A DNA stretch of 64,000 nt from Synaphobranchus kaupii. Taxonomy: Eukaryota > Chordata > Actinopteri > Anguilliformes > Synaphobranchidae. Under the pieces are notes generated by a model. That model was not told where the DNA came from. It did not search any database and saw only the letters and a program-made list of their open reading frames with translations. A program made the translations under genes and the position numbers. The stretch lies in NCBI GenBank assembly GCA_029718625.1, contig CM056397.1, forward strand, positions 3,992,590-4,056,589, in the 5' to 3' direction. Below are positions 1-64,000 of this stretch, in pieces (the stretch's first letter is position 1; every line of letters starts with the position of its first letter).

Positions 1-3
1 AAG

Positions 4-705
4 ATGAGACCAGAGTTGGTGAAAGTGAAAGGGACCCTGGATGTACAAGGGAATTTGGAAACCATTTTAATAAGATCAAAAGGTACAGCAGCATGTCCAG
101 GAGAAGGAGAATCAGAGACAGGCCAGAGTGATGGCCGAGGAAACGAGAGAAATTCTGAAAATAGCACACCATGCCCACACCTCCACACACCTCATGGCAG
201 ACCAGAGAATCAGGGAATGACAAGATGCAAGAAAGAAACAGTCAAGTCGCCAAGGGCACATCGTGAATCTGAAGAGAGCAGCAAGCTAGGATGTGCCACT
301 GGATATCAACAGGCAATGGAAGAAGTAGAGGATGAGATATGGGAGGGAGAAACGAAACCGAAAAGAGGAGCAAGAGGAGCTGGAAGAGACCCAAGAAGAG
401 GAGAATATGACATCAAAGGGAAAGTGAAACTAAGGTCAACTGCCATTCCCAAAGATGAATCAAGCACCTCTAATAGTGAAGACTCAGATGAAAGTGCAAT
501 AAGAAAGAAAAAGAAAGTGACAAGGGAAATGCTGAAAGAAACCCTAGATGAAGTGAAGAAAGCAGAACAAGCATTCCTGCGCGAAGGAGGGTACTCGCAG
601 CAACGAATTCAAGAATTGAAGCAGGTCTACGACATCAGTAGTGATATCCAGAACAGTGCCAGCAAAATCCTCAGGAAGAGCGGCAGAAAAAAGAAGAGCA
701 CCTGA
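4..705 (+). pseudogene. gag: Gag N-terminal part (matrix/linker region)
   Basis: This open frame of 233 codons is rich in Lys, Glu, Arg and Ser and has no recognisable fold. Its last third (about residues 165-225) is predicted helical and charged. It is followed, in another frame and with 65 bp of overlap, by the capsid/zinc-knuckle frame at 641-1948, and the two together have the size of a retroviral Gag. Inferred: a frameshift near 641-705 separates the two halves. The frame may begin outside the window, so the ATG at 4 need not be the true start. Confidence 0.5.
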
Positions 706-1948
706 TCGATACAATCCAGGGGAAGAAGGAGACGAAGAGGATGAAGAAACCTTCCTGGCCCCATTGCAAGTCTTACCCCAACCAGGGAGACAACAGCCAC
801 TCACTAAGTACATCCCATGGTCATCAATGGACCTGGAGAACATGGTCAAGGATTTACCGAAAATAACAGAGGGAGCAGGACCATGGATAGCGAAGGTAGA
901 GATGCAAACGACTCACCTGCCCCTGTGTATGGGAGATATTAAGCAGCTACTAGTAAGATGTGTGGGGCACCAGGTCACTGAAATAATGGACCTGGCAGGC
1001 CTGAAAGGAATTATGGACACTCACAAGATGGACGGAGAAGCATTCAGCAGGCACAGACCATGTGTGTGGGCCGCATTGAGAGGAATGTTTCCACATAAAT
1101 CAAGCCTTACAGATATAACGAGTGCAGAACTAAAGGAAGGAGAGGACATCCATGATTTTATCAACAGGATGCAGGAGACATGGAAAACAAACATGGGACA
1201 GCCATTTGATGCATCACAAGGAACATCGACAATGTTCTTTCACATGTTGTGTAAAGCATTGCCCGAACCAGTAATAAAGGCCCTAAGCAAGGTTGTGGGG
1301 CTTCCCCAGGAAAATTGGGATAAACAAAGAGCCCATCTTGTCCACCACATGAAGCTGCACAGAGAAAGTATGAAGACCTCAGAAGGGCAGAATAAATCTC
1401 TAAAGAAGAAACTGTTACTTCTCCAGATAGCCGACAGGGAGAGAGAAGATCAGGGAATTCAAGCAGCAGTGATAACCCAGCAGATACAGGCACCCCCACC
1501 CTCACAACAAGTCCAAGGAGGACAGGGCCCATCCATCGAATGGGCTGGACCAAATTTCCAAAGGCCAGTGTTCCCATGGACGAACCAGGGCCAGTGGCAG
1601 GAGAAAGACTGCTGGAGATGCGGAAGGATGGGACACTGGGCCAATAACTGTCACACAGGAAGAGGAAGAGGATTCCAATCAAGAGGCCGCATGAACCAAG
1701 GAGCATACCCTGGGTGGCCATCGTACCCGCCATCGTACCCGCCAATGCCATCATATCAAGGACCCGAGAACCAGATAGCGATGATCCCACAGCAAAACAT
1801 GTATGGGCAGCAGCAGGAGGGATGGCAGCCACAGCAGCTACAGCAGCCACAACAGCCACAGCAGCCACAGCAACCACAACAGCCACAGCAACCACAACAG
1901 CCACAACAACAATGGGGAATGAGTCCCCAACAGAATCCCCTTCAATAG
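641..1948 (+). pseudogene. gag: Gag capsid and nucleocapsid part
   Basis: The frame has 435 codons. Residues about 60-280 form a capsid-like helical region with a stretch resembling a major homology region (LKEGEDIHDFINRMQETW). A single zinc knuckle of the CX2CX4HX4C type (CWRCGRMGHWANNC) lies at about 1609-1650. The C-terminus is a long Gln/Pro repeat made of CAGCCACAA-type units (1826-1915). Known: Gag proteins build the particle and bind genomic RNA through the knuckle. The Gln/Pro tail is unusual in length and probably grew by slippage. The entry into this frame is probably not a natural start, because the matrix-like part lies upstream in another frame. Confidence 0.7.
1826..1915 (+). 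repeat. CAG/CCA-rich slippage repeat inside gag
   Basis: Repeated CAGCCACAA/CAACCACAG units encode a Gln-Pro tract at the end of Gag. On the opposite strand they produce an apparent Ala/Val-rich ORF that is only a shadow. Confidence 0.8.
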
Positions 1949-2083
1949 GGATGCCTTGAGAATCCTACAGCCCTAGGAGCAGAGGGAGAGTATGAAGCAA
2001 AGGAAATGCTATCTATAACATCCAGCTGTGCCACAAATTAACCACAAATTGATATTCTCAGGCCTGCCATAAGAGGGAAAAAC

Positions 2084-2266
2084 ATGCAACTTTTTAATAG
2101 ATACAGGGGGCAACAGTACACTTATCAGAGACTGCCTCAAGGATATGTAAAATCCCCTAGCCTATTCAATCAAATGGTCAGAAATGATTTTTTTTGCACC
2201 AAGCGCAGTAATAGAGGTCATTTGCAGAGCTGCCCATGGTGTTGGCCACTCTGCAAGGGGGGATGA
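2084..2266 (+). pseudogene. pol: Reverse transcriptase fragment of the retrovirus
   Basis: A 60-codon frame contains the stretch YTYQRLPQGYVKSPSLFNQ, which corresponds to the RT segment just upstream of the YxDD catalytic motif. YxDD itself is not present. The sequence then runs into unrelated codons. Known: this segment is conserved in retroviral RT. Inferred: it is the remnant of pol left after large deletions on both sides, because Gag ends only 135 bp upstream and no protease, RNase H or integrase is seen before the LTR. Confidence 0.65.
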
Positions 2267-2941
2267 GAGAAATACAGAAACATTGGTTTATACTAGCATG
2301 ATATCAAGATGCGCATGCGGATTCTAAAACTGTAGCTAAAGCCTTGGCAAGATAAATTTCCCCCAGATTCGGGGTCTGTCAGACCCTGAGCAGCGACAAT
2401 GGTTCTAAAAACTAGTTTTAAATAAATAAAAAATAAACAAATAATAATTTGACACTTTTCGACACCCCATGATCACACATATTACATACACTGACTACAT
2501 GAAGAAAAGAACAACTCAAAGGGGACATAATAAAGCCCCAACTGACTAAAGGCCCTTAGGATAGATAAAACAGACACATAAATAGATTAAGGAAAAGGGC
2601 GAAGAAGGTAGGAGACGCCTGAGTGAAGTACTAGTAACCTCTCCTCAGGTTTCTTAGAATATGGCCTCCTAAGAAGAGGAAGAAGACATTACAACTATAA
2701 TCTTTGTATAATTATAGCGAATCAAAATTAGATGATCATTAAAAATCATTAAATACAATAGCTTTAGTAACTTTTGATATTTCATCTGTTAATTGTTAAT
2801 TAGAGGAAATATTAACTTAGGTAAATTATGCATGAAACTAATCAACTACAAATGTTTATTTTTATCGTACAATACTAATGTCATAACATAACTCCACCAC
2901 CAGGCGAAGTATCAACAAGAGAGTGTGAGACCGGACGGTCT
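2267..2941. other. Non-coding remnant between pol scrap and LTR
   Basis: About 675 bp of AT-rich sequence with no ORF that I can assign. By position it should come from the 3' part of pol or env, but no motif supports either. Confidence 0.4.
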
Positions 2942-2953
2942 CAAAGGGGGGAA
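2942..2953 (+). promoter_or_regulatory. Polypurine tract of the retrovirus
   Basis: A purine run with six consecutive G directly precedes the TG that opens the LTR. This is the expected position of the plus-strand primer. Confidence 0.7.
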
Positions 2954-3575
2954 TGTGGAAGTAAGCCGTAGGCCCAAGAAAGCCTCATATGAAATAATTA
3001 AATAATAAAGTCAAGATCTAGTGGAAAAGTACTGAGATGGGGGGTTGTGAGAGGGTGCAGGATAGTTCTCTGTCAGCAAGGACGAGGGCATCTAGCACAC
3101 CAGTCAAAACAGGAATGTTTTCCTCCTGTGTTCCATAACAAAGCAGGAGTTGTACTTATAGACCGTGCTGACCCAACAGGTGGGAGGAGAGTTCACAAAC
3201 AATTTTATTTGATAGATCAAGAGTGCCCTCAAGCGCATAGGGTAAGAACAGGTCATATAACATATTAATGTTGTGCCTAATTTGTTATTGGATAAAATAA
3301 GATATTATGAAAAGGTGTTACCACATATCATTGGTGTATTAGCAACGTAAAGGAGGAGTTATGATATTGTAAAAACTAATGTTTGTTATTGTTCGGGGAA
3401 TTCTGAATCCTCTGCGTAGGTTTGTGGTTTTCCCATGTTGAATCAACATTTGACCATTTAATAAAAGATTATACTTCTGCTATTTCCTTCATCTTTATCT
3501 TGAGTATTCTTCCACTCGAAAAACCCATCTCAAATTGAATTTAACGAGGAGGGAGTCAAAGGACTTACTTCCACA
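2954..3575 (+). repeat. 3' LTR of the endogenous retrovirus (622 bp)
   Basis: The segment begins TGTGGAAGTAAG and ends CTTACTTCCACA, a perfect 12-bp terminal inverted repeat with the required TG...CA ends. A polyadenylation signal (AATAAA, near 3459) lies about 115 bp before the end. The polypurine tract abuts its left side. The boundaries are therefore well supported, although the partner LTR lies outside the window. Confidence 0.85.
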
Positions 3576-4606
3576 AAGGCCAGCAGGTGGCATCATAGCT
3601 GGGTACATGCGTGGAACTGGAGCCGACCGGCTGCTTCTGGAGAATGATGATCGTTGATCTATAGCTACCGCTCCGGCGGTTGCCGAAGCGGGACGGAGAG
3701 AGGAAAAGAAATCAGTAGGCACTCGAAAATGTTAGTGAGCCATGCAGGAGCGATATAGGCTAGGTGTCTGTGCGCAATTGGGAACTGAAGAGGATGGAGC
3801 TGGGGTGGAGGGGAGGGTTTTTGTGTGCAGTGGGCGTGCAGACAGAGTATCCACCATGGTAGGGCGAGGCGGTTAAATAGACCACCTTGTTACGTGAATG
3901 GACCACGATAGGTGAATCGTCACTACTCAGCTGAGCTGTCAGCTGATTCACCTATGGCCGGGTTTCACTCTCGTGGCCTGCCTGAACTAACGCTACGCTC
4001 GATTTCCGGGCCATGGCAGCCATCTTGTGGCGGTGCCAAGAACCGATTGAATAGGGTTGAATGGAACCACGTGATCCCGTTGTCTTTCTAGTTATTATAT
4101 AGTTCTATGGTCGGGAGTATCTGAAGGCTGGAGGAGGAGCTTGAAAGGGAGGTGTCAAAAGCAAAGGGGGCGTGCCAAAAGCATGTTTCTATTGGTCGAT
4201 AATTCTGTTTGTCATATCTATAATATGTTTGACATTATCCAATCAAAAACATCCTCCAAAGTAGGTGTATCCAAAGCCTTCAGGAAGTGCGGCTCCTATG
4301 TTTCTATCGAGCACCTCAAAATGCTTGAATCCTCGATGGTAAGCAAATAATGCCTGAAAACAAAAGTTGTGATATTAGCCTATGTAAAATGTTGCATATA
4401 TAATTTGAAAATGGCGTTTTGAAGTCATCGCCAGGAAATTGTACAGTATGTTTTATCGCCCACTGTAGCAAAGTCACAACTGTATTCAAAGTGAGGCTTA
4501 ACTTTAACGTTAGTTGATTAATATGAGCTAGGTAGCATGAGAAAAATGGAACAGGCTTCTTAATTTAACTTAGATGATTAATTAAACGTTACTCTCATTG
4601 TTTTGC
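3576..4606. other. Unassigned non-coding sequence
   Basis: About 1 kb without a credible gene. The short ORFs on either strand have no recognisable motif. Bases 4140-4215 share an inverted match with 36855-36930 (core: CAAAAGCATGTTTCTATTGG), so a further interspersed repeat fragment is present. Confidence 0.4.
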
Positions 4607-4610
4607 TTAA

Positions 4611-5635
4611 AGGATAAGTTCGCTATTTTGGACCTTGGACCCTATTTGCGGTCTGTCTTCCATGAACCTGACACATTGAGTCCATATTTTCGCTGATCGG
4701 TCCAGTATTGAGCTCGCTACAGATTTCCTGTAGGCTCTCACTGGGCTACAATAGAAGTCAACGGGGCAATTCTAAATGTTATGGAAAAACAACGATAAAT
4801 GTGCTTTTATAGCTCAGTGTGTATTCTTACGGTCTCAGTATGCTCTCCTGTGAAATGTAGGCTATCGCAAACGCAAACCGAACGTTGAAACAACAGTTTC
4901 ATTTGAAACAGAACTATTTCTCCGACCGCACTACCTCGCACTGTAAACTTCCGCAGTCTAGATACGTTGTTGGTCTAGCCTCGGCAGCGACTTCGGATAA
5001 CATTACCTGCACAACTTCAGCCTCTCTCTCTTCTCTTGCTCTCTTATCATCCATCTCTTGTAGTTCCGTGTCCGTGTATTCTGGCTCAAATCTGTAGCCA
5101 GTAACGTCAAAGTCAAAATCGAATTCTTCGTCTTCGTAATCATTATAGTAATCCATCATCCAAGTTTTTTTGTGCAAATTGTAGCCGACGTTGCTGCAGG
5201 TAAACAAACGCAGACTGCTCACCTAGATAGTTTCGTAAATGGCCGGCACACCTTCCCGCTCTCCCACCCCCGACACATAGTACTCCGCGGGAGCAGCAAA
5301 AACAAGCAACAGAGAAATGCTTACGTCCAAGCCATGCCAAGCACGTAAAAATGTTCGGATTGAGATACATTTCACAGGAGAGCATACTGAGACCGGTAAC
5401 AATACACCCTGAGCTTCCCGTCTCATTTATCGTACATGAAAGCACATTTATCGTTGTTTTTCCATAACATTTAGAATTGCCCCGTTGACTTCTATTGTAG
5501 CCCAGTGAGAGCCTACAAGAAATCTGTAGCGAGCTCAATACTGGATCGATCAGCGAAAATATGGTCTCAATGTGTCAGGTTCATGGAAGACGGACCGCAA
5601 ATAGGGTCCAAGGTCCAAAATAGTGAACTTATCCT
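4611..5635. mobile_element. Foldback DNA element with TTAA target duplication
   Basis: The element starts AGGATAAGTTCGCTATTTTG at 4611, and its right end is the inverted copy. Exact TTAA lies outside both ends (4607-4610 and 5636-5639). The terminal inverted repeats are long, roughly 250 bp each (about 4611-4858 and 5372-5635), with scattered mismatches. Known: piggyBac and Kolobok elements duplicate TTAA. I cannot decide between them, although these ends lack the usual CCC start of piggyBac. No transposase is present, so it is non-autonomous. Confidence 0.8.
4914..5222 (-). CDS. Acidic ORF inside the TTAA element, P2X7-like type (tentative)
   Basis: The minus-strand frame of 102 codons has a very acidic Tyr/Asp/Glu segment, then a YRFEPEYTD-type stretch, then a charged helical segment (residues about 55-75). 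It lies in the unique centre of the TTAA element, between the inverted repeats. From memory, fish genomes contain many short transposon-linked proteins labelled P2X7-like that start with a similar acidic region followed by a Y-x-F-E-P motif. The resemblance is limited to that motif. The Cys-rich domain that would make the assignment firm is absent, so the frame is at best a truncated remnant. The true start may be one of the two Met near residue 22. Confidence 0.35.
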   Translation of the reverse strand: MSSLRLFTCSNVGYNLHKKTWMMDYYNDYEDEEFDFDFDVTGYRFEPEYTDTELQEMDDKRAREEREAEVVQVMLSEVAAEARPTTYLDCGSLQCEVVRSEK

Positions 5636-5717
5636 TTAATAGAGACACATAACAGTTCAAACTCAAGCTCAGTTCCTGTCGACAGAAGACCGCTGTGTTG
5701 GTGGTTGCACATTTTGT

Positions 5718-5812
5718 TATAAAGTGTATAGCCTACCAACCTAGCCTGAAGCATAAATTGATGACACACCGGGAGTCACACAGACAGCGGTCTGTGCAGC
5801 ATGGAAGTAAGT
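5718..5812 (+). promoter_or_regulatory. Possible TATA box, start codon and splice donor
   Basis: TATAAAG at 5718-5724 is followed about 77 bp later by ATGGAA and immediately by a good splice donor (gtaagt, 5807-5812). Together with the exon-like segments downstream this could be the start of a host gene with a tiny first coding exon. This is inference from short signals. Confidence 0.3.
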
Positions 5813-5938
5813 AGTGCAGCAAATCAATTTATTTATTTATTTTACCATGTTTATGTATTGTGCAATATCTTAACCAGTTTGCTGTGACAAAAACTGGTGT
5901 ACACGTTTCACTTTTCTCACACTGTCTCTGGTGTGCAG

Positions 5939-6002
5939 ACAGTTCCGGTACATTGTCAGCACATCAGTGTTCAGAAGAAAGGCTCACTTGGCTGGCTGGA
6001 CA
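5939..6002 (+). other. Exon-like segment, copy 1 of a tandem duplication (64 nt)
   Basis: A pyrimidine-rich tract ending in gtgtgcag precedes the segment and a gtaagt donor follows it (6003-6008). The segment can be read in frame from the ATGGAA upstream and then encodes about 21 residues that I do not recognise. The whole block, intron end plus exon plus donor, is repeated at about 6007-6150. Confidence 0.3.
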
Positions 6003-6095
6003 GTAAGTATGTATTGTGCAATATCTTAACCAGTTTGCTGTGACAAAAATTGGTGTACACCTTTTCACTTTTCTCATACTGTCTCTGGTGTGCAG

Positions 6096-6142
6096 ACAGT
6101 TCATCAGTGTGCAGAAGAACGGCTCACTTGGCTGGCTGGACA
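6096..6142 (+). other. Exon-like segment, copy 2 of a tandem duplication (47 nt)
   Basis: This is the second copy of the same acceptor-exon-donor block. The exon is 17 nt shorter than copy 1 because one internal stretch is missing; the rest is nearly identical. The two lengths, 64 and 47, add to a multiple of three, so splicing both in would keep frame while using one would not. No further exon is visible, because a Tc1 element begins 30 bp downstream. Confidence 0.3.
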
Positions 6143-6171
6143 GTAAGTTCTATCCTTTACATGTAAATATA

Positions 6172-6715
6172 CACTGCCCGGCCAAAAAAAATGTTGCACA
6201 CTGTAATATTTTGTTGGACCGCCTTTAGCTTTGATTATGGCGCGCATTCGTTGTGGCATTGTTTCGACAACCTTATGCAACGTCACAACATTTATTTCCG
6301 TCCAGACTTGCATTAATTTTTGGCCGAGATCTTGTATTGATGACGGGAGTGTCGAAACCACTCCGTGAAGTCTTCTCCAGCACATCCCAAAGACTTTCAA
6401 TGGGGTTAAGGTCAGGACTCTGGTGGCCAATTCATGTGTGAAAATGATTCCTCATGCTCCCTGAACCACTCTTTCACAATTTGAGCCCGATGAATCTTGG
6501 CATTGTCGTCCTGGAATATGCCCATTGATGGGATAACCTGGTCATTCAGTACATTCAGGTACTCAGCTGACTTCATTTTATTGCTGCATAACGTTGCTGA
6601 GCCTAGACCTGACCAATTGAAGCAACCCCAGATCATAACACTGCCTCCAGAGGCTTGTAAAGTGGGCACTATGCATGACTGGTGCAACTGCGACTTTTTT
6701 TTTGGCCGGGCAGTG
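6172..6715 (-). mobile_element. Internally deleted Tc1/mariner element
   Basis: The termini CACTGCCCGGCCAAAAAAA and its inverted copy (ending GGCCGGGCAGTG at 6715) are flanked by TA on both sides (6170-6171, 6716-6717). At 544 bp it is about one third of a full Tc1 element. The inside encodes only the C-terminal transposase half on the minus strand. Confidence 0.85.
6180..6710 (-). pseudogene. Tc1-family transposase, C-terminal remnant in two frames
   Basis: Two minus-strand frames cover it. The first has [17 protein letters not shown] and then [17 protein letters not shown], the region of the second catalytic Asp of the DDE domain. The second has LTPLKVFGMCWRR, LGQKLMQVW and the conserved C-terminal helices. 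The N-terminal DNA-binding domains and the first catalytic Asp are deleted, and a frameshift lies close to the third catalytic Glu region (about 6412-6430). It cannot encode an active enzyme. Confidence 0.8.
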
Positions 6716-6777
6716 TATTTATTTACCTTGGAAGTCACTCCATGTTATTACTTTATATGTGTAATGATGGCATGACG

Positions 6778-8909
6778 TGTGAGGTAGGAGGGGCCAAACG
6801 CAGCAACGGGGATTCATTAAGCACTAGGCCACTACGACGGGAAACCCCGTAATTAAGGGAAGGAGACAAGACAGGGAACACACGTACCAAAGCTACTAAA
6901 CTCACTGTCACACACCAATGAGTAGAAGCGCAAATGCCAGGTTTCTCAGTAAGAAAACCAAACAAGACTAATGCAACAAATAACTGCTACCCTATACTTC
7001 TACGAGCTAAGTAACTCAGTAAAAGCGTGAACGCCCGATCTCCCAGGAGAGAGAAACATTTTACAGGCGAATAGAGCAGAGATCTGCGGTCCCATACCTC
7101 TACGAGCTAAGTAACTAAAAAGCCAGCAATAATAAATGCCTTGCCTCGGTAACGAGACACATAAGAACAGGCGAGTAGCATAATGGCAGAAATAACACAC
7201 ACCAAACGTACCAAAGCTACTAACCGGCTCACTGTAACACGCAAATAAGTATAGAAGCACAAACGCCTGGTTTCACAGTAAGAAAACCAAACAAGGCGAA
7301 TGGAACAAAGAACTGCTACCCTATACTTCTACAAGCTAAGTAACTCAGTAAAAGCATAAATGCCCGATCTCCCAGGAGAGAGAAACATTTTACAGGCGAA
7401 TAGGGCAGAGATCTGCGGTCCCATACCTCTACGAGCTAAGTAACTAAAGAGCCAGCAATAATAAACGCCCTGCCAAAGTAATGAGGCATTAGAATAGGCG
7501 AGTAGCATAAATGGTACAAATAAAACACACAGCCAACAAACCCTGCAAAATAATACAAGATAGTATACGAGGAGGTGAAAGGAACAGAGATCTAACGTTT
7601 CAAGGCTACTCTCAGATTCGCAGTCACACACAAACATGTCCACAACATCGCCCGGTCTTCCCTATAGGAAGACATGTACCGAAAGACGAAACAGAACTAC
7701 AGTTCTGAACAAAATCGCCAAAAGCTCCATGTACGGAGACAGGTACCGAAAGGAACGAACAAGACAGGCTGCACCGGACATTTACCGGCTAAAAGACTAA
7801 CGCGAGATTAGTAGAAAATAAACGCCCTACCTCTCCGTAAAGAAGAATGTAACGAGGCGACAGGAACAGAGATCCAACGTTCCACAGCTACTTCCATAAG
7901 CTCGTAGTCACACGCAGAAAACATAAAGGGGGTAACGCCCAATCTCCCAGGAGAGAGAAACATTTTACAGGCTAGCCGCCGGTAAACTGCCATCCCATAC
8001 CTTTACTAGCAAAATGACTAACACAAGCTTAGTAGAAAATACATGCCCTAGCCTCAGTAAAGGGGAGTGTATCGAGGCGAAAGGAACAGAGAGCTAACGT
8101 TCCAAGGCTACTTTCAGAGACTCGCAGTCATACACAAACATGTCCACAACATCGCCCAGTCTTCCCTATAGGAAGACATGCACCGAATGACGAAACAGAA
8201 CTACAGTTCTGAACAAAATCATCAAAGCTCCATGTACGGAGACAGTCACCGAAGGACGAACAGGACATTTACCGGCTAAAAGACGCGAGCTCAATAGAAA
8301 ATACACGCCCTGCCTCTCAGAATAAATAAAGCCCTACCTGTCAGTACGATAAAAACGCCAGGTCTCTTAGTAAGAAATGACTATACAAATACACCCACAA
8401 ACAAACAAAGACTCCTCTCGCTTTCACGGAAGAAAGCAAACAGAGAGAGGAGGAAGAGACAGAGAAGGCAAAAGGATCTAGGCAACGGAAGAAATGAAAA
8501 ACCAGGAAGCGGAGACAGAAAAGAGCCAGGGGGGAAAAGTCCTAATATATCCACAAAGGCAAGTCCCGCACTACTCCAATAAAACACTCTGGAGCAAAAA
8601 TGGTCTCCTAAAAAACCTAGACCTAATCGTACTGGCTAAGCAATCAAAGGGCAAAATAATACCACACACAAGATAATGCAAATAATGCCAGACAATACAA
8701 ATAATGCCAGACAATACAAATTAATATCAAAGCCCAGAACGGAGGAAAACATGGGCTTAAATAGCTCCAGGGTAACCACGCACAGTTGTGATGCTGAGAG
8801 AAACTCCGCAATCAAGACGGGGTAGAGCAAACATCCACTAAAAGGGCAGCGCCCTCGCGTGGCTACCAAGGAAACCGACCGCAAGGGAAAAAGGGTCAAA
8901 ACCATGACA
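6778..8909 (-). repeat. Long solo LTR of a Gypsy-type element, copy 1
   Basis: Read on the minus strand the unit starts TGTCATGGTTTTG (at 8909) and ends CCTCACA (at 6778), giving TG...CA ends. It has a TATA-like TATTTAAG at 8763-8756 and, exactly 30 nt after its first base, GCTTTGATATT. Downstream of that are several imperfect tandem blocks about 320-590 bp apart. One begins GATCTCCCAGGAGAGAGAAA at about 7038, 7361 and 7940. Another contains CTTCCCTATAGGAAGACATG at about 7660 and 8161. No coding sequence is attached. A diverged copy in the other orientation lies at 26.35-28.02 kb. I find no clear target duplication, so the boundaries are good but not proven. Confidence 0.6.
8756..8763 (-). 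promoter_or_regulatory. TATA-like box of solo LTR copy 1
   Basis: TATTTAAG on the minus strand lies exactly 30 nt upstream of a GCTT that is shared, at the same spacing, by three other LTRs in the window (TATA-like boxes at 22864-22871, 26481-26488 and 50697-50704). Confidence 0.5.
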
Positions 8910-9464
8910 ATATGATGTTGAGCTTATTTATTTATTATGCAATTAGAATTGTTTTTTTATGGCATGTACATGGTATTAAACTATGGTTAATATAGTACTG
9001 TACATTAACATTTCTTGTATGGTGTGCACTTTGGATGCATTCCATGAATTGAGACGTTGTCTAACACTCTTAAATCAGACAATTACCTGTATTTTAAAAA
9101 AAAAGTGATTTCAGGCTGTGTCAACAGGGAATGTTCAGAAATGAAGAATTCAGAAATGAATACCGCACTGAGTAGCAGGTCTCACAATATTTGGAAAGTG
9201 GCACAACCTGCAGACATTCCCAAAGGGTTCTGTGGCATGGGAAGAAGGGGGTGTTCTATGTTTTTTATTCAACTATGGACTTTCCAGGCTTCTGTTCCAA
9301 TTACTGTTTTTATGAAAGTGGTTGTCATTTCTGAGTCGCTTTCTTACAAAACTCATAGTGTCAGTATTACCAAAGATTCTCTAGTTATGTCTCAATACCC
9401 TCTCTGGTATTACCCTCCGTTAGTATTAGCGTGGGAAAAGATTTAAGGTTTATTCATATTTTCA
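8910..9464. other. Unassigned non-coding sequence
   Basis: About 550 bp, AT-rich. The plus-strand ORF at 9057-9446 has no recognisable domain and its composition looks like random non-coding sequence. Confidence 0.4.
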
Positions 9465-10539
9465 TTAACCTCTTCCTACCGAGGGCAAAATAGGCCAATT
9501 TTCGCCTGTTTTCACTAGTGACAAACAAAGGTGGTTATCTCAAAAACTATAAATGGTACAAATATGGTTCATGGCTTTTATTAAAGAAGACACCTGCAGT
9601 ATTACGACTAAGCAGTGAGAACTCATAGAAATCCAGTTTTTGATACTTAACTACAACAATTTATGTACAGAAAATATTAAAAAACTAAAAAACGGGTACC
9701 TACATTCAAGTTTAAGAATTTTTACCTGGTGAGCTACAAATGCAATCAAGGAAATGACTCCTCTGTCTGATTCATCAATATGCTGCCTACCTCTGGTAAC
9801 AATCTGGTGTCAATATCTCAAACCATTCAAATTTTACAGGGTTTTTTTCAGGTGAACCTTTTTCGTTATCCAAATGGTGCCAAATGTTCCAAAAATGGCA
9901 GTGTTCCAGAAAGGTCTCAATATGACTTATTTTTTAGGTTTTCGCAAAAAAATGAGATAATTTGTCAATATTGGCAATAAAAGTTCATTTTTAGACGTGT
10001 TCTTGTTGCTCTTCATATTACACAACTAACTACCCGAGGTCACAAAAAGCTGTCAAAACCCATGTAGCAGCACAGTGAATCTTGTGTATTTCACCAGAGC
10101 CCCATTCGCCAGAAATGAGTCCAGGAATGTGCAAACAGGTTTTCAAATGAATAATGGGAATAGTATGAAACTTCCCTACACATTACTGCTTGCCAGTCCT
10201 GTCCTTTATTCTGTTGCCACCTCCTACGACGGGGACGTTGGGGTTGGGTTTTAGGAGGCAAAACTTTATACATGACAAACATATATCAACTATATACAAG
10301 TGCACTAAGGTATACTACTAAAAGTGCAGTGGATAAAAAAATCAAAGGTCCACCAGTTTCCTAGATAAAATAAAAACACCCCTGCTGTAACAAATAAAAA
10401 GATCCTTGCCCTCTAATTGCTGAAGTTACCGTATTTACACAAAGAAAGTACAAAATGGCAGGGTCCAAAAAGCTTGAAAAAATGAACTAAAAACAAAAAA
10501 AGGCAAAGGATCAAAACATGGGGGTGGAGGGTGAGGTTG

Positions 10540-11214
10540 CTACAACACCTGTGCCCGGTTTACATGCCATGCTTGAAAGCAGTTCCGGTCCAGTATCAGG
10601 CAGAGAGGTTCATCGCACTGGGAGCACTTCCAGGGTGTTAGATTATGCTCACCATTAGCACTGCAATGAACACATCGCCGCCTGCTTGCTGTCGCCTTGT
10701 GGGAGCGATCCACTGTGCTAGGGTCACAGATAGGGACTGGGAGGCAACCAAATCCACCAGCTGGACCCAAAGCACCACCACCAACAGCAGACCTGGAGGA
10801 ACAGGGAACAGCAACAGGTGGAGCAGTGACTGGTGCAGCAGACAGAGAGGGAGCTGGGGACACACAGCCAGCAGCAGCAGACACAGAGGGAGCTGGACCA
10901 GGTGATGACACAGGAGCAGAAGCAGCTGCAGACGCCCTTCCAGGATGAAAGTCGACCAACTGCTCGACTAACAATTCCCGGAAGCGCTTGTGTGTGAGGG
11001 GCCTGCGCTGCTTCTGTGCTGCAAGATCCTTATGCAGCAGGAAGCCGTTGACAACTGCAACATCAATAAAGTGGAATAGCAGGGCCTTGTACCACTTCAT
11101 GGTCTTTCGCCTGATGCTGTAGTATTTCAGCAGGGCATCTGACAAGTCCACGCCTCCCATGAACTTGTTGTATTCCCTTACTGAAACTGGAATGGGTGCC
11201 ATCCAAGTGTCCAA
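10540..11214 (-). pseudogene. piggyBac transposase, C-terminal part (after frameshift)
   Basis: The 224-codon frame contains MGGVDLSD with the third catalytic Asp (residue 23 of this frame), the following helices, a linker of Ala/Ser/Pro/Val, and a Cys-rich C-terminus (C-x2-C ... C-x2-C ... C ... C-x4-H). Such a C-terminus is typical of piggyBac transposases and binds the transposon end. The true N-terminus is in the neighbouring frame at 11178-12533. The break is an exact 8-bp tandem duplication (TCCAAGTG, 11202-11209 and 11210-11217). Apart from this the domain appears complete. Confidence 0.85.
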
Positions 11215-12533
11215 GTGCCATCAGTGTTTCGCACATTTCTCACAGTGGTGTCCCCCTGGAACGCCATGTGTAATGTGGAACACATCTTGACCTCCCTTGT
11301 GTCCATCCATTTTACATACAGCATCTGGCCCTGCCGTATCCACTTTACTGTACCCCTCTCGGCATTCCTGGGCATGCCATTCACCTTAGTAACAGGATAA
11401 CCTTCCCTGTTCTCCCTACAGGTCCCACATGCTCCAAACCGCATGACATGCAGCTCCTGGAACAGAGCAGTGCTGGTGTACCAATTGTCAACATACACCT
11501 GGTACCCTGTTCCAAGGTACGGAGTCAGGAGGTTGATGACAGCATCGTGACTCAGGCCCTTTCCAGTTGGTGACTTCTGTTTCCCGGTGTAAACATTGAA
11601 GTCACACGTGTAGCCATTGCAGGCATCGGAAAGAACAAACAGTTTGAAACCCCACTTTGTAGGTTTCGCCTTCATGTACTGTTTAAATCCAATCCGAGCC
11701 TTCGTGGCTACCATCCGCTCATCAATGGACAGTTGCTGTCGCGGCTGGTAAAATGACCTGCAAGCAGCCACAACCTCATCAATGAGCGGACGCAACCGGA
11801 AAAGGCGGTCGTACCTATCTGTGCCCCTCAGCGCATCATTTTGCCCGTCCGTATCAGGGTCACTGATGTGCACAGCCCAGGAGATTGCCTCAAACCTGGT
11901 TCTACTGAAAACTGTGCGAGGGAAAGGCAAGCTGTAACACCTCGCACGGCTCCAATAGTCCCGAGTCTCTGGAAACCTCACAAGGCCCATGCTAATCAGC
12001 ACCCCAAAGTAACGGTACAGTTCACCTGGTTCCAGCGGGCTCCAAGGAGTTTTCATTCCCTGGTCTATTCTACGTTGAGCCTTCTTATTAGTGTTGGTGC
12101 AAAGTGTTTGCACCACACTCTGAGAGAAGGTCAACTGGAATAGCTCCAAGGGTGAGTACTCCTTGGTAAAGTCCAGCTGAGCCCCAGGTGTCCTGGCCGG
12201 AGCGAACGGGTGGACTGATGGCTGCTCATCCTGCTCACTGCCATCCATCCACCTCTCTCCTTGCACAGGGAGTGGAGGAGGTGGAGAGTGTGAGCGGGAT
12301 AACGAGCTGGAGGGGCACCTGTCTGCTTGTCTCTGCACCCTGGTACGCCCCCTTCCTCGCCGTGCTGCCCCCCGAGCACTAGAGCACTGTGGAACAGACC
12401 TCTGGCCAGCAGCCTGCCTGCGAGGCTTCTTCAGAGGAAAACCTGCAGGACAGGGCTGGCATGGAGGAAGTCCCTGGCTCACTGATGGCAGAGGAGAGGG
12501 TGACCGAGAACGAATGGGAGAGCTAACAAGCAT
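11178..12533 (-). pseudogene. piggyBac transposase, N-terminal and core part
   Basis: The frame of 451 codons starts at an ATG at 12533. Residues 1-115 are basic and Ser/Pro/Arg-rich. Residues about 120-435 are the transposase core, with the first catalytic Asp in LSIDERMVATKAR (D271) and the second in YVDNWYTS (D349). Known: piggyBac enzymes use three Asp residues to cut and rejoin at TTAA without footprint. The frame ends prematurely at the 8-bp duplication, and the third Asp lies in the next frame. It is otherwise unusually well kept, which suggests a recent lesion or selection until recently. Confidence 0.9.
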
Positions 12534-12539
12534 GGCATT

Positions 12540-13600
12540 GCTGAGAAAAAAAATGAGAGAGAGATTATTTAACCATTCATACAGAAGCCATTTAGACTAC
12601 ACATTCCCTCAGGAGAACAATCAGCATCATTACAAACCCCACTAACCCTGTCCATGGAATTGTCCACCATGTTGATATACCCATTAGTCCCCCTTATCCA
12701 ACAACAATCAACAATAATAATAATAAACACGTACTCCCTCATGTTACTCCCTCATGATAACATTACATTACATTCTGCTAAATGAATGTAATGTAATGTT
12801 ATCATGTTATCTCCCTCATATCATGCATAAATTGCCATTTTGTTTACCTGTACAGAAGGCTGTGCAGTAATACTAGACCGTCCAAAACCCCTATGCAAAA
12901 CATGTTATAAAATGAATAAAATTAGTTTTGTCCATTATAACGCATATACATTTGCTCCTTCTGATGGCTTAAGATAAAAAACATTGATATCACAGTGTTA
13001 CATACACCTAAATATGTTACCTAATCATTCACTCTTGTACCTCAATAAAACATCACTTTTCCCTGTACTCTACAGTATGTATACTTTTGTCCTGGGATTG
13101 CATTTTTATATTTAAAAAATTTTTTTTAATGTTCCTATTCATAATCACTCCAAGGAAATTTTTACCTTAATCTACCACATATCAGCGCACAGTAAATTGG
13201 AATGAGCATTTGTCATGCCCTAAGAGACAAGTATATACGCTATAGCCTATATTATGTACGATAACATGAACATAAAATAGTATTCCACCATCTGCAAAAT
13301 GCTGCCAAATGTTCTATCTTCAATGAACATCGGTAGCCTACATCAAAAATACATTTAACGATTGCACTACAGTATGTGAAATGCACTCAAAATGCGAAAA
13401 TAACAATAGGGCTATCAAACATATTGGAAAGACAGTGCTCGAGTGGAAACACGAACGTACATATGTAGCCAGCGAGACCAACGGCATTTTAGACGCAAAA
13501 ATACTTACATATCGTAAAAGGGAAACCCCTCCCTAATGTGTTTTCTATAGAGCTTGCGTAATACTAGACCGTTAAAACGAAAACTGCCGTTACGCTGGGC
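12540..13600. other. Non-coding region upstream of the piggyBac gene
   Basis: About 1 kb, AT-rich and without ORFs. It holds a perfect 23-bp-arm palindrome (12753-12806). A 15-nt direct repeat GTAATACTAGACCGT occurs near 12867 and again near 13558. It may be the 5' untranslated part of the piggyBac element, or host DNA. Confidence 0.4.
12753..12806. repeat. Perfect inverted repeat, 23-bp arms, 8-nt loop
   Basis: The left arm is 12753-12775, the loop TGCTAAAT is 12776-12783 and the right arm is 12784-12806, without mismatch. The arms contain ACATTACATTACATTC. The repeated ATGTAATGTAATG resembles the 3' tail of the L2 LINE seen at about 61985, so this may be two L2-type tails joined head to head. 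Confidence 0.8.
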
Positions 13601-13601
13601 T

Positions 13602-13820
13602 TGTAAGGTGGTCGAGAACGGAAGACCACACGCGATAGGAGGTTTCTAAAAGCGAGCCCCAGAGGAGGTCGCCACAAAAGCGGAAATACTCCGCGAGGAA
13701 ATGGCGGAAATACCTCGGAACTAAAAATAGACACGGGTCTAATAAGAGGTATGAAACAAAAGAAATAAACCCTGTATTTATAGGGCGAAATAAAACTCTT
13801 GACTAGAGTATAGAAAATTC
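13602..13820 (-). repeat. 3' LTR fragment of Gypsy A
   Basis: About 215 bp nearly match 22266-22474 in the same orientation, starting at TGTAAGGTGGTCGAG in both. The match stops abruptly near 13820, where the internal integrase-proximal sequence begins. This marks the deletion junction. Confidence 0.85.
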
Positions 13821-14009
13821 AAATAAGCCTTGGGAAGTGGGCAGACCGGTGACAAAGTCCCTAGTATGATGGACACCAGGATGAGCAACCAACTGGGAGG
13901 CGTGACCCCACTGGAGGACCCGAGATTGCAAACGGGGCGGAACAAACAGACAGTGGGACGGACCTCCACCGGACCTGGGTCGGAGCATAGCGCCTCCTGC
14001 ATGGCTGCC
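13821..14009 (-). pseudogene. Gypsy A spacer between RNase H and integrase (remnant)
   Basis: One minus-strand frame reads RLQSRVLQWGHASQLVAHPG, which matches the linker and the first His of the integrase zinc-binding domain in chromovirus-type Gypsy elements. The integrase catalytic core is missing, because the sequence passes directly into LTR. Confidence 0.7.
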
Positions 14010-14483
14010 TCAATCTCCCAAATAACCGATCTGGGAACCGGGCACGATGGGCTCAGGGCGCGATTCCTTATTAGACCGATCAAAAATGCGCAACAGCGCA
14101 TCCGGTTTGGTATTTTTTGACCCTGGTCGATAGGTCAACAAGAACCTGAACCGGGTAAAAAATAAAGCCCATCGGGCTTGCCGGGAATTACGCGTCTTGG
14201 CCTGTTGGATATACTCCAAGTTTTTGTGATCGGTCCAGACCGTAAAAGGATGCTCGGCTCCCTCCAGCCAGTGGCGCCACTCTTCCAATGCCAATTTCAC
14301 CGCCGACAGTTCCCGATCCCCTACATCGTAATTTCTCTCGGCAGGTGTTAAAGCACGAGAGAAATACGCGCACGGGTGAAGCTTGCGGTCCAGAGGATAC
14401 TGCTGTGAGAGGGTAGCTCCTACTCCTAGCTCAGAAGCATCCACTTCAATGACAAAAGGGAGGGAGGGGTTGGGAGTGATCAA
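14010..14483 (-). pseudogene. pol: Gypsy A RNase H domain
   Basis: The frame of 157 codons contains [18 protein letters not shown] (first Asp), [22 protein letters not shown] (Glu), and [11 protein letters not shown] (Asp), the acidic triad of a Ty3/Gypsy RNase H. The tail [18 protein letters not shown] is the standard end of the domain. It removes RNA from the RNA/DNA hybrid during reverse transcription. It is separated from RT by a stop/frameshift near 14485-14493. Confidence 0.9.
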
Positions 14484-14492
14484 GATGGGTTA

Positions 14493-15397
14493 TTAGCTAA
14501 ACCTCTTTTTTAGCTCCATAAATGCTGCCTCCGCCCTAGAGTTCCAATGAAAGCAAGCCGACGGATTTACAGTCAAAACTTTCTCGGGATCCATCAGGAT
14601 CTTTCCATCCGCCACAATGAAGCCTAAGAAAGAGACAATGTTGGTGTGAAATGAGCACTTCTCTGCTTTAATGAATAGCTGCGCCTTGAGGAGAGCCTCT
14701 AACACTTGCCTAACATGACCGACGTGAGAGGAAAGATCTGCAGAGAAAATTAAAATATCGTCTAAATAAACAAAGACGGTTTTCTCCAGCATCTCTCTAA
14801 AAACGTCGCTCCCTAGCGCCTGGAAGACAGAGGGGGCGCTAGTGAGGCCGAAAGGCATCACCAGGTACTCATAGTGTCCATGGTGTGTTAAAAGCAGTCT
14901 TCCACTCATCACCCTCGCACATGCGCACTAGGTTGTAAGCATTACGCAGATCGAGTTTAGTAAAGACAGACGCCCCTTGCAAATGCTCGAATGCGGAATT
15001 CATAAGTGGAATATCTGTTCTTAACGGTGATATCGTTAAGGCCCCGATAATCTATACAGGGTCTTAAACCCCCATCTTTCTTTTTCACAAAGAAAAAACC
15101 TGCAACAGCAGGTGAGGTGGAAGGTCTAATAAAACCGCTAGTCAGAGATTCCTCAATATATTCTTTCATAGCTGCGCTTTCTGGAGCCGATAAAGAATAA
15201 AGGGATCCTCTGGGCGGAACGGTACCTGGGTATAGCTCAATCGCGCAGTCATATGGTCGATGCGAGGGCAAGGTAGTAGCGCGTTGCTTAGTAAAAACCT
15301 CTGCGAGGTCAGAATATTCCCTCGGTACATTGGTGGGCAGACGAAACTCGAGCGCCCCTACTACTTCTGGGGTCTCGGAAGGAACGTCAGATGACAT
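14493..15397 (-). pseudogene. pol: Gypsy A reverse transcriptase (two frames)
   Basis: The upstream frame (15397-14957) holds [11 protein letters not shown] and [20 protein letters not shown]. The downstream frame (14912-14493) holds [14 protein letters not shown] and the catalytic [13 protein letters not shown]. The segment between (about 14957-14912) is out of frame, so at least one indel splits the domain. Known: this is the DNA-synthesising domain, with YLDD as the active-site loop. All major RT blocks are present, but the copy is dead. Confidence 0.9.
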
Positions 15398-16068
15398 TTC
15401 CCACTCGAAACGGAAAGATTATCCTCCTCCATGGAGCCCCACTCCGCAAAGGGATCCCAAGACAGGCTGTCCTCTTTGCTTTCTGAAAAGACAGAGGAAG
15501 TCTCCTGGTCAAAATGAAGCTCCGCCTCCTCCAAATCGCTAACTGAGCTGAGTTCAGAACCCTCAGGAGCACAGCCCGGAGAGGAATAAAAAACCGCACG
15601 ACAGTGTGATTGACAGTGGGGTCCCCACTGGCGGATAGGATTCCTGTCTCTACCCCAGCTAACATGTGGGTCATGAGCAATAAGCCATGAATGTCCCAGA
15701 ACGAGCAGATAAGACAGAGAATCAACCCAAAAAAAAGTAAGCCTCTCAGAGTGCCCCTGAAAGGAGGTGCGCATAACCACGGAACCCGTAATCTCAGTAA
15801 TGGTGCCGGAATCCAGAGGGTGGCCATCGAGAGCAGTAACCTGGCGGGAATTATTGAGTGGATGTATGGGGAATTTTAATCCCCGGGCCCATTTTGCGTC
15901 AATGAACGACTCAACTGCTCCGGAATCAATAAAGGCATCAACATTAGTCGAACGCCTATTCCAACGAAGCTGGACTGGTAAAAGGGTCCGAGAAGGAGTG
16001 CTATTCTGTCTCGCTAGGAATCCTGGTCTCCCTAGCGAGACCCCCCGTTTCCTGTTAACTTGGGACAC
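15361..16068 (-). pseudogene. Gypsy A aspartic protease region
   Basis: The 235-codon frame has VDAFIDSGAVESFIDAKWA with the D-S-G active site (residues about 44-50) and, further on, LVLGHSWLIAHDPHVSW. That second block is typical for the retropepsin-like fold of fish Gypsy elements. Its end overlaps the RT frame by about 40 bp in another frame, so an indel or a frameshift joins the two. Confidence 0.85.
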
Positions 16069-16247
16069 TGATCCCTGGTGTGACCCTTGCGTTTACAATA
16101 ATGACTGTTATTGTAACAATCTGTTCTCTCGGGGTCTCGCCCCCTTACGTTGATGGAGAGATGACCCATCCACTTGCATGGGTTCCTCCTGACTGGCGGA
16201 GAAATAGGGCGGAGTCTCCCCCGATGATGAAGAGGAATGAGGGACAC
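16032..16247 (-). pseudogene. gag: Gypsy A nucleocapsid zinc-knuckle region
   Basis: The frame contains YCKRKGHTRDQCPKL, the second half of a CX2CX4HX4C knuckle. The first Cys position reads Ser-His in this frame, so the knuckle is damaged. It lies between the gag capsid and the protease, as expected. Confidence 0.75.
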
Positions 16248-16310
16248 CCCTCCTCACGCCTATGTTCCCTGATACGGTTATCTAGGTGGATAGCCGTGGT
16301 AACTAGAGCA

Positions 16311-16840
16311 CTAAATGTAATGTAATGTAGCAGGAGGTTCTAGTACAGCAAGAGCGTCTTTAATGGGGGTGGACAACGCATTCCAAAAAATGGATTTTAA
16401 TGGGCCATCAGGCCATCCTGTTTCCCCTGCTAATGCACAGAAATGAATGGCGAACTCCACCACTGTATCGGAACCCTGACGAAGACGAGTCAATTTCATG
16501 GCCACCTCCTCCCCATAGACGTCATGGTCAAAAATTAACTGCATTTCTTCAATTAGTTTAACTGGGTCACACACCACAGCAGCGTTGCCCCGAACCAGAG
16601 GGTCTGCCCAAGCAAGGGCTTTTCCGTTAAGTAGAGACAGTATGAAGGCAACCCGGGACTCCTGAGTAGTGAACCGGGACAGTTGGGCTTGGAAAAATAT
16701 AAGGCACTGCGTGAGGAATGCCCGACATTTCCCCGGTTCCCCGTCATAGCGGGTAGGTAGTTGGAGTTTAGGCTCCCTAAGGGTGAGTGACAGAGAAAAG
16801 GGGTTTGTGGGTGCTTGTGTGACTTGAGGTGGATTTACTG
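16311..16840 (-). pseudogene. gag: Gypsy A gag, part downstream of the insertion
   Basis: The minus-strand frame continues leftwards from the inserted LTR at 16841 and reads LQLPTRYDGEPGKCRAFLTQ, FILSLLNGKALAWADPL, MKLTRLRQGSDTVVEFAI and WNALSTPIKDALA. These are hallmarks of retrotransposon gag (UBN2/retrotrans_gag type) in fish Gypsy elements. The codons to the right of 16840 belong to the inserted LTR. The missing N-terminus continues at 22060-22247. Confidence 0.85.
16837..16840. repeat. Target-site duplication ACTG, left copy
   Basis: ACTG directly precedes the TG of the left LTR and recurs directly after the right LTR (22060-22063). Confidence 0.75.
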
Positions 16841-17994
16841 TGTAGGGACAATAAGAACTACAAGTCCATACAGTCCACAGGAGGCTCCTCCTCCACGTTG
16901 GAAGTGACGTAGGACGTTGTACCAGTTGTGATTTCCGCACTGTAACGTGATCCTGCACAGCGGAATGCGCGACTGGCAATAAAGTTTATATGTCGGGGCA
17001 ACACAGCCAGTTCTACCCAGTTCTTCCCGCAGTTTTCTTCCGGGCCAGTTGTCCACTGAACGTGTCTCGTCTCTGGGCCCGTGAGGCCTGGAGCACGCCC
17101 GGGGTCCGAGCCCTCGCTCTACAGGAAGCATCGACCGTCCGTGACGTCGACCCAACCAAGCGAGGCGGGCTCATCTACCCCTGGCTATCAGCCACGGAGG
17201 ACCGGAGACGAGGCGCAAGGAGGCAACGCGAGCACCCGGTGGTGAAGAAGAACCACCAAGTGGACCACACAGCCACTGTCCTGCAGAAAAGCACCACCAG
17301 TGAGTCCCCAAAGAGGCAAGCGGTCTGCAGCAGGATGATGCTGCATAGTTCGGGAGAGATAATGCGACCGGTTCCATTATCCCGTAAGAACGACGAAAGA
17401 AAGCTGTTCCAGGGACCCAAGATGAGGCGGACGTTTCCCCTATCTTTCACAACCCCTGCGAACTCGTCACAACAGAATCAGGGCGACCAGATTTCCCCTT
17501 TTCACTGTGAGTGTGTGATCCAACGGAGGAACCAATTTAACGGACTTTAATTCAAGTAAGACTGTAACATGGGCAATAGCGTATTAGTTAGCAAAAGAAA
17601 CATGTTTGTGACTGGATGTATGTAACTGCTATTGAAAGGTTAATGTGTTCTGTAAAAGTTTTGTGTTACCGTTTTACTTTGGATGGTTTTATGCCATCCA
17701 CCGCGCTGCGTTAGGTTTAATGCATCCACGCACAGAGCGTATCTTGCATGCGATCTATCTTTAAACACTAACCAGCCGTAATCCTAACACTGCACGCTGA
17801 TCTCAACGCACACGCATTTAAGCTTACGGCTATCCCTTATGTGTGTGGTATGGTTCATGCACCGCCATTAGCTAGCTCCAGCAAAAGCTAGTTTCAAACC
17901 TCCCTCCATCTTAGTTTCTTTGTTCTCATTGAACACGTGTCCTTGGCAACCCTCACACGTAGGAGAACATGGAAATTCCACACACGCCCAACGC

Positions 17995-18051
<57 letters not shown>

Positions 18052-18624
18052 TTTGTTGTACATTATAGTAGTGAATCGTGCCTTGCTCTGTTTGGTACTT
18101 TGTGTTCAATAAACTATTACATTTATCCAAGATTGCCTGTATTAATGTTGCTCTTGTGTTGAACTGAATCAGCCAATGCTAATCGCAGGGATTCCCCAAA
18201 ATGCCTTCACCTTCTAGCTGGATCATTTATATTAATTCGGTATCAACTGAGTACATGATATTGCGATTTTGCTAAGACAATTATTAATGTGTAATTTTAT
18301 TGGTAATTAATTTAATTATTAATTGAAGTTACCCATTTTTAGTTAGTATATTCTCTTTTGAGAATAATATATAAATTTTATGAGACTGATTTATAATACA
18401 AAACCATGCCACCAGTTGTATAAGGATGGTAGTGGCGTATCGCAGTACATAAGTGACGCCCCGTGTATAAATAGAGTTATGTCCCCTACATTTTTGGTGC
18501 CCCGCGTACGGACTCTGATGATTGAGAGATCATGTTACTGATCATCTTGCTCACTGCTATCAGACTCGTACCTGGTCGCTACATTTTGGTGACTCGTGTA
18601 TTAATTAAATGAATATTCCCTACA
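16841..18624 (+). repeat. 5' LTR of the nested element
   Basis: It is bounded by TGTAGGGA and TCCCTACA. It contains an (AC)n tract at 17996-18048 and a TATA box TATAAATAG at 18466-18474, only about 150 bp from the end. AATAAA occurs near 16979 and 18107. Near the end CTACATTTTTGGTGCCCC-type motifs recur at about 18487, 18584 and 18619, as if the LTR end plus primer site had been copied more than once. ORFs on both strands inside it are repeated in the other LTR and show no motif. Confidence 0.85.
18466..18474 (+). promoter_or_regulatory. TATA box in the nested element's LTR
   Basis: TATAAATAG is present in this LTR and is kept in the second LTR (near 21900). It is the best promoter candidate for this element. 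Confidence 0.5.
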
Positions 18625-18627
18625 TTT

Positions 18628-18646
18628 ATGGTGCCCCGTGTGAGGA
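18628..18646 (+). promoter_or_regulatory. Probable primer binding site of the nested element
   Basis: TGGTGCCCCGTGTGAGGAT begins 4 nt after the LTR end. The TGG start fits pairing with the CCA end of a tRNA. I do not identify which tRNA. Confidence 0.55.
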
Positions 18647-18830
18647 TAGTCAAGACTGAAACGGCCTGGTTTAATAAACCTGGTTCTACTGACTAAAGGA
18701 CGTAAAGGGGGTATTGATTAAATACATAATTGGTACCCGTCCGACGATAGTCAAGACTGAAACGGCCTGGTTTAATAAACCTGGTTCTACTGACTAAAGG
18801 ACGTAAAGGGGGTATTGATTAAATACACGT
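18645..18830 (+). repeat. Tandem duplication, 101-bp period, in the leader
   Basis: The block starting GATAGTCAAGACTGAAACGG at 18645 recurs at 18746 with little change. The sequence before the second copy (TGGTACCCGTCCGAC) is a diverged version of the primer site, so the primer site was duplicated with it. Confidence 0.8.
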
Positions 18831-20280
18831 TTACTTCCTCCACCTTTATAACTACTTTTCAACTGGTTTTTCCCTATGAGATATTAGTATGGCTGACTTT
18901 TTCATACTTGTGTAATATTAATGCTTTAAATCTCGAACCATTTCGGAATTGAAATTCTCAGCACTGGAATGTGTAGAACAATTCCAAGCCCCACCACCGG
19001 GTGGCGCCAAAATCAATTGAGCCTGCTACAGAGCAGATATAAACTAATTGGGTTTATGAAGGGTTGTGGTTATTGTGTGAATCTATTTAAAATCATACCT
19101 AGCTAACAAGCTAGTGCGAGATGAATGCGTGGATAACCATCACTTTTATATTAACACCTATACACCATTAATAGTGTTACTAATCCTGATTCATAAGTTG
19201 CTGCTACTGCTGCCCCAGTCCTTTGATTCTGTGTCCTACAGCTAATAGAAACCAAAAGTTTCTCCTGCATTGCAGAGGCATTCGAATACCGGGATATTCA
19301 ATGCTAATCCAGCTGGGAGAATTAACCGCATTAATTCAACCACCTGTTTAATTAAGCAATTGCATGTTACTGGCCCTGCGAAGCCCCAGTAACCTTTGAA
19401 GCTGTAGGAGAACAATAAGCTTATTTCTGCCTAGCTGCTACTACCATGTGTTCCAGCTAGCTCCAGTTCTTAAACATAGTTCTCTACCGCCTAGCTGTCA
19501 CTACCACGTATTACAGCTTGTGTGAATTTGGAACCAAAAAGCTTTGTACCGTCTAGCTGCTGTTACTTCCCTAACTCAGCTTGCGTTTAGTCTGGGTGAT
19601 CGACCCAGACAAAAATATTTCTTCCCCGACTTTAGACCACCCTTTGCATTGCAACGCAACCAAAGGGGGGGGTAACAATTATCCGCAAACAGACGTCCCA
19701 AGACAGGAACGTCTGGCAAAGTCATGTATCTCCCATAATTCTGCACACTCACGTGAGCAAAAGGAATGGGGGCTGCATGACAGGTAACCCAGGATTGCTA
19801 ACAGCAATAGCATCCTAAAACGCATGCTTTCCACAACTTTTAATGAACATTTATAACACTCTCTGGCGTGTGGTAACTAACTGTATGCATTAAAAGAGAC
19901 CAATTTACTTCGTGAACTAAATCTTAAATATTTTAACCCTTGATCACGGTTATAGTTTTAGATTTTAGAATCCGAAGTACGTGCATTCATTGGTGTTTTG
20001 TTCGATGCTACTGTCCATCTTTTGCTACTGTCATATTTTGTTTTTCGACCTCGTCTGTATAACTATTATGACATGTTCCTGCTTAGTGAAGTTTAGTTTG
20101 TACCAACGCTATGCCCAGAATGTGTACAGCCAGTATGAATATGCTAAAAAATTGCTAACATCCAATGTGAACTGCCCAGATGTTACATGCCTATATGAAC
20201 TGTTAAAATTACTATTTCGACTGTGGACTTTGCTGACCTCATGTGGTCTCAGGGATTACACCAGAAGTGGAACCCTGACA
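18831..20280 (+). other. Internal region of the nested element, no recognisable genes
   Basis: About 1.45 kb. The longest plus-strand frame begins at 19981 and reads through into the LTR. Its middle (YSQYEYAKKLLTSN onwards) looks mildly protein-like, but I do not recognise it. No zinc knuckle, D-S/T-G, YxDD or integrase motif is present. Confidence 0.5.
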
Positions 20281-20292
20281 CCAAAAGGGGGA
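20281..20292 (+). promoter_or_regulatory. Polypurine tract of the nested element
   Basis: AAAAGGGGGA lies 2 nt before the TG of the right LTR, the expected plus-strand primer. Confidence 0.7.
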
Positions 20293-20294
20293 TA

Positions 20295-22059
20295 TGTAGG
20301 GACAATAAGAACTACAAGTCCATACAGTCCACAGGAGGCTCCTCCTCCACGTTGGAAGTGACGTAGGACGTTGTACCAGTTGTGATTTCCGCACTGTAAC
20401 GTGATCCTGCACAGCGGAATGCGCGACTGGCAATAAAGTTTATATGTAGGGGCAACACAGCCAGTTCTACCCAGTTCTTCCCGCAGTTTTCTTCCGGGCC
20501 AGTTGTCCGCTGAACGTGTCTCGTCTCTGGGCCCGTGAGGCCTGGAGCACGCCCGGGGTCCGAGCCCTCGCTCTACAGGAAGCATCGACCGTCCGTGACG
20601 TCGACCCAACCGAGCGAGGCGGGCTCATCTACCCCCGGTTATCGGCCACGGAGGACCGGAGACGAGGCGCAAGGAGGCAACGCGAGCACCCGGTGGTGAA
20701 GAAGAACCACCAAGCGGACCACACAGCCACTTGTCCTGCAGAAAAGCACTGCCAGTGAGTCCCCAAAGAGGCAAGCGGTCTGCAGCAGGATGATGCTGCA
20801 TAGTTCGGGAGAGATAATGCGACCGGTTCCATTATCCCGTAAGAACGACGAAAGAAAGCTGTTCCAGGGACCCAAGATGAGGCGGACGTTTCCCCTATCT
20901 TTCACAACCCCTGCGAACTCGTCACAACAGAATCAGGGCGACCAGATTTCCCCTTTTCACTGTGAGTGTGCGATCCAACGGAGGAACCAATTTAACAGAC
21001 TTTAATTCAAGTAAGGCTGTAACATGGGCAATAGCGTATTAGTTAGCAAAAGAAACATGTTTGTGACTGGATGTATGTAACTGCTATTGAAAGGTTAATG
21101 TGTTCTGTAAAAGTTTTGTGTTACCGTTTTACTTTGGATGGTTTTATGCCATCCACCGCGCTGCGTTAGGTTTAATGCATCCACGCACAGAGCGTATCTT
21201 GCATGCGATCTATCTTTAAACACTAACCAGCCGTAATCCTAACACTGCACGCTGATCTCAACGCACACGCATTTAAGCTTACGGCTATCCCTTATGTGTG
21301 TGGTATGGTTCATGCGCCGCCATTAGCTAGCTCCAGCAAAAGCTAGTTTCAAACCTCCCTCCATCTTAGTTTCTTTGTTCTCATTGAACACGTGTCCGTG
21401 GCAACCCCCACACGTAGGAGAACATGGAAATTCCACACACGCCCAACGCGACACACACACACACACACACACACCCACACACATAGTTTGTTGTACATTA
21501 TAGTAGTGAATCGTGCCTTGCTCTGTTTGGTACTTTGTGTTCAATAAACTATTACATTTATCCAAGATTGCCTGTATTAATGTTGCTCTTGTGTTGAACT
21601 GAATCAGCCAATGCTAATCGCAGGGATTCCCCAAAATGCCTTCACCTTCTAGCTGGATCATTTATATTAATTCGGTATCAACTGAGTACATGATATTGTG
21701 ATTTTGCTAAGACAATTATTAATGTGTAATTTTATTGGTAATTAATTTAATTATTAATTGAAGTTACCCATTTTTAGTTAGTATATTCTCTTTTGAGAAT
21801 AATATATAAATTTTATAAGACTGATTTATAATACAAAACCATGCCACCAGTTGTATAAGGATGGTAGTGGCGTATCGCAGTACATAAGTGACGCCCCGTG
21901 TATAAATAGAGGTATGTCCCCTACATTTTTGGTGCCCCGCGTACGGACTCTGATGATTGAGAGATCATGTTACTGATCATCTTGCTCACTGCTATCAGAC
22001 TCGTACCTGGTCGCTACATTTTGGTGCCTCGTGTATTAATTAAATGAATATTCCCTACA
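20295..22059 (+). repeat. 3' LTR of the nested element
   Basis: This is a direct copy of 16841-18624 with the same TGTAGGGA/TCCCTACA ends. Differences that I see are scattered substitutions and a shorter (AC)n tract (21451-21484), so the insertion is fairly young. ACTG follows at 22060-22063. Confidence 0.85.
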
Positions 22060-22247
22060 ACTGTGACCATTAATAGCCGCATATTCACTGTCAGTTCACG
22101 CAGACAGTCTCCCTGGTGCCGCAGCTGTTCCATCAGTTGAGTCTGCTGCGTCTGCAGAATAGAGACGCGTTCCTCAACATTGCCCCCAGTAGCGCCCTGA
22201 TTAACCAGTGCCTCAGAGATCTCCTGAGATGTCGCTGGACTTTCCAT
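22060..22247 (-). pseudogene. gag: Gypsy A gag, N-terminal part upstream of the insertion
   Basis: The minus-strand frame starts at the ATG at 22247 and reads MESPATSQEISEALVNQ and a coiled-coil-like stretch (VEERVSILQTQQTQLMEQLR). It is then cut by the LTR element at 22059. The start lies only 18 nt after the LTR end (22266), with the proposed primer site in between, which is very short for a Gypsy leader. Confidence 0.8.
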
Positions 22248-22254
22248 TTTAATG

Positions 22255-22264
22255 GCTTGTTGTT
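22255..22264 (-). promoter_or_regulatory. Proposed self-priming site of Gypsy A
   Basis: On the minus strand AACAACAAGC starts 1 nt after the LTR end. It is the exact reverse complement of GCTTGTTGTT at 22841-22832 in the same LTR, which lies 30 nt downstream of the TATA-like box and so at the expected RNA 5' end. Known: Tf1 and sushi-type elements prime with the 5' end of their own RNA. No tRNA-like TGG site is present here. Confidence 0.6.
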
Positions 22265-22265
22265 C

Positions 22266-22990
22266 TGTAAGGTGGTCGAGAACGGAAGACCACAAGCAAC
22301 AGGAGGTTTCTAAAAGCAAGCCCCCGAGGAGGTCGCCACAAAAGCGGAAATACTGGAAATGGGGGAAATACCTCGGAACTAAAAATAGACACGGGTCTAA
22401 TAAGAGGTATGAAACAAAAGAAATAAACCCCGTATTTATAGGGCAAAATAAAACTTTTGACTAGAGTATAGAAAATGAAAATAATGTCTCTCTCACGACA
22501 CAGGAGAGACAATATTTTAAGTAATAGTAAAACTTAAAGCAACCCCAAAATCTGGGCGAGTAAACTAGTACAAATAACCAAAGACTAATAGGAAAATAAA
22601 TCCTCCAGTTAGAACGCGCAGAATGCGGAACTGAGAGGAAATCAAAACAAATGAAGAACGGGAGGTAACGAAAAAAGGACTACGACAAGAGTATTAAGGG
22701 AGCAGACAAGATCCAACGATCTAACCTTAACTCTTATAGTCTAACCGGACTACCTGCTGTGCTTCTTAAAAACAACAAGCAACGCAGAGACCGAATCCTA
22801 TAGCTTACCGGCTTATGTGTAATCGCAAGATAACAACAAGCGCCGGAAAGCGGAAGTGCGTGGTTTAAATACCTGCAGGTAACGAGCGCAGGTGAAACCA
22901 CTGAGTACCTGGATCAAAAGAAACTCCGGCGAGGAAGACAGAGAATCCAATAGATCGCCCTGTCGTCAAAAAAAGAATGAACGTCCACCG
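22266..22990 (-). repeat. 5' LTR of Gypsy A
   Basis: Its 3' end (plus-strand TGTAAGG at 22266) matches the left copy at 13602. A TATA-like TATTTAAA lies at 22871-22864 (minus). The 5' boundary near 22990 is a guess, because no clear terminal dinucleotide or target duplication could be matched. Confidence 0.65.
22864..22871 (-). promoter_or_regulatory. TATA-like box of Gypsy A LTR
   Basis: TATTTAAA on the minus strand; the first base of GCTTGTTGTT follows exactly 30 nt after its first base. Confidence 0.6.
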
Positions 22991-23280
22991 AAAATAGGGA
23001 AAAGCGGACACCCAAAAAGACATGGTATATACCGTTGCTAAGGTTATAATGTACTCTATTGGATAAAAAGCTGACAATTAAACCAGAATGAACTGTAATA
23101 ATAATAATAATAAACTTTATTTGTATAGCACCTTTCATACATAAAATGAAGCCCAAAGTGCTTCACAACAATAAAAACAAAATACAGAAAAGCAATAAAA
23201 GAAAAGACATAAAAGACAATAGAACATTTAAAAGACAATATAAAAACAGATAAAAGGCTACAGTGCATGAATAGATAGCC

Positions 23281-23362
23281 CCGGTTTCTGTACGCTGGTG
23301 TGTCTGTACACTGGTGTCTCTCTGTACACTGGTGTGTCTGTACACTGGTGTCTCTCTGTACA
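23281..23362. repeat. Short tandem repeat in the LINE 3' UTR
   Basis: Alternating 16- and 18-nt units of the type CTGTACACTGGTGTGT and CTGTACACTGGTGTCTCT are repeated about five times. Confidence 0.8.
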
Positions 23363-23477
23363 TAAAACCCAGTAAAAACAGAAGAATAGAAATAAGTAAA
23401 TAAAAGCACTAGTACAAGGTAATAAAAACACTATCAGTAGCCTAAAAGTAACAAATTAAATTTAAAGGCAGAGCAAG

Positions 23478-24780
23478 CTAACTGAAGGCAAGTTTAAATA
23501 AGTGTGTTTTAAGAAGTTTCTTAAAAGTGTTAAGAGTTTCTGCCTCTCTGATATTGCCTGGTAAGGCGTTCCAAAGCCTAGGGGCATAAAAGCTAAAAGC
23601 CGCCTCACTGCTTCTCTTACGGTTTACTTTCGGAATCACTAAGAGAGAAGCAGTGGAGGATCTAAGGGTTCTACTAGGCACATGTTCCTGAACGCAGTCA
23701 CCTAAGTATGTTGGTGCTAAACCTTTTATCGTTTTAAAAACGAGAAGAAGAACCTTAAAATCTATTCTAAAACGCACAGGTAGCCAGTGTAGTGTAAGGA
23801 GTGTGGGGGTAATGTGGTCTCTCTTTTTTTGTGCCAGTCAATACCCTTGCAGCCACGTTCTGAACTAACTAGTTGTTTAATTCTTTTTTGGGGGAGACCA
23901 GAGAAGGCTATTGCAGTAGTCAAGGCAACTTGTGATAAAAGCATGCATAAGCTTTTCTGTGTCTGCTTGTTGGAGGAGAGGTCTGACCTTTGCAACGTTT
24001 CTTAAATGAAAGAAGGCAATTTTAGTAACATTTCTTATATGGGGCTCAAAGGTTAGGTCATTATCTATAATATCGCCTAGATTCTTGGCTTCCTGATTAC
24101 TGCACAGGCCCAGATTCTCTAGGTTTTTTGATATTGCATCTCTTTGAGGTCTTGGTCCAATCAAAATGGCCTCTGTTTTGTCACCGTTGGAGAAAATTCT
24201 GGAACATCCACATTTTTATATCTTTCAGACACTTCTCCAGTGAGCTGAGTGGACTTGTATCACCAGAGAACACAGAAATGTACAATTGTGTGTCATCAGC
24301 ATAGCTGTGGAAATTGACACTATGCTTTCTAATGATGTTACCCAGTGGTAGCATATATAAAGAGAACAGTAAAGGCCCAAGAATAGATCCTTGAGGGACC
24401 CCACACGTAATACTAACCATGTCAGACACAGCGTCTCCTAGTGCAACAACAAATCCTCTCCCAGTAAGGTAAGATTTAAACCACTCTAGTACTGGTCCCG
24501 AAAGACCCACCCAATGTTCCAGACGGTGCATTAAAATGTTGTGATCCACTGTATCAAACGCGGCACTCAAGTCCAGTAAAACTAGAACAGCAACACCACC
24601 ATGGTCAATGGTTACCCGCAGGTCATTTACAACCTTTACCAGGGCAGTCTCTGTGCTATGGTTAGATCGGAAGCCTGATTGGTATTTCTCAAGGGTGTTG
24701 TATCTAATCAGGAATTGATTCAGTTGTCTAAAAACTATTTTTTCAAGGATTTTACTTAAAAAAGGGATGTTGGATATGTA
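23478..24780 (-). pseudogene. L2-type reverse transcriptase, broken into several frames
   Basis: From the right the pieces read LLDLSAAFDTVDHNIL, then ITCGVPQGSILGPLLFSLY and FHSYADDTQLYIS (catalytic YADD, 24570-24181). Next come the thumb-region stretches ITSCLDYCNSLLW and VKVNRKRSSEAAFSFYAPRLWNALP (24164-23478). Stops or shifts separate the frames near 24175 and 23830. Known: this enzyme copies LINE RNA at the target site. This copy is inactive. Confidence 0.85.
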
Positions 24781-24790
24781 ATGAATGAGA

Positions 24791-26344
24791 CAGGCTTACA
24801 GGGCATTACGCGTCGACATTTCAGTGTAATAGCGGTATAAAGTGTTGTATATTTCTCAAACCGATTGTACCAGACAATAAATGACCACTGAATTTTGAAA
24901 AGAACATCATGTGTAAAACCAGTGGTAGGATTCTATATTTATTTCATATTTAGTAGCATATATTGCTAGTAGAATACATGGTAGAATGAGACAGTACTTT
25001 CAGTTTATTTTGCATTTGAGTGAGCAGGGCTTTTCACGCTTTTCTGGCATACGATCAGGCTATTGTTGGGTTTATCTTGTTGCTATGACATTATTCTAAT
25101 TTTATATGATGAATAAATATATTTATGAACTCAAACATAGACGCTATTGTCCACTATGTCACGCATGGGTAGGTATAGACTAGGTGGAGGTTGCTTGTTA
25201 AATGGACTTGCTACGGGGAAATAGTGACACTTAGAAACTCCGCATTTGGCAATAAAGTTAAAACACAGAGTGTGTGATTTCCACTAATAGTTTGGCGACT
25301 GTAGCAATGTCTTAGTTGAGCAAAAAGGTCCCGCCGGCGTCACCTTCTATGCAAAGTTAATTCCCTTTACTCCTTACTCCACATGATCCACCTCTTCAAC
25401 ATGGTAACCACACACTGGGGTATGTTGGAATACTAGGAAAGGATAGAAAGGGGAGGACAGATGGAGAGAAGGGGGTCAATCACAGTCATTGTATCATGAT
25501 GCCAAAACGATAAGATCTGTAAGGTACGCTTCTATCCATGAGACACCCTTGGGCCCTGGAACAAGTCACCTGTTGGTTCCTCAACAGTGTCATTATGGCC
25601 ACTGGACTCACACAACACACGTAACACTTGCTGTAACTACACTAGGGTGCTGAGGTATGTAAATACAAATTAATATGGTCAGAAGTCTAGATAGATCAAG
25701 ATTTAAACATAAAAGTTATATTATCTGTATAAATTAATGAAGTACATACTTAAAAGGATTATGTCATGCGGACCTGGGTTTACATATTGATGAATGAATG
25801 GTTTATTTTTACATCCTGCCATTGTCATGGGTTTCGACCAAGGGGCCAAGACTGGGCTTTCGTTCTGAAGCTCTCTTCCTGGTGCTGTTGCTCACTAGCG
25901 CCACTGCGGTTGGCTCCAGTATAGGTCTTTCCCCATGTAAGTCAATGGCAGCAATGTGGTCAAAATACTCAGTCAATAAATTTTTTACACAAAAAAATGT
26001 AATTGCAATAGGTGCCTTTCCTTCATCTAATGCCTGTGCATGTGCTGATTTTTTTAAATATTGTGTCGTTTGGACAGGGTATTAACATTTGTTCAGGACC
26101 AATCAGAGGGACAGGTTGAGTCCTGGGATCACTGGCATAGATAGGTTCTATATGGTTCTCACTGCCAGGACCAATCAGAGGGACAGGTTGAGTCCTCTTC
26201 GGCTCTACGGAGCAGGCGCAGTTTGTACAAACGGGCGGCGAAAAAGACTTCCGAGCTTCAATTCAGTTTTTACGAGGCCGTGGAAAGGCAATGGGTGACA
26301 TCACTGTGGCTTTGTCCATATTTTTATACAGTCTATGTTTTCAA
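24791..26344. other. Unassigned non-coding sequence
   Basis: About 1.55 kb without a convincing gene. A 32-bp block (from AGGACCAATCAGAGGGACAG) is repeated at about 26096 and 26168. CATATTTTTATACAGTCTATG near 26320 resembles the end of a common fish MITE, but I cannot find its partner. Confidence 0.4.
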
Positions 26345-28021
26345 CGCCTTTTTACCATGCGGTCGTTTTCCTCGGTCGCCACACGTGGGCGCTGTACTTT
26401 TAGTGGAGTTTTGCTCCGCCTCTTCTCTTTCACGGAGTTCTCTCATCAGCGTCTACATGTGTGTGTGGATGCCTGAGAGCTACATAAGCCCCTACTTTCC
26501 TACTTCCAGGGCTTCAATATTATTTTGAATTATTTCGCACTGTTGGGTGTGTGTTTATTTGTACCATTATGTTACTCGCCTGTTCTTACGCTTCTCGTTA
26601 CTAAGGTAGGGCGTTTATTATTTCTGGCTCTTTAGTTACTTAGCTTGTAGAAGTGTGGGACCGCAGATCTCTGCTCTATTCGCCTGTAAAATGTTTCTCT
26701 CTCCTGGGAGATCGGGCGTTTACGCTTTTACTAAGTTACTTAGCTCGTAGAAGTATAGGGTAGCAGTTCTTTGTTCCATTTGCCTTGTTTGGTTTTCTTA
26801 CTGAGAAACCAGGCGTTTGAGCTTCTACTCATTTGCGTGTTACAGTGAGCCGGTTAGTAGCTTCGGTACGTTTGTTCCCTGTTTTGTCTCCTTCTCGTGG
26901 ACTACGTTTCCCCTTTGTTGTGAGTCAGGGTTTTTTATTATACTGAGAGGCAGGGCGTGCTATTTTCTATTAAGCTTGCGTCAGTCTTTTAGCCGGTAAA
27001 TGTCTGGTGCAGATGTCCTGTTCGTCCTATTCGGTACCTGTCTCCGTACATGGGGCTTTGGCGATTTTGTTTGGAACTGTAGTTCTGTTTCGTCCTTCGG
27101 TACATGTCTTCCTATAGGGAGACTGGGTGATGTTGTGGACATGTTTGCGTGTGACTGCGAGTCTCGGAAAATAGCCTTGGAACGTTAGCTCTCTGTTCCT
27201 TTCGCCTCCTCGTTACATTCCCCTTTACTGAGAGGCTAGGGCGTGTATTTTCTACTAAGCTTGCGTTAGTCATTTTGCTAGTAAAGGTATGGGACGGCGG
27301 TTTACCGTCGGCTCGCCGATAAAATGTTTCTCTCTCCTGGGAGATCGGGCGTTTACCCCCTTTATGTTTTCTGCGTGTGACTGCGAGCTTATGGAAGTAG
27401 CCATGGAACGTTGGATCTCTGTTCCCTGTCGCCTTCTCATTACATTCCTGAGACGCAGGGCGTTTATTTTCTACTAATCTTGCGTTAGTCATTTAGCCAG
27501 TAAATGTCTGGTGCAGCTGTCCTGTTCATCCTTTGGTACCTGTCTCCGTACATGGAGCTTTGGTGATTTTGTTCGGAACTGTAGTTCTGTTCGTCCTTTC
27601 GGTACCCTTCTCCTCTAGGGAGTTTGGACGTCTTTGTTGACATATGTGCGTGACTGCGAGTCTATTAAAATAGCCTTGGAACGTTAGATCTCTGTTCCTT
27701 TTGCCTTGTCGTTACCATTTCACATTAGTATTTTGTTTCTTCACTGTTTTGTATACGTTTTGAGTACTCAGTGTTTTTTTTTAGCTCGTTGTGGTTTCCG
27801 AGCTCGAGACACTTTGCTTTCGTATGACGTTCGCCCGGTTATACGGGTCATTTTTAGTTACGCCCCTTTTTTCCTAGTTCCCGTATTTCCCTCCAGTGAG
27901 AGTAGGAACTAGGTTATTTGCGTTTCTTTATATTTCCTTATATACGGGGTCTCTCCGTCTCAGTGGCTTTTAATTAAGCTTAATGAATCCCCTTGCTGCA
28001 TTTGGTCCCTCTAACCTCACA
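26345..28021 (+). repeat. Long solo LTR of a Gypsy-type element, copy 2
   Basis: This is a diverged copy of 6778-8909 in the opposite orientation. The promoter segment (26361-26530), the GATCTCTGCTC/CTCTCTCCTGGGAGATCGGG blocks and the end (GAATCCCCTTGCTGC ... CCTCACA at 28021) all match. The TGTCATGG start is not recognisable, so the left limit is approximate. TACATAAG at 26481 is followed 30 nt later by GCTTCAATATT. No coding sequence is present. The 8-mer GTCATGCC follows the LTR end in both copies. Confidence 0.6.
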
Positions 28022-28690
28022 AGTCATGCCCCCACTACAGCCATGAATAGGTGGCCCATGACATGTATACTTTCTTCATTCATACCACAAGTATATTACA
28101 TGTAGTAGAGACAGGTGTGAGCAATAGGTGCAGCCTTCAATGCACACTATTTTGAGCATCCTATTATTTGATTAATACTTAGGTTTCAAACATCAATTCG
28201 ATTTTATCACTGTCATCAAACCAAAAAAATCATAATAAACGTAACAGGAAAGTCAAATCCATCAACATCATGAAAGTAGTCATGGCTCTATTTTGTAAGA
28301 AAGCTCCAGTAAGAAAGCATCCATATTTGCAATATAATGCTTAACTTACTAAAATGTTTGCAATCTGTTAACTTTTATAGGCTGCTGGAGTAATGTTACT
28401 AAACAAAGATAAATAGGTTGATTGGTATGCAATCATCATTTGATGCCATGTCTAGGCTTTACGGCAACTGTAACGATAATAATTTAGCCTAAATGTAAAA
28501 CATTGCAAATTGAGATGGGAAGTTCTGTGAATTGTTATTAATGTTATTTTCCATTAAAACGCGAACAGGAGGATTCAGTTGTTATACAAGAAAAAGTTTT
28601 ATTATCAAACATGTCATACAACACTCACATCACAAAATATATTAACAACAAACAAAAGCTTTTGGTAGCTGAAGGTTTGTATGTCAAATA
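28022..28690. other. Unassigned AT-rich sequence
   Basis: About 670 bp with no ORF or repeat structure that I can assign. Confidence 0.4.
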
Positions 28691-28707
28691 ATACTGTAGC
28701 TGTTACA

Positions 28708-29735
28708 TTCTCGTGAGGGGACGGGACCCAAGTGCAAGACTCAGAGACGGCTCAGGGGAAAACTCCGCCGGGGAATACATTTAATGGGAACACAGGCATG
28801 ACAGACATGAGGCGTGGCAGGAACAGGGCATGATAGGAACGTCAGGAACTCGGACAGGTCAGGACGGCTCTTGGAGGGGTCAGGAACTTGGACGTGTAAG
28901 ACAGGCAGGAGCCGGACAGGTCAGGAACCAGACGGGAGGGGGGTGTCTGGGCATTAACCAGGCTGACCGGAGACAGTTGGGGAAAGGGACGGAGGCTGGA
29001 CTGGAACCAGACCAGTCCGAAGCTCAACAGGTGAGGGCGACCAAGGTCAGGAACGGACGGGAACAGGTGCCAGCACGGAGGCCACAGGGGAGCCATGGAC
29101 TGTGCGGGGTGCCGCGGACAGGAACAGGTGGAAACAGACGCAGGGGACCGAGGTCAGGGTCAGGCGCTTCAGTCTGGGGGTGCAGGCACTTCAGCCTGGG
29201 GGATCAGGCGCTTCGTCTGGGGGTCAGGAACAGGAGCAGGGGGACCGCAGTAGGCACAGGGGCGTGCGGCCAGGGCCAGGCGTACAGCCTTGGGGTCAGG
29301 CACTCAGACAGGACAGGAACTCAGACGGGTCAGGAACTCAGATGGGTCAGGAACTCAGATGGGTCAGGAGGGAGCCATGGAGGAAGGAGGGAGCCACCGG
29401 GGGAACAGAAGAACAATAACAAGCATGACAAGAACGAGGAACAAACTCACAAGACCAGGGCAAGACGCAACAAGAACATGGCGAGAACACTAAGAGATCA
29501 CAAGACGGTCCGGCCCCGAACACAGAATCGGGGCAGACTAAATACTAACACTGACGAGGACAGAACGAGCAACAGGTGGGGGAAGGCTAACGAGGACACG
29601 AGAGGGAAACACAATGCATGTTCGTGGAATGAGGAACACAAGTGGAAGGAGAAAGGGAAAACACAGGGTGGACTGTGAGATAAACGGAAGACCAGGGACG
29701 GAACACAGGGACCTCACAGTAGCGACCCTAGGGAA
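28708..29735. repeat. G/A-rich interspersed repeat with internal minisatellite
   Basis: The segment is dominated by imperfect repeats such as GTCAGGAACTCAGACGG (28840-29360) and GGCGCTTCAGTCTGGGGGT. A long open frame (28830-29678) exists only because the composition lacks stops, and it has no protein signature. It starts with GTGAGGGGACGGGACCC and ends with GACCTCACAGT, which hints at a non-autonomous element with short inverted ends. I cannot name the family. Confidence 0.45.
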
Positions 29736-30082
29736 TGTGTACTGTTGTTCCACTAAATGTTTCTGTCAGGCCTGTTGTAATATTGCACATGTCTGTGGGG
29801 TCACCTGTCACTCAAACTGCTGACTGCCAAACATGGGAAGTCCGGGGCTGTTTTGGGGGGCCATATGACCTTGTGGTTGTGGGGCGGGGGGGGTGGAGCT
29901 GTCAGTTTGGGTATATAATGTAAGTCCGCCATATTTTGGGGCTTTTTCTTCTGGAGCTATACTGTTACAGGCTCTGTAATTAATTACGGCGTGGGTTACG
30001 GCCTACAGTAGCTTCTGGAATAAACCGTGAATTTGAGATACTATACTGGCTTGTCTGGTCATTATTCAGCTGGAACGTTACA
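29736..30082 (+). repeat. 5' LTR of Gypsy B
   Basis: It starts TGTGTACTG and ends GTTACA. TATATAA at 29912-29918 is the likely promoter and AATAAA near 30019 the polyadenylation signal. It matches 33193-33532 with indels. Confidence 0.8.
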
Positions 30083-30083
30083 C

Positions 30084-30095
30084 TGGTGTCAGAAG
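30084..30095 (+). promoter_or_regulatory. tRNA-type primer binding site of Gypsy B
   Basis: TGGTGTCAGAAG begins 1 nt after the LTR end. This is the usual position and starts with the TGG complementary to CCA. Confidence 0.7.
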
Positions 30096-30099
30096 AAAA

Positions 30100-30896
30100 A
30101 AGAAATAGAAACCGAGATTTTTTTTTGTTTGTTGACTTTATATTGGCCAGCTAAGATTGGCCACGCCCATGTCCATGTTGCCCCCGTTCCAGTGAAGACA
30201 CCGAAATACTCAGGTAAGGCAGACTGGGAAGCCTTCCACGCCCAATTCGAACTGTTAGCTAGTGCAGCAGGCTGGTCGGATGAAAATAAAGCCTTACAGT
30301 TAGCGTTGTGCCTAACGGATGATGCATTAGCTTGTTTGCTACTTCTTAGCTCAGATGAAAAGAGCAAATATGGGGCATTAGTCGGGGCTCCGCGGAGGCG
30401 GTTTGGACAGTGTACACAGCCCGGTCTTCTGCGCTCCGAGCTGGGTAACAGGCGCAGGAAGCCGGGTGAACCCCTCCGTGCATTGGCTAATGACATCGAG
30501 AGCCTAGCTAGGCGGGCATATGCTCACATGCCCCCGTCGGTGCAAGGTGAGCTGGCACGGGAAAAGTTTTTGCAGGCGCTCACTCCAACGGAGCTGCGCA
30601 TCCAGACACAGCTAGCGCACCCCAAAGCTCTACAGAAGGCCCTGGAGCTGGCTTTAGAGAGGGAAATTATTGCTGGAGTTGTGAGGACTGTAGTGGAGAG
30701 CAGCCCCCCTGAGGATAAGCCCACTTGGGCGGCGGAGTTGACTGAACTAATCCGTGCTGTGTCACTGCAGGCACGGTGTGACATGGGCACACACACGCGC
30801 TCCGTAGTCTGCTGGGGGTGTGGCCACGCGGGGCATCGAATCAGGCAGTGCCCCGACTTTGTCAGGGCTCCAGGAAACGGCTCCGGGTCCACATAG
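30100..30896 (+). pseudogene. gag: Gypsy B gag
   Basis: The frame is open from 30027 (inside the LTR) to 30896, but no ATG fits a natural start after the primer site, so the beginning is damaged. It contains VPVKTPKYSGKADWEAFHAQ and LALCLTDDALACLLLL, features of retrotransposon capsids. It ends with one zinc knuckle [14 protein letters not shown]. Pol follows almost at once in another frame. Confidence 0.75.
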
Positions 30897-30899
30897 ACG

Positions 30900-31570
30900 G
30901 GGCAGTGTGGACCCCTGTGTTCCCTTGGCTCGAAAGGAGGCTGCGGACAAAGCACTGTGGGAGATGCAGGGGGCAGGCATCATTGAGCCCTCTGACAGCC
31001 CATGGGCATCGCCTGTTGTGATGGTTCCCAAGAAGGGAGGCAAATGGCGCTTCTGCGTGGATTACAAGGTGGCTGAATGAGGTGATGAGGAAGGACTCCA
31101 CGTGTTGATGAGACATTAGATCTGGTGTCCGGTTCCTCCTGGTTCTCCTCCCTTGATCTCCGGTCCGGCTATTGGCAGGTCCCCCTCTCCCCAGAGGCCA
31201 GGGCTAAAACTGCGTTCTGCACTCGTGGGGGTCTCTGGCAGTTCCCGGGTCCTTAGCTTCGGCCTCTGCAATGCCCCCGCCACATTTGAGAGGTTAATGG
31301 ACAGGGTGCTGGCTGGCCTCCCTTGCCAGGAGTGTGTGGTGTACCTGGACGATCTCCTCGTCCATGGGGGCTCTTTCCAGGAGGACAGTGCAGGCACTCA
31401 GAGAGTGGCCCACCCCCACAGACTAACAGCAGCTAAAGAGTTTCCTGGGCCTGGCCTCCTATTACAGGAGGTTTGTACAGGGATTCTGCTGCACTGCTGC
31501 TCCCCTGTATCACCTACTACAGAAGGACAAAGCCTTCACATGGATAGAGGTGTGTCAGGAGGCTTTTAGC
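30900..31570 (+). pseudogene. pol: Gypsy B reverse transcriptase, no protease seen
   Basis: RT blocks appear in two frames: [25 protein letters not shown] (to 31068), then LSFGLCNAPATFERLMDRVL and VVYLDDLLVHGG (catalytic YLDD at 31342-31353). Stops and shifts break the domain near 31080. The expected protease between gag and RT is missing, since RT begins directly after the knuckle. Confidence 0.8.
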
Positions 31571-31661
31571 TCCCTTCAAGGAGCCCTGACTGAGGCTCTC
31601 GCCCTCGCCCCCCGACCCCAGCCTGCCATTTGTCCTGGACACAGATGCCAGCAATGTTGGC

Positions 31662-31988
31662 ATGGGTACGGTGCTGGCCCAGGTGCGGCCAGAGGGAGAG
31701 AGAGTAGTGGCGTATTACAGCAGGACATTCGATAAAGCAGAACGCCGCTACTGCGTCACTCGGTGGGAGCTGCTTGCGGTGGTGCTGGCTATCAGGCACT
31801 TCAAGCACTATCTATGTGGCCTGCATTTTACTGTCAGAACTGACCACTCTGCGCTTCAATGGCTCATGTCCTTTAAAGAGCCAGAGGGGCAGGTCGCACG
31901 CTGGATAGAGAAGCTGCAGTCCTACCACTTCAGGGTGGTGCACAGGGCTGGGGCACGCTGCACTAACACGGACGCACTGTCCAGGTGA
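31662..31988 (+). pseudogene. pol: Gypsy B RNase H domain
   Basis: The frame reads GTVLAQVRPEGERVVAYYSR, ERRYCVTRWELLAVVLAI (Glu) and FTVRTDHSALQWLM (Asp). It ends in VVHRAGARCTNTDALSR, the common end of the domain. The preceding block with the first Asp (FVLDTDASN-like) lies in another frame at about 31628. Confidence 0.85.
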
Positions 31989-32279
31989 CCATGTGCTGCA
32001 GAGGGATGCCATTACTGTGAACAAAGAGAGGCATGGGAGAGTGAGCTGTGTGCTGAGGGAGATACCTGCGCTGAGGGACACAAGGCTGGGGAGCCTGTCT
32101 GTCGGGCACTGCAGGTGGTCGACGCGGACGAGTGGCGGCTGCAGCAGGAGCAGGACATTGACCTACGGCCCGTGTTGCAGTGGGTGGAAGCATGGCAAAG
32201 GCCACTGTGGAAGGAAGTGGCTGCATATTCTCCAGCAACCAAAGCACTGTGGTCCAAGTTTGGGGCCCTGAGAATGAAG

Positions 32280-32770
32280 GATGACGTGATCACCTGACGT
32301 GATCCACAGTGACCAGGGTCGCAATTTTGAATCACGTGTGTTTGCTGCCATGTGCGAGTGGCTAAACATCCACAAGACGTGGACCACCCCACTACACCCA
32401 CAAAGCGATGGCTTAGTCTAGCGTTTTAACCGCACGATGACGCAGCAACTGGCTATTGTCACGGCCAAGCACCAGCGCGACTGGGACAGACACGTACACC
32501 TGGTCTTCATAGTCTGTCGGTCAGCTGTACAGGACTCTACCTCCTGCACCCCTGCCCTGCTAATGCTGGGGAGAGAGCTCTGCACGCCGGCGGAGATGGC
32601 GTTTGGCAAGGCTCCAGACACCCCTGCTGTACCCCCTGGGCTTGAGTATGCCAGGAGACTCCAGGACCGCCTGGAGACAGCTCACGCATTTGCCCGCCAA
32701 CAGCTGGAGAGTGCTGGGGTGAGGCAAAAGAGGAACTTTGATTTGCGAACGAGAGGGAGACATTTCCAGG
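32280..32770 (+). pseudogene. pol: Gypsy B integrase with catalytic Glu replaced by a stop
   Basis: The core's second Asp lies in VIHSDQGRNFESRVF (around 32300-32340), followed by TTPLHPQSDGLV and then a TAG at 32419-32421 exactly where the catalytic Glu of the GLVERFNR motif belongs. The rest of the core and the C-terminal domain continue open to 32892. The N-terminal part with zinc-binding motif and first Asp is deleted. The enzyme cannot work. Confidence 0.8.
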
Positions 32771-33192
32771 CCGTTGTGCTGGGCCTTGTAAGTTGGGGCC
32801 TTGTAAGGTCCTTTAGAGGATGGGAGAGGTTGTGTACCAGTTCCAGCTGCCACCCAGAGGGAGGAAGGTGGCACTCCATAGAGACAGACTAGCTCCATAC
32901 AGAGGGAGTGCTTGCCCAGCAGGAACCCCAGAGACTCTGGACACACCCCTGAGTGACCTTGATATGCCCCCCGTGCACGCACACACACACAGGCCCCTAC
33001 CCACATCCCCTGTTCCCCAGAGAGACAGCCCGGGACTGCACGCTGAGGCCCCTGTGGGGCAGGGGGAGGCCAGGCCCCCACCACAGGCTTCCCGTAGACA
33101 CAGGTCGCCCCCAGGTTGCTTTAGAGACTTTGTTGTCCCCTCGGGGCGAGAGACTTTGGGGGGGGGGGCCTAGGTGTATCAACCTTTAGGAA

Positions 33193-33532
33193 TGTGTACT
33201 GTAGTTCCACTAAATGTTTCTGTCAGGCCTGTTGTAATGTTGGACATGTCTGTGGGGTCACCTGTCACTCAACCTGCTGACTGCCAAACATTGGGCTGTT
33301 TTGGGGGCCATATGACCTTGTGGTTGTTGGGGCAGTGGGGGGGTAGAGCTGTCAGTTTGGGTATATAATGTAAGTCCGCCATGTTTTGGAGCTTTTTCCT
33401 CCGGATCTATATTGTTACAGGCACAGTAATTAATTACGGCGTGAGTTACGGCCTACAGTAGCTTGTTCTGGAATAAACCGTTGAATAAATTTGAGATACT
33501 GCTCGTCTGGTCATTATTCAGCTGGAACGTTA
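33193..33532 (+). repeat. 3' LTR of Gypsy B
   Basis: This matches the 5' LTR from TGTGTACTG to GGAACGTTA, with TATATAA at 33362-33368 and AATAAA twice near its end. A G-rich tract (33156-33169) upstream may be the remains of the polypurine tract. Confidence 0.8.
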
Positions 33533-34304
33533 GAATACCATTCGTTTGGTATAAATGTAGCGGTTCTCTGCGATTGCTGCTATTCTGAGACATTCGCCAT
33601 GGAAAATAAAGACATAAACACGGGCGATGCTTTAACATAGACCGTAGTGCTTAAAGGTATACTATGTAGTTTCAGAACACTAGATGGCAATATTGAGTAC
33701 GTAGGAGAAAAGGGCTCCCCGAAAATTCCTTATCACGTGTTCTTCTCAGACGCGCACGACGACGCACGAGCATTGTGGTGACGTTTCACATATATTTTCT
33801 CTGACCGTGGACTCAATTCAATTCGCTTTATTGGCATGACAAGACATTGAATCTGTATTGTCAAAGCATACTGCATTAAAACAGTCAAAGACATACATCT
33901 AACTCTGAACAATACAAAACAGCAAAGACTAGAAACGAATGAACAGTAACCATACATGAAAACAAGAACTTTTCTTTGATTATGGATTTAGAAATAACAA
34001 TAATGTAAAATAATAAAGTACAATTAAAAATAATAATTATCAATAGAAATGATAATAATGATGATGAGAACGACACATATGATCTTATAAAGTGAATATG
34101 ATAAGTATAAAAAATTTAAATTGTGATTTAGTTTATAATGATCTCTGTCACTCACTGTCTCTAAGACGATGACAGGCAGGTATATATTGTGCTGCCAGGT
34201 CACAGCACGTCCTCTCCTCTCCTAAGAGGACGGGGAGTTTTTGCATGTCTGTAAAAATTTTTAATTGAGGGTATCTCTGATTTATTTTGGGAAAATATTT
34301 ATAT

Positions 34305-34904
34305 ATAAATATTAGGCGTGTAACGGTACACAAAAGTCGGTAAAAAACGGTAATTGCTGCGTCGTGGATCGTCTAAGCTACACTCGGACTCAGATAAGCA
34401 TATCTTCTTTCATTGCTTTCAGCTGTTGTTAGTTAATTGAACAGATTGGAGTCACTCGGTAGCTTAGTTTATCTTGAATTGTTTGCAGTTAGTCCGTAGC
34501 TTGCTCGCTGTAGTTGGGCCAGTTACCCGTCTTTTGTGTTGCTAATTTAGTTGGAACCAGTTTCACCTGTGTGTATATTAAGCGTGCTTGCAGCTCATCA
34601 CCTCAGAGTGAGTTCTAATTCAACTAGTTCTAATTAGCAACACAAAAGACAGGTAGCTGGCCCAATTACAGCGAGCAAGCTACGGACTAACTGCAAACAA
34701 TTCAAAATAAACTAAGCTACCGAGTGACTCCAATCTGTTCAATTAACTAACAACAGCTGAAAGCAATGAAAAAAGATACGCTTGTCTGAGTCCGAATGTA
34801 GCCTAGACGCCGCAATTATGCACTCTGTTACCGAAGTGTGACTTCAAAACCGAAGTACGTACCGAACCGTGACTTTTGTGTACTGTTACACCCCTAATAA
34901 ATAT
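34305..34904. mobile_element. Palindromic hAT-type element with 8-bp target duplication
   Basis: The element (34313-34896) begins TAGGCGTGTAACGGTACAC and ends GTGTACTGTTACACCCCTA. ATAAATAT flanks it on both sides (34305-34312, 34897-34904), the 8-bp duplication typical of hAT. Most of the inside is one large inverted repeat: about 34325-34555 pairs with 34635-34885. The whole can therefore fold into a hairpin. There is no ORF. Confidence 0.85.
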
Positions 34905-34912
34905 TTAATATA

Positions 34913-36440
34913 CACTACTCACAAAAAGTTAGGGATATTCAGCTTTCGGGTGAAATTTCAGGATGAACCTAAAATGCACTATAACCTTTACAGGTGAAAT
35001 TAATTTGACCTTCTCTAAACTTTTGAATGCACATGTCCAACTATTCAATGTTTCAGTACTTTTTGCACAACTTGCTGTTCTCTAACAAGGAGCTGAACGG
35101 CAAAATTCACAACAGGTGTTTGATCCATGAATCGACCAATAAATTTCCTGGTTCAATTAGAATTGGTATTTAAACAGTCCTCTTCATCATGCTGTTCACA
35201 TTTTGACATCATGAGACCAAGACGACACCTAACAATTGATCAACAGTCCCTCGCCATTGCGAGGCTTCAAACAGGATGTTCTCAGAGGGAAGTGGCCACT
35301 GAGCTTAGAGTGTCACAGAGTGTCATCAGCAGGTTGCAACAGAGATACAGAGAGACTGGAAGAGTCACAGAAAGGCATAGAAGTGGACGTCCTTTGGCCA
35401 CATCCCACACTGATGACCGCTTAATTGTGAAAAGTGCCCGGAACCGGATGATGAATGCCACTCAACTCCAGGCACATTTAAGGGAGGTGAGAGGCACCCA
35501 AGTGTCACGTCAGACCATTCGAAACCGTTTACATCAGCGTGGTCTGCGTGCTAGACGACCTGCAAGGGTACCTGACCACACCACCAGGCACAGGCGTCAT
35601 CGTCTTGCATGGGCCAGGGAGCATTTACGCTGGACGAGGGACCAGTGGGCCTCAGTGCTGTTCTCTGATGAAAGTCGATTCACGTTGAGCAGAAATGATG
35701 GTCGCCAACGATGTTGGAGACGTCAAGGAGAGCGCTATGCATCAGCCACTGTTGTCACCAGACGACCCTTTGGTGGTGGCGTTGTTACAGTGTGGGCAGG
35801 TGTGTCTAGTCAATACAGAACTGCCCTACACTTTGTGAATGGTACAGTGACAAGCCCATACTACCTGAATAACATCATTAATCCAGTCATTGTGCCCCAG
35901 CATGAACAACACAGGCCTAATTTCATCTTCATGGACGACAATGCTCCAGCTCATCGAGGTCGCATCATTAGGGAAAGGCTGCTGGAGACTGGGGTACCTC
36001 AAATGGAGTGGCCTGCACTTTCTCCAGACCTGAATCCCATAGAAAACCTATGGGATCAGCTGACTCACCGTGTAGAGGCTCGTAACTCTGTACCCCAGAA
36101 CCTCAATGACCTGAGGGCCGCCCTTCAAGAAGAGTGGGATGCCATGCCTCAGCAGACAATAAGTCGACTTGTGAACAGCATGAGACGTCGTTGTCAAGCT
36201 GTAATTGATGCTCAAGGGCACATGACAAGTTATTGAGACATTGACATTTTTGTTGTGGTATACCCACCACTGTTGTTGGCTTTTGTTTCAATAAATTGTT
36301 TGAGATGAGGAAATCACCATTGCATGCTTCTACTTAAATGCCCTACTTTCATGATACGTATAATATCACTGTAGCGTGAACTTACATTTTCCATAAATTT
36401 CACCCGAAAGCCAAATATCCCTAACTTTTTGTGAGTAGTG
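34913..36440 (+). mobile_element. Tc1-like transposon with intact transposase
   Basis: Inverted ends CACTACTCACAAAAAGTTAG / CTAACTTTTTGTGAGTAGTG are flanked by TA (34911-34912, 36441-36442). Inverted similarity extends about 45 bp. The length of 1528 bp is usual for a full Tc1-like element. It is inserted 8 nt from the hAT target duplication, inside the older TTAA element. Confidence 0.92.
35211..36236 (+). CDS. Tc1-like transposase, DD34E, uninterrupted
   Basis: I choose the ATG at 35211 (MRPRRHL), because it gives 341 residues, the usual Tc1 size, and the helix-turn-helix follows at once. An upstream in-frame ATG at 35127 would add 28 residues. Residues about 1-115 hold two helix-turn-helix motifs ([34 protein letters not shown]). 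The catalytic domain has LFSDESRF (first Asp), FMDDNAPAH (second Asp) and LNPIENLWD (Glu), with 34 residues between the last two. There is no stop or frameshift. Known: such enzymes cut at the inverted ends and insert at TA. The complete ends and open frame make it a candidate for a recently or still active element. Confidence 0.93.
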
Positions 36441-36822
36441 TATATATTAGGAAAATAGTTTGCGTCGTTCGAAGCGTCCACGTTTGCGTATTTGCGTGAG
36501 GAATGTTTCGGTCCTAAGCTATAATAAGAGTTTACCTGGAAGCCTGCCCACATGGCCTGGCCATGTCAATCAAATGAGCAGGAACCGCCCATTCATGACA
36601 TTTACACCATTTTAGCTGTTTCTGGCTTTAAAAATGGCAGCGGGATGTCAACAGTGTAACATTCAAAACATTAACAAAAAAACACTTTGCGAACGACTTA
36701 TGAGGTAGGAAATACATTCAACAGGTTTACTAGACCACAAGGACACATCCAATGTTTTTTGGGGAGAAAATTTTAATGTAAACAAAGAACGAGTTGTTTA
36801 CAACTACATAGTATACCTTTAA

Positions 36823-38600
36823 CGTGTGTGACGGAATTGTGGAGAATGCGCATGTGTGTAACTTACGGAATTATGAACCAATAGAAACATGCTTTTGAGA
36901 CATCCCCTTTGCATTCAACACGCCCTGTCCTCCGATCTGCAGATAGTGATACTTGGCAATGCTGCCAAAAATTATGTGAGCAAGACAAATAGGAGAAAAA
37001 AAGGTGGGAAATATAAAACAAGAGGCTTTTATAATCTAGACTTGAATACATAATAATAATATTAATAATAACAGCAATGATAATAACCATAATACTAATA
37101 TCCAGTGTAGATTAAATGGATTGAATTATGCAAAACTTAACATTGTTTGCATCATTCTTGTTAAAATGTCAACGCCAGTATTTGTTTTTACCTATTTAAT
37201 AGATACTGTAAGGCAAGAGCACTTTAAAAGAACAAAAAAAAAGGGGGGGGGGGGGGGGTCAATGAGAACATGTAAAAAATATGCAAGTATCTTGACAGTG
37301 TAGGTCACATACAGAGCCTGGGGTCACGCTGAAATTGTCCATCAGCCAGACAAGCAGAACTGATTTGGAGGCTAAATAATGCTTTAGATATTCTAAATTC
37401 TATATATATGCGAAAGGCTCCAGTGAACAGTGGATCTTCCCATCAGAGCGTCATTCTGCTTATACATTCCTTTATGCAGCCCTGGTAAAATGCATCTGAA
37501 TTTGGGCCTGAAAGGGGTCTTTAGTATGATGAGGCAGGTCAGAGCACACACAAAGCCTCTTTGGAATATAGTGTGAAACTGTGCGTGTGTGCGCATGTTT
37601 GTGTGTATGTGTTTGTGTAACTGTGTGTGTGCATGTGTAATTGTCTAATGTCTTTGTTCAACATCTATAGTACCTAAAATCCAATAAAACGTACTACCAT
37701 GCACATATAATTTATTTTAAATTATTTTTTAGAAGATTATATTTCATGAGCGCAATTATAGCCTCAGTGTTATGTTTAAGTCAAATCGGTAAGCAAAACC
37801 AGGTCCTCGCTGCTTAATGAAAAATGAGCAAAAATACCAAAGATGGTGAAAAATACAGCATAAAAACAGGGAGGCTTGGAAAGAAAGGGATTTTAACGGA
37901 GCATTGAAGGGTCATCTTTTTTTATATAAGTCAAATCCACATCGATGCGAGCATGATGAGGTGCATGCCTGTAGATAAACAGAACCAGATGATGGGTAAC
38001 ATTCACCCTGGTGCTGCCAAGTCATTGGGTTCCTGTCAGTCACGAGCCTGACTGGAGCAAATTTGGAGCAGTCGGCCCTTTTGCGTAGACTGCGCTGTTA
38101 GCTTGGGCCATGCCTAAACCTCACAATCTGCCCATGCAGAAACGAGACATAGCAGAAGGCTTCTAAAGCCTTCACTGGTATAGTTCTTTTGTATGTGGTG
38201 CACTGAGAAATTAAGGTGGAAAACCAAACAAGTTGATCAGCTGGTGTTGGCTGAGGCAGCTGGCTACATTAACGTTACATTAACATTAGGCTACCTGTCG
38301 GCGCTGGCTCATCTCCTTCCCATTCGGCAACATCTTTCGCTTTCTTGGGCATTTTTCGTTCTTATTTTAGTACAGAAATTATTAATCTGATTTAAAACCA
38401 TCCAGTTTAACGTTAGCCGCCCAGGGTCGAGTTGCGTGTGTGTTTCGATTCAGCTACGAGTACGGAATATGGTCGGGGACAAAAAGTACCAGATTATCGT
38501 AACGGTCTTCCTGTGACAGCTGTAGTAGAAAATCACTAGGCTTTGTACCAATATCTCAAAAAAACAGTTGAATTTTAAAATTACGGACAATAACTGCACT
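36823..38600. other. Unassigned non-coding sequence with simple repeats
   Basis: About 1.8 kb. It holds an (ATT/ATA)-rich stretch near 37050, a run of 16 G at 37243-37258 and GT-rich sequence at 37570-37640. No gene is recognised. The last 150 bp may be the 5' UTR of the LINE that follows. Confidence 0.4.
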
Positions 38601-38619
38601 AATAAACTAATTTTTCAAG

Positions 38620-39689
38620 ATGGCGCCTATTCCCAACGTGGTCTTAATAATAACTATTGTACTATGTTTTCAACGAGCTGCAGCCAATTTTAGCTACCAG
38701 ATACCTTCAACTAACGATAAGGCTACCATTATTGATCATGCTGAATGGCTTCTTTTTGTCAGTCGATTTTGCAAGGACAATTTTGGGAAACAGAAAATTT
38801 CAGAATTTTTTATCTTGCCTCCTGTCTCGATGTCAAGACGTGATATTCGGGAGTCAATGAGATCCAAGGGCAAGTCCGGTACTAGACACTGTACAATTGA
38901 AGTTGACACAATTCAACTATCTACTCTATTGCTCATCTTACTGAGCGGTGATATTAATCCGAATCCCGGCCCCGGCCAGTCTGTTCGCCGTAAAGCCAAG
39001 CATCCCTGTGTCCACTGTGAGATTGGTGTAACCAGCAGAAGCAGAGCGATTAGCTGTGACTTGTGTAACAACTGGATACACAGTAGATGTACAGGATTCT
39101 TGTCGAATTTAGCCTACGACAAACTGGTTGCAGAAAATACCGATTTCAATTATATCTGCAACAAATGCACTTTTGATGAGTTACCTTTTTTTTGTGAATC
39201 CCCGACCATTGCTGCGGACACCCATAACTGTGGGTCCAGTCATCATATCCAATCCTGTCATGATCAACCTAATCTACCGTCTGCAGCAATGAGCGATCAG
39301 TTCCAGTGCTTTGAACAAAAAGGTCTACATTTTATACACCTTAATGCACGGTCGTTAATTCCCAAACTTTCGGAGCTGAGATTTCTTGCTACAAAAACTA
39401 AAGCGGCAGTCATTTCCGTTTCTGAATCCTGGCTAGATGACTCAGTCCCAGATGAGGAGGTCAGAGTAGAAGGATACTCCATACTTCGTCAAGACAGATC
39501 TAGACATGGAGGAGGAGTGTGTGTCTTTATCAGAAACAACTTGGCCTTCAATTCAAGACCAGACCTTCATAACAATCATCTAGAAGATACTTGGTTTGAA
39601 CTGTTACTTCCAAAAACCAAACCAATCATTGTTGGGACCTGCTACCGCCCACCAAATGACATTGATTTTTTTGAGCACTTTGAGGATAC
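38620..39689 (+). CDS. LINE ORF, 5' part: 2A-like motif, PHD finger, endonuclease start
   Basis: Residues 1-24 are a hydrophobic, signal-peptide-like segment. Residues 99-118 read QLSTLLLILLSGDINPNPGP, a hydrophobic run ending in a 2A-like GDxxxNPGP; the usual Glu before x-N-P-G-P is Asn. Residues 130-183 form a C4-H-C3 PHD finger (C130, C133, C146, C149, H154, C157, C180, C183). From about residue 236 (LHFIHLNARSLIPKL) the endonuclease domain begins, with the active-site Glu in SESWLDD. The frame is open up to the BEL insertion. Known: 2A motifs cause the ribosome to skip a peptide bond, and similar ones sit near the N-terminus of several CR1-type LINEs. Confidence 0.85.
39685..39689. repeat. 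Target-site duplication GATAC, left copy
   Basis: GATAC directly precedes the left BEL LTR and recurs directly after the right one (47077-47081). Confidence 0.9.
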
Positions 39690-40220
39690 TGTAAGAGCCA
39701 AAACCAGTGAAAATATATTTTGAATAGATTTCTATATTTTGTATAATATAATTTAGTATTTGATCCATAAGTGAATATAGCGAAAGAACAGAGAATTTAA
39801 GTCTTTATATATTGATAGTTTATTGGTTAGTTTAGATCTTCATACTGCGCATGTGTAGAAACCTAAAAGCTAGCACCTAGAATTAATGATTTTGCGATGA
39901 GACAAGGTGCGCGCAGTATAGAAGCATACAGCTTTTTGACCGTCATCCTAGCCTGTTCCTTTACTAAAACCAAAGACTGTTAGACAAAGAATGATGTACT
40001 TACCTGCTGGGTCGTGGATCCTGTTGGATTGATGATTGCCGAACCTGAAAAATAAAACGATCAACATTATTCACGGAGTCCTGAGTAAGTAGCCTGCATC
40101 ATAGCTTGTGGATAAGTTAGCATGGATAGCCTATGGATACGAGTTAGAACCCTTCTACTGCCCACGTTGAGAGAAGTGGCTTAATTAAGAAACTAAACAA
40201 ACTGAAAATTTGCCACTACA
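39690..40220 (+). repeat. 5' LTR of the BEL element
   Basis: TG...CA ends; nearly identical to 46546-47076 (the differences that I see are at about 39877, 39967 and 40196). Confidence 0.95.
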
Positions 40221-40512
40221 TTTAGTCAAAAAGCTAGCTAAGCAAGCCGAAAAGATTGCTAATTATTCAAGAAACTAGCATATTGGAGGAACTAGCTAAG
40301 AAGCTCATGTGGATGACGAAACGTGGAGCTAGCATTGATTAGCATCGGATTCGGCACCCGAAGATACAGACAGTAACGTTGCTGCGCCATAAAGGGCTGG
40401 GTGAAGTTGCTGAGAACTAGTTGTGCAACGCTGCATGTCAACTGAATGTAAGGATAGTTATCGAAGCAGTTAACTTTATTACCGTTCTCACGTTCTACAA
40501 TTCTCACGGGCA
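40221..40512 (+). other. BEL leader
   Basis: About 290 bp between LTR and gag, with no ORF. A primer site directly after the LTR (TTTAGTCAAAAAGC) does not start with the usual TGG, so I cannot identify the primer. Confidence 0.5.
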
Positions 40513-40929
40513 ATGGCGGATGAGAAAGAAGACGAGGGTGCAATTACCCGGATTGACCGCAAGAGGGAGCTCACGGCCAAGGGTTTGGAGGAGAAGTTGC
40601 ATCGTCTTATAAATGCAAGAAGAGGTAAATTGAGGCAAATGACTGCAAAATCAAACGAAATTGAGCTTATTATCGACAAAGAAAGTTGGCCTAATTTAAA
40701 TGACATTGTGCAAAAGGAAATTAAAGCTTATAAGAAATTCCATGCAGAGTTTGTTGAGCTTAATTCTTCAGTGCTGTTATATCTCAGAGAAGAAGAAAAG
40801 GAGGCTGATCAAGATTTCTGGTTTCAGCCTAAAGCAGATCAATGTCAACAATTTCTGACTAAAATTGAGGAATGGATTCAGGCTGCACAATGTGACAAAG
40901 AGGGTGACACCAATGGACAGTGTATCTAA
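40513..40929 (+). pseudogene. gag: BEL gag, N-terminal part
   Basis: This 138-codon frame starts at a good ATG and is charged and helical (TAKGLEEKLHRLINARRGKL, ELIIDKESWPNLNDI). Such coiled-coil N-termini are typical for BEL/Pao polyproteins. It overlaps the next frame by 65 bp. An indel at about 40900-40929 most likely moved the reading frame, since BEL elements normally keep gag in one ORF. Confidence 0.8.
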
Positions 40930-42886
40930 TGTGTCAATGGTGTCATCTGCGTCCACGGCACGCATGAAAGAAGAAGCCAACAGAGCTGCCTTGATTGCTC
41001 AGGCAGCTGCCCTAAAAGAAAAACAATCGTTAGAGATGAAAGAAGCACAAATTAAAGCTGAAAGGGAGCAATTGGACATTGAAACAGCTCTAGCAGCAGC
41101 CAATGCTAGAATTAAAGTGTATGAAGAATGCGAAGAACACCAGAACCAAGGTGTGCCATATGGTGTTTTACCCAAGCAGAAGAATGCTCCGCAGCTGAGG
41201 CATGAACAACCCAGAGACTCATTGCAACATGATGACAGTGCGAGAGAGATGTATCGATTGATGCAACGACAAACAGACATTACAGAGATGCTTGCAAAGA
41301 ATCAGCAGCTGTTTCGATTGCCTCAAAGAGATGTGCCAGTGTTCAATGGAGACCCACTGGAGTTCAGATCCTTCATGAGAGCTTTTAATCATGCCATTGA
41401 TTCGAGAGCTGACAGCAGTGCTGACAAGTTATACTTCATGGAGCAGTATACCAGAGGTGAACCACGGGACCTCGTGAAGAGCTGCCAACATATGCCTGCA
41501 GATCGTGGATATGCAGAGGCCGTGAGGCTGCTTCACGACAGGTATGGAAACCAGCTGAAGATTGCTACAGCTTTGATGGAAAAGGCATTCAAGTGGCCGC
41601 TGATAAAGTCCGAAGATGGAAAGGCTCTAAGTGCTTTCTCATTGTTCCTGTTGAGCTGTCGCAATGCCATGGAAGACATTGATTACATGGAGGAGATGGA
41701 CAATCCCACGAACATGAGGGCCATCATTGCAAAGTTGCCGTTCAAGATGAGAGAGCGATGGAGAGCTCATGCGTATGACCTTCAGGAGCGGCGTCAAAGA
41801 AGAGCCAGGTTCACAGAACTTGTGAACTTCGTCGATCGCCAAGCAAAGATCATATCTGATCCACTCTTCGGAGATCTCGACACAGCAACAGCTGACAAGA
41901 AAGACACAAAGAAGTTTCAACAAGGAAACAAAGCGAAGAAAGAAGAAAAAAGAGGAAGTAGCTTTGCTACCAATGTTGAGCAAGTTGAAGGTGAACAAAG
42001 CGAGTCATCTACGTCAAAGAATGATGCTGCATTTTTCAACCGTGCCTTTACGAAGCCGTGTGTGTTTTGTGAAAATAATCACACACTGGAAGAATGTCGC
42101 AAGCTCAGAGAAACACCACACAAGAACAGAGTGGAGTTTCTGAAGAAAAATGGATTTTGCTTCGGCTGCCTGGTAAAAGGTCACCTAAGCAAAGAATGTA
42201 AAAGGAGAATGACATGTGATCTCTGTTCTCAGAAGCATCCCAGCATGCTACACTTCTCAAGCCATAAAGGTGCAAAAGAGAAGAAGACTGAAGCAGATGG
42301 TGCCATCAACGAAAGAAATGCTGCCAGTGCGTTTGCACCGCTCCATCAAGAGACAAGTGCTTGCACTGGGGCCGGAGACAACTGTGTGCTCGCTATCATG
42401 CCCGTCAGAGTGAAATCCAAGAAGAGTAACAAAGCTGTGGAGGTCTATGCATTCATGGACCCGGGCAGCTCTGCAACGTTTTGTACTGAGGCACTGGCAA
42501 GGCAGCTGAATGTTCAAGGCAGAAAGACAGAGCTTATGTTGAGCACCATCAATTCTAAGAAGCTAGTGGAGAGCTACATACTCACTGACTTGGAAGTCAG
42601 TGGTTTAGAAGATAACAATTTCATTGAGCTATCCAAGGTGTACACACAGAGAAGCATACCCGTTTCCAGAGAGAACATTCCACTACAACAGGAAGTTGAT
42701 AAATGGCCATACCTTGGTGAAGTAAGGTTGCCTCACATTGACGCTGAGGTGGAACTTCTCATTGGAACCAGGGAACACAAAGTCTTAGAGCCGTGGAAAG
42801 TGATCCATAGCCAGGCCAATGGACCATATGCAGTAAAGACTGCTCTTGGATGGATTCTGAACGGTCCCGCTCGAAGAGCCAGCTGA
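40865..42886 (+). pseudogene. gag-pro: BEL gag (DUF1759), zinc knuckles and DUF1758 protease
   Basis: A coiled coil (residues about 30-95) is followed by the DUF1759 gag domain (VPVFNGDPLEFRSFMRAF onwards, residues about 155-330). Next come CVFCENNHTLEEC, CFGCLVKGHLSKEC and CDLCSQKH Cys/His motifs (residues about 400-460), then the aspartic protease of DUF1758 type, with AFMDPGSSATFC as active site (about residue 540). The frame ends in a stop 10 codons after GWILNGP, where the polymerase part should follow without break. This points to an indel near 42860-42886. Confidence 0.9.
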
Positions 42887-42947
42887 CACCACAGTAGATG
42901 ACAACGCACAGTCAGGTGCTGCAGTCAACAGAATTGCCATTGAGAGC

Positions 42948-43547
42948 ATGGAACAGCTACTCGTACAGCAATATAACCAAGACTTCCCTGAACACAATTG
43001 TGACGACAAGTCGGAGATGTCACAAGAGGATCACCGCTTTATGGACTCTGTGTCAGGCTCTGCACGCTTTGTGGATGGACATCACTACATCAATCTTCCC
43101 ATGAAGAAAACAAGTGTCCAAATGCCGAACAACCGAAGTGCTGCAGTACAACGAGCGCTAAATCTCAAGAACAAATTGAAGAAAAATCCTGCGTTCCATG
43201 GAGAATACACCAGCTTCATGAGTGACTTGGTGAACAAAGGATATGCAGTGAAAGTACCGACAAGACTGCTGAGTTGCCAGGATGGTAAAGTATGGTATAT
43301 TCCCCACCACGGAGTATACCATCCACAAAAGAAGAAGCTGCGTGTGGTGTTTGACTGCGCCGCCAGCTATCAAGGAGTCTCATTGAACAGTGAGCTTCTA
43401 CAAGGACCAGACCTAACCAACTCCCTTGTTGGAGTGATGACACGTTTCAGACAGGAACCAATCGCCATGATGGCTGATATTGAGGCGATGTACCATCAAG
43501 TGCGGGTCCCTGAGGAAGACACTGACCTTCTGCGCTTCCTGTGGTAG
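42948..43547 (+). pseudogene. pol: BEL reverse transcriptase, first part
   Basis: This frame reads VWYIPHHGVYHPQKKKLRVV, DCAASYQGVSLN and MMADIEAMYHQVRVPEEDTD, the first blocks of BEL/Pao RT, including the Asp of motif A. It ends with a TAG at 43545-43547 directly after FLW. The following codons continue the same domain in the same frame, so this is a single nonsense change. Confidence 0.9.
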
Positions 43548-46067
43548 CCTGAAGGAGACCTTAGTCAGGACATGGCTGAATTTAAGATGGTTGTTCATCT
43601 CTTCGGTGCGACTTCGTCCCCCAGCTGTGCCAATTTCGCTCTTCGAAGAACAGCAGAAGAAAACCACTGTAAGTCATCACCTGAGGCTGTAGATACAGTT
43701 CTCAAGAACTTCTATGTTGATGATTGTTTGAAGTCCGTCGCCAATGAAATTCAAGCTATCGCATTGTGTGAAGACCTCACAGCATTGTGTGCTAGTGGAG
43801 GATTTCACCTTACGAAATGGACAAGCAACAGTCGCGCTTTGCTTGCCTCTGTTCCAGACTGTGAGCGAGCCAAAGAAGTGAGAGACCTGGATTTGACCCA
43901 CGATGCCCTTCCTGTGGAAAGGGCCTTAGGAGTGTTGTGGTGCATCGAGTCTGACTCATTCAAATTCAGGATCAATCTGAAAGACAGACCTGTCACAAGA
44001 CGAGGAATTCTCTCAGTCACAAGCTCGATCTACGATCCACTAGGTTTTCTTGCTCCAGCAATCCTTCCTGCGAAGATGCTGATGCAACAACTGTGCAAAG
44101 ACAGGTTTGCGTGGGACGACGAAATTCCAGAACAGCTAGGCCGAAAGTGGACCACGTGGCTACAAGAGCTTCACCAACTGTCCGACGTAAGTGTGAACAG
44201 ATGTGTGAGACCAGTGGACTTTGGACCTGTCGCTACAGCACAGCTCCACCACTTTTCTGATGCAAGTGAAAGTGGATATGGAACAGTCTCTTACCTGAGA
44301 CTGTCAAGCGAAGACGGACGTGTTCACTGCTCCTTCGTGATGGGAAAATCACGTGTTGCCCCACTGAAACAGACCACCATTCCTCGAATGGAGTTGACCG
44401 CAGCTGTAGTTGCTGTGAACACTGACAAGATGTTGAGAAGAGAGCTTCAGATGGATCTACTTAACTCAGCATTTTGGACTGACAGCACTACCGTGTTGAA
44501 ATACATTGAGAATGAAACACTTCGCTTCAAAACCTTTGTTGCCAACCGCATTGCCACCATCAGAGAGGCAACCAGGCCTCAGCAATGGAAATATGTCAAT
44601 ACCTCAGTTAATCCATCTGACTGTGCTTCCAGGGGGCTTACACCAACCAAGTTCATGAAGAGCCTGAGCTGGTTTCATGGTCCAGCTTTCCTGCAAGAAC
44701 CAGAGTGTCGGTGGCCGGATAGACCTGATGAATTGAAAATTGAAAGAGACAACAGCGAGGTGAGACACTTAGCCACAGTACATCTCACACACGCAGCTGA
44801 AGACACAGATGCTGTGAGCAAGCTGATCAACCATTACTCCAGCTGGTACCGATTGAAAAGAGCCGTGGCCTGGGTTTTCAGATTCAAGGATCTGCTTCTA
44901 CTGCGCTGCAGAAAAAAGAATGGAGATTTACAGGCAGATCCCAACTGTCAAATGACAACTGCGAACCAGAACAGACATGATGACAAGTCGACACTGAAGA
45001 AGAATGTTCTGACTGTGGAATGTTTGACAAGAGCAGAGATGGAGATTATCAAGTTCAGCCAAAACCAACGATTTCATGAAGAAATCTCCATGCTGAAGAG
45101 AGGCAGCAGTGTGAAGAAGAGTAGTCATTTAATAAAACTTGATCCAGTAATTCAAGATGGAGTACTGAGAGTTGGAGGCCGTCTCTGCGCGTCTGCAATG
45201 CCGGAGCATGTGAAGCATCCAGCCATCATCCCAAAGGACTTGCATGTCACTACACTGATTCTGCAAGACATTCATGAGAAGATCGGACACTGCGGAAGGA
45301 ACTATATGCTCTCACGACTGCGTCAGAGATATTGGATCCCCTCCGCGAACTCAATAGTGAGGAAGTTTCTGTCAAGATGTGTGATCTGCAGAAAGGTCAA
45401 AGGCAAGGCTCTAGGACAGAAGATGGCAAACTTACCTCAAGACAGACTGTTACCTGACAAACCGCCTTTCACAAATGTAGGGGTTGACTACTTTGGACCG
45501 TTTGATGTGAAACAGGGTCGCAGCACTGTGAAAAGATATGGTGTGCTATTTACCTGCCTCACGACTAGAGCAGTGCACATAGAAGTAGCGCACACACTGG
45601 ACACTGACTCTTGCCTGAATGCAATCCGTCGCTTTGTGTGCAGAAGAGGACAAGTGTCCATTATGCGCTCAGATAATGGAACTAATTTTGTTGCCGCTGA
45701 GCGTGAGCTGCGAGAAGCCATTCAACAGTGGAACCAGTCGAAGATTCAAGATGCACTCATGCAAAGGGGAATACAGTGGGTTTTCAATCCACCTGCCGGT
45801 TCTTACTTTGGAGGAATATGGGAGAGACAGATTAGATCCGTGAGGAAGATAATGAAGTCTGTGCTGAAGGAACAGTCAGTCAGCGATGAATGTCTACAAA
45901 CACTGCTATGCGAAGTGGAATCAATATTGAACGACAGACCACTTACTACATCAACAGACGATCTTTCAGATCTTGAGGCGTTGACTCCTAACCACTTACT
46001 ACTGATGAAGAAACAGCCGGTCATGCCACTGGGACTGTTCAGGAAGGAGGACTCATATGCACGCTGA
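43548..46067 (+). pseudogene. pol: BEL reverse transcriptase, RNase H and integrase
   Basis: In order: FKMVVHLFGATSSPSCANFA and NFYVDDCLKSV (RT active site YVDD), the RNase H-type domain with HHFSDASESGYGTVSYL, a Pao-type linker, and the integrase zinc region (HEKIGHCGRNYMLSRLRQRY, CVICRKVKG). The integrase core follows with VDYFGPFDV (first Asp), RSDNGTNFV (second Asp) and WERQIRSVRKIMK (Glu). It ends at a TGA (46065-46067), and the same frame continues beyond it. All active-site residues of the three enzymes are kept. Confidence 0.92.
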
Positions 46068-46364
46068 AGGTGGAAGCAAGTACAATATCTTGCCGACTTG
46101 TTTTGGAAGCGATGGGTGCGTGAGTACCTGCCTCTGCTTCAAGAGCGTCAAAGGTGGACTCAGATCAAGAAAAACCTGGCCACTGGAGACATTGTCATGA
46201 TAATGGACGATTCAGCACCACGGAGCTCGTGGGTGTTGGGAAAAGTCACTCAGATCATTCCTGATGCAAAAGGACTTGTTCGACGTGTGCTGATCAAGAC
46301 AAAGACGAACACATTGGAAAGACCTGTGGACAAGCTGTGCCTCATCTGTGAGACAGACAATTGA
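46068..46364 (+). pseudogene. BEL C-terminal domain (DUF5641 type)
   Basis: It is in frame with the integrase after the [22 protein letters not shown] and [21 protein letters not shown] are the usual C-terminal module of BEL integrases. The natural stop is at 46362-46364. Confidence 0.88.
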
Positions 46365-46545
46365 GTTTTTATGTTGTTGTTTTTTGACAAAAATAGTGTT
46401 TTGTTTTTGTACCTGTTCTTTACTTCACTAGTGATATTTGCTTAGCATTTATAAGATAATGCTTTATGTTTGGAGAATTTATTTGGCTCTAGGTCGTTTA
46501 TTGAGTAATTGTCAGTCTGCATGCCTTCCAATTAGGGGCCGGAAA

Positions 46546-47076
46546 TGTAAGAGCCAAAACCAGTGAAAATATATTTTGAATAGATTTCTATATTTTGTAT
46601 AATATAATTTAGTATTTGATCCATAAGTGAATATAGCGAAAGAACAGAGAATTTAAGTCTTTATATATTGATAGTTTATTGGTTAGTTTAGATCTTCATA
46701 CTGCGCATGTGTAGAAACCTAAAAGCTAGAACCTAGAATTAATGATTTTGCGATGAGACAAGGTGCGCGCAGTATAGAAGCATACAGCTTTTTGACCGTC
46801 ATCCTAGCCTGTTCCTTTACTAAAACCGAAGACTGTTAGACAAAGAATGATGTACTTACCTGCTGGGTCGTGGATCCTGTTGGATTGATGATTGCCGAAC
46901 CTGAAAAATAAAACGATCAACATTATTCACGGAGTCCTGAGTAAGTAGCCTGCATCATAGCTTGTGGATAAGTTAGCATGGATAGCCTATGGATACGAGT
47001 TAGAACCCTTCTACTGCCCACGTTGAGAGAAGTGGCTTAATTAAGAAACGAAACAAACTGAAAATTTGCCACTACA
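46546..47076 (+). repeat. 3' LTR of the BEL element
   Basis: It is preceded by a purine-rich AATTAGGGGCCGGAAA, the likely polypurine tract, and followed by GATAC. Confidence 0.95.
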
Positions 47077-47640
47077 GATACCTTATCCAGAATTCGATCG
47101 GATTGTGAACTCATGATTTTGGGTGACCTCAATGTTAATTTCAATGACAAGAACTCAAGCTTATTTAGGAAGATGACTGATGTTTTGAATTTATTCAATT
47201 GTAAACAACTCATTGATTCTCCCACTCGGGTTACTTGCTCTACATCTACTATTTTGGACCATGTTATTTGTAATAATAGTGACAAGATCTGTCAGTACGG
47301 TACTATCAATTTTGGCCTTAGTGATCATCTCATTATTTATTGTACTCGTAAGGTGATCCGAGGACAATGTAATTACCATAACATTGTCAAAATTAGATGT
47401 TTGAGAAATTACAACCCTGCTTATCTACTATCTGAATTGGCAAATACTGACTGGTCTGCTGTCTTACAATGCGGTAATGTCAACTTAGCTTGGGTTAACT
47501 TTAAAACGGCTTTTATTAAAATTTTAGACAATGTTGCCCCTCTCAAAGAAATTCGTCTGAAAAGTAGAACCGAACCTTGGATGAGTAACGATATTCTGGA
47601 GAAAATTAGACGTCGGGATCATCTTTTATACAAATTTTAA
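47077..47640 (+). pseudogene. LINE ORF continued: endonuclease C-terminal half
   Basis: It starts directly at the target duplication and keeps the frame of 38620-39689. MILGDLNVNF carries the catalytic Asp/Asn of the endonuclease, TRVTCSTSTILDHVICN and GLSDHLII the final conserved Asp-His. A TAA at 47638-47640 ends it. The linker to RT continues behind it, so this is a nonsense change in the LINE. Confidence 0.88.
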
Positions 47641-49594
47641 AAAAATACTGCGGACTCCGAAATTTATCATATTTTTTGTCAAATTAGGAATGAAGTTCAA
47701 CGGGATATTAGACGGGCTAAAGCTGAGTATTTCAGCAACAAAATTGACGAGAACAAAAAACAACCAAAGAAAACTATGGCATCAATTGAAATCTCTTGGA
47801 TATAGTTATAAAACCAAAGTTCAGTCTCAAGTTGTTCTTGACATTAATGATGAATCGTGTTTCGATTCCATGAAAGTGGCAGATCATTTTAATAGTTTTT
47901 TTATAAATGTCGCTTCCAATTTGGCAATCAAACTTCCAAAATGTATGGGTAAATTTGACACTGACTCGAATATTTTTAAAGATTATTACATAAACAAAGG
48001 AGTTGTTTCTAATCATTTTAAGTTATCTCCTGTTACAGAGGACTTTGTGTTAGCCGAATTGATGAATCTTAATATTAGTAAAAGCACTGGTTTGGATAAT
48101 ATTCCTGGTAAATTCCTGAAGGATGGTGCCACTGAGTTGAAAAAAATAATTACTCATATTGTCAACCTTTCTATATCCACCAATATTGTGCCTGATGATC
48201 TTAAAACTGCCCGTGTTCAACCATTGTTCAAGAAAAATAGTAGATCCGACGTAAGTAATTATAGACCAATTAGTATTCTTAATGTCGGCTCTAAAATACT
48301 TGAAAGAGCAGTTTATGTTCAGATGGAAGAGTATCTCAGAGAAAACAAAATTCTTTATAATTTTCAATCAGGGTTCAGAAGTTCATTTTCGACTGATACG
48401 TGTCTTATCCACTTAACTGATCATATCCGTACTCAAACATCTCTAGGTAATTACACTGGAATGGTTATGCTTGATCTTCAAAAGGCATTTGATACAGAGG
48501 ATCATGTTTTACTGTGTAAAAAGTTACAGGCTATGGGTATCGGATCTGTGGAATGGTTTCAATCATACCTCAGTAACAGAACTCAAATAGTTAATGTCAA
48601 CAAGGCTGAATCCAAACCCCTTCGAATAACCTGCGGTGTACCTCAAGGCAGCCTTCTGGGTCCTTTATTGTTTTTATGTTATGTAAATGACATGCCAATC
48701 AGCGTTCAGTGTAAGTTACTACTGTATGCTGATGATAGTGTTCTTTTGGTTTCGGACAAAGACCCTTATGTCATAGCGAGGTCTCTTAGTACAGAATTGG
48801 AATCTTGTAGGCAGTGGCTTATCGACAACAAACTTTCTTTACATTTGGGTAAAACCGAGTCCATTCTTTTTGGGTCCAAGGGCAAATTAAAGAAAGTTGA
48901 TACATTTACAGTCAAGTATAATGGAGAAGATATTAAATCTGCTGCTTCGGTTAAATATCTGGGAGTTACATTAGACCCGTGTTTGACAGGTGAACATATC
49001 GCGACTTCGATCATTAAGAAAACTGGGGATAGGCTTAAGTTTCTCTATAGACAGGCCAACTTTCTTAACGAAAAATCACGCAAAATTTTGTGTTCAGCCT
49101 TGATTCAATGTTACTTTGATTATTCATGCTCATCATGGTATTCTGCATTATCTACTAAACTAAAAAACAAACTTCAAATTATGCAAAATAAAATGGTTAG
49201 GTTTGTACTGGATAAATCTGCATCTGCTAAATGCCTAAATGCCTATAAAAATTCAAGGGCTCATATTGGTCAGAAATAACTTGATAGACTGGGGTTACTA
49301 AATGTCCAGGATAGGGTAACTCAACTGAAACTCAATCATGTGTTCAAAATATATCATAATCTAACACCTACTTATTTGACTGATAACTTCACCCATATTT
49401 CAGATAGACACAACTATAGTACAAGACAAAGCCAATTTAATTTTATTGTTCCAACTCCCTCCAATAAAAACACATTTTCCGTTACAGCCATCAAAGACTG
49501 GAATGCGCTGCCATCTAATATCAAATGCATCTCCAGTCTCTCAGTGTTTAAAAAACTAGTAAAGTCTTATCTATCCGATTTAGCAAATTCATAA
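47641..49594 (+). pseudogene. LINE reverse transcriptase
   Basis: After a short linker a frameshift near 47760-47775, in an A-rich run, moves to the frame 47690-49279. It contains TARVQPLFKKNSRSDVSNYR, MLDLQKAFDTEDHVLL, GVPQGSLLGPLLFLCYVNDM and LLLYADDSVLL (catalytic YADD). A TAA at 49277-49279 interrupts, and the same frame goes on to the conserved C-terminal part (FKIYHNLTPTYL, IKDWNALPSNI) ending at 49594. Three lesions in all (47638, about 47765, 49277). Confidence 0.88.
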
Positions 49595-50036
49595 GGAAAT
49601 AAAGTCATTTTAATTAATAATACGATTCTAAAGATAGAAAGGGGCGAATAGCATCAGCAACAGAATTATAATTTATAATTGTTTAAAGTACTTTAAGGTA
49701 ATTTGACATCTCTAGTTTTCCAGTATTTATAAAATCTAGTAAGGTTACATTTTTAGAATTTAGTAAAGTCACCGGGAAGCATAGTAATTATAATTAATGA
49801 TACTGACTGTAACTCAAGGTAATTTGACTGCTATTAGTGTTATGTTTGTTTGTAAACTGTTGTTGTTTAAGGGACCCCAATGGAAATAAGCCTACACAAT
49901 TGGCTTTTTGGGCTATCCCAGATTTAATCAACTGTATTCTGTATTTGGCTTTTTACTAATTTTTGATTTCTGGCATTTTGTATGTGTCTGTGATGGTTGA
50001 TTTTATCTGAAGAATAAAAAAAAATTAAAAAAAGAA
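49595..50036 (+). other. LINE 3' UTR and A-rich tail
   Basis: About 440 bp containing GGGACCCCAATGGAAATAAG, a sequence type often seen near the 3' end of such LINEs, and an A-rich tail at 50016-50036. Confidence 0.65.
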
Positions 50037-50095
50037 GACGCTTTTCTCATTGTGAGCCTGGTTCGGAGGACCAGACGCGACGGTTAATTCCTTCC

Positions 50096-50861
50096 TGTGA
50101 AGGAATTAACCACAAACATGGAAATAATCCACGATAAGGAAGGCATGAAAGAAGGAAATTAAGTACCTCTCGCTCTCACTAAGAGTGACACAACAGAGGT
50201 AACAGAAAAGGAGTAGAAATTATAGCAACCCAGAAAATAATGCGCGAAAAAACTTGTAGGCTTGAGTAGAGGTAAAAAAGGAAATATTACCTCTCACTCT
50301 CGATACCGGAGAGTAGAAAAATAGAGAGATAAATAGAAAATAAGGCGGCCCTGAAAACTGGCTGAAATAGGCTCTTAGCTCCGAGTGTATTCAAAGAAAG
50401 AAAAGGAAAACCTCTTACCCTCAATACGAGAGAGTAGTGCAAACAGAGAAAGGAAACGGAAAAGCAGGAACTGTCTCAGAGAGAACAGCACAGGCGAATA
50501 GGGAGGGACGGAGAATGCAAAAGAGAAACAGAATCCTAAAAGAAAACTCTAACGCAACAAAGGCCAGTCCCGCGTTACTCCAAAGCAAGGCGATGGAGCA
50601 AAGTGGTCACCATTTTCTGCCTAGATCCTATACCATTTTCCGGCTGCGTGTCAACACGAAGAAAACACCGAAGCACCGGAAAACGGAAGCTCAGAGCTTT
50701 TATAGCCGGCCAGCAGGTAACCTAGAACAGGTGAGAAGAATAAGTGCCAGGACAGAACAAAAGCCTGGAATGGACGGCGGAAAAATAAGGAAAGAGCGTT
50801 CTTGTGCCGCTCCGAGGGAGAACGACCGCATAAATAACAAGAGACTGCCAAAACCATGACA
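50096..50861 (-). repeat. 3' LTR of Gypsy C
   Basis: On the minus strand it begins TGTCATGGTTTTGG at 50861, the same start as the long solo LTRs. A TATA box TATAAAAG lies at 50704-50697, and GCTTCGGTG follows 30 nt after its first base. The end at 50096 (TTCACA on the minus strand) is probable. It is also part of a 13-bp inverted repeat (50082-50094 / 50099-50111). Confidence 0.7.
50697..50704 (-). promoter_or_regulatory. TATA box of Gypsy C LTR
   Basis: TATAAAAG on the minus strand, with the same TATA-to-GCTT spacing as the other three related LTRs. Between them lies CTTCCGTTTTCCGG, close to CTTCCGCTTTCCGG in Gypsy A. Confidence 0.65.
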
Positions 50862-50875
50862 GGACCCCCGCCTCT
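50862..50875 (-). promoter_or_regulatory. Polypurine tract of Gypsy C
   Basis: AGAGGCGGGGGTCC on the minus strand directly precedes the TG of the LTR. Confidence 0.6.
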
Positions 50876-50922
50876 AATGGACGACCCCAGATGATCCCTC
50901 AGCCTTATCTCTGTGGAAGTCC

Positions 50923-51238
50923 CTAATGAGTGCTGGGTCCAAGATGTTCTTGGAGGGGACCCCAGCAGTGCTCCTCAGGGCCATAGCCCTCCCAGTCCAC
51001 TAAAAACTGGGCACCTCTGCCCACACGCCTCTCGGCCAAAATACGCCGAACGGTATAGACCGGATCTCCCTCCACGAAGCAGGGAGGGGGCGGCGGCTTG
51101 TCCGCTGGGACGAGAGCGCTCACAAGCACCGGCTTCAAACCGGGAGACGTGGAAGGTAGGATGGATACGCATAGAGCGTGGTAGCTGAAGACGCACAGTG
51201 ACCGGGTTAATCTTGCGGATTATCTTAAAGGGACCCAC
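50923..51238 (-). pseudogene. pol: Gypsy C integrase C-terminus and chromodomain
   Basis: One frame has [20 protein letters not shown] and HPTFHVSRF, the integrase C-terminal module. The other (51138-50923) has [20 protein letters not shown] and [15 protein letters not shown], a chromodomain with its aromatic residues. Known: the chromodomain directs integration to methylated histone regions. A frameshift near 51140 separates the two parts. Confidence 0.85.
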
Positions 51239-51241
51239 GAA

Positions 51242-51650
51242 TCACGGCGCGAGTTTGAGGGACTCCACGTGCAGGTCCTGCGTGGACAGCCACACTCGTT
51301 GCCGACCTCGGTAAGAGGGGGCCGGATGACGGCGCTTGTCGGCCACAACTTTTTGCTTGGCCGTGGCACGCAGGAGGGATGCGCATATACGCCTCCAGAC
51401 AGATCGACACTGGGCGCTGCGATCTGACACCACGTTCAGGGGGAGACCGTGCACCCTAAACACGTGATCAACCATCAGCTGCGCTGTCTCTGGTGCTGAA
51501 GGCAGTTTGGGTAGCATGATAAAGTGAGCCGCCTTGGAGAATTTGTCTACGACCACTAAAATCACCGTGTTACCCTAAGATGCAGGCAACCCGGTGATGA
51601 AGTTGAGAGCAAGGTGACTCCAAGGATGGCTGTGAATGGGCAGGGGGCAC
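51242..51650 (-). pseudogene. pol: Gypsy C integrase core, internally deleted
   Basis: From the right it reads [15 protein letters not shown] (first Asp position reads Asn here) and, after a stop at about 51573, ILVVVDKFSKAAHFIMLPKL and VHGLPLNVVSDR (second Asp). The sequence then jumps, within SVWRRICASLLRATAKQ, to the region well after the third catalytic residue. The segment with the Glu is deleted. Confidence 0.82.
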
Positions 51651-51660
51651 AGAAGGCCAG

Positions 51661-54600
51661 AGGTTTGTCACATGGAAGTAAATGGAAAGTAAACAATGAC
51701 GCTTAAAGTGCAAAGTGTGGTAACAGGAGTGAAGAGTAGAAATTACTGTGTCTTTGAGTGGTTTTCTAGTTCCTACGATTACGTGAATTATAATGCACAA
51801 ATTCCATGTCCAGATGATCTCTCAGTATGTCCTTCCATTTCATCCTGACTGTTTTCAGCTGTTTTGCCTGAGGCCTGTGGTATGTGTCCCAGCCCGCTAA
51901 CATCAAAACCTGTAGAAGATGTGTCCAACACCAGATGCATGCTGTTTCCAGCAGAGGAAACCACATTCCCTGACTGGGCCTGCTCTCCGGGCCTTAGCAA
52001 TCCTCATGATTTTCCTTTTAAAATATTGAGGATTACTGTTTCCTAGCAATATGGACAGTCATTTAAAAAAAAAATTGTGCAAACAGAAAAAAATTGAAAA
52101 GTCCAGTAAAAAAAAAAGAAAAAAAAAAGGCTGCACCAACCTGTAATATGAAACAAAACTTGAGAAAATATGCTTTATGCATGCTTAAATATATATGAAT
52201 AAAGCTTATCTGAGAAATCCCATTTCTCTCACACACAGACACACACACACACACACACACACCACGTCTACATGCCAGCACAGATTTCAATTGATTATGG
52301 ATCTCACCTGCAAATTGATCTATAAATAGTGTGGGTAATTGTCCTGCTATTCTTTCAGAGAAACTGAAGTTTCATAAGGCAGCAAATTACAAACACGCAC
52401 TGCTGCGCCCACAGGAAGTAACAGAATAAGCAGTAACAATAAGGGCTCTGTGATGTAACTGCAAGAACTGGGCGTCTGTACTAGAGCACAACTCTCCTCC
52501 CTTTTAATTGAAGGTATTTTTGTATTCGGCTTAACAAAAAAACAAATGGGCCTGTTGCAGGCAGAGCTTACTGTTGGTTCCTGTTAGCATGATAACTGTG
52601 ACATGGGCTGGAGTTCAGCCTAAGGGGAAAGTGTGCCTGGGGACAGCCTAAAACCTGGCTACATGTACACCCTGACTGTGACCAAACCACCACGATTTAA
52701 AGCACAGAATCACCACGGTGCCCTTAGCGGTCCCAGTCTGGTGGCTAGTGCGGCAACACCAGGCTTAAATCACTCACAAAGAGCAATGGCAAAGCCTTTG
52801 GCACCATGATTTACTCCCCACTGCCATGAGTCCAATGGGAGGAATATTAGCGCTAGAAAAATAAAATGAGATTGCTGTGAGCGAGTCAGGAATTAGAGTT
52901 CCTTCTGAATGAGAACAGAGGTAATATAAAGGGCTATCGCATTAACCTGCCCAGGGCACCTCTAATAGGGTCTGGGGCTTAAACTGATATATCAATTTAC
53001 TTCCTTCTGGAGGACTTCAAAGTGTAGCTCATTCCTGCAAGTGGCGTCTGCCCCCTCATCAATCTTTGCAGACACTGCAAACTCAACCCATGGGCAATGA
53101 GCAATTCGTAGCTTCCGATATTCCAGTGGGTTCTTTTATCTTCACAAATTTCAAGAACCTGGTTTGCCGATGGAATTCCCAAATAAAAAAAACAACGAGG
53201 GCTTAGTCAAACGAGAGCCAAAATCCGCCACTACCAAGTCAAATACTTTTTGACAGACTTCCAATTCATGTGAAATCTTAACCGTGTATTCTGTGGAAAA
53301 TGGGATTACAGGTTTGTATTGAACCCTGACCATATACAGGACAAAGAGGTGATGCACTGTATATGGTAAAAAAAAAAAAAAACAGTTATAGAACATCATC
53401 TACAGTTATACTTTCAGCTAAACATCAAAACAAAGTGCTTTGTAACGATGAAATTAATAAATTAAATTTCAGAACCATTAAAAAACCCTTCTGAACAGTA
53501 TTATGATCCAAGTTAAATAAGGGCACAATTGCTGTCGTATCATTAAAAACATCATTGAAACATTAGATACACAGCATGCCTGTCTGCTTCACAGACAGTG
53601 TGGCATTTCAGTGTTCAGTGGGGGTGGGGTGGGGGGGGGGGGGGGCAGGGTAGTTGCAAAGAAACCAAATTAGGGTGAGATTAGGGGAAAAAATGCTGTT
53701 CAGAAAGCTTTGAATTTTAAGCGATCAAAGATATCATTTAGACGGAGAACAAAGCCGGCAAATATTTTAGGGGAAAAAATGGGCCACGCGCAAGTTGAGA
53801 AAACAAAGGGGACTTGCGAGAAAAAGAGAAGCAAGACAGAGCGCGTACAATTGCAGCACGGAGCAGACAAACTCTATGAATACAAATCAGGGGAGATGTG
53901 AAGGAATTTTACATCAGGTGTTGTCTACCACTCACCTCATCTGCCTGTGTGATCACGCCTTCTAGAAGACAGCTGCTCATGTTGTCTCTTTTCATCCCAG
54001 CCGCACTTTTCTCTTCCCTCCCATCATTGCCTGCTCCTGTTCTCCGGTGCTAGGGGTGGGGCAGGTGGCGGATGGGGGGGTTTGGGGATGGGGGAGGGGG
54101 TAGTAGTTTTGGGGGTCCGGGTGTATCTTGGAGACCAAAGGAAAAAGGAAGCTCGCGTAGGTCTGGCTTCGCCTCACCGACTCCTGCCAGAGCATTCACA
54201 ATTCAGCTATCGCTGCGTGTACCCGAGCCAAATTGCTCAACCCGGCACACCCATTAGACAGAGGCCCAACACTGCAAAAAATGTGTGTCTTAACAATTGT
54301 TTTAGTCTTGTAATGAGACTTAAAATCTTATTTTTTTCTCAAAAGTGGAAAATATTATTGTTTTAAGTTACTTTTTGCTTGACAAGTGAAATTATCTTAC
54401 CCCACTGGCAAATCTTGAAATGAGTAAAACTCTCTCACCCGACTGGCAGACCCATATTTAGCAAAAAAGTAACAGAAATAAGATTCTAAAGTCTTCAGTT
54501 CTTCTTTCCATTTATGGGGGACCTTCTGTCAGAACACAAGTATGTGGAGTGCCTCAGGTGTCATGGTGTCACCTGTGTAGCGGTGACAGCATGCAAATTA

Positions 54601-55136
54601 ACAATGCAAAAGGCAACAATCAGAGAGGCTATAATGCATGCACCCATACATGTCATGCACACAACATATCCATATCTTTTATTTTGTCACATTTTTTGTT
54701 TGCTTCTCTTTTGCTATTTCCTGGGAAATTTGGTGGACAAATGTCTTCTGACACATAAACATAATTCAGTACTTGCTTTTTTGTAAGCTTGTAAGTAGTA
54801 TATAGCATACGGCAAATGTCAAAATTTGATTGATCAGCATATTTGCATATTTTATGAATATTAATGAGGTTATGAAAAAATTGTTTGATGGGTATAAAAA
54901 AATAAATTTAAATTTTTTAATTATAATTTTTTAATTATTTTTAATTTATAATGTATTATTATTCAGGGTGTTGTGGGGGGGTTGATTTATTGGCATTGTG
55001 ATTATGTCATTTTATTGGGGGGGTGTTGTAAACGTTGGTTTTTATGGTTGGTATTTGGGGGGTGCTTGGGGGAGGAAAACATGTTTAGGATTTTTTTATT
55101 TTTTTATTAGAACAACATTGTGAAAAAAGTAAGGTG

Positions 55137-55167
<31 letters not shown>

Positions 55168-55180
55168 AATGTATAGGTTA
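51661..55180. other. Gene-poor region with simple repeats
   Basis: About 3.5 kb. I find no ORF with a recognisable domain. It holds an (AC)n tract at 52231-52262, A-runs at 52057-52131 and 53370-53383, a G run at 53632-53645 and G-rich sequence at 54050-54120. AT-rich DNA follows at 54880-55130 and (TA)n at 55137-55162. CACTGCAAAAAATGTG near 54271 resembles the end of a common fish MITE, but no partner end is visible. Confidence 0.45.
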
Positions 55181-55896
55181 GTGGCAATAGTTTAAGTTTT
55201 GTGTTAGCAGAAGCGTTTTAAAAGAATAAAAGAATTCAAGCAGGCTGTTAAAACGTGACAAATAGCGGTAGGCTATAGCGAGTTAATTGTCTGAAAGAAA
55301 GCATACCATTTTTAAAATAATGTTTGTTAGAGCCGAAGGGAAAAAGACTCTAACAAATGATGTCCGTGAAATGTGTGCGAATGACTCCATAGCCAAGGAC
55401 TTAGAATTTTTTGCCAAAGTCCGCGTGGCAATAGTTTAATGTTTGTGTTAGCAGAAGCGTTTTAAAAGAATAAAAGAATTCAAGCAGGCTGTTAAAACGT
55501 GACAAATAGCGGTAGGCTATAGCGAGTTAGTTGTCTGAAAGAAAGCATACCATTTTTTAAATAATGTTTGTTAGAGCCGAAGGGAAAAAGACTCAAACAA
55601 ATGATGTCCGTGAAATGTGTGCGAATGACTCCATAGCCAAGGACTTAGTATTTTTTGCCAAAGTCCATGTGGCAATAGTTTAAGGTTTGTGTTAGCAGAA
55701 ACGTTTTAAAAGAATAAAAGAATTCAAGCAGGCTGTTAAAACGTGACAAATAGCGGTAGGCTATAGCGAGTTAGTTGTCTGAAAGAAAGCATACCATTTT
55801 TTAAATAGAGCCGAAGGGAAAAAGACTCTAACAAATGATGTCCGTGAAATGTGTGCGAATGACTCCATAGCCAAGGACTTCAAATTTTTTCCAAAG
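55181..55896. repeat. Three tandem 244-bp repeats near the Maverick end
   Basis: Units start at 55181, 55425 and 55669 (GTGGCAATAGTTTAA). The first two are 244 bp and nearly identical. The third lacks about 10 bp after TTTTTTAAAT. Each contains GCAAGCAGGCTGTTAAAACG-type sequence and the block AGAGCCGAAGGGAAAAAGAC. Known: Maverick termini often contain subterminal tandem repeats. Confidence 0.9.
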
Positions 55897-56710
55897 TCCG
55901 CGGGGTTCCGGAGATGGCCTATAGTTTTGCAGAGAGACGTTTCCAGAGAGAGATCCTTCCAGATGGCAAGAGTGCGGACAAATGGAGCCATTAGTTTATC
56001 GGGCCTGTGTAAACTGAAAATGGGATACGCCCCTGTAGTGTCCGTCTGTTTCTTTTGAAATTGACGGACGTTTACACGGGCCAATGAGCTGTATCGCTTA
56101 TGTCAAGCCGGATTCTGATGGCTAACAACAACTGGTGTGGGGGCTGCTGACGCTATGCGATGCTAGGGGAAACCTTTGATTGACAAGGAACAGCTGTATT
56201 CCTGGCGGGGTGATTACAAAAGTACGTTTGAATTGAATGAATGAAATGCATAGACTAGAAATATTTCAACAGGCCACAAAAGGACCCAATTGATCGTGGA
56301 AAAGCCATTGAAAAGGCGTCTATATACCCCCCAGGCTAATGTTTTTTTTCACTGGTCAGCTTCATGAAAGAAACCTTTCAGTATTTTGTACAAGGTTTTG
56401 TAATAGGGTAATACTTAGAGCCAATATGAGTGTTTAGTATCTATGGGTTACTAAAAAGATCGGGGTTACTAAATTTAAGCAGGATTGAGATATTATATAC
56501 AGCCTATATTGTGTAAGCGTAACTCTTTCAAAGTGTATTTTATTTTTCAGGGTGTCTACAATTCACATCAGGGGGGGTCTGAAGATCGGAACAGCTGCGA
56601 GTTTACGCTGACCACAGGGTTCAGTTTGTATATACGACAGACTTTTTGAGTAGGTCTATAGCCGAAACAGACGTTGACACAATCGCCTGTAAACAACCTG
56701 CAAAAGAAGC
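55897..56710. other. Maverick subterminal non-coding region
   Basis: About 800 bp between the repeats and the first gene. Short frames on both strands cross the last repeat unit, but I see no support for coding. Confidence 0.5.
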
Positions 56711-57377
56711 ATGTCTACCGCAGAAAACTCAACACTGAAATCTCCAGAGGTTGTGGCTAACAATACCGTTTTGCGAAGGCCAAAAAAACCTTTTGCCGCG
56801 ATGTCAAGACTTCAAGGACATTCACTTTACAAAGAATGGCCGGCGGCATGTTCAAAACGGCGATGTGGGTACGATATCAACACGTCTGGCGAGGAACCAA
56901 CAATTACCCTTTTCAACCTGTGTGAGGGGAGTTGTACAGTGAAAATTCAGAGTCTGTATTATTTGTGCACAAGGACTGGCTTAAATTCAAGCAATGTTCC
57001 AAAAATGTTGTGGACGATGTACATTATATTTGTAATTTTCTGAGCTGTTCGGAGGACTGCAGCATGATCTGTGTGTCAGCGCTCAAAGCGCCTAAAAAAA
57101 ACTGTTCATTGCCGAGACCTATGAATCAAGAGACATTGGGGATACGCTAATTGTATTTAATTTTGACGACCAGCACATGTTGAACAAGGCTATTGAGCGA
57201 GCCGATAAGGTGTTTGAGGATCATAGGATTTGGAGAAATATGGACGATGTGAAAACTAACTTATTGTCGAGTTTCAACGCCGTGGCTGAAGATTCTGATG
57301 AAGAAAAAGAAAATGTCCCTCCACCAACAACACCCGTTGTCTCTGATGACGAAGACTCTACAAAAGGTTTTGTGTAA
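56711..57377 (+). pseudogene. Maverick gene of unknown function, three lesions
   Basis: The start is ATG 56711. The protein-like signal moves between frames. The first codons are in one frame up to an A7 run at 56782-56788. Next is a second frame with a TGA at 56923 and the Cys-containing stretch WLKFKQCSKNVVDDVHYICN. After an A8 run at 57094-57101, a third frame reads IVFNFDDQHMLNKAIERADK and ends in an acidic tail with EKENVPPP at 57377. An AATAAA follows at about 57487. I do not recognise the family. The tail EKENVPP-type motif and the acidic stretch suggest a nuclear or regulatory protein, which is inference. Confidence 0.55.
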
Positions 57378-57697
57378 ATAACTTGTCAAAACATGTAAGC
57401 AAAAAATGTTTTTAAATTTTTTAGATTGTGTGTGTTTACTATAAATGTATACAGAATGTCTTTTTGATTGATTTTGTGAACTTTAAAATAAAAAAGCCTT
57501 TCTTTTACATGCTATTTTACGTATTGTTTCATTATTATTATTATTATTATTAATCGTTAAAATATGTTAAATTCAAATCAAACCCAAAAAAGGAAGGCCC
57601 CACCCAGATCAAAAGTTTTAAGGCGTGGCTATACGTTTCAGAGGGGTTTAATAGCCACTCGGCAATCTCAGGATTTCATACAGACTTTACAGACCTC

Positions 57698-58447
57698 TTG
57701 ACAAGCATGTCTCAGGGCGGTTATAAAATGTATAACCCCCTACAGGTGGCCGATTGCTCAGAATCTTGGGAGTCTGAGTATTCAGCGAACAATGACAAAC
57801 CTGCTACAGAGCCTTGGATCGATATCGACAAAGCCGAAGCCCTATTTTTATTAGAGCCAAAATCTATGGTCTACGAAGACGAAGGCTGTGAGGTGCCAAA
57901 CGGTGTACAACAGTCCAGCCAAAAAACCCGCCCGGGGTGTATAGACGACGAAATCGACGGGTGTCCTACAAGCCCGATGATTAAGCTGCTGAAAGCCATA
58001 GTCGCCTGTCTTCTGAATGGCGCTATCGAAAAACAACTGAGAAGCGAATGTCCCGGCTGTGAAGTTGACCACCCCAGTCAACTGAGACACAGCTGTCTCT
58101 TTGAAACGGAGGCGTATTATTTTAAATATAATTTTGACAAATTCCTGACAAAAGTGAAGAAACCCTGGCTGCGCCCTCTGCTGGTCAAGGCCTTGAAAGT
58201 GTTCGGAGTGGTACCAGATCCTGTGAGAATCTTGGGGTCTGTTGACACCACTGTTTCAGAACTCCGTGAGGAGCCACACATCAGGGAAAAACTGCTGGAA
58301 ATCTTACGTACAGACCTTGACCCGGGCAGTGAGAAGGCTATTGCGGCTGTCAACACAGATTTATGGGAGATTGACGGGGCAATGCAGGAGCACCTGTGGT
58401 GTGATCACTCTGAAGGCGTGCGGACCCGGATGAACGACAACGTTTAA
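57698..58447 (+). CDS. Maverick protein of unknown function with Cys/His motif, intact
   Basis: This frame of 249 codons is uninterrupted. It begins at ATG 57698 (or 57707) after a short leader, and AATAAA follows at about 58525. Residues 118-133 carry C-x2-C-x3-H-x5-H-x-C (CPGCEVDHPSQLRHSC), a possible zinc-binding cluster. It is followed by an aromatic segment (ETEAYYFKYNFDKFL) and helices up to residue 230. The N-terminal 80 residues are acidic. It sits between the first gene and the integrase, on the same strand. It is the only Maverick gene here without visible damage. I cannot name a function. Confidence 0.65.
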   Translation: MTSMSQGGYKMYNPLQVADCSESWESEYSANNDKPATEPWIDIDKAEALFLLEPKSMVYEDEGCEVPNGVQQSSQKTRPGCIDDEIDGCPTSPMIKLLKAIVACLLNGAIEKQLRSECPGCEVDHPSQLRHSCLFETEAYYFKYNFDKFLTKVKKPWLRPLLVKALKVFGVVPDPVRILGSVDTTVSELREEPHIREKLLEILRTDLDPGSEKAIAAVNTDLWEIDGAMQEHLWCDHSEGVRTRMNDNV

Positions 58448-58578
58448 AACGTTTCAAGAACCGGTTAAATGTTAATATATGCAATTTCTGTCATGTAACC
58501 TGTAACTTTTTTTTAAAAATACATAAATAAATACTTTGGTTTTTTATATATTGCGCCATTATTGTGATAGCTGTAAGG

Positions 58579-59460
58579 ATGGCTGGTGAGAAACGCATGA
58601 AAGATGTTTATTATGCTCCAGAAAATCCTGGTTCTTACGATGGTAAAGAGCGTTTGCAAAGGGTTTTACGTGAAACAACAGGTAGTAACATATCAAACAA
58701 GAAAGTTACGGACTGGTTGTCGGGGGAAGATGCATACACTTTACACAAGCCCATCAGAGTCAATTTCAAAAGAAGGGTTATTGTGAGAAACATTGATTGA
58801 CAATGGCAGCTTGATTTAGTAGACATGTCAAGTTTATCTGAGCATAATGATAATATGAAGTTTATGCTAACTTGTATAGATATATTGTCAAAATACGCCT
58901 GGGTATGTGTTCTTAAAAACAAGACAGGTATCGAAGTGGTAAAAGCCCTTCAAGAAATTCTCGCAAATGGATGTATACCTAAAAAAATACAAACCGATAA
59001 AGGTAAAGATTTTTTCAATAAAAGGTTTCAGAGTCTGATGAAACGCAACAAAATATTCCACTTTGCCACAGACAACGATGATGTGAAAGGTCTCTTTCCA
59101 AAAAGATCTAACAAGCTAACGTTTAAGTAGGGGGACACAGTCAGAGTTTCCAAAGTACGCGGAAAGTTTGCAAAAGGTTATGAGCAAATATATACAGACA
59201 AATATTTTACAGTCGTTGAAAGGGTCCACAGAATCCCTCCTGTATATAGATTGAAGGATTATGATGGGGCGAGCATTGACGGAACATTTTATGAGGAGGA
59301 ATTACAAAAGGTTATAGTTGGAAAAGACAAAACCTTTAAGGTCGAAAAAATAATAGCCGAAAAGAAGCATAAGAACCAGAAACACGTTTTAGTGAAGTGG
59401 GTCGGATGGCCTGAAAAATACAACAGCTGGATACCTAAAGATAGTGTGATTGACATCTAA
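58579..59460 (+). pseudogene. INT: Maverick integrase with chromodomain, internally deleted
   Basis: The start MAGEKRMKDVYY at 58579 fits Maverick integrases (LKDxYYxPxxPGSY type). The N-terminal part (NKKVTDWLSGEDAYTLHKP) is followed by an in-frame TGA (58798-58800). The core then has LDLVDMSS (first Asp) and QTDKGKDF (second Asp). Directly after ATDNDD the frame jumps to FPKRSNKLTF, so the segment with the catalytic Glu is missing. After a TAG (59128-59130) the SH3-like part and a chromodomain (VEKIIAEKKHKNQKHVLVKW, VGWPEKYNSW) follow and end at 59460. Known: this enzyme inserts the element with 5-6 bp duplications. This copy cannot. Confidence 0.88.
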
Positions 59461-59484
59461 AAGAGTAGAAAACATTAGGTCGCC

Positions 59485-60015
59485 ATGGAGGAAGCAGGCT
59501 TTTATGCCACTCTCCCCAGTAATGCCAGTCTAGATATTTACCCTGGAAACAAAATTTCGAGTTACACTACAAAGTTTGCGAGACCCCTCGAATTTCGTGG
59601 ACAATGGGAAGTTGCTTTAGCAGAAATTCAATACCCATGTACATGGAGTATGCTATCAAATCATGAAAATGCTTTTATCGTAAGTGATGATAAGAAAAAG
59701 GAACTCAGCTACGTTGTTGTAATAAGCTGGGGCTATTACAAGAACATGAAAACGCTAGTGGAGGAGATGAATAAAGCTTTAAAAACAAGAAAATTGGATA
59801 TTGAGGTGTCCCATTCAGCAATGAAAAACCAAATTTATATTAGTAGTGTAAACGAAAATATTTACACTACGGCGAGTAACACTTTTGAGTTGCTCGAACC
59901 CATACATGCAGACATGTTTTTTCAGGAGAGAATACTTATAAATGGAGTCGATATAAAAATTAAGATGGTCCGTTGTAAGGATGAGTTCTGTCTAATGAGC
60001 GAGGATGCCCCGTAG
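59485..60015 (+). pseudogene. Maverick capsid-type proteins, probable fusion by deletion
   Basis: The start is ATG 59485, 25 bp after the integrase. Residues 1-130 (FYATLPSNASLDIYPGNKIS, WEVALAEIQYPCTW) belong to a family found in animal Mavericks, regarded as a virion protein. Residues about 135-176 (PIHADMFFQERILINGV, KMVRCKDEFCLMSE) instead resemble the middle of the other Maverick capsid-type family (F54H12.2-like in databases). Inferred: a deletion joined the front of the first gene to the middle of the second. The frame ends at 60015 and the second family goes on in shifted frames. Confidence 0.6.
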
Positions 60016-60443
60016 CAGCAGCAATACCGTCTTAAAATGGTCTCGGCCACACTATTTGTAAAAAATATCGGGGACTCTCCACCCGTTAAGCTCGGGCTCT
60101 ACTGACATCAAATGTTAAATATCCGATTGACCGTGTTAGTCTTAAAACTTTCAGTTTAGCAGCTGGTCTTAGGGTTTGCAATCAAGAAAATTTGTTTTTG
60201 GGTCAATTACCGAAATCTATCATTATAGGTTTGGTAGATAATGACGCCTTTACAGGTGTTTACAACAAGAACCCTTTCAATTTCCAACATTACAACGCAG
60301 AATATGTATCACTGAGTATGAATGGTCTTCCGATACCGAGTAAGCCATATCTCCCAAATTATGGTAACGGTTCTGCGGTTCGCGGATTTTACAGCCTAAC
60401 GCTGGCCACAGGAAGGCATCTGAAAGACCGGATAATAAACTAA
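60016..60443 (+). pseudogene. Maverick capsid-type protein (F54H12.2-like), broken continuation
   Basis: In shifting frames the sequence reads ATLFVKNIGDSPPVK, then, from about 60190, LGQLPKSIIIGLVDNDAF and YNKNPFNFQHYNAEYVSLSM, then GLPIPSKPYLPNY. These are typical of the Maverick F54H12.2-like family, likely a capsid protein. It ends at 60443 after ATGRHLKDRIIN, well before the expected C-terminus, and protease sequence follows at once. A second deletion is therefore likely. Confidence 0.65.
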
Positions 60444-60449
60444 ATAATT

Positions 60450-60923
60450 TACCAGCATTGTACATTGTGAATACACACCCTCGAAATAAGCCTGGAGAAC
60501 ACTGGTTAGCGTTGTATGTGTGTGCGGATAAAAGTCAACTCCTATGGCAATCCCCCTGACTACATTTATTTCCCAGATAGCATCATTACTTTTTTACAAA
60601 AGAACTGTAAAAGGATTGTTTACAACAAGGTACAAGTGCAAGACCTACACAGCACAAAGTGCGGACAACATTGCGTATTTTATCTGCACAACAGGGCCAA
60701 AGGGGTTCCGTTTAGTGAAATTATATCCCTATATTCTGATAATTTGAAAAATAATGATGCGATGGTTTCAAGATATGTTGATAAAATATACTTGGACAAG
60801 TGTGTTAAAAACATGTTAAACTGTGTACAGACTGCATGCTGTGGTGAAATGTTTAAGGCCTGTCACATGCATGTTTTGTTTGAATGTTGCTTTGTCTTTT
60901 ATTATAAAATAAAAACATTTTAA
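60450..60923 (+). pseudogene. PRO: Maverick adenain-like cysteine protease, frameshifted
   Basis: The upstream frame (about 60447-60550) reads LYIVNTHPRNKPGEHWLALY, with the catalytic His in GEHW. The downstream frame, 60516-60923, reads NSYGNPPDYIYFP and then STKCGQHCVFYL with the catalytic Cys. A frameshift lies at about 60515-60545. The position of the catalytic acidic residue before SYG reads Asn in the downstream frame. The N-terminal part is missing. Known: this protease matures capsid proteins in adenoviruses and Mavericks. An AATAAA at 60907 ends the unit. Confidence 0.82.
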
Positions 60924-60967
60924 ACTTTACATTTTGATCATTTAAAACAAACACACACTCAACAGCT

Positions 60968-61795
60968 TCAGAAATCTATCCATGCTGAGTGGTCTAAAAC
61001 GGGGGATGAAAAAACTGCCTTAGGGCCTGGTTCTGGCGTCATAGGTGTAAAGGCTGCTGTATTTGGTATTTTTTTGTGTAGATTTATCTTGCCGCGCACA
61101 TTTTGATTAGGTATGACAGAAATAGGCATATTAAGCATAGCCATAGCCTCTATAAATTCCCCCCAACCCCGGGGTCTTCTATCGTCAGAAATCTTGTGAG
61201 GCGCTGTTATGTTCTTTATTAGATCCAACATATGCGAACCACTTACAACTGTACCATTAAACACAAACTCCCCTTTATCGTTCCACGTTGCGACATTTCC
61301 TGATTTAGAAATTTTATCCAATACGTCGGTGGCATTTTTCCGGCTTCTAGGTGGCACGCTTTGTACAAAATCTTCAACTCGGGCGGTGTCCGTCCTGACA
61401 TTATTGCGGCCCTCAACAGGCAATGATAGCGTTAAATGTTGCATTTCGGCTTTACCTTGTTTAACCAACGCTATGATACGCTGTAGAGCAATCGTGTACA
61501 GTTTTGCCTTCTCATGAGGACCAACATTAGTCCTTGATAAGATGTTACGTATGGTTTGATCCAAATCATTTTCAACAGTTTGTCAGATTGGTTCCGGGGT
61601 AAAAGTAAGATTCTTTAATTTGTCCAGCTGGCTTAGAGGCACGAGAAACATTTTTTGGGCATGCTCCATGTTTTTTAAACACCGCTGCGACCCGCTATCA
61701 AACTGGTGAGAAACGGTATTGCGACACTCAGTAGAGGCAGAAGAAATCCGCCCTTTTGAGAAATAATTTTTCGCCTCTTTCGAATAGATGATCAT
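60968..61795 (-). pseudogene. Maverick conserved protein of unknown role, one in-frame stop
   Basis: The gene begins at ATG 61795, overlapping the end of the upstream gene by 4 nt (ATGA). It is open except for a TGA at 61583-61585. Features: KMFLVPLSQLDKLKN near residue 50-65, DQTIRNILSRTNVGPHEKAKLYTIALQRII (written here as adjoining motifs, residues about 78-110), a Ser/Arg-rich segment (VPPRSRKNATDVLDKI), and WGEFIEAMAMLNMP near residue 210. The first two motifs are common to a gene family in animal Mavericks. A structural or packaging role is guessed from its neighbours only. It converges with the protease gene, with 44 bp between the two stops. Confidence 0.7.
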
Positions 61796-61984
61796 TTGTT
61801 AATCAACAGTTTAATTCCGACCTTTTGTTTTCTTATTTTTTTCAGTTGTGTATCTGTTAGGGGTATATTGCCATGTAAAACATTGAGAGCTAGTTCACAA
61901 ATTGTGTTTATAAGTTCACCAGAAGCAGACTGTAATATGTTACGTCTTTGCCGGGCATTACCTTCAAATAGGGCTTTTAGAAAC
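61792..61984 (-). pseudogene. Maverick small basic protein, 3' part (gene split by LINE)
   Basis: The minus-strand codons FLKALFEGNARQRRNILQSA and VLHGNIPLTDTQLKKIRKQK match a small, basic Maverick protein family that I know only as conserved hypothetical. It runs up to the LINE tail at about 61985. Its beginning lies on the other side of the LINE, at 63090. Confidence 0.7.
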
Positions 61985-63066
61985 ATTACATTTACATTTA
62001 GTCATTTGGCAGACACTCTTATCCAGAGCGACGTACATTAGTGCATTTTCCAACTTGAAACAAGTGCGTTAAAACAACCCTAAAAGGTAAATACGATTTC
62101 AAACACCAGGCGCAGTCAGTTTGATTTTGTATTTTTTATTTTTATTTTTTTTGGGGGGGGGGGGGGGGCGGGGGACCACACAATATCAATCATTGGCGTG
62201 TACAACAGTAAGCCAATAAGTAACCTTAAGTATTAAACTAGCAGCTTGAACCACTTAAACAAGGATTCAGAAAAACACAATCAAGGGAGGTCACAAGGAG
62301 GTAGGGAGGGGTGGAGAGAGGTGCAGCTTGAAGAGGTGAGTCTTCAATCTGCGCTTGAAGGTGGTCAGACTTTCTGTTGTTCTGACCTCCACGGGGAGCT
62401 GATTCCACCACCGTGGGGCCAGGACAGACAGACGTCGAGACCGGGTGCTAGTATGAAGTGGGGGGGGGGGGGGGGGGGGTACCAGTCGTTCTGAGGAGGC
62501 GGAACGCAGGGATCTGGTAGGTGTGTAGGGTCTGATGAGCTTTTGGAGGTATGGAGGGGCTGATCCTCGGACTGCCTGGAAGGCGAGCACCAATGTTTTG
62601 AATTTGATGCGAGCCATCACAGGTAGCCAGTGGTGGTCAATGAGCAGGGGGGTGACATGGGAGTGTCGGGGGAGGTTGAAGACCAGGCGCGCTGCTGCGT
62701 TCTGGATAAGCTGAAGGGGTCTAATGGCCGATGCTGGCAGGCCAGCCAGGAGAGAGTTGCAGTAGTCCAGGCGGGACAGCACCATCGCTTGGACCAGGAG
62801 CTGGGTTGAGTGGGTGGTGAGGAAGGGACGGATTCTCCTGATGTTGTACAGGAAGAACCTGCACGCCCGGGTTACCACTGCGATGTTCTCGGAGAGGGAC
62901 AGCCTGTTGTCCATCACCACTCCGAGGTTCCTGGCACAGGGCGTTTGGGTCAGTGGAGTGTCCCCTAGGGAAATGGAGAGATTGAGAGGGGGAGAGGTTA
63001 GAGCAGGAATGTAGATGAGCTCAGTCTTGCCTGGATTGAGCTTCAGATGGTGGTTGTCCAAGTTCA
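61985..63066 (-). mobile_element. L2-type LINE, 5' truncated, inserted in the Maverick
   Basis: Minus strand: RT C-terminal ORF (63061-62291), then a 3' UTR with G-rich runs, then the L2 tail with GTCGCTCTGGATAAGAG and ATGTAA repeats ending at about 61985. It cuts the small basic gene of the Maverick. I found no sure target duplication. Confidence 0.85.
62291..63061 (-). CDS. L2-type LINE reverse transcriptase, C-terminal part
   Basis: The frame of 256 codons is open. It reads LKLNPGKTELIYIPAL (thumb side of RT), NLGVVMDNRLSLSENI, LSRLDYCNSLLAGLP, LQLIQNAAARLVFN, LVLAFQAVRGSAPPYL and WWNQLPVEVRTTESLTTFKR, all hallmarks of L2 RT C-termini. The catalytic YADD lies upstream of the truncation point and is absent. 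A Pro run (residues about 195-202) corresponds to the G run at 62460-62479. Confidence 0.88.
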   Translation of the reverse strand: MDNHHLKLNPGKTELIYIPALTSPPLNLSISLGDTPLTQTPCARNLGVVMDNRLSLSENIAVVTRACRFFLYNIRRIRPFLTTHSTQLLVQAMVLSRLDYCNSLLAGLPASAIRPLQLIQNAAARLVFNLPRHSHVTPLLIDHHWLPVMARIKFKTLVLAFQAVRGSAPPYLQKLIRPYTPTRSLRSASSERLVPPPPPPPLHTSTRSRRLSVLAPRWWNQLPVEVRTTESLTTFKRRLKTHLFKLHLSPPLPTSL

Positions 63067-63090
63067 GTTCCGTTTAATACGTGCAGACAT
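63067..63090 (-). pseudogene. Maverick small basic protein, 5' part
   Basis: ATG at 63090-63088, reading MSARIKRN, one nucleotide after the stop of the ATPase gene. The L2 LINE then interrupts. The basic start fits the family to which the 3' part at 61792-61984 belongs. Confidence 0.65.
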
Positions 63091-63091
63091 A

Positions 63092-63741
63092 TTACTTTTT
63101 CTTTAGCACATAAACTACCGGCCACTCTGGAGCGTACAAACCAGTTCTGATGCGGTATTCCTCAGGCGTCTGTGCTTTTAAGTCCACCAATAGGTAACCA
63201 TAAGGTTTTCTGGTCGCATCATCGAAACATTCAAGGAAAAACTTTGAATGTCTGGGGTACATTTGCCGTGCCAAAACATTAACTTGCATTGTATCTCTTG
63301 GATTTTTGAACAGAACAATATAGTTTGCATTAAGATTTATTGTGCGGCTGCTTCGACCCTGGAAGAAAAGATTCTGAACAAGATATATGATGCTTAGGTT
63401 TCTATGGTGTGTATACTTGCTAAAAGCTCTCTCAATTTCAGAGCTCTGACTGGCCGCCTGCATAAGGTCATCAACAATTACCATATTGGTTTTATGCAAA
63501 GGTAGCAAAACTTCATCGGTCAAAGATTCAGGAAGACCTTCTACAAAATGTACATTCTTTATTTTACAAAGCACCATACAATGTTCTGCGGTACTGTTGA
63601 CAATACATGTTGTGCATTTTCGAGCAGTGTTTTCACAAAAACGCTTTTACCGCTGTTTTATGGACCTGAGATTATGCATGAAAAAGTATGTTGAAGGCGG
63701 TTGTCAAAACCCTCAACCCCAAACACTTGTCTAGAATCCAT
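63092..63741 (-). pseudogene. ATP: Maverick packaging ATPase (FtsK/HerA type)
   Basis: The start ATG is at 63741 and overlaps the end of the polymerase gene by 11 bp. The P-loop is present as NSGKSVFVK, but the codon directly before it is a TAA (63658-63660, codon 28). A frameshift near 63578-63590 leads to the frame 63577-63092, which has NMVIVDDLMQAA (Walker B with DD), a sensor-type region (SIIYLVQNLFF) and a conserved C-terminus. Known: it drives DNA into the capsid. The gene ends at 63092, 1 nt before the next ATG. Confidence 0.88.
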
Positions 63742-64000
63742 ATGGCAAGGTTTTGAAATCAGGGCGCAGGACCCTTTTGTTGTAAACTACTCTGAATCTT
63801 TTAGAAACTAAGCGATTGCGGAGAGAGAATCCTCTCATTCCTCACAATTTGTTTTGTGTTTGTTGTAATTTCACGAGCTGGGGCCTCTGGATTCTGTACA
63901 TAGTGCTGTACCAATTCTGTGAGGGATGAAAGATTGACAACTTGCGTGTTAGTATGATGCAGGATTATACCTTTCACTTTCATGCATGTTTTACCTAACC
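63731..64000 (-). pseudogene. POLB: Maverick DNA polymerase B, C-terminus
   Basis: The minus-strand frame 63983-63801 reads VKGIILHHTNTQVVNLSSL, which matches the C-terminal domain of protein-primed Maverick polymerases. After a shift near 63801-63812 a second frame reads FRVVYNKRVLRPDF and ends in LPYGF, the typical last residues, with the stop at 63731. The palm and exonuclease lie outside the window. The stop codon overlaps the start of the ATPase. Confidence 0.78.

What the first reader, a model, noticed from the sequence alone, without database searches (positions are those of the whole stretch)
55181..64000. Degraded Maverick/Polinton with virus-type gene set
Seen: integrase plus chromodomain, capsid-type families, adenain-like protease, packaging ATPase with P-loop and DD Walker B, and the polymerase B C-terminus, within 9 kb. 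Known: these genes together define Mavericks, which are related to adintoviruses. Inferred: this is one half of an integrated element. It is the nearest thing to an unusual system in the window, and its other half should lie to the right.
Basis: partly seen in the sequence, partly recalled or inferred. Interest (0 to 1): 0.85.

Follow-up and report, generated by a model that had tools for sequence, protein, structure and literature searches.

The report
Decayed fish Maverick with both ends
The stretch is the left half of a 16.5-kb virus-like mobile element (a Maverick, or Polinton) that inserted into an animal chromosome and then broke down; the kind is known, and the same genome holds many sister copies, some nearly identical to one another.

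Summary
The finding is real and correctly named. The window lies in a held 1.5-Gb genome, so the right flank could be read. polB, with the palm motifs DFTSLYP and DTDS, lies just right of the window. An inverted copy of the left end lies there too. The true left end is 54794, not 55181: it begins AGTAGT, the right end closes ACTACT, and CTTGTA flanks both as a perfect 6-bp target-site duplication. The element is 16,550 bp with the vertebrate Maverick layout of two convergent gene modules. This copy is dead: a private deletion fuses penton to major capsid gene, further deletions hit integrase and capsid/protease, a stop interrupts the ATPase P-loop, and an insert of about 1.1 kb separates ATPase from PM. 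Its family is large: 154 ATPase matches, including a subfamily in which 8 of 20 fetched loci, on six contigs, share one identical 1,083-bp stretch. Two accessory genes have no recognised relative; one shows purifying selection between subfamilies. New member of a known kind; interest modest.

The parts
54788..54793 (.). 6-bp target-site duplication CTTGTA, left copy; the right copy is L012 7344-7349
54794..56602 (+). left terminal inverted repeat, 1,809 bp, begins AGTAGT; right arm is L012 7343-6002 (1,342 bp), ends ACTACT
   Evidence: at nine other sites the shared sequence begins at the same AGTAGT and the outside differs
55181..55912 (+). three tandem 244-bp units inside the left TIR; the right TIR has one unit
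56711..57377 (+). accessory gene A, broken into several frames here; one 226-aa frame in sister copy L019, which has no Pfam, PADLOC or PDB match
57554..58447 (+). accessory gene B, 297-aa stop-free frame with a Met at 57707; conserved CPGC-x4-H-x7-HSC motif; 134 matches in the genome
58580..59460 (+). integrase (rve core plus chromodomain), broken by stops and a deletion of about 190 bp at 59089/59091
59479..60012 (+). fusion frame: N-terminal part of the minor capsid (penton) gene joined to the middle of the major capsid gene by a private deletion near 59870
60010..60428 (+). major capsid protein gene, middle part, frame-shifted; 3' end removed by a deletion of about 325 bp at 60427/60428
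60428..60923 (+). adenain-type protease, 5' end deleted, frame-shifted
60971..61798 (-). PZ gene, interrupted by an in-frame stop
   Evidence: 32% over 227 aa, 1.5e-42 to L001
61678..62001 (-). PM gene in two pieces
   Evidence: 48%, 1e-17 and 63%, 1e-10 to L001 4816-5157
61984..63064 (-). insert of about 1.1 kb between ATPase and PM, absent from three sister copies compared; carries a 260-aa frame that looks like the tail of a LINE reverse transcriptase (L2 type, from recall)
63095..63700 (-). packaging ATPase; P-loop interrupted by a stop at about 63646-63666
63734..64000 (-). C-terminus of DNA polymerase B; the rest is in L012 2-3724 on the minus strand

Best explanation
This is one integrated, non-functional copy of a vertebrate (probably ray-finned fish) Maverick/Polinton, 16,550 bp long (G000:C22:4047383-4063932). 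Shown: both TIRs, end motifs, a 6-bp TSD, the two convergent modules, and breakage that sister copies do not share. Inferred from the established biology of the family: a virus-like parent replicated its linear DNA by a protein-primed family B polymerase starting at the AGTAGT ends. Its integrase inserted the DNA with a 6-bp staggered cut. The capsid, protease and ATPase genes served particle formation. After insertion this copy decayed: deletions in integrase, penton/major capsid and capsid/protease, stops and frameshifts, a LINE-like insert, and probably a tandem expansion from one to three 244-bp units in one TIR. The family itself went on in the same genome, with a second subfamily that multiplied recently.
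For: Right flank holds polB in four blocks, with Pfam DNA_pol_B_2 on four of seven pieces, two of them over cut-off. Inverted TIRs. TSD and end motifs, and a perfect 6-bp TSD in 7 of 9 sister elements tested. PolB-ATPase-PM-PZ order as in L001. Damage not shared: 1 of 40 scored matches spans the penton/MCP junction, namely the window. 11 of 11 sister loci keep the integrase segment. Young subfamily: 20 of 20 fetched copies have a 227-aa ATPase frame and fall into 12 distinct 1,083-bp sequences, one shared by 8 loci. ATPase dN/dS is 0.049 between the window and that subfamily.
Against: The double jelly-roll fold of the major capsid piece was not tested; its identity rests on sequence and gene order. 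PW was not identified: no PW reference was at hand, and its expected place is deleted. In L002 and L003 the same genes stand in order but all on one strand, unlike the window. 2 of 9 sister elements lack a perfect TSD.
Confidence: 0.97

Rival explanations
1. It is an endogenised adintovirus in the narrow sense, a free-living virus that integrated, rather than a transposon-like Maverick that spreads inside genomes.
For: The best named vertebrate ATPase relatives are called adintoviruses. Chromodomain integrase and capsid genes are present. The ATPase is under strong purifying selection between subfamilies (dN/dS 0.049), as expected if virions were needed.
Against: 154 ATPase matches in one genome and eight identical 1,083-bp stretches at different sites show amplification in this germ line, though repeated reinfection could also give that. 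The two names overlap heavily for vertebrate elements, so this is mostly a matter of labels.
Confidence: 0.3
2. The copy was mobilised when already defective, by proteins of intact sister copies, so the gene deletions are older than this insertion.
For: TIR arms are similar (12 of 934 aligned positions differ in the inner block, 23 of 622 in the outer), yet many genes are broken.
Against: The penton/MCP fusion is found in 1 of 40 scored matches, the integrase deletion in 0 of 11 sister loci, and the insert in 0 of 3 sister loci compared. The capsid/protease deletion was compared with one sister copy only. So the damage looks private and later.
Confidence: 0.05
3. Chance assembly of unrelated retroelement pieces that look like a Maverick.
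For: rve and chromodomains also occur in gypsy elements, and a gypsy-type fragment lies at 50978-51574.
Against: TIRs, TSD, gene order, polB and ATPase homology.
Confidence: 0.01

Closest known systems
Vertebrate Mavericks (Barreat and Katzourakis 2021, PMC8097293)
   Same: Two convergent modules (polB-ATPase-PM-PZ against int-minor capsid-PW-major capsid-protease), flanking accessory regions, 5'-(AGT)2//(ACT)2-3' ends, 6-bp TSD, size near the reported mean of 16,862 bp for intact elements
   Different: Left TIR of 1,809 bp is longer than the 46-1,447 bp reported there for intact elements, through two extra 244-bp units; PW not identified and parts of both capsid genes deleted; the accessory genes found no relative in my searches
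Adintoviruses of vertebrates (Terrapene box turtle and Astyanax cavefish adintovirus)
   Same: ATPase 63% and 65% identical; chromodomain integrase
   Different: Here a multicopy family with this copy decayed; the OTU-like polB N-terminus and hexon reciprocity that define adintoviruses were not shown
Mavirus and adenovirus pentons (PDB 6g41 and others)
   Same: The model of a homologue (P0121, aligned with the window frame) matches the mavirus penton best, E 1e-6, TM-score 0.48 by query
   Different: 13% identity; model only of medium confidence (pLDDT 63); fold similarity, not membership

Membership tests
Maverick/Polinton | protein-primed family B DNA polymerase | tested here: met
   family B homology; protein priming itself is inferred from the family
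Maverick/Polinton | rve-type integrase (with chromodomain in this clade) | tested here: met
   both over the Pfam cut-off
Maverick/Polinton | genome-packaging ATPase | tested here: met
   559 of 585 candidates at E <= 0.01
Maverick/Polinton | adenovirus-like protease | tested here: met
   sister copy L090 over cut-off, with weak PDB matches to adenovirus proteases (E 0.23-0.38); the window's own pieces are below threshold
Maverick/Polinton | single jelly-roll minor capsid (penton) | tested here: met
   on a homologue's model; the window keeps only the N-terminal part
Maverick/Polinton | double jelly-roll major capsid protein | tested here: inconclusive
   sequence and position match; no Pfam hit, no PDB sequence hit of note, no fold prediction made
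Maverick/Polinton | TIRs with AGT/ACT end motif | tested here: met
Maverick/Polinton | 6-bp target-site duplication | tested here: met
   7 of 9 sister elements
Maverick/Polinton | two convergent gene modules | tested here: met
   compared with PMC8097293
intact (autonomous) Maverick | eight core ORFs intact | tested here: not met
   integrase, capsid genes, protease, PZ, ATPase and polB are broken; PW not identified
Adintovirus | polB with OTU-like N-terminal domain | tested here: inconclusive
   no Pfam match in the N-terminal 432 aa; definition from PMC11071296 passages
Adintovirus | hexon reciprocally recognised by BLASTP | not tested
   no named adintovirus hexon was at hand

The most novel reading that the evidence does not exclude
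The genome carries a Maverick subfamily that was mobile until very recently or still is: near-identical ATPase stretches at many sites, 20 polB rows in open frames of 1,349 aa or more, and 64 rows with a stop-free 242-aa ATPase frame among the listed matches. It brings two accessory genes without a relative in my searches; gene B encodes a probable metal-binding protein kept by selection, possibly acting on the host.
Probability: 0.4. Interest if true: 0.5.

Novelty: new member of a known kind. Interest (0 to 1): 0.3.

Why it matters
It settles a blind prediction: both halves, both ends and the target site are in place. It adds a genome with older and very young Maverick copies side by side, which lets decay, subfamily replacement and selection on individual genes, including unnamed accessory genes, be measured in one host. 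It does not change what a Maverick is.

Tried and rejected
Accessory gene B: none of 898 candidates from 5.8 billion proteins scored E <= 0.01; nothing in Pfam or PADLOC (with the L019 relative); one weak PHROG (0.078); weak PDB hits to the zinc finger of a Rab exchange factor (0.021 and 0.036). Its single-sequence structure was useless (pLDDT 38.8). IMG/VR scans with ATPase, its alignment, penton and gene B found no relative. The penton frame found few relatives: 5 of 20 candidates. The whole-stretch distance of the window to the young copies (about 158 of 999) is not used, because the window stretch there included the insert; the codon comparison replaces it. The LINE label of the 1.1-kb insert rests on recall: Pfam gave nothing and the genome search for its copies did not complete. 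The terminal search (39 of 40 long matches start at query base 1, one at base 12) began at the supposed end, so it does not by itself show the edge; one search does. Dating is rough: 12 of 934 and 23 of 622 TIR positions differ (the two blocks share one right-arm unit). At teleost rates of 3-7e-9 per site per year (recalled) that is of the order of 2-4 million years, if the arms were identical at insertion.
Full report
Observation. Pfam finds the integrase core (1.7e-9) and the chromodomain (9.5e-11), both over cut-off. For the ATPase, 559 of 585 candidates match; box turtle and cavefish adintovirus FtsK proteins are among the best. Contaminant Maverick contigs in bacterial metagenome bins, L001-L003, gave the rest by local comparison. 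PM and PZ follow the ATPase on the minus strand, as in L001. The major capsid piece 60090-60440 matches the ORF after the penton in L003. L002 and L003 hold the same genes in order but on one strand. The two polB C-terminal pieces score above 1000 of 1000 shuffles each, although plain BLASTP missed the longer one. The minor capsid family, modelled on the homologue P0121 with the window frame in the alignment (pLDDT 63), has the mavirus penton as its best solved match (E 1e-6, TM-score 0.48 by query) and adenovirus pentons next. The protease is only weakly visible in the window (0.13), but the unbroken frame of a sister copy passes Peptidase_C5.

The other half. The window is C22:3992590-4056589 of a 1.5-Gb genome. 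In the next 9.9 kb (L012), polB lies on the minus strand in four blocks that together match residues 20-1188 of a 1,277-aa reference with small gaps. DNA_pol_B_2 is found on four of seven pieces, two over cut-off, and DFTSLYP and DTDS are there. The inverted copy of the left end is at L012 7343-6002. The left TIR measures 1,809 bp, the right one 1,342 bp. The difference is mainly the 244-bp unit, three times on the left and once on the right. Nine sister pairs of ends were fetched: all 18 begin or end with the same AGTAGT/ACTACT, the sequence outside differs from site to site, 7 of 9 have perfect 6-bp TSDs, one differs at one base, one does not match. A genome search with the terminal 386 bp, begun at that base, gave 49 matches; the 40 long ones start at query base 1 in 39 cases, the window's own two arms included.

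Damage. The penton/major capsid fusion looks private: of 40 scored of 386 candidates only the window spans it, and 39 match from the capsid side alone. The deletion of about 190 bp in the integrase is absent from 11 of 11 sister loci. A third deletion of about 325 bp removes the end of the capsid gene and the start of the protease relative to one sister copy, L090. The ATPase P-loop carries a stop. An insert of about 1.1 kb between ATPase and PM is absent from three of three sister loci compared. So this copy seems to have decayed after it arrived; the scored matches do not show it being copied in this state.

The family. Accessory gene B has 134 matches (132 scored of 461 candidates); in 11 of 11 sister loci that I compared it sits upstream of the integrase. 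The ATPase has 154 matches (150 scored of 462 candidates). Counted by hand from that list, which says that some matches are not shown, 64 rows have a 242-aa stop-free frame, and 27 rows share one score of 350.8 bits. I fetched 20 of these 27. All 20 have a 227-aa frame from a methionine. They form 12 distinct 1,083-bp sequences; eight loci on six contigs (three of them on C9) share one. The mean pairwise difference is 3.2 per kb over 190 pairs. Gene B of 14 copies of the young type is more varied: 15.1 per kb, 16 of 91 pairs identical. A search with the window copy's polB N-terminus gave 105 matches (97 scored of 537 candidates), 20 of them in open frames of 1,349 aa or more, six of these with a stop inside the matched stretch. 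Whole-element intactness was not assembled or tested. The published survey reports up to 38 intact copies in one fish and up to 287 copies in all in the axolotl (PMC8097293), so this family is large but not outside the known range.

Selection. Between the window and the young subfamily the ATPase has dN 0.008 and dS 0.164 (L050 and L053, ratio 0.049); against three other copies the ratio is 0.19-0.53 (L047-L049). For accessory gene B the ratio is 0.30-0.40 against 14 of 14 young copies compared, and 0.39-0.84 against six others. Against the sister loci L015-L025 it runs from 0.27 to 1.46 (11 loci), which fits decay among older copies. These are Nei-Gojobori estimates from few differences in the closer pairs. 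So gene B was probably a working gene of the family, less constrained than the ATPase. Its conserved CPGC-x4-H-x7-HSC stretch suggests a metal site; that is a motif reading, not a test.

Verdict. This is a vertebrate-type Maverick, correctly recognised from raw sequence, with wrong left coordinates and its own set of lesions. Papers: PMC8097293 was read in parts 1-3 of 8 and searched for passages; PMC4028283 and PMC11071296 were seen as passages only; others only as search listings.

Noticed in passing
G000:C10:43720850-43794931: Three copies of the young Maverick type lie about 30-33 kb apart on one strand (accessory B, ATPase and polB rows), as if a Maverick-bearing segment were tandemly repeated.
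   Followed up: no
G000:C3:46407791-46413188: Two polB matches of identical score face opposite ways within about 5.4 kb, suggesting an inverted duplication or a palindromic derivative of a Maverick.
   Followed up: no
L001, L002, L003: Maverick genes on contigs filed in bacterial metagenome bins (Photobacterium, a tubeworm endosymbiont, a mussel symbiont): probably host DNA left in the bins.
   Followed up: partly
50978-51574: Fragment of a gypsy-type integrase on the minus strand with Tf2-1-like SH3 domain, just outside the Maverick.
   Followed up: no
39690-39989 and 46546-46845: Direct repeat, 99% identical, 6,856 bp apart, like the LTRs of one retroelement.
   Followed up: no
16841-18298 and 20295-21733: Three 300-nt stretches repeated about 3.45 kb apart at 97-99% identity, perhaps one longer duplication.
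   Followed up: no
6901-8267 and 26555-27603: Several inverted repeats with arms about 19 kb apart, 87-93% complementary.
   Followed up: no
L012:4790-5214: A 200-bp unit repeated 2.1 times in the right accessory region of the element.
   Followed up: no
61984-63064: Insert with long G-runs and a frame that looks like a reverse-transcriptase tail splits the ATPase-PM interval.
   Followed up: partly
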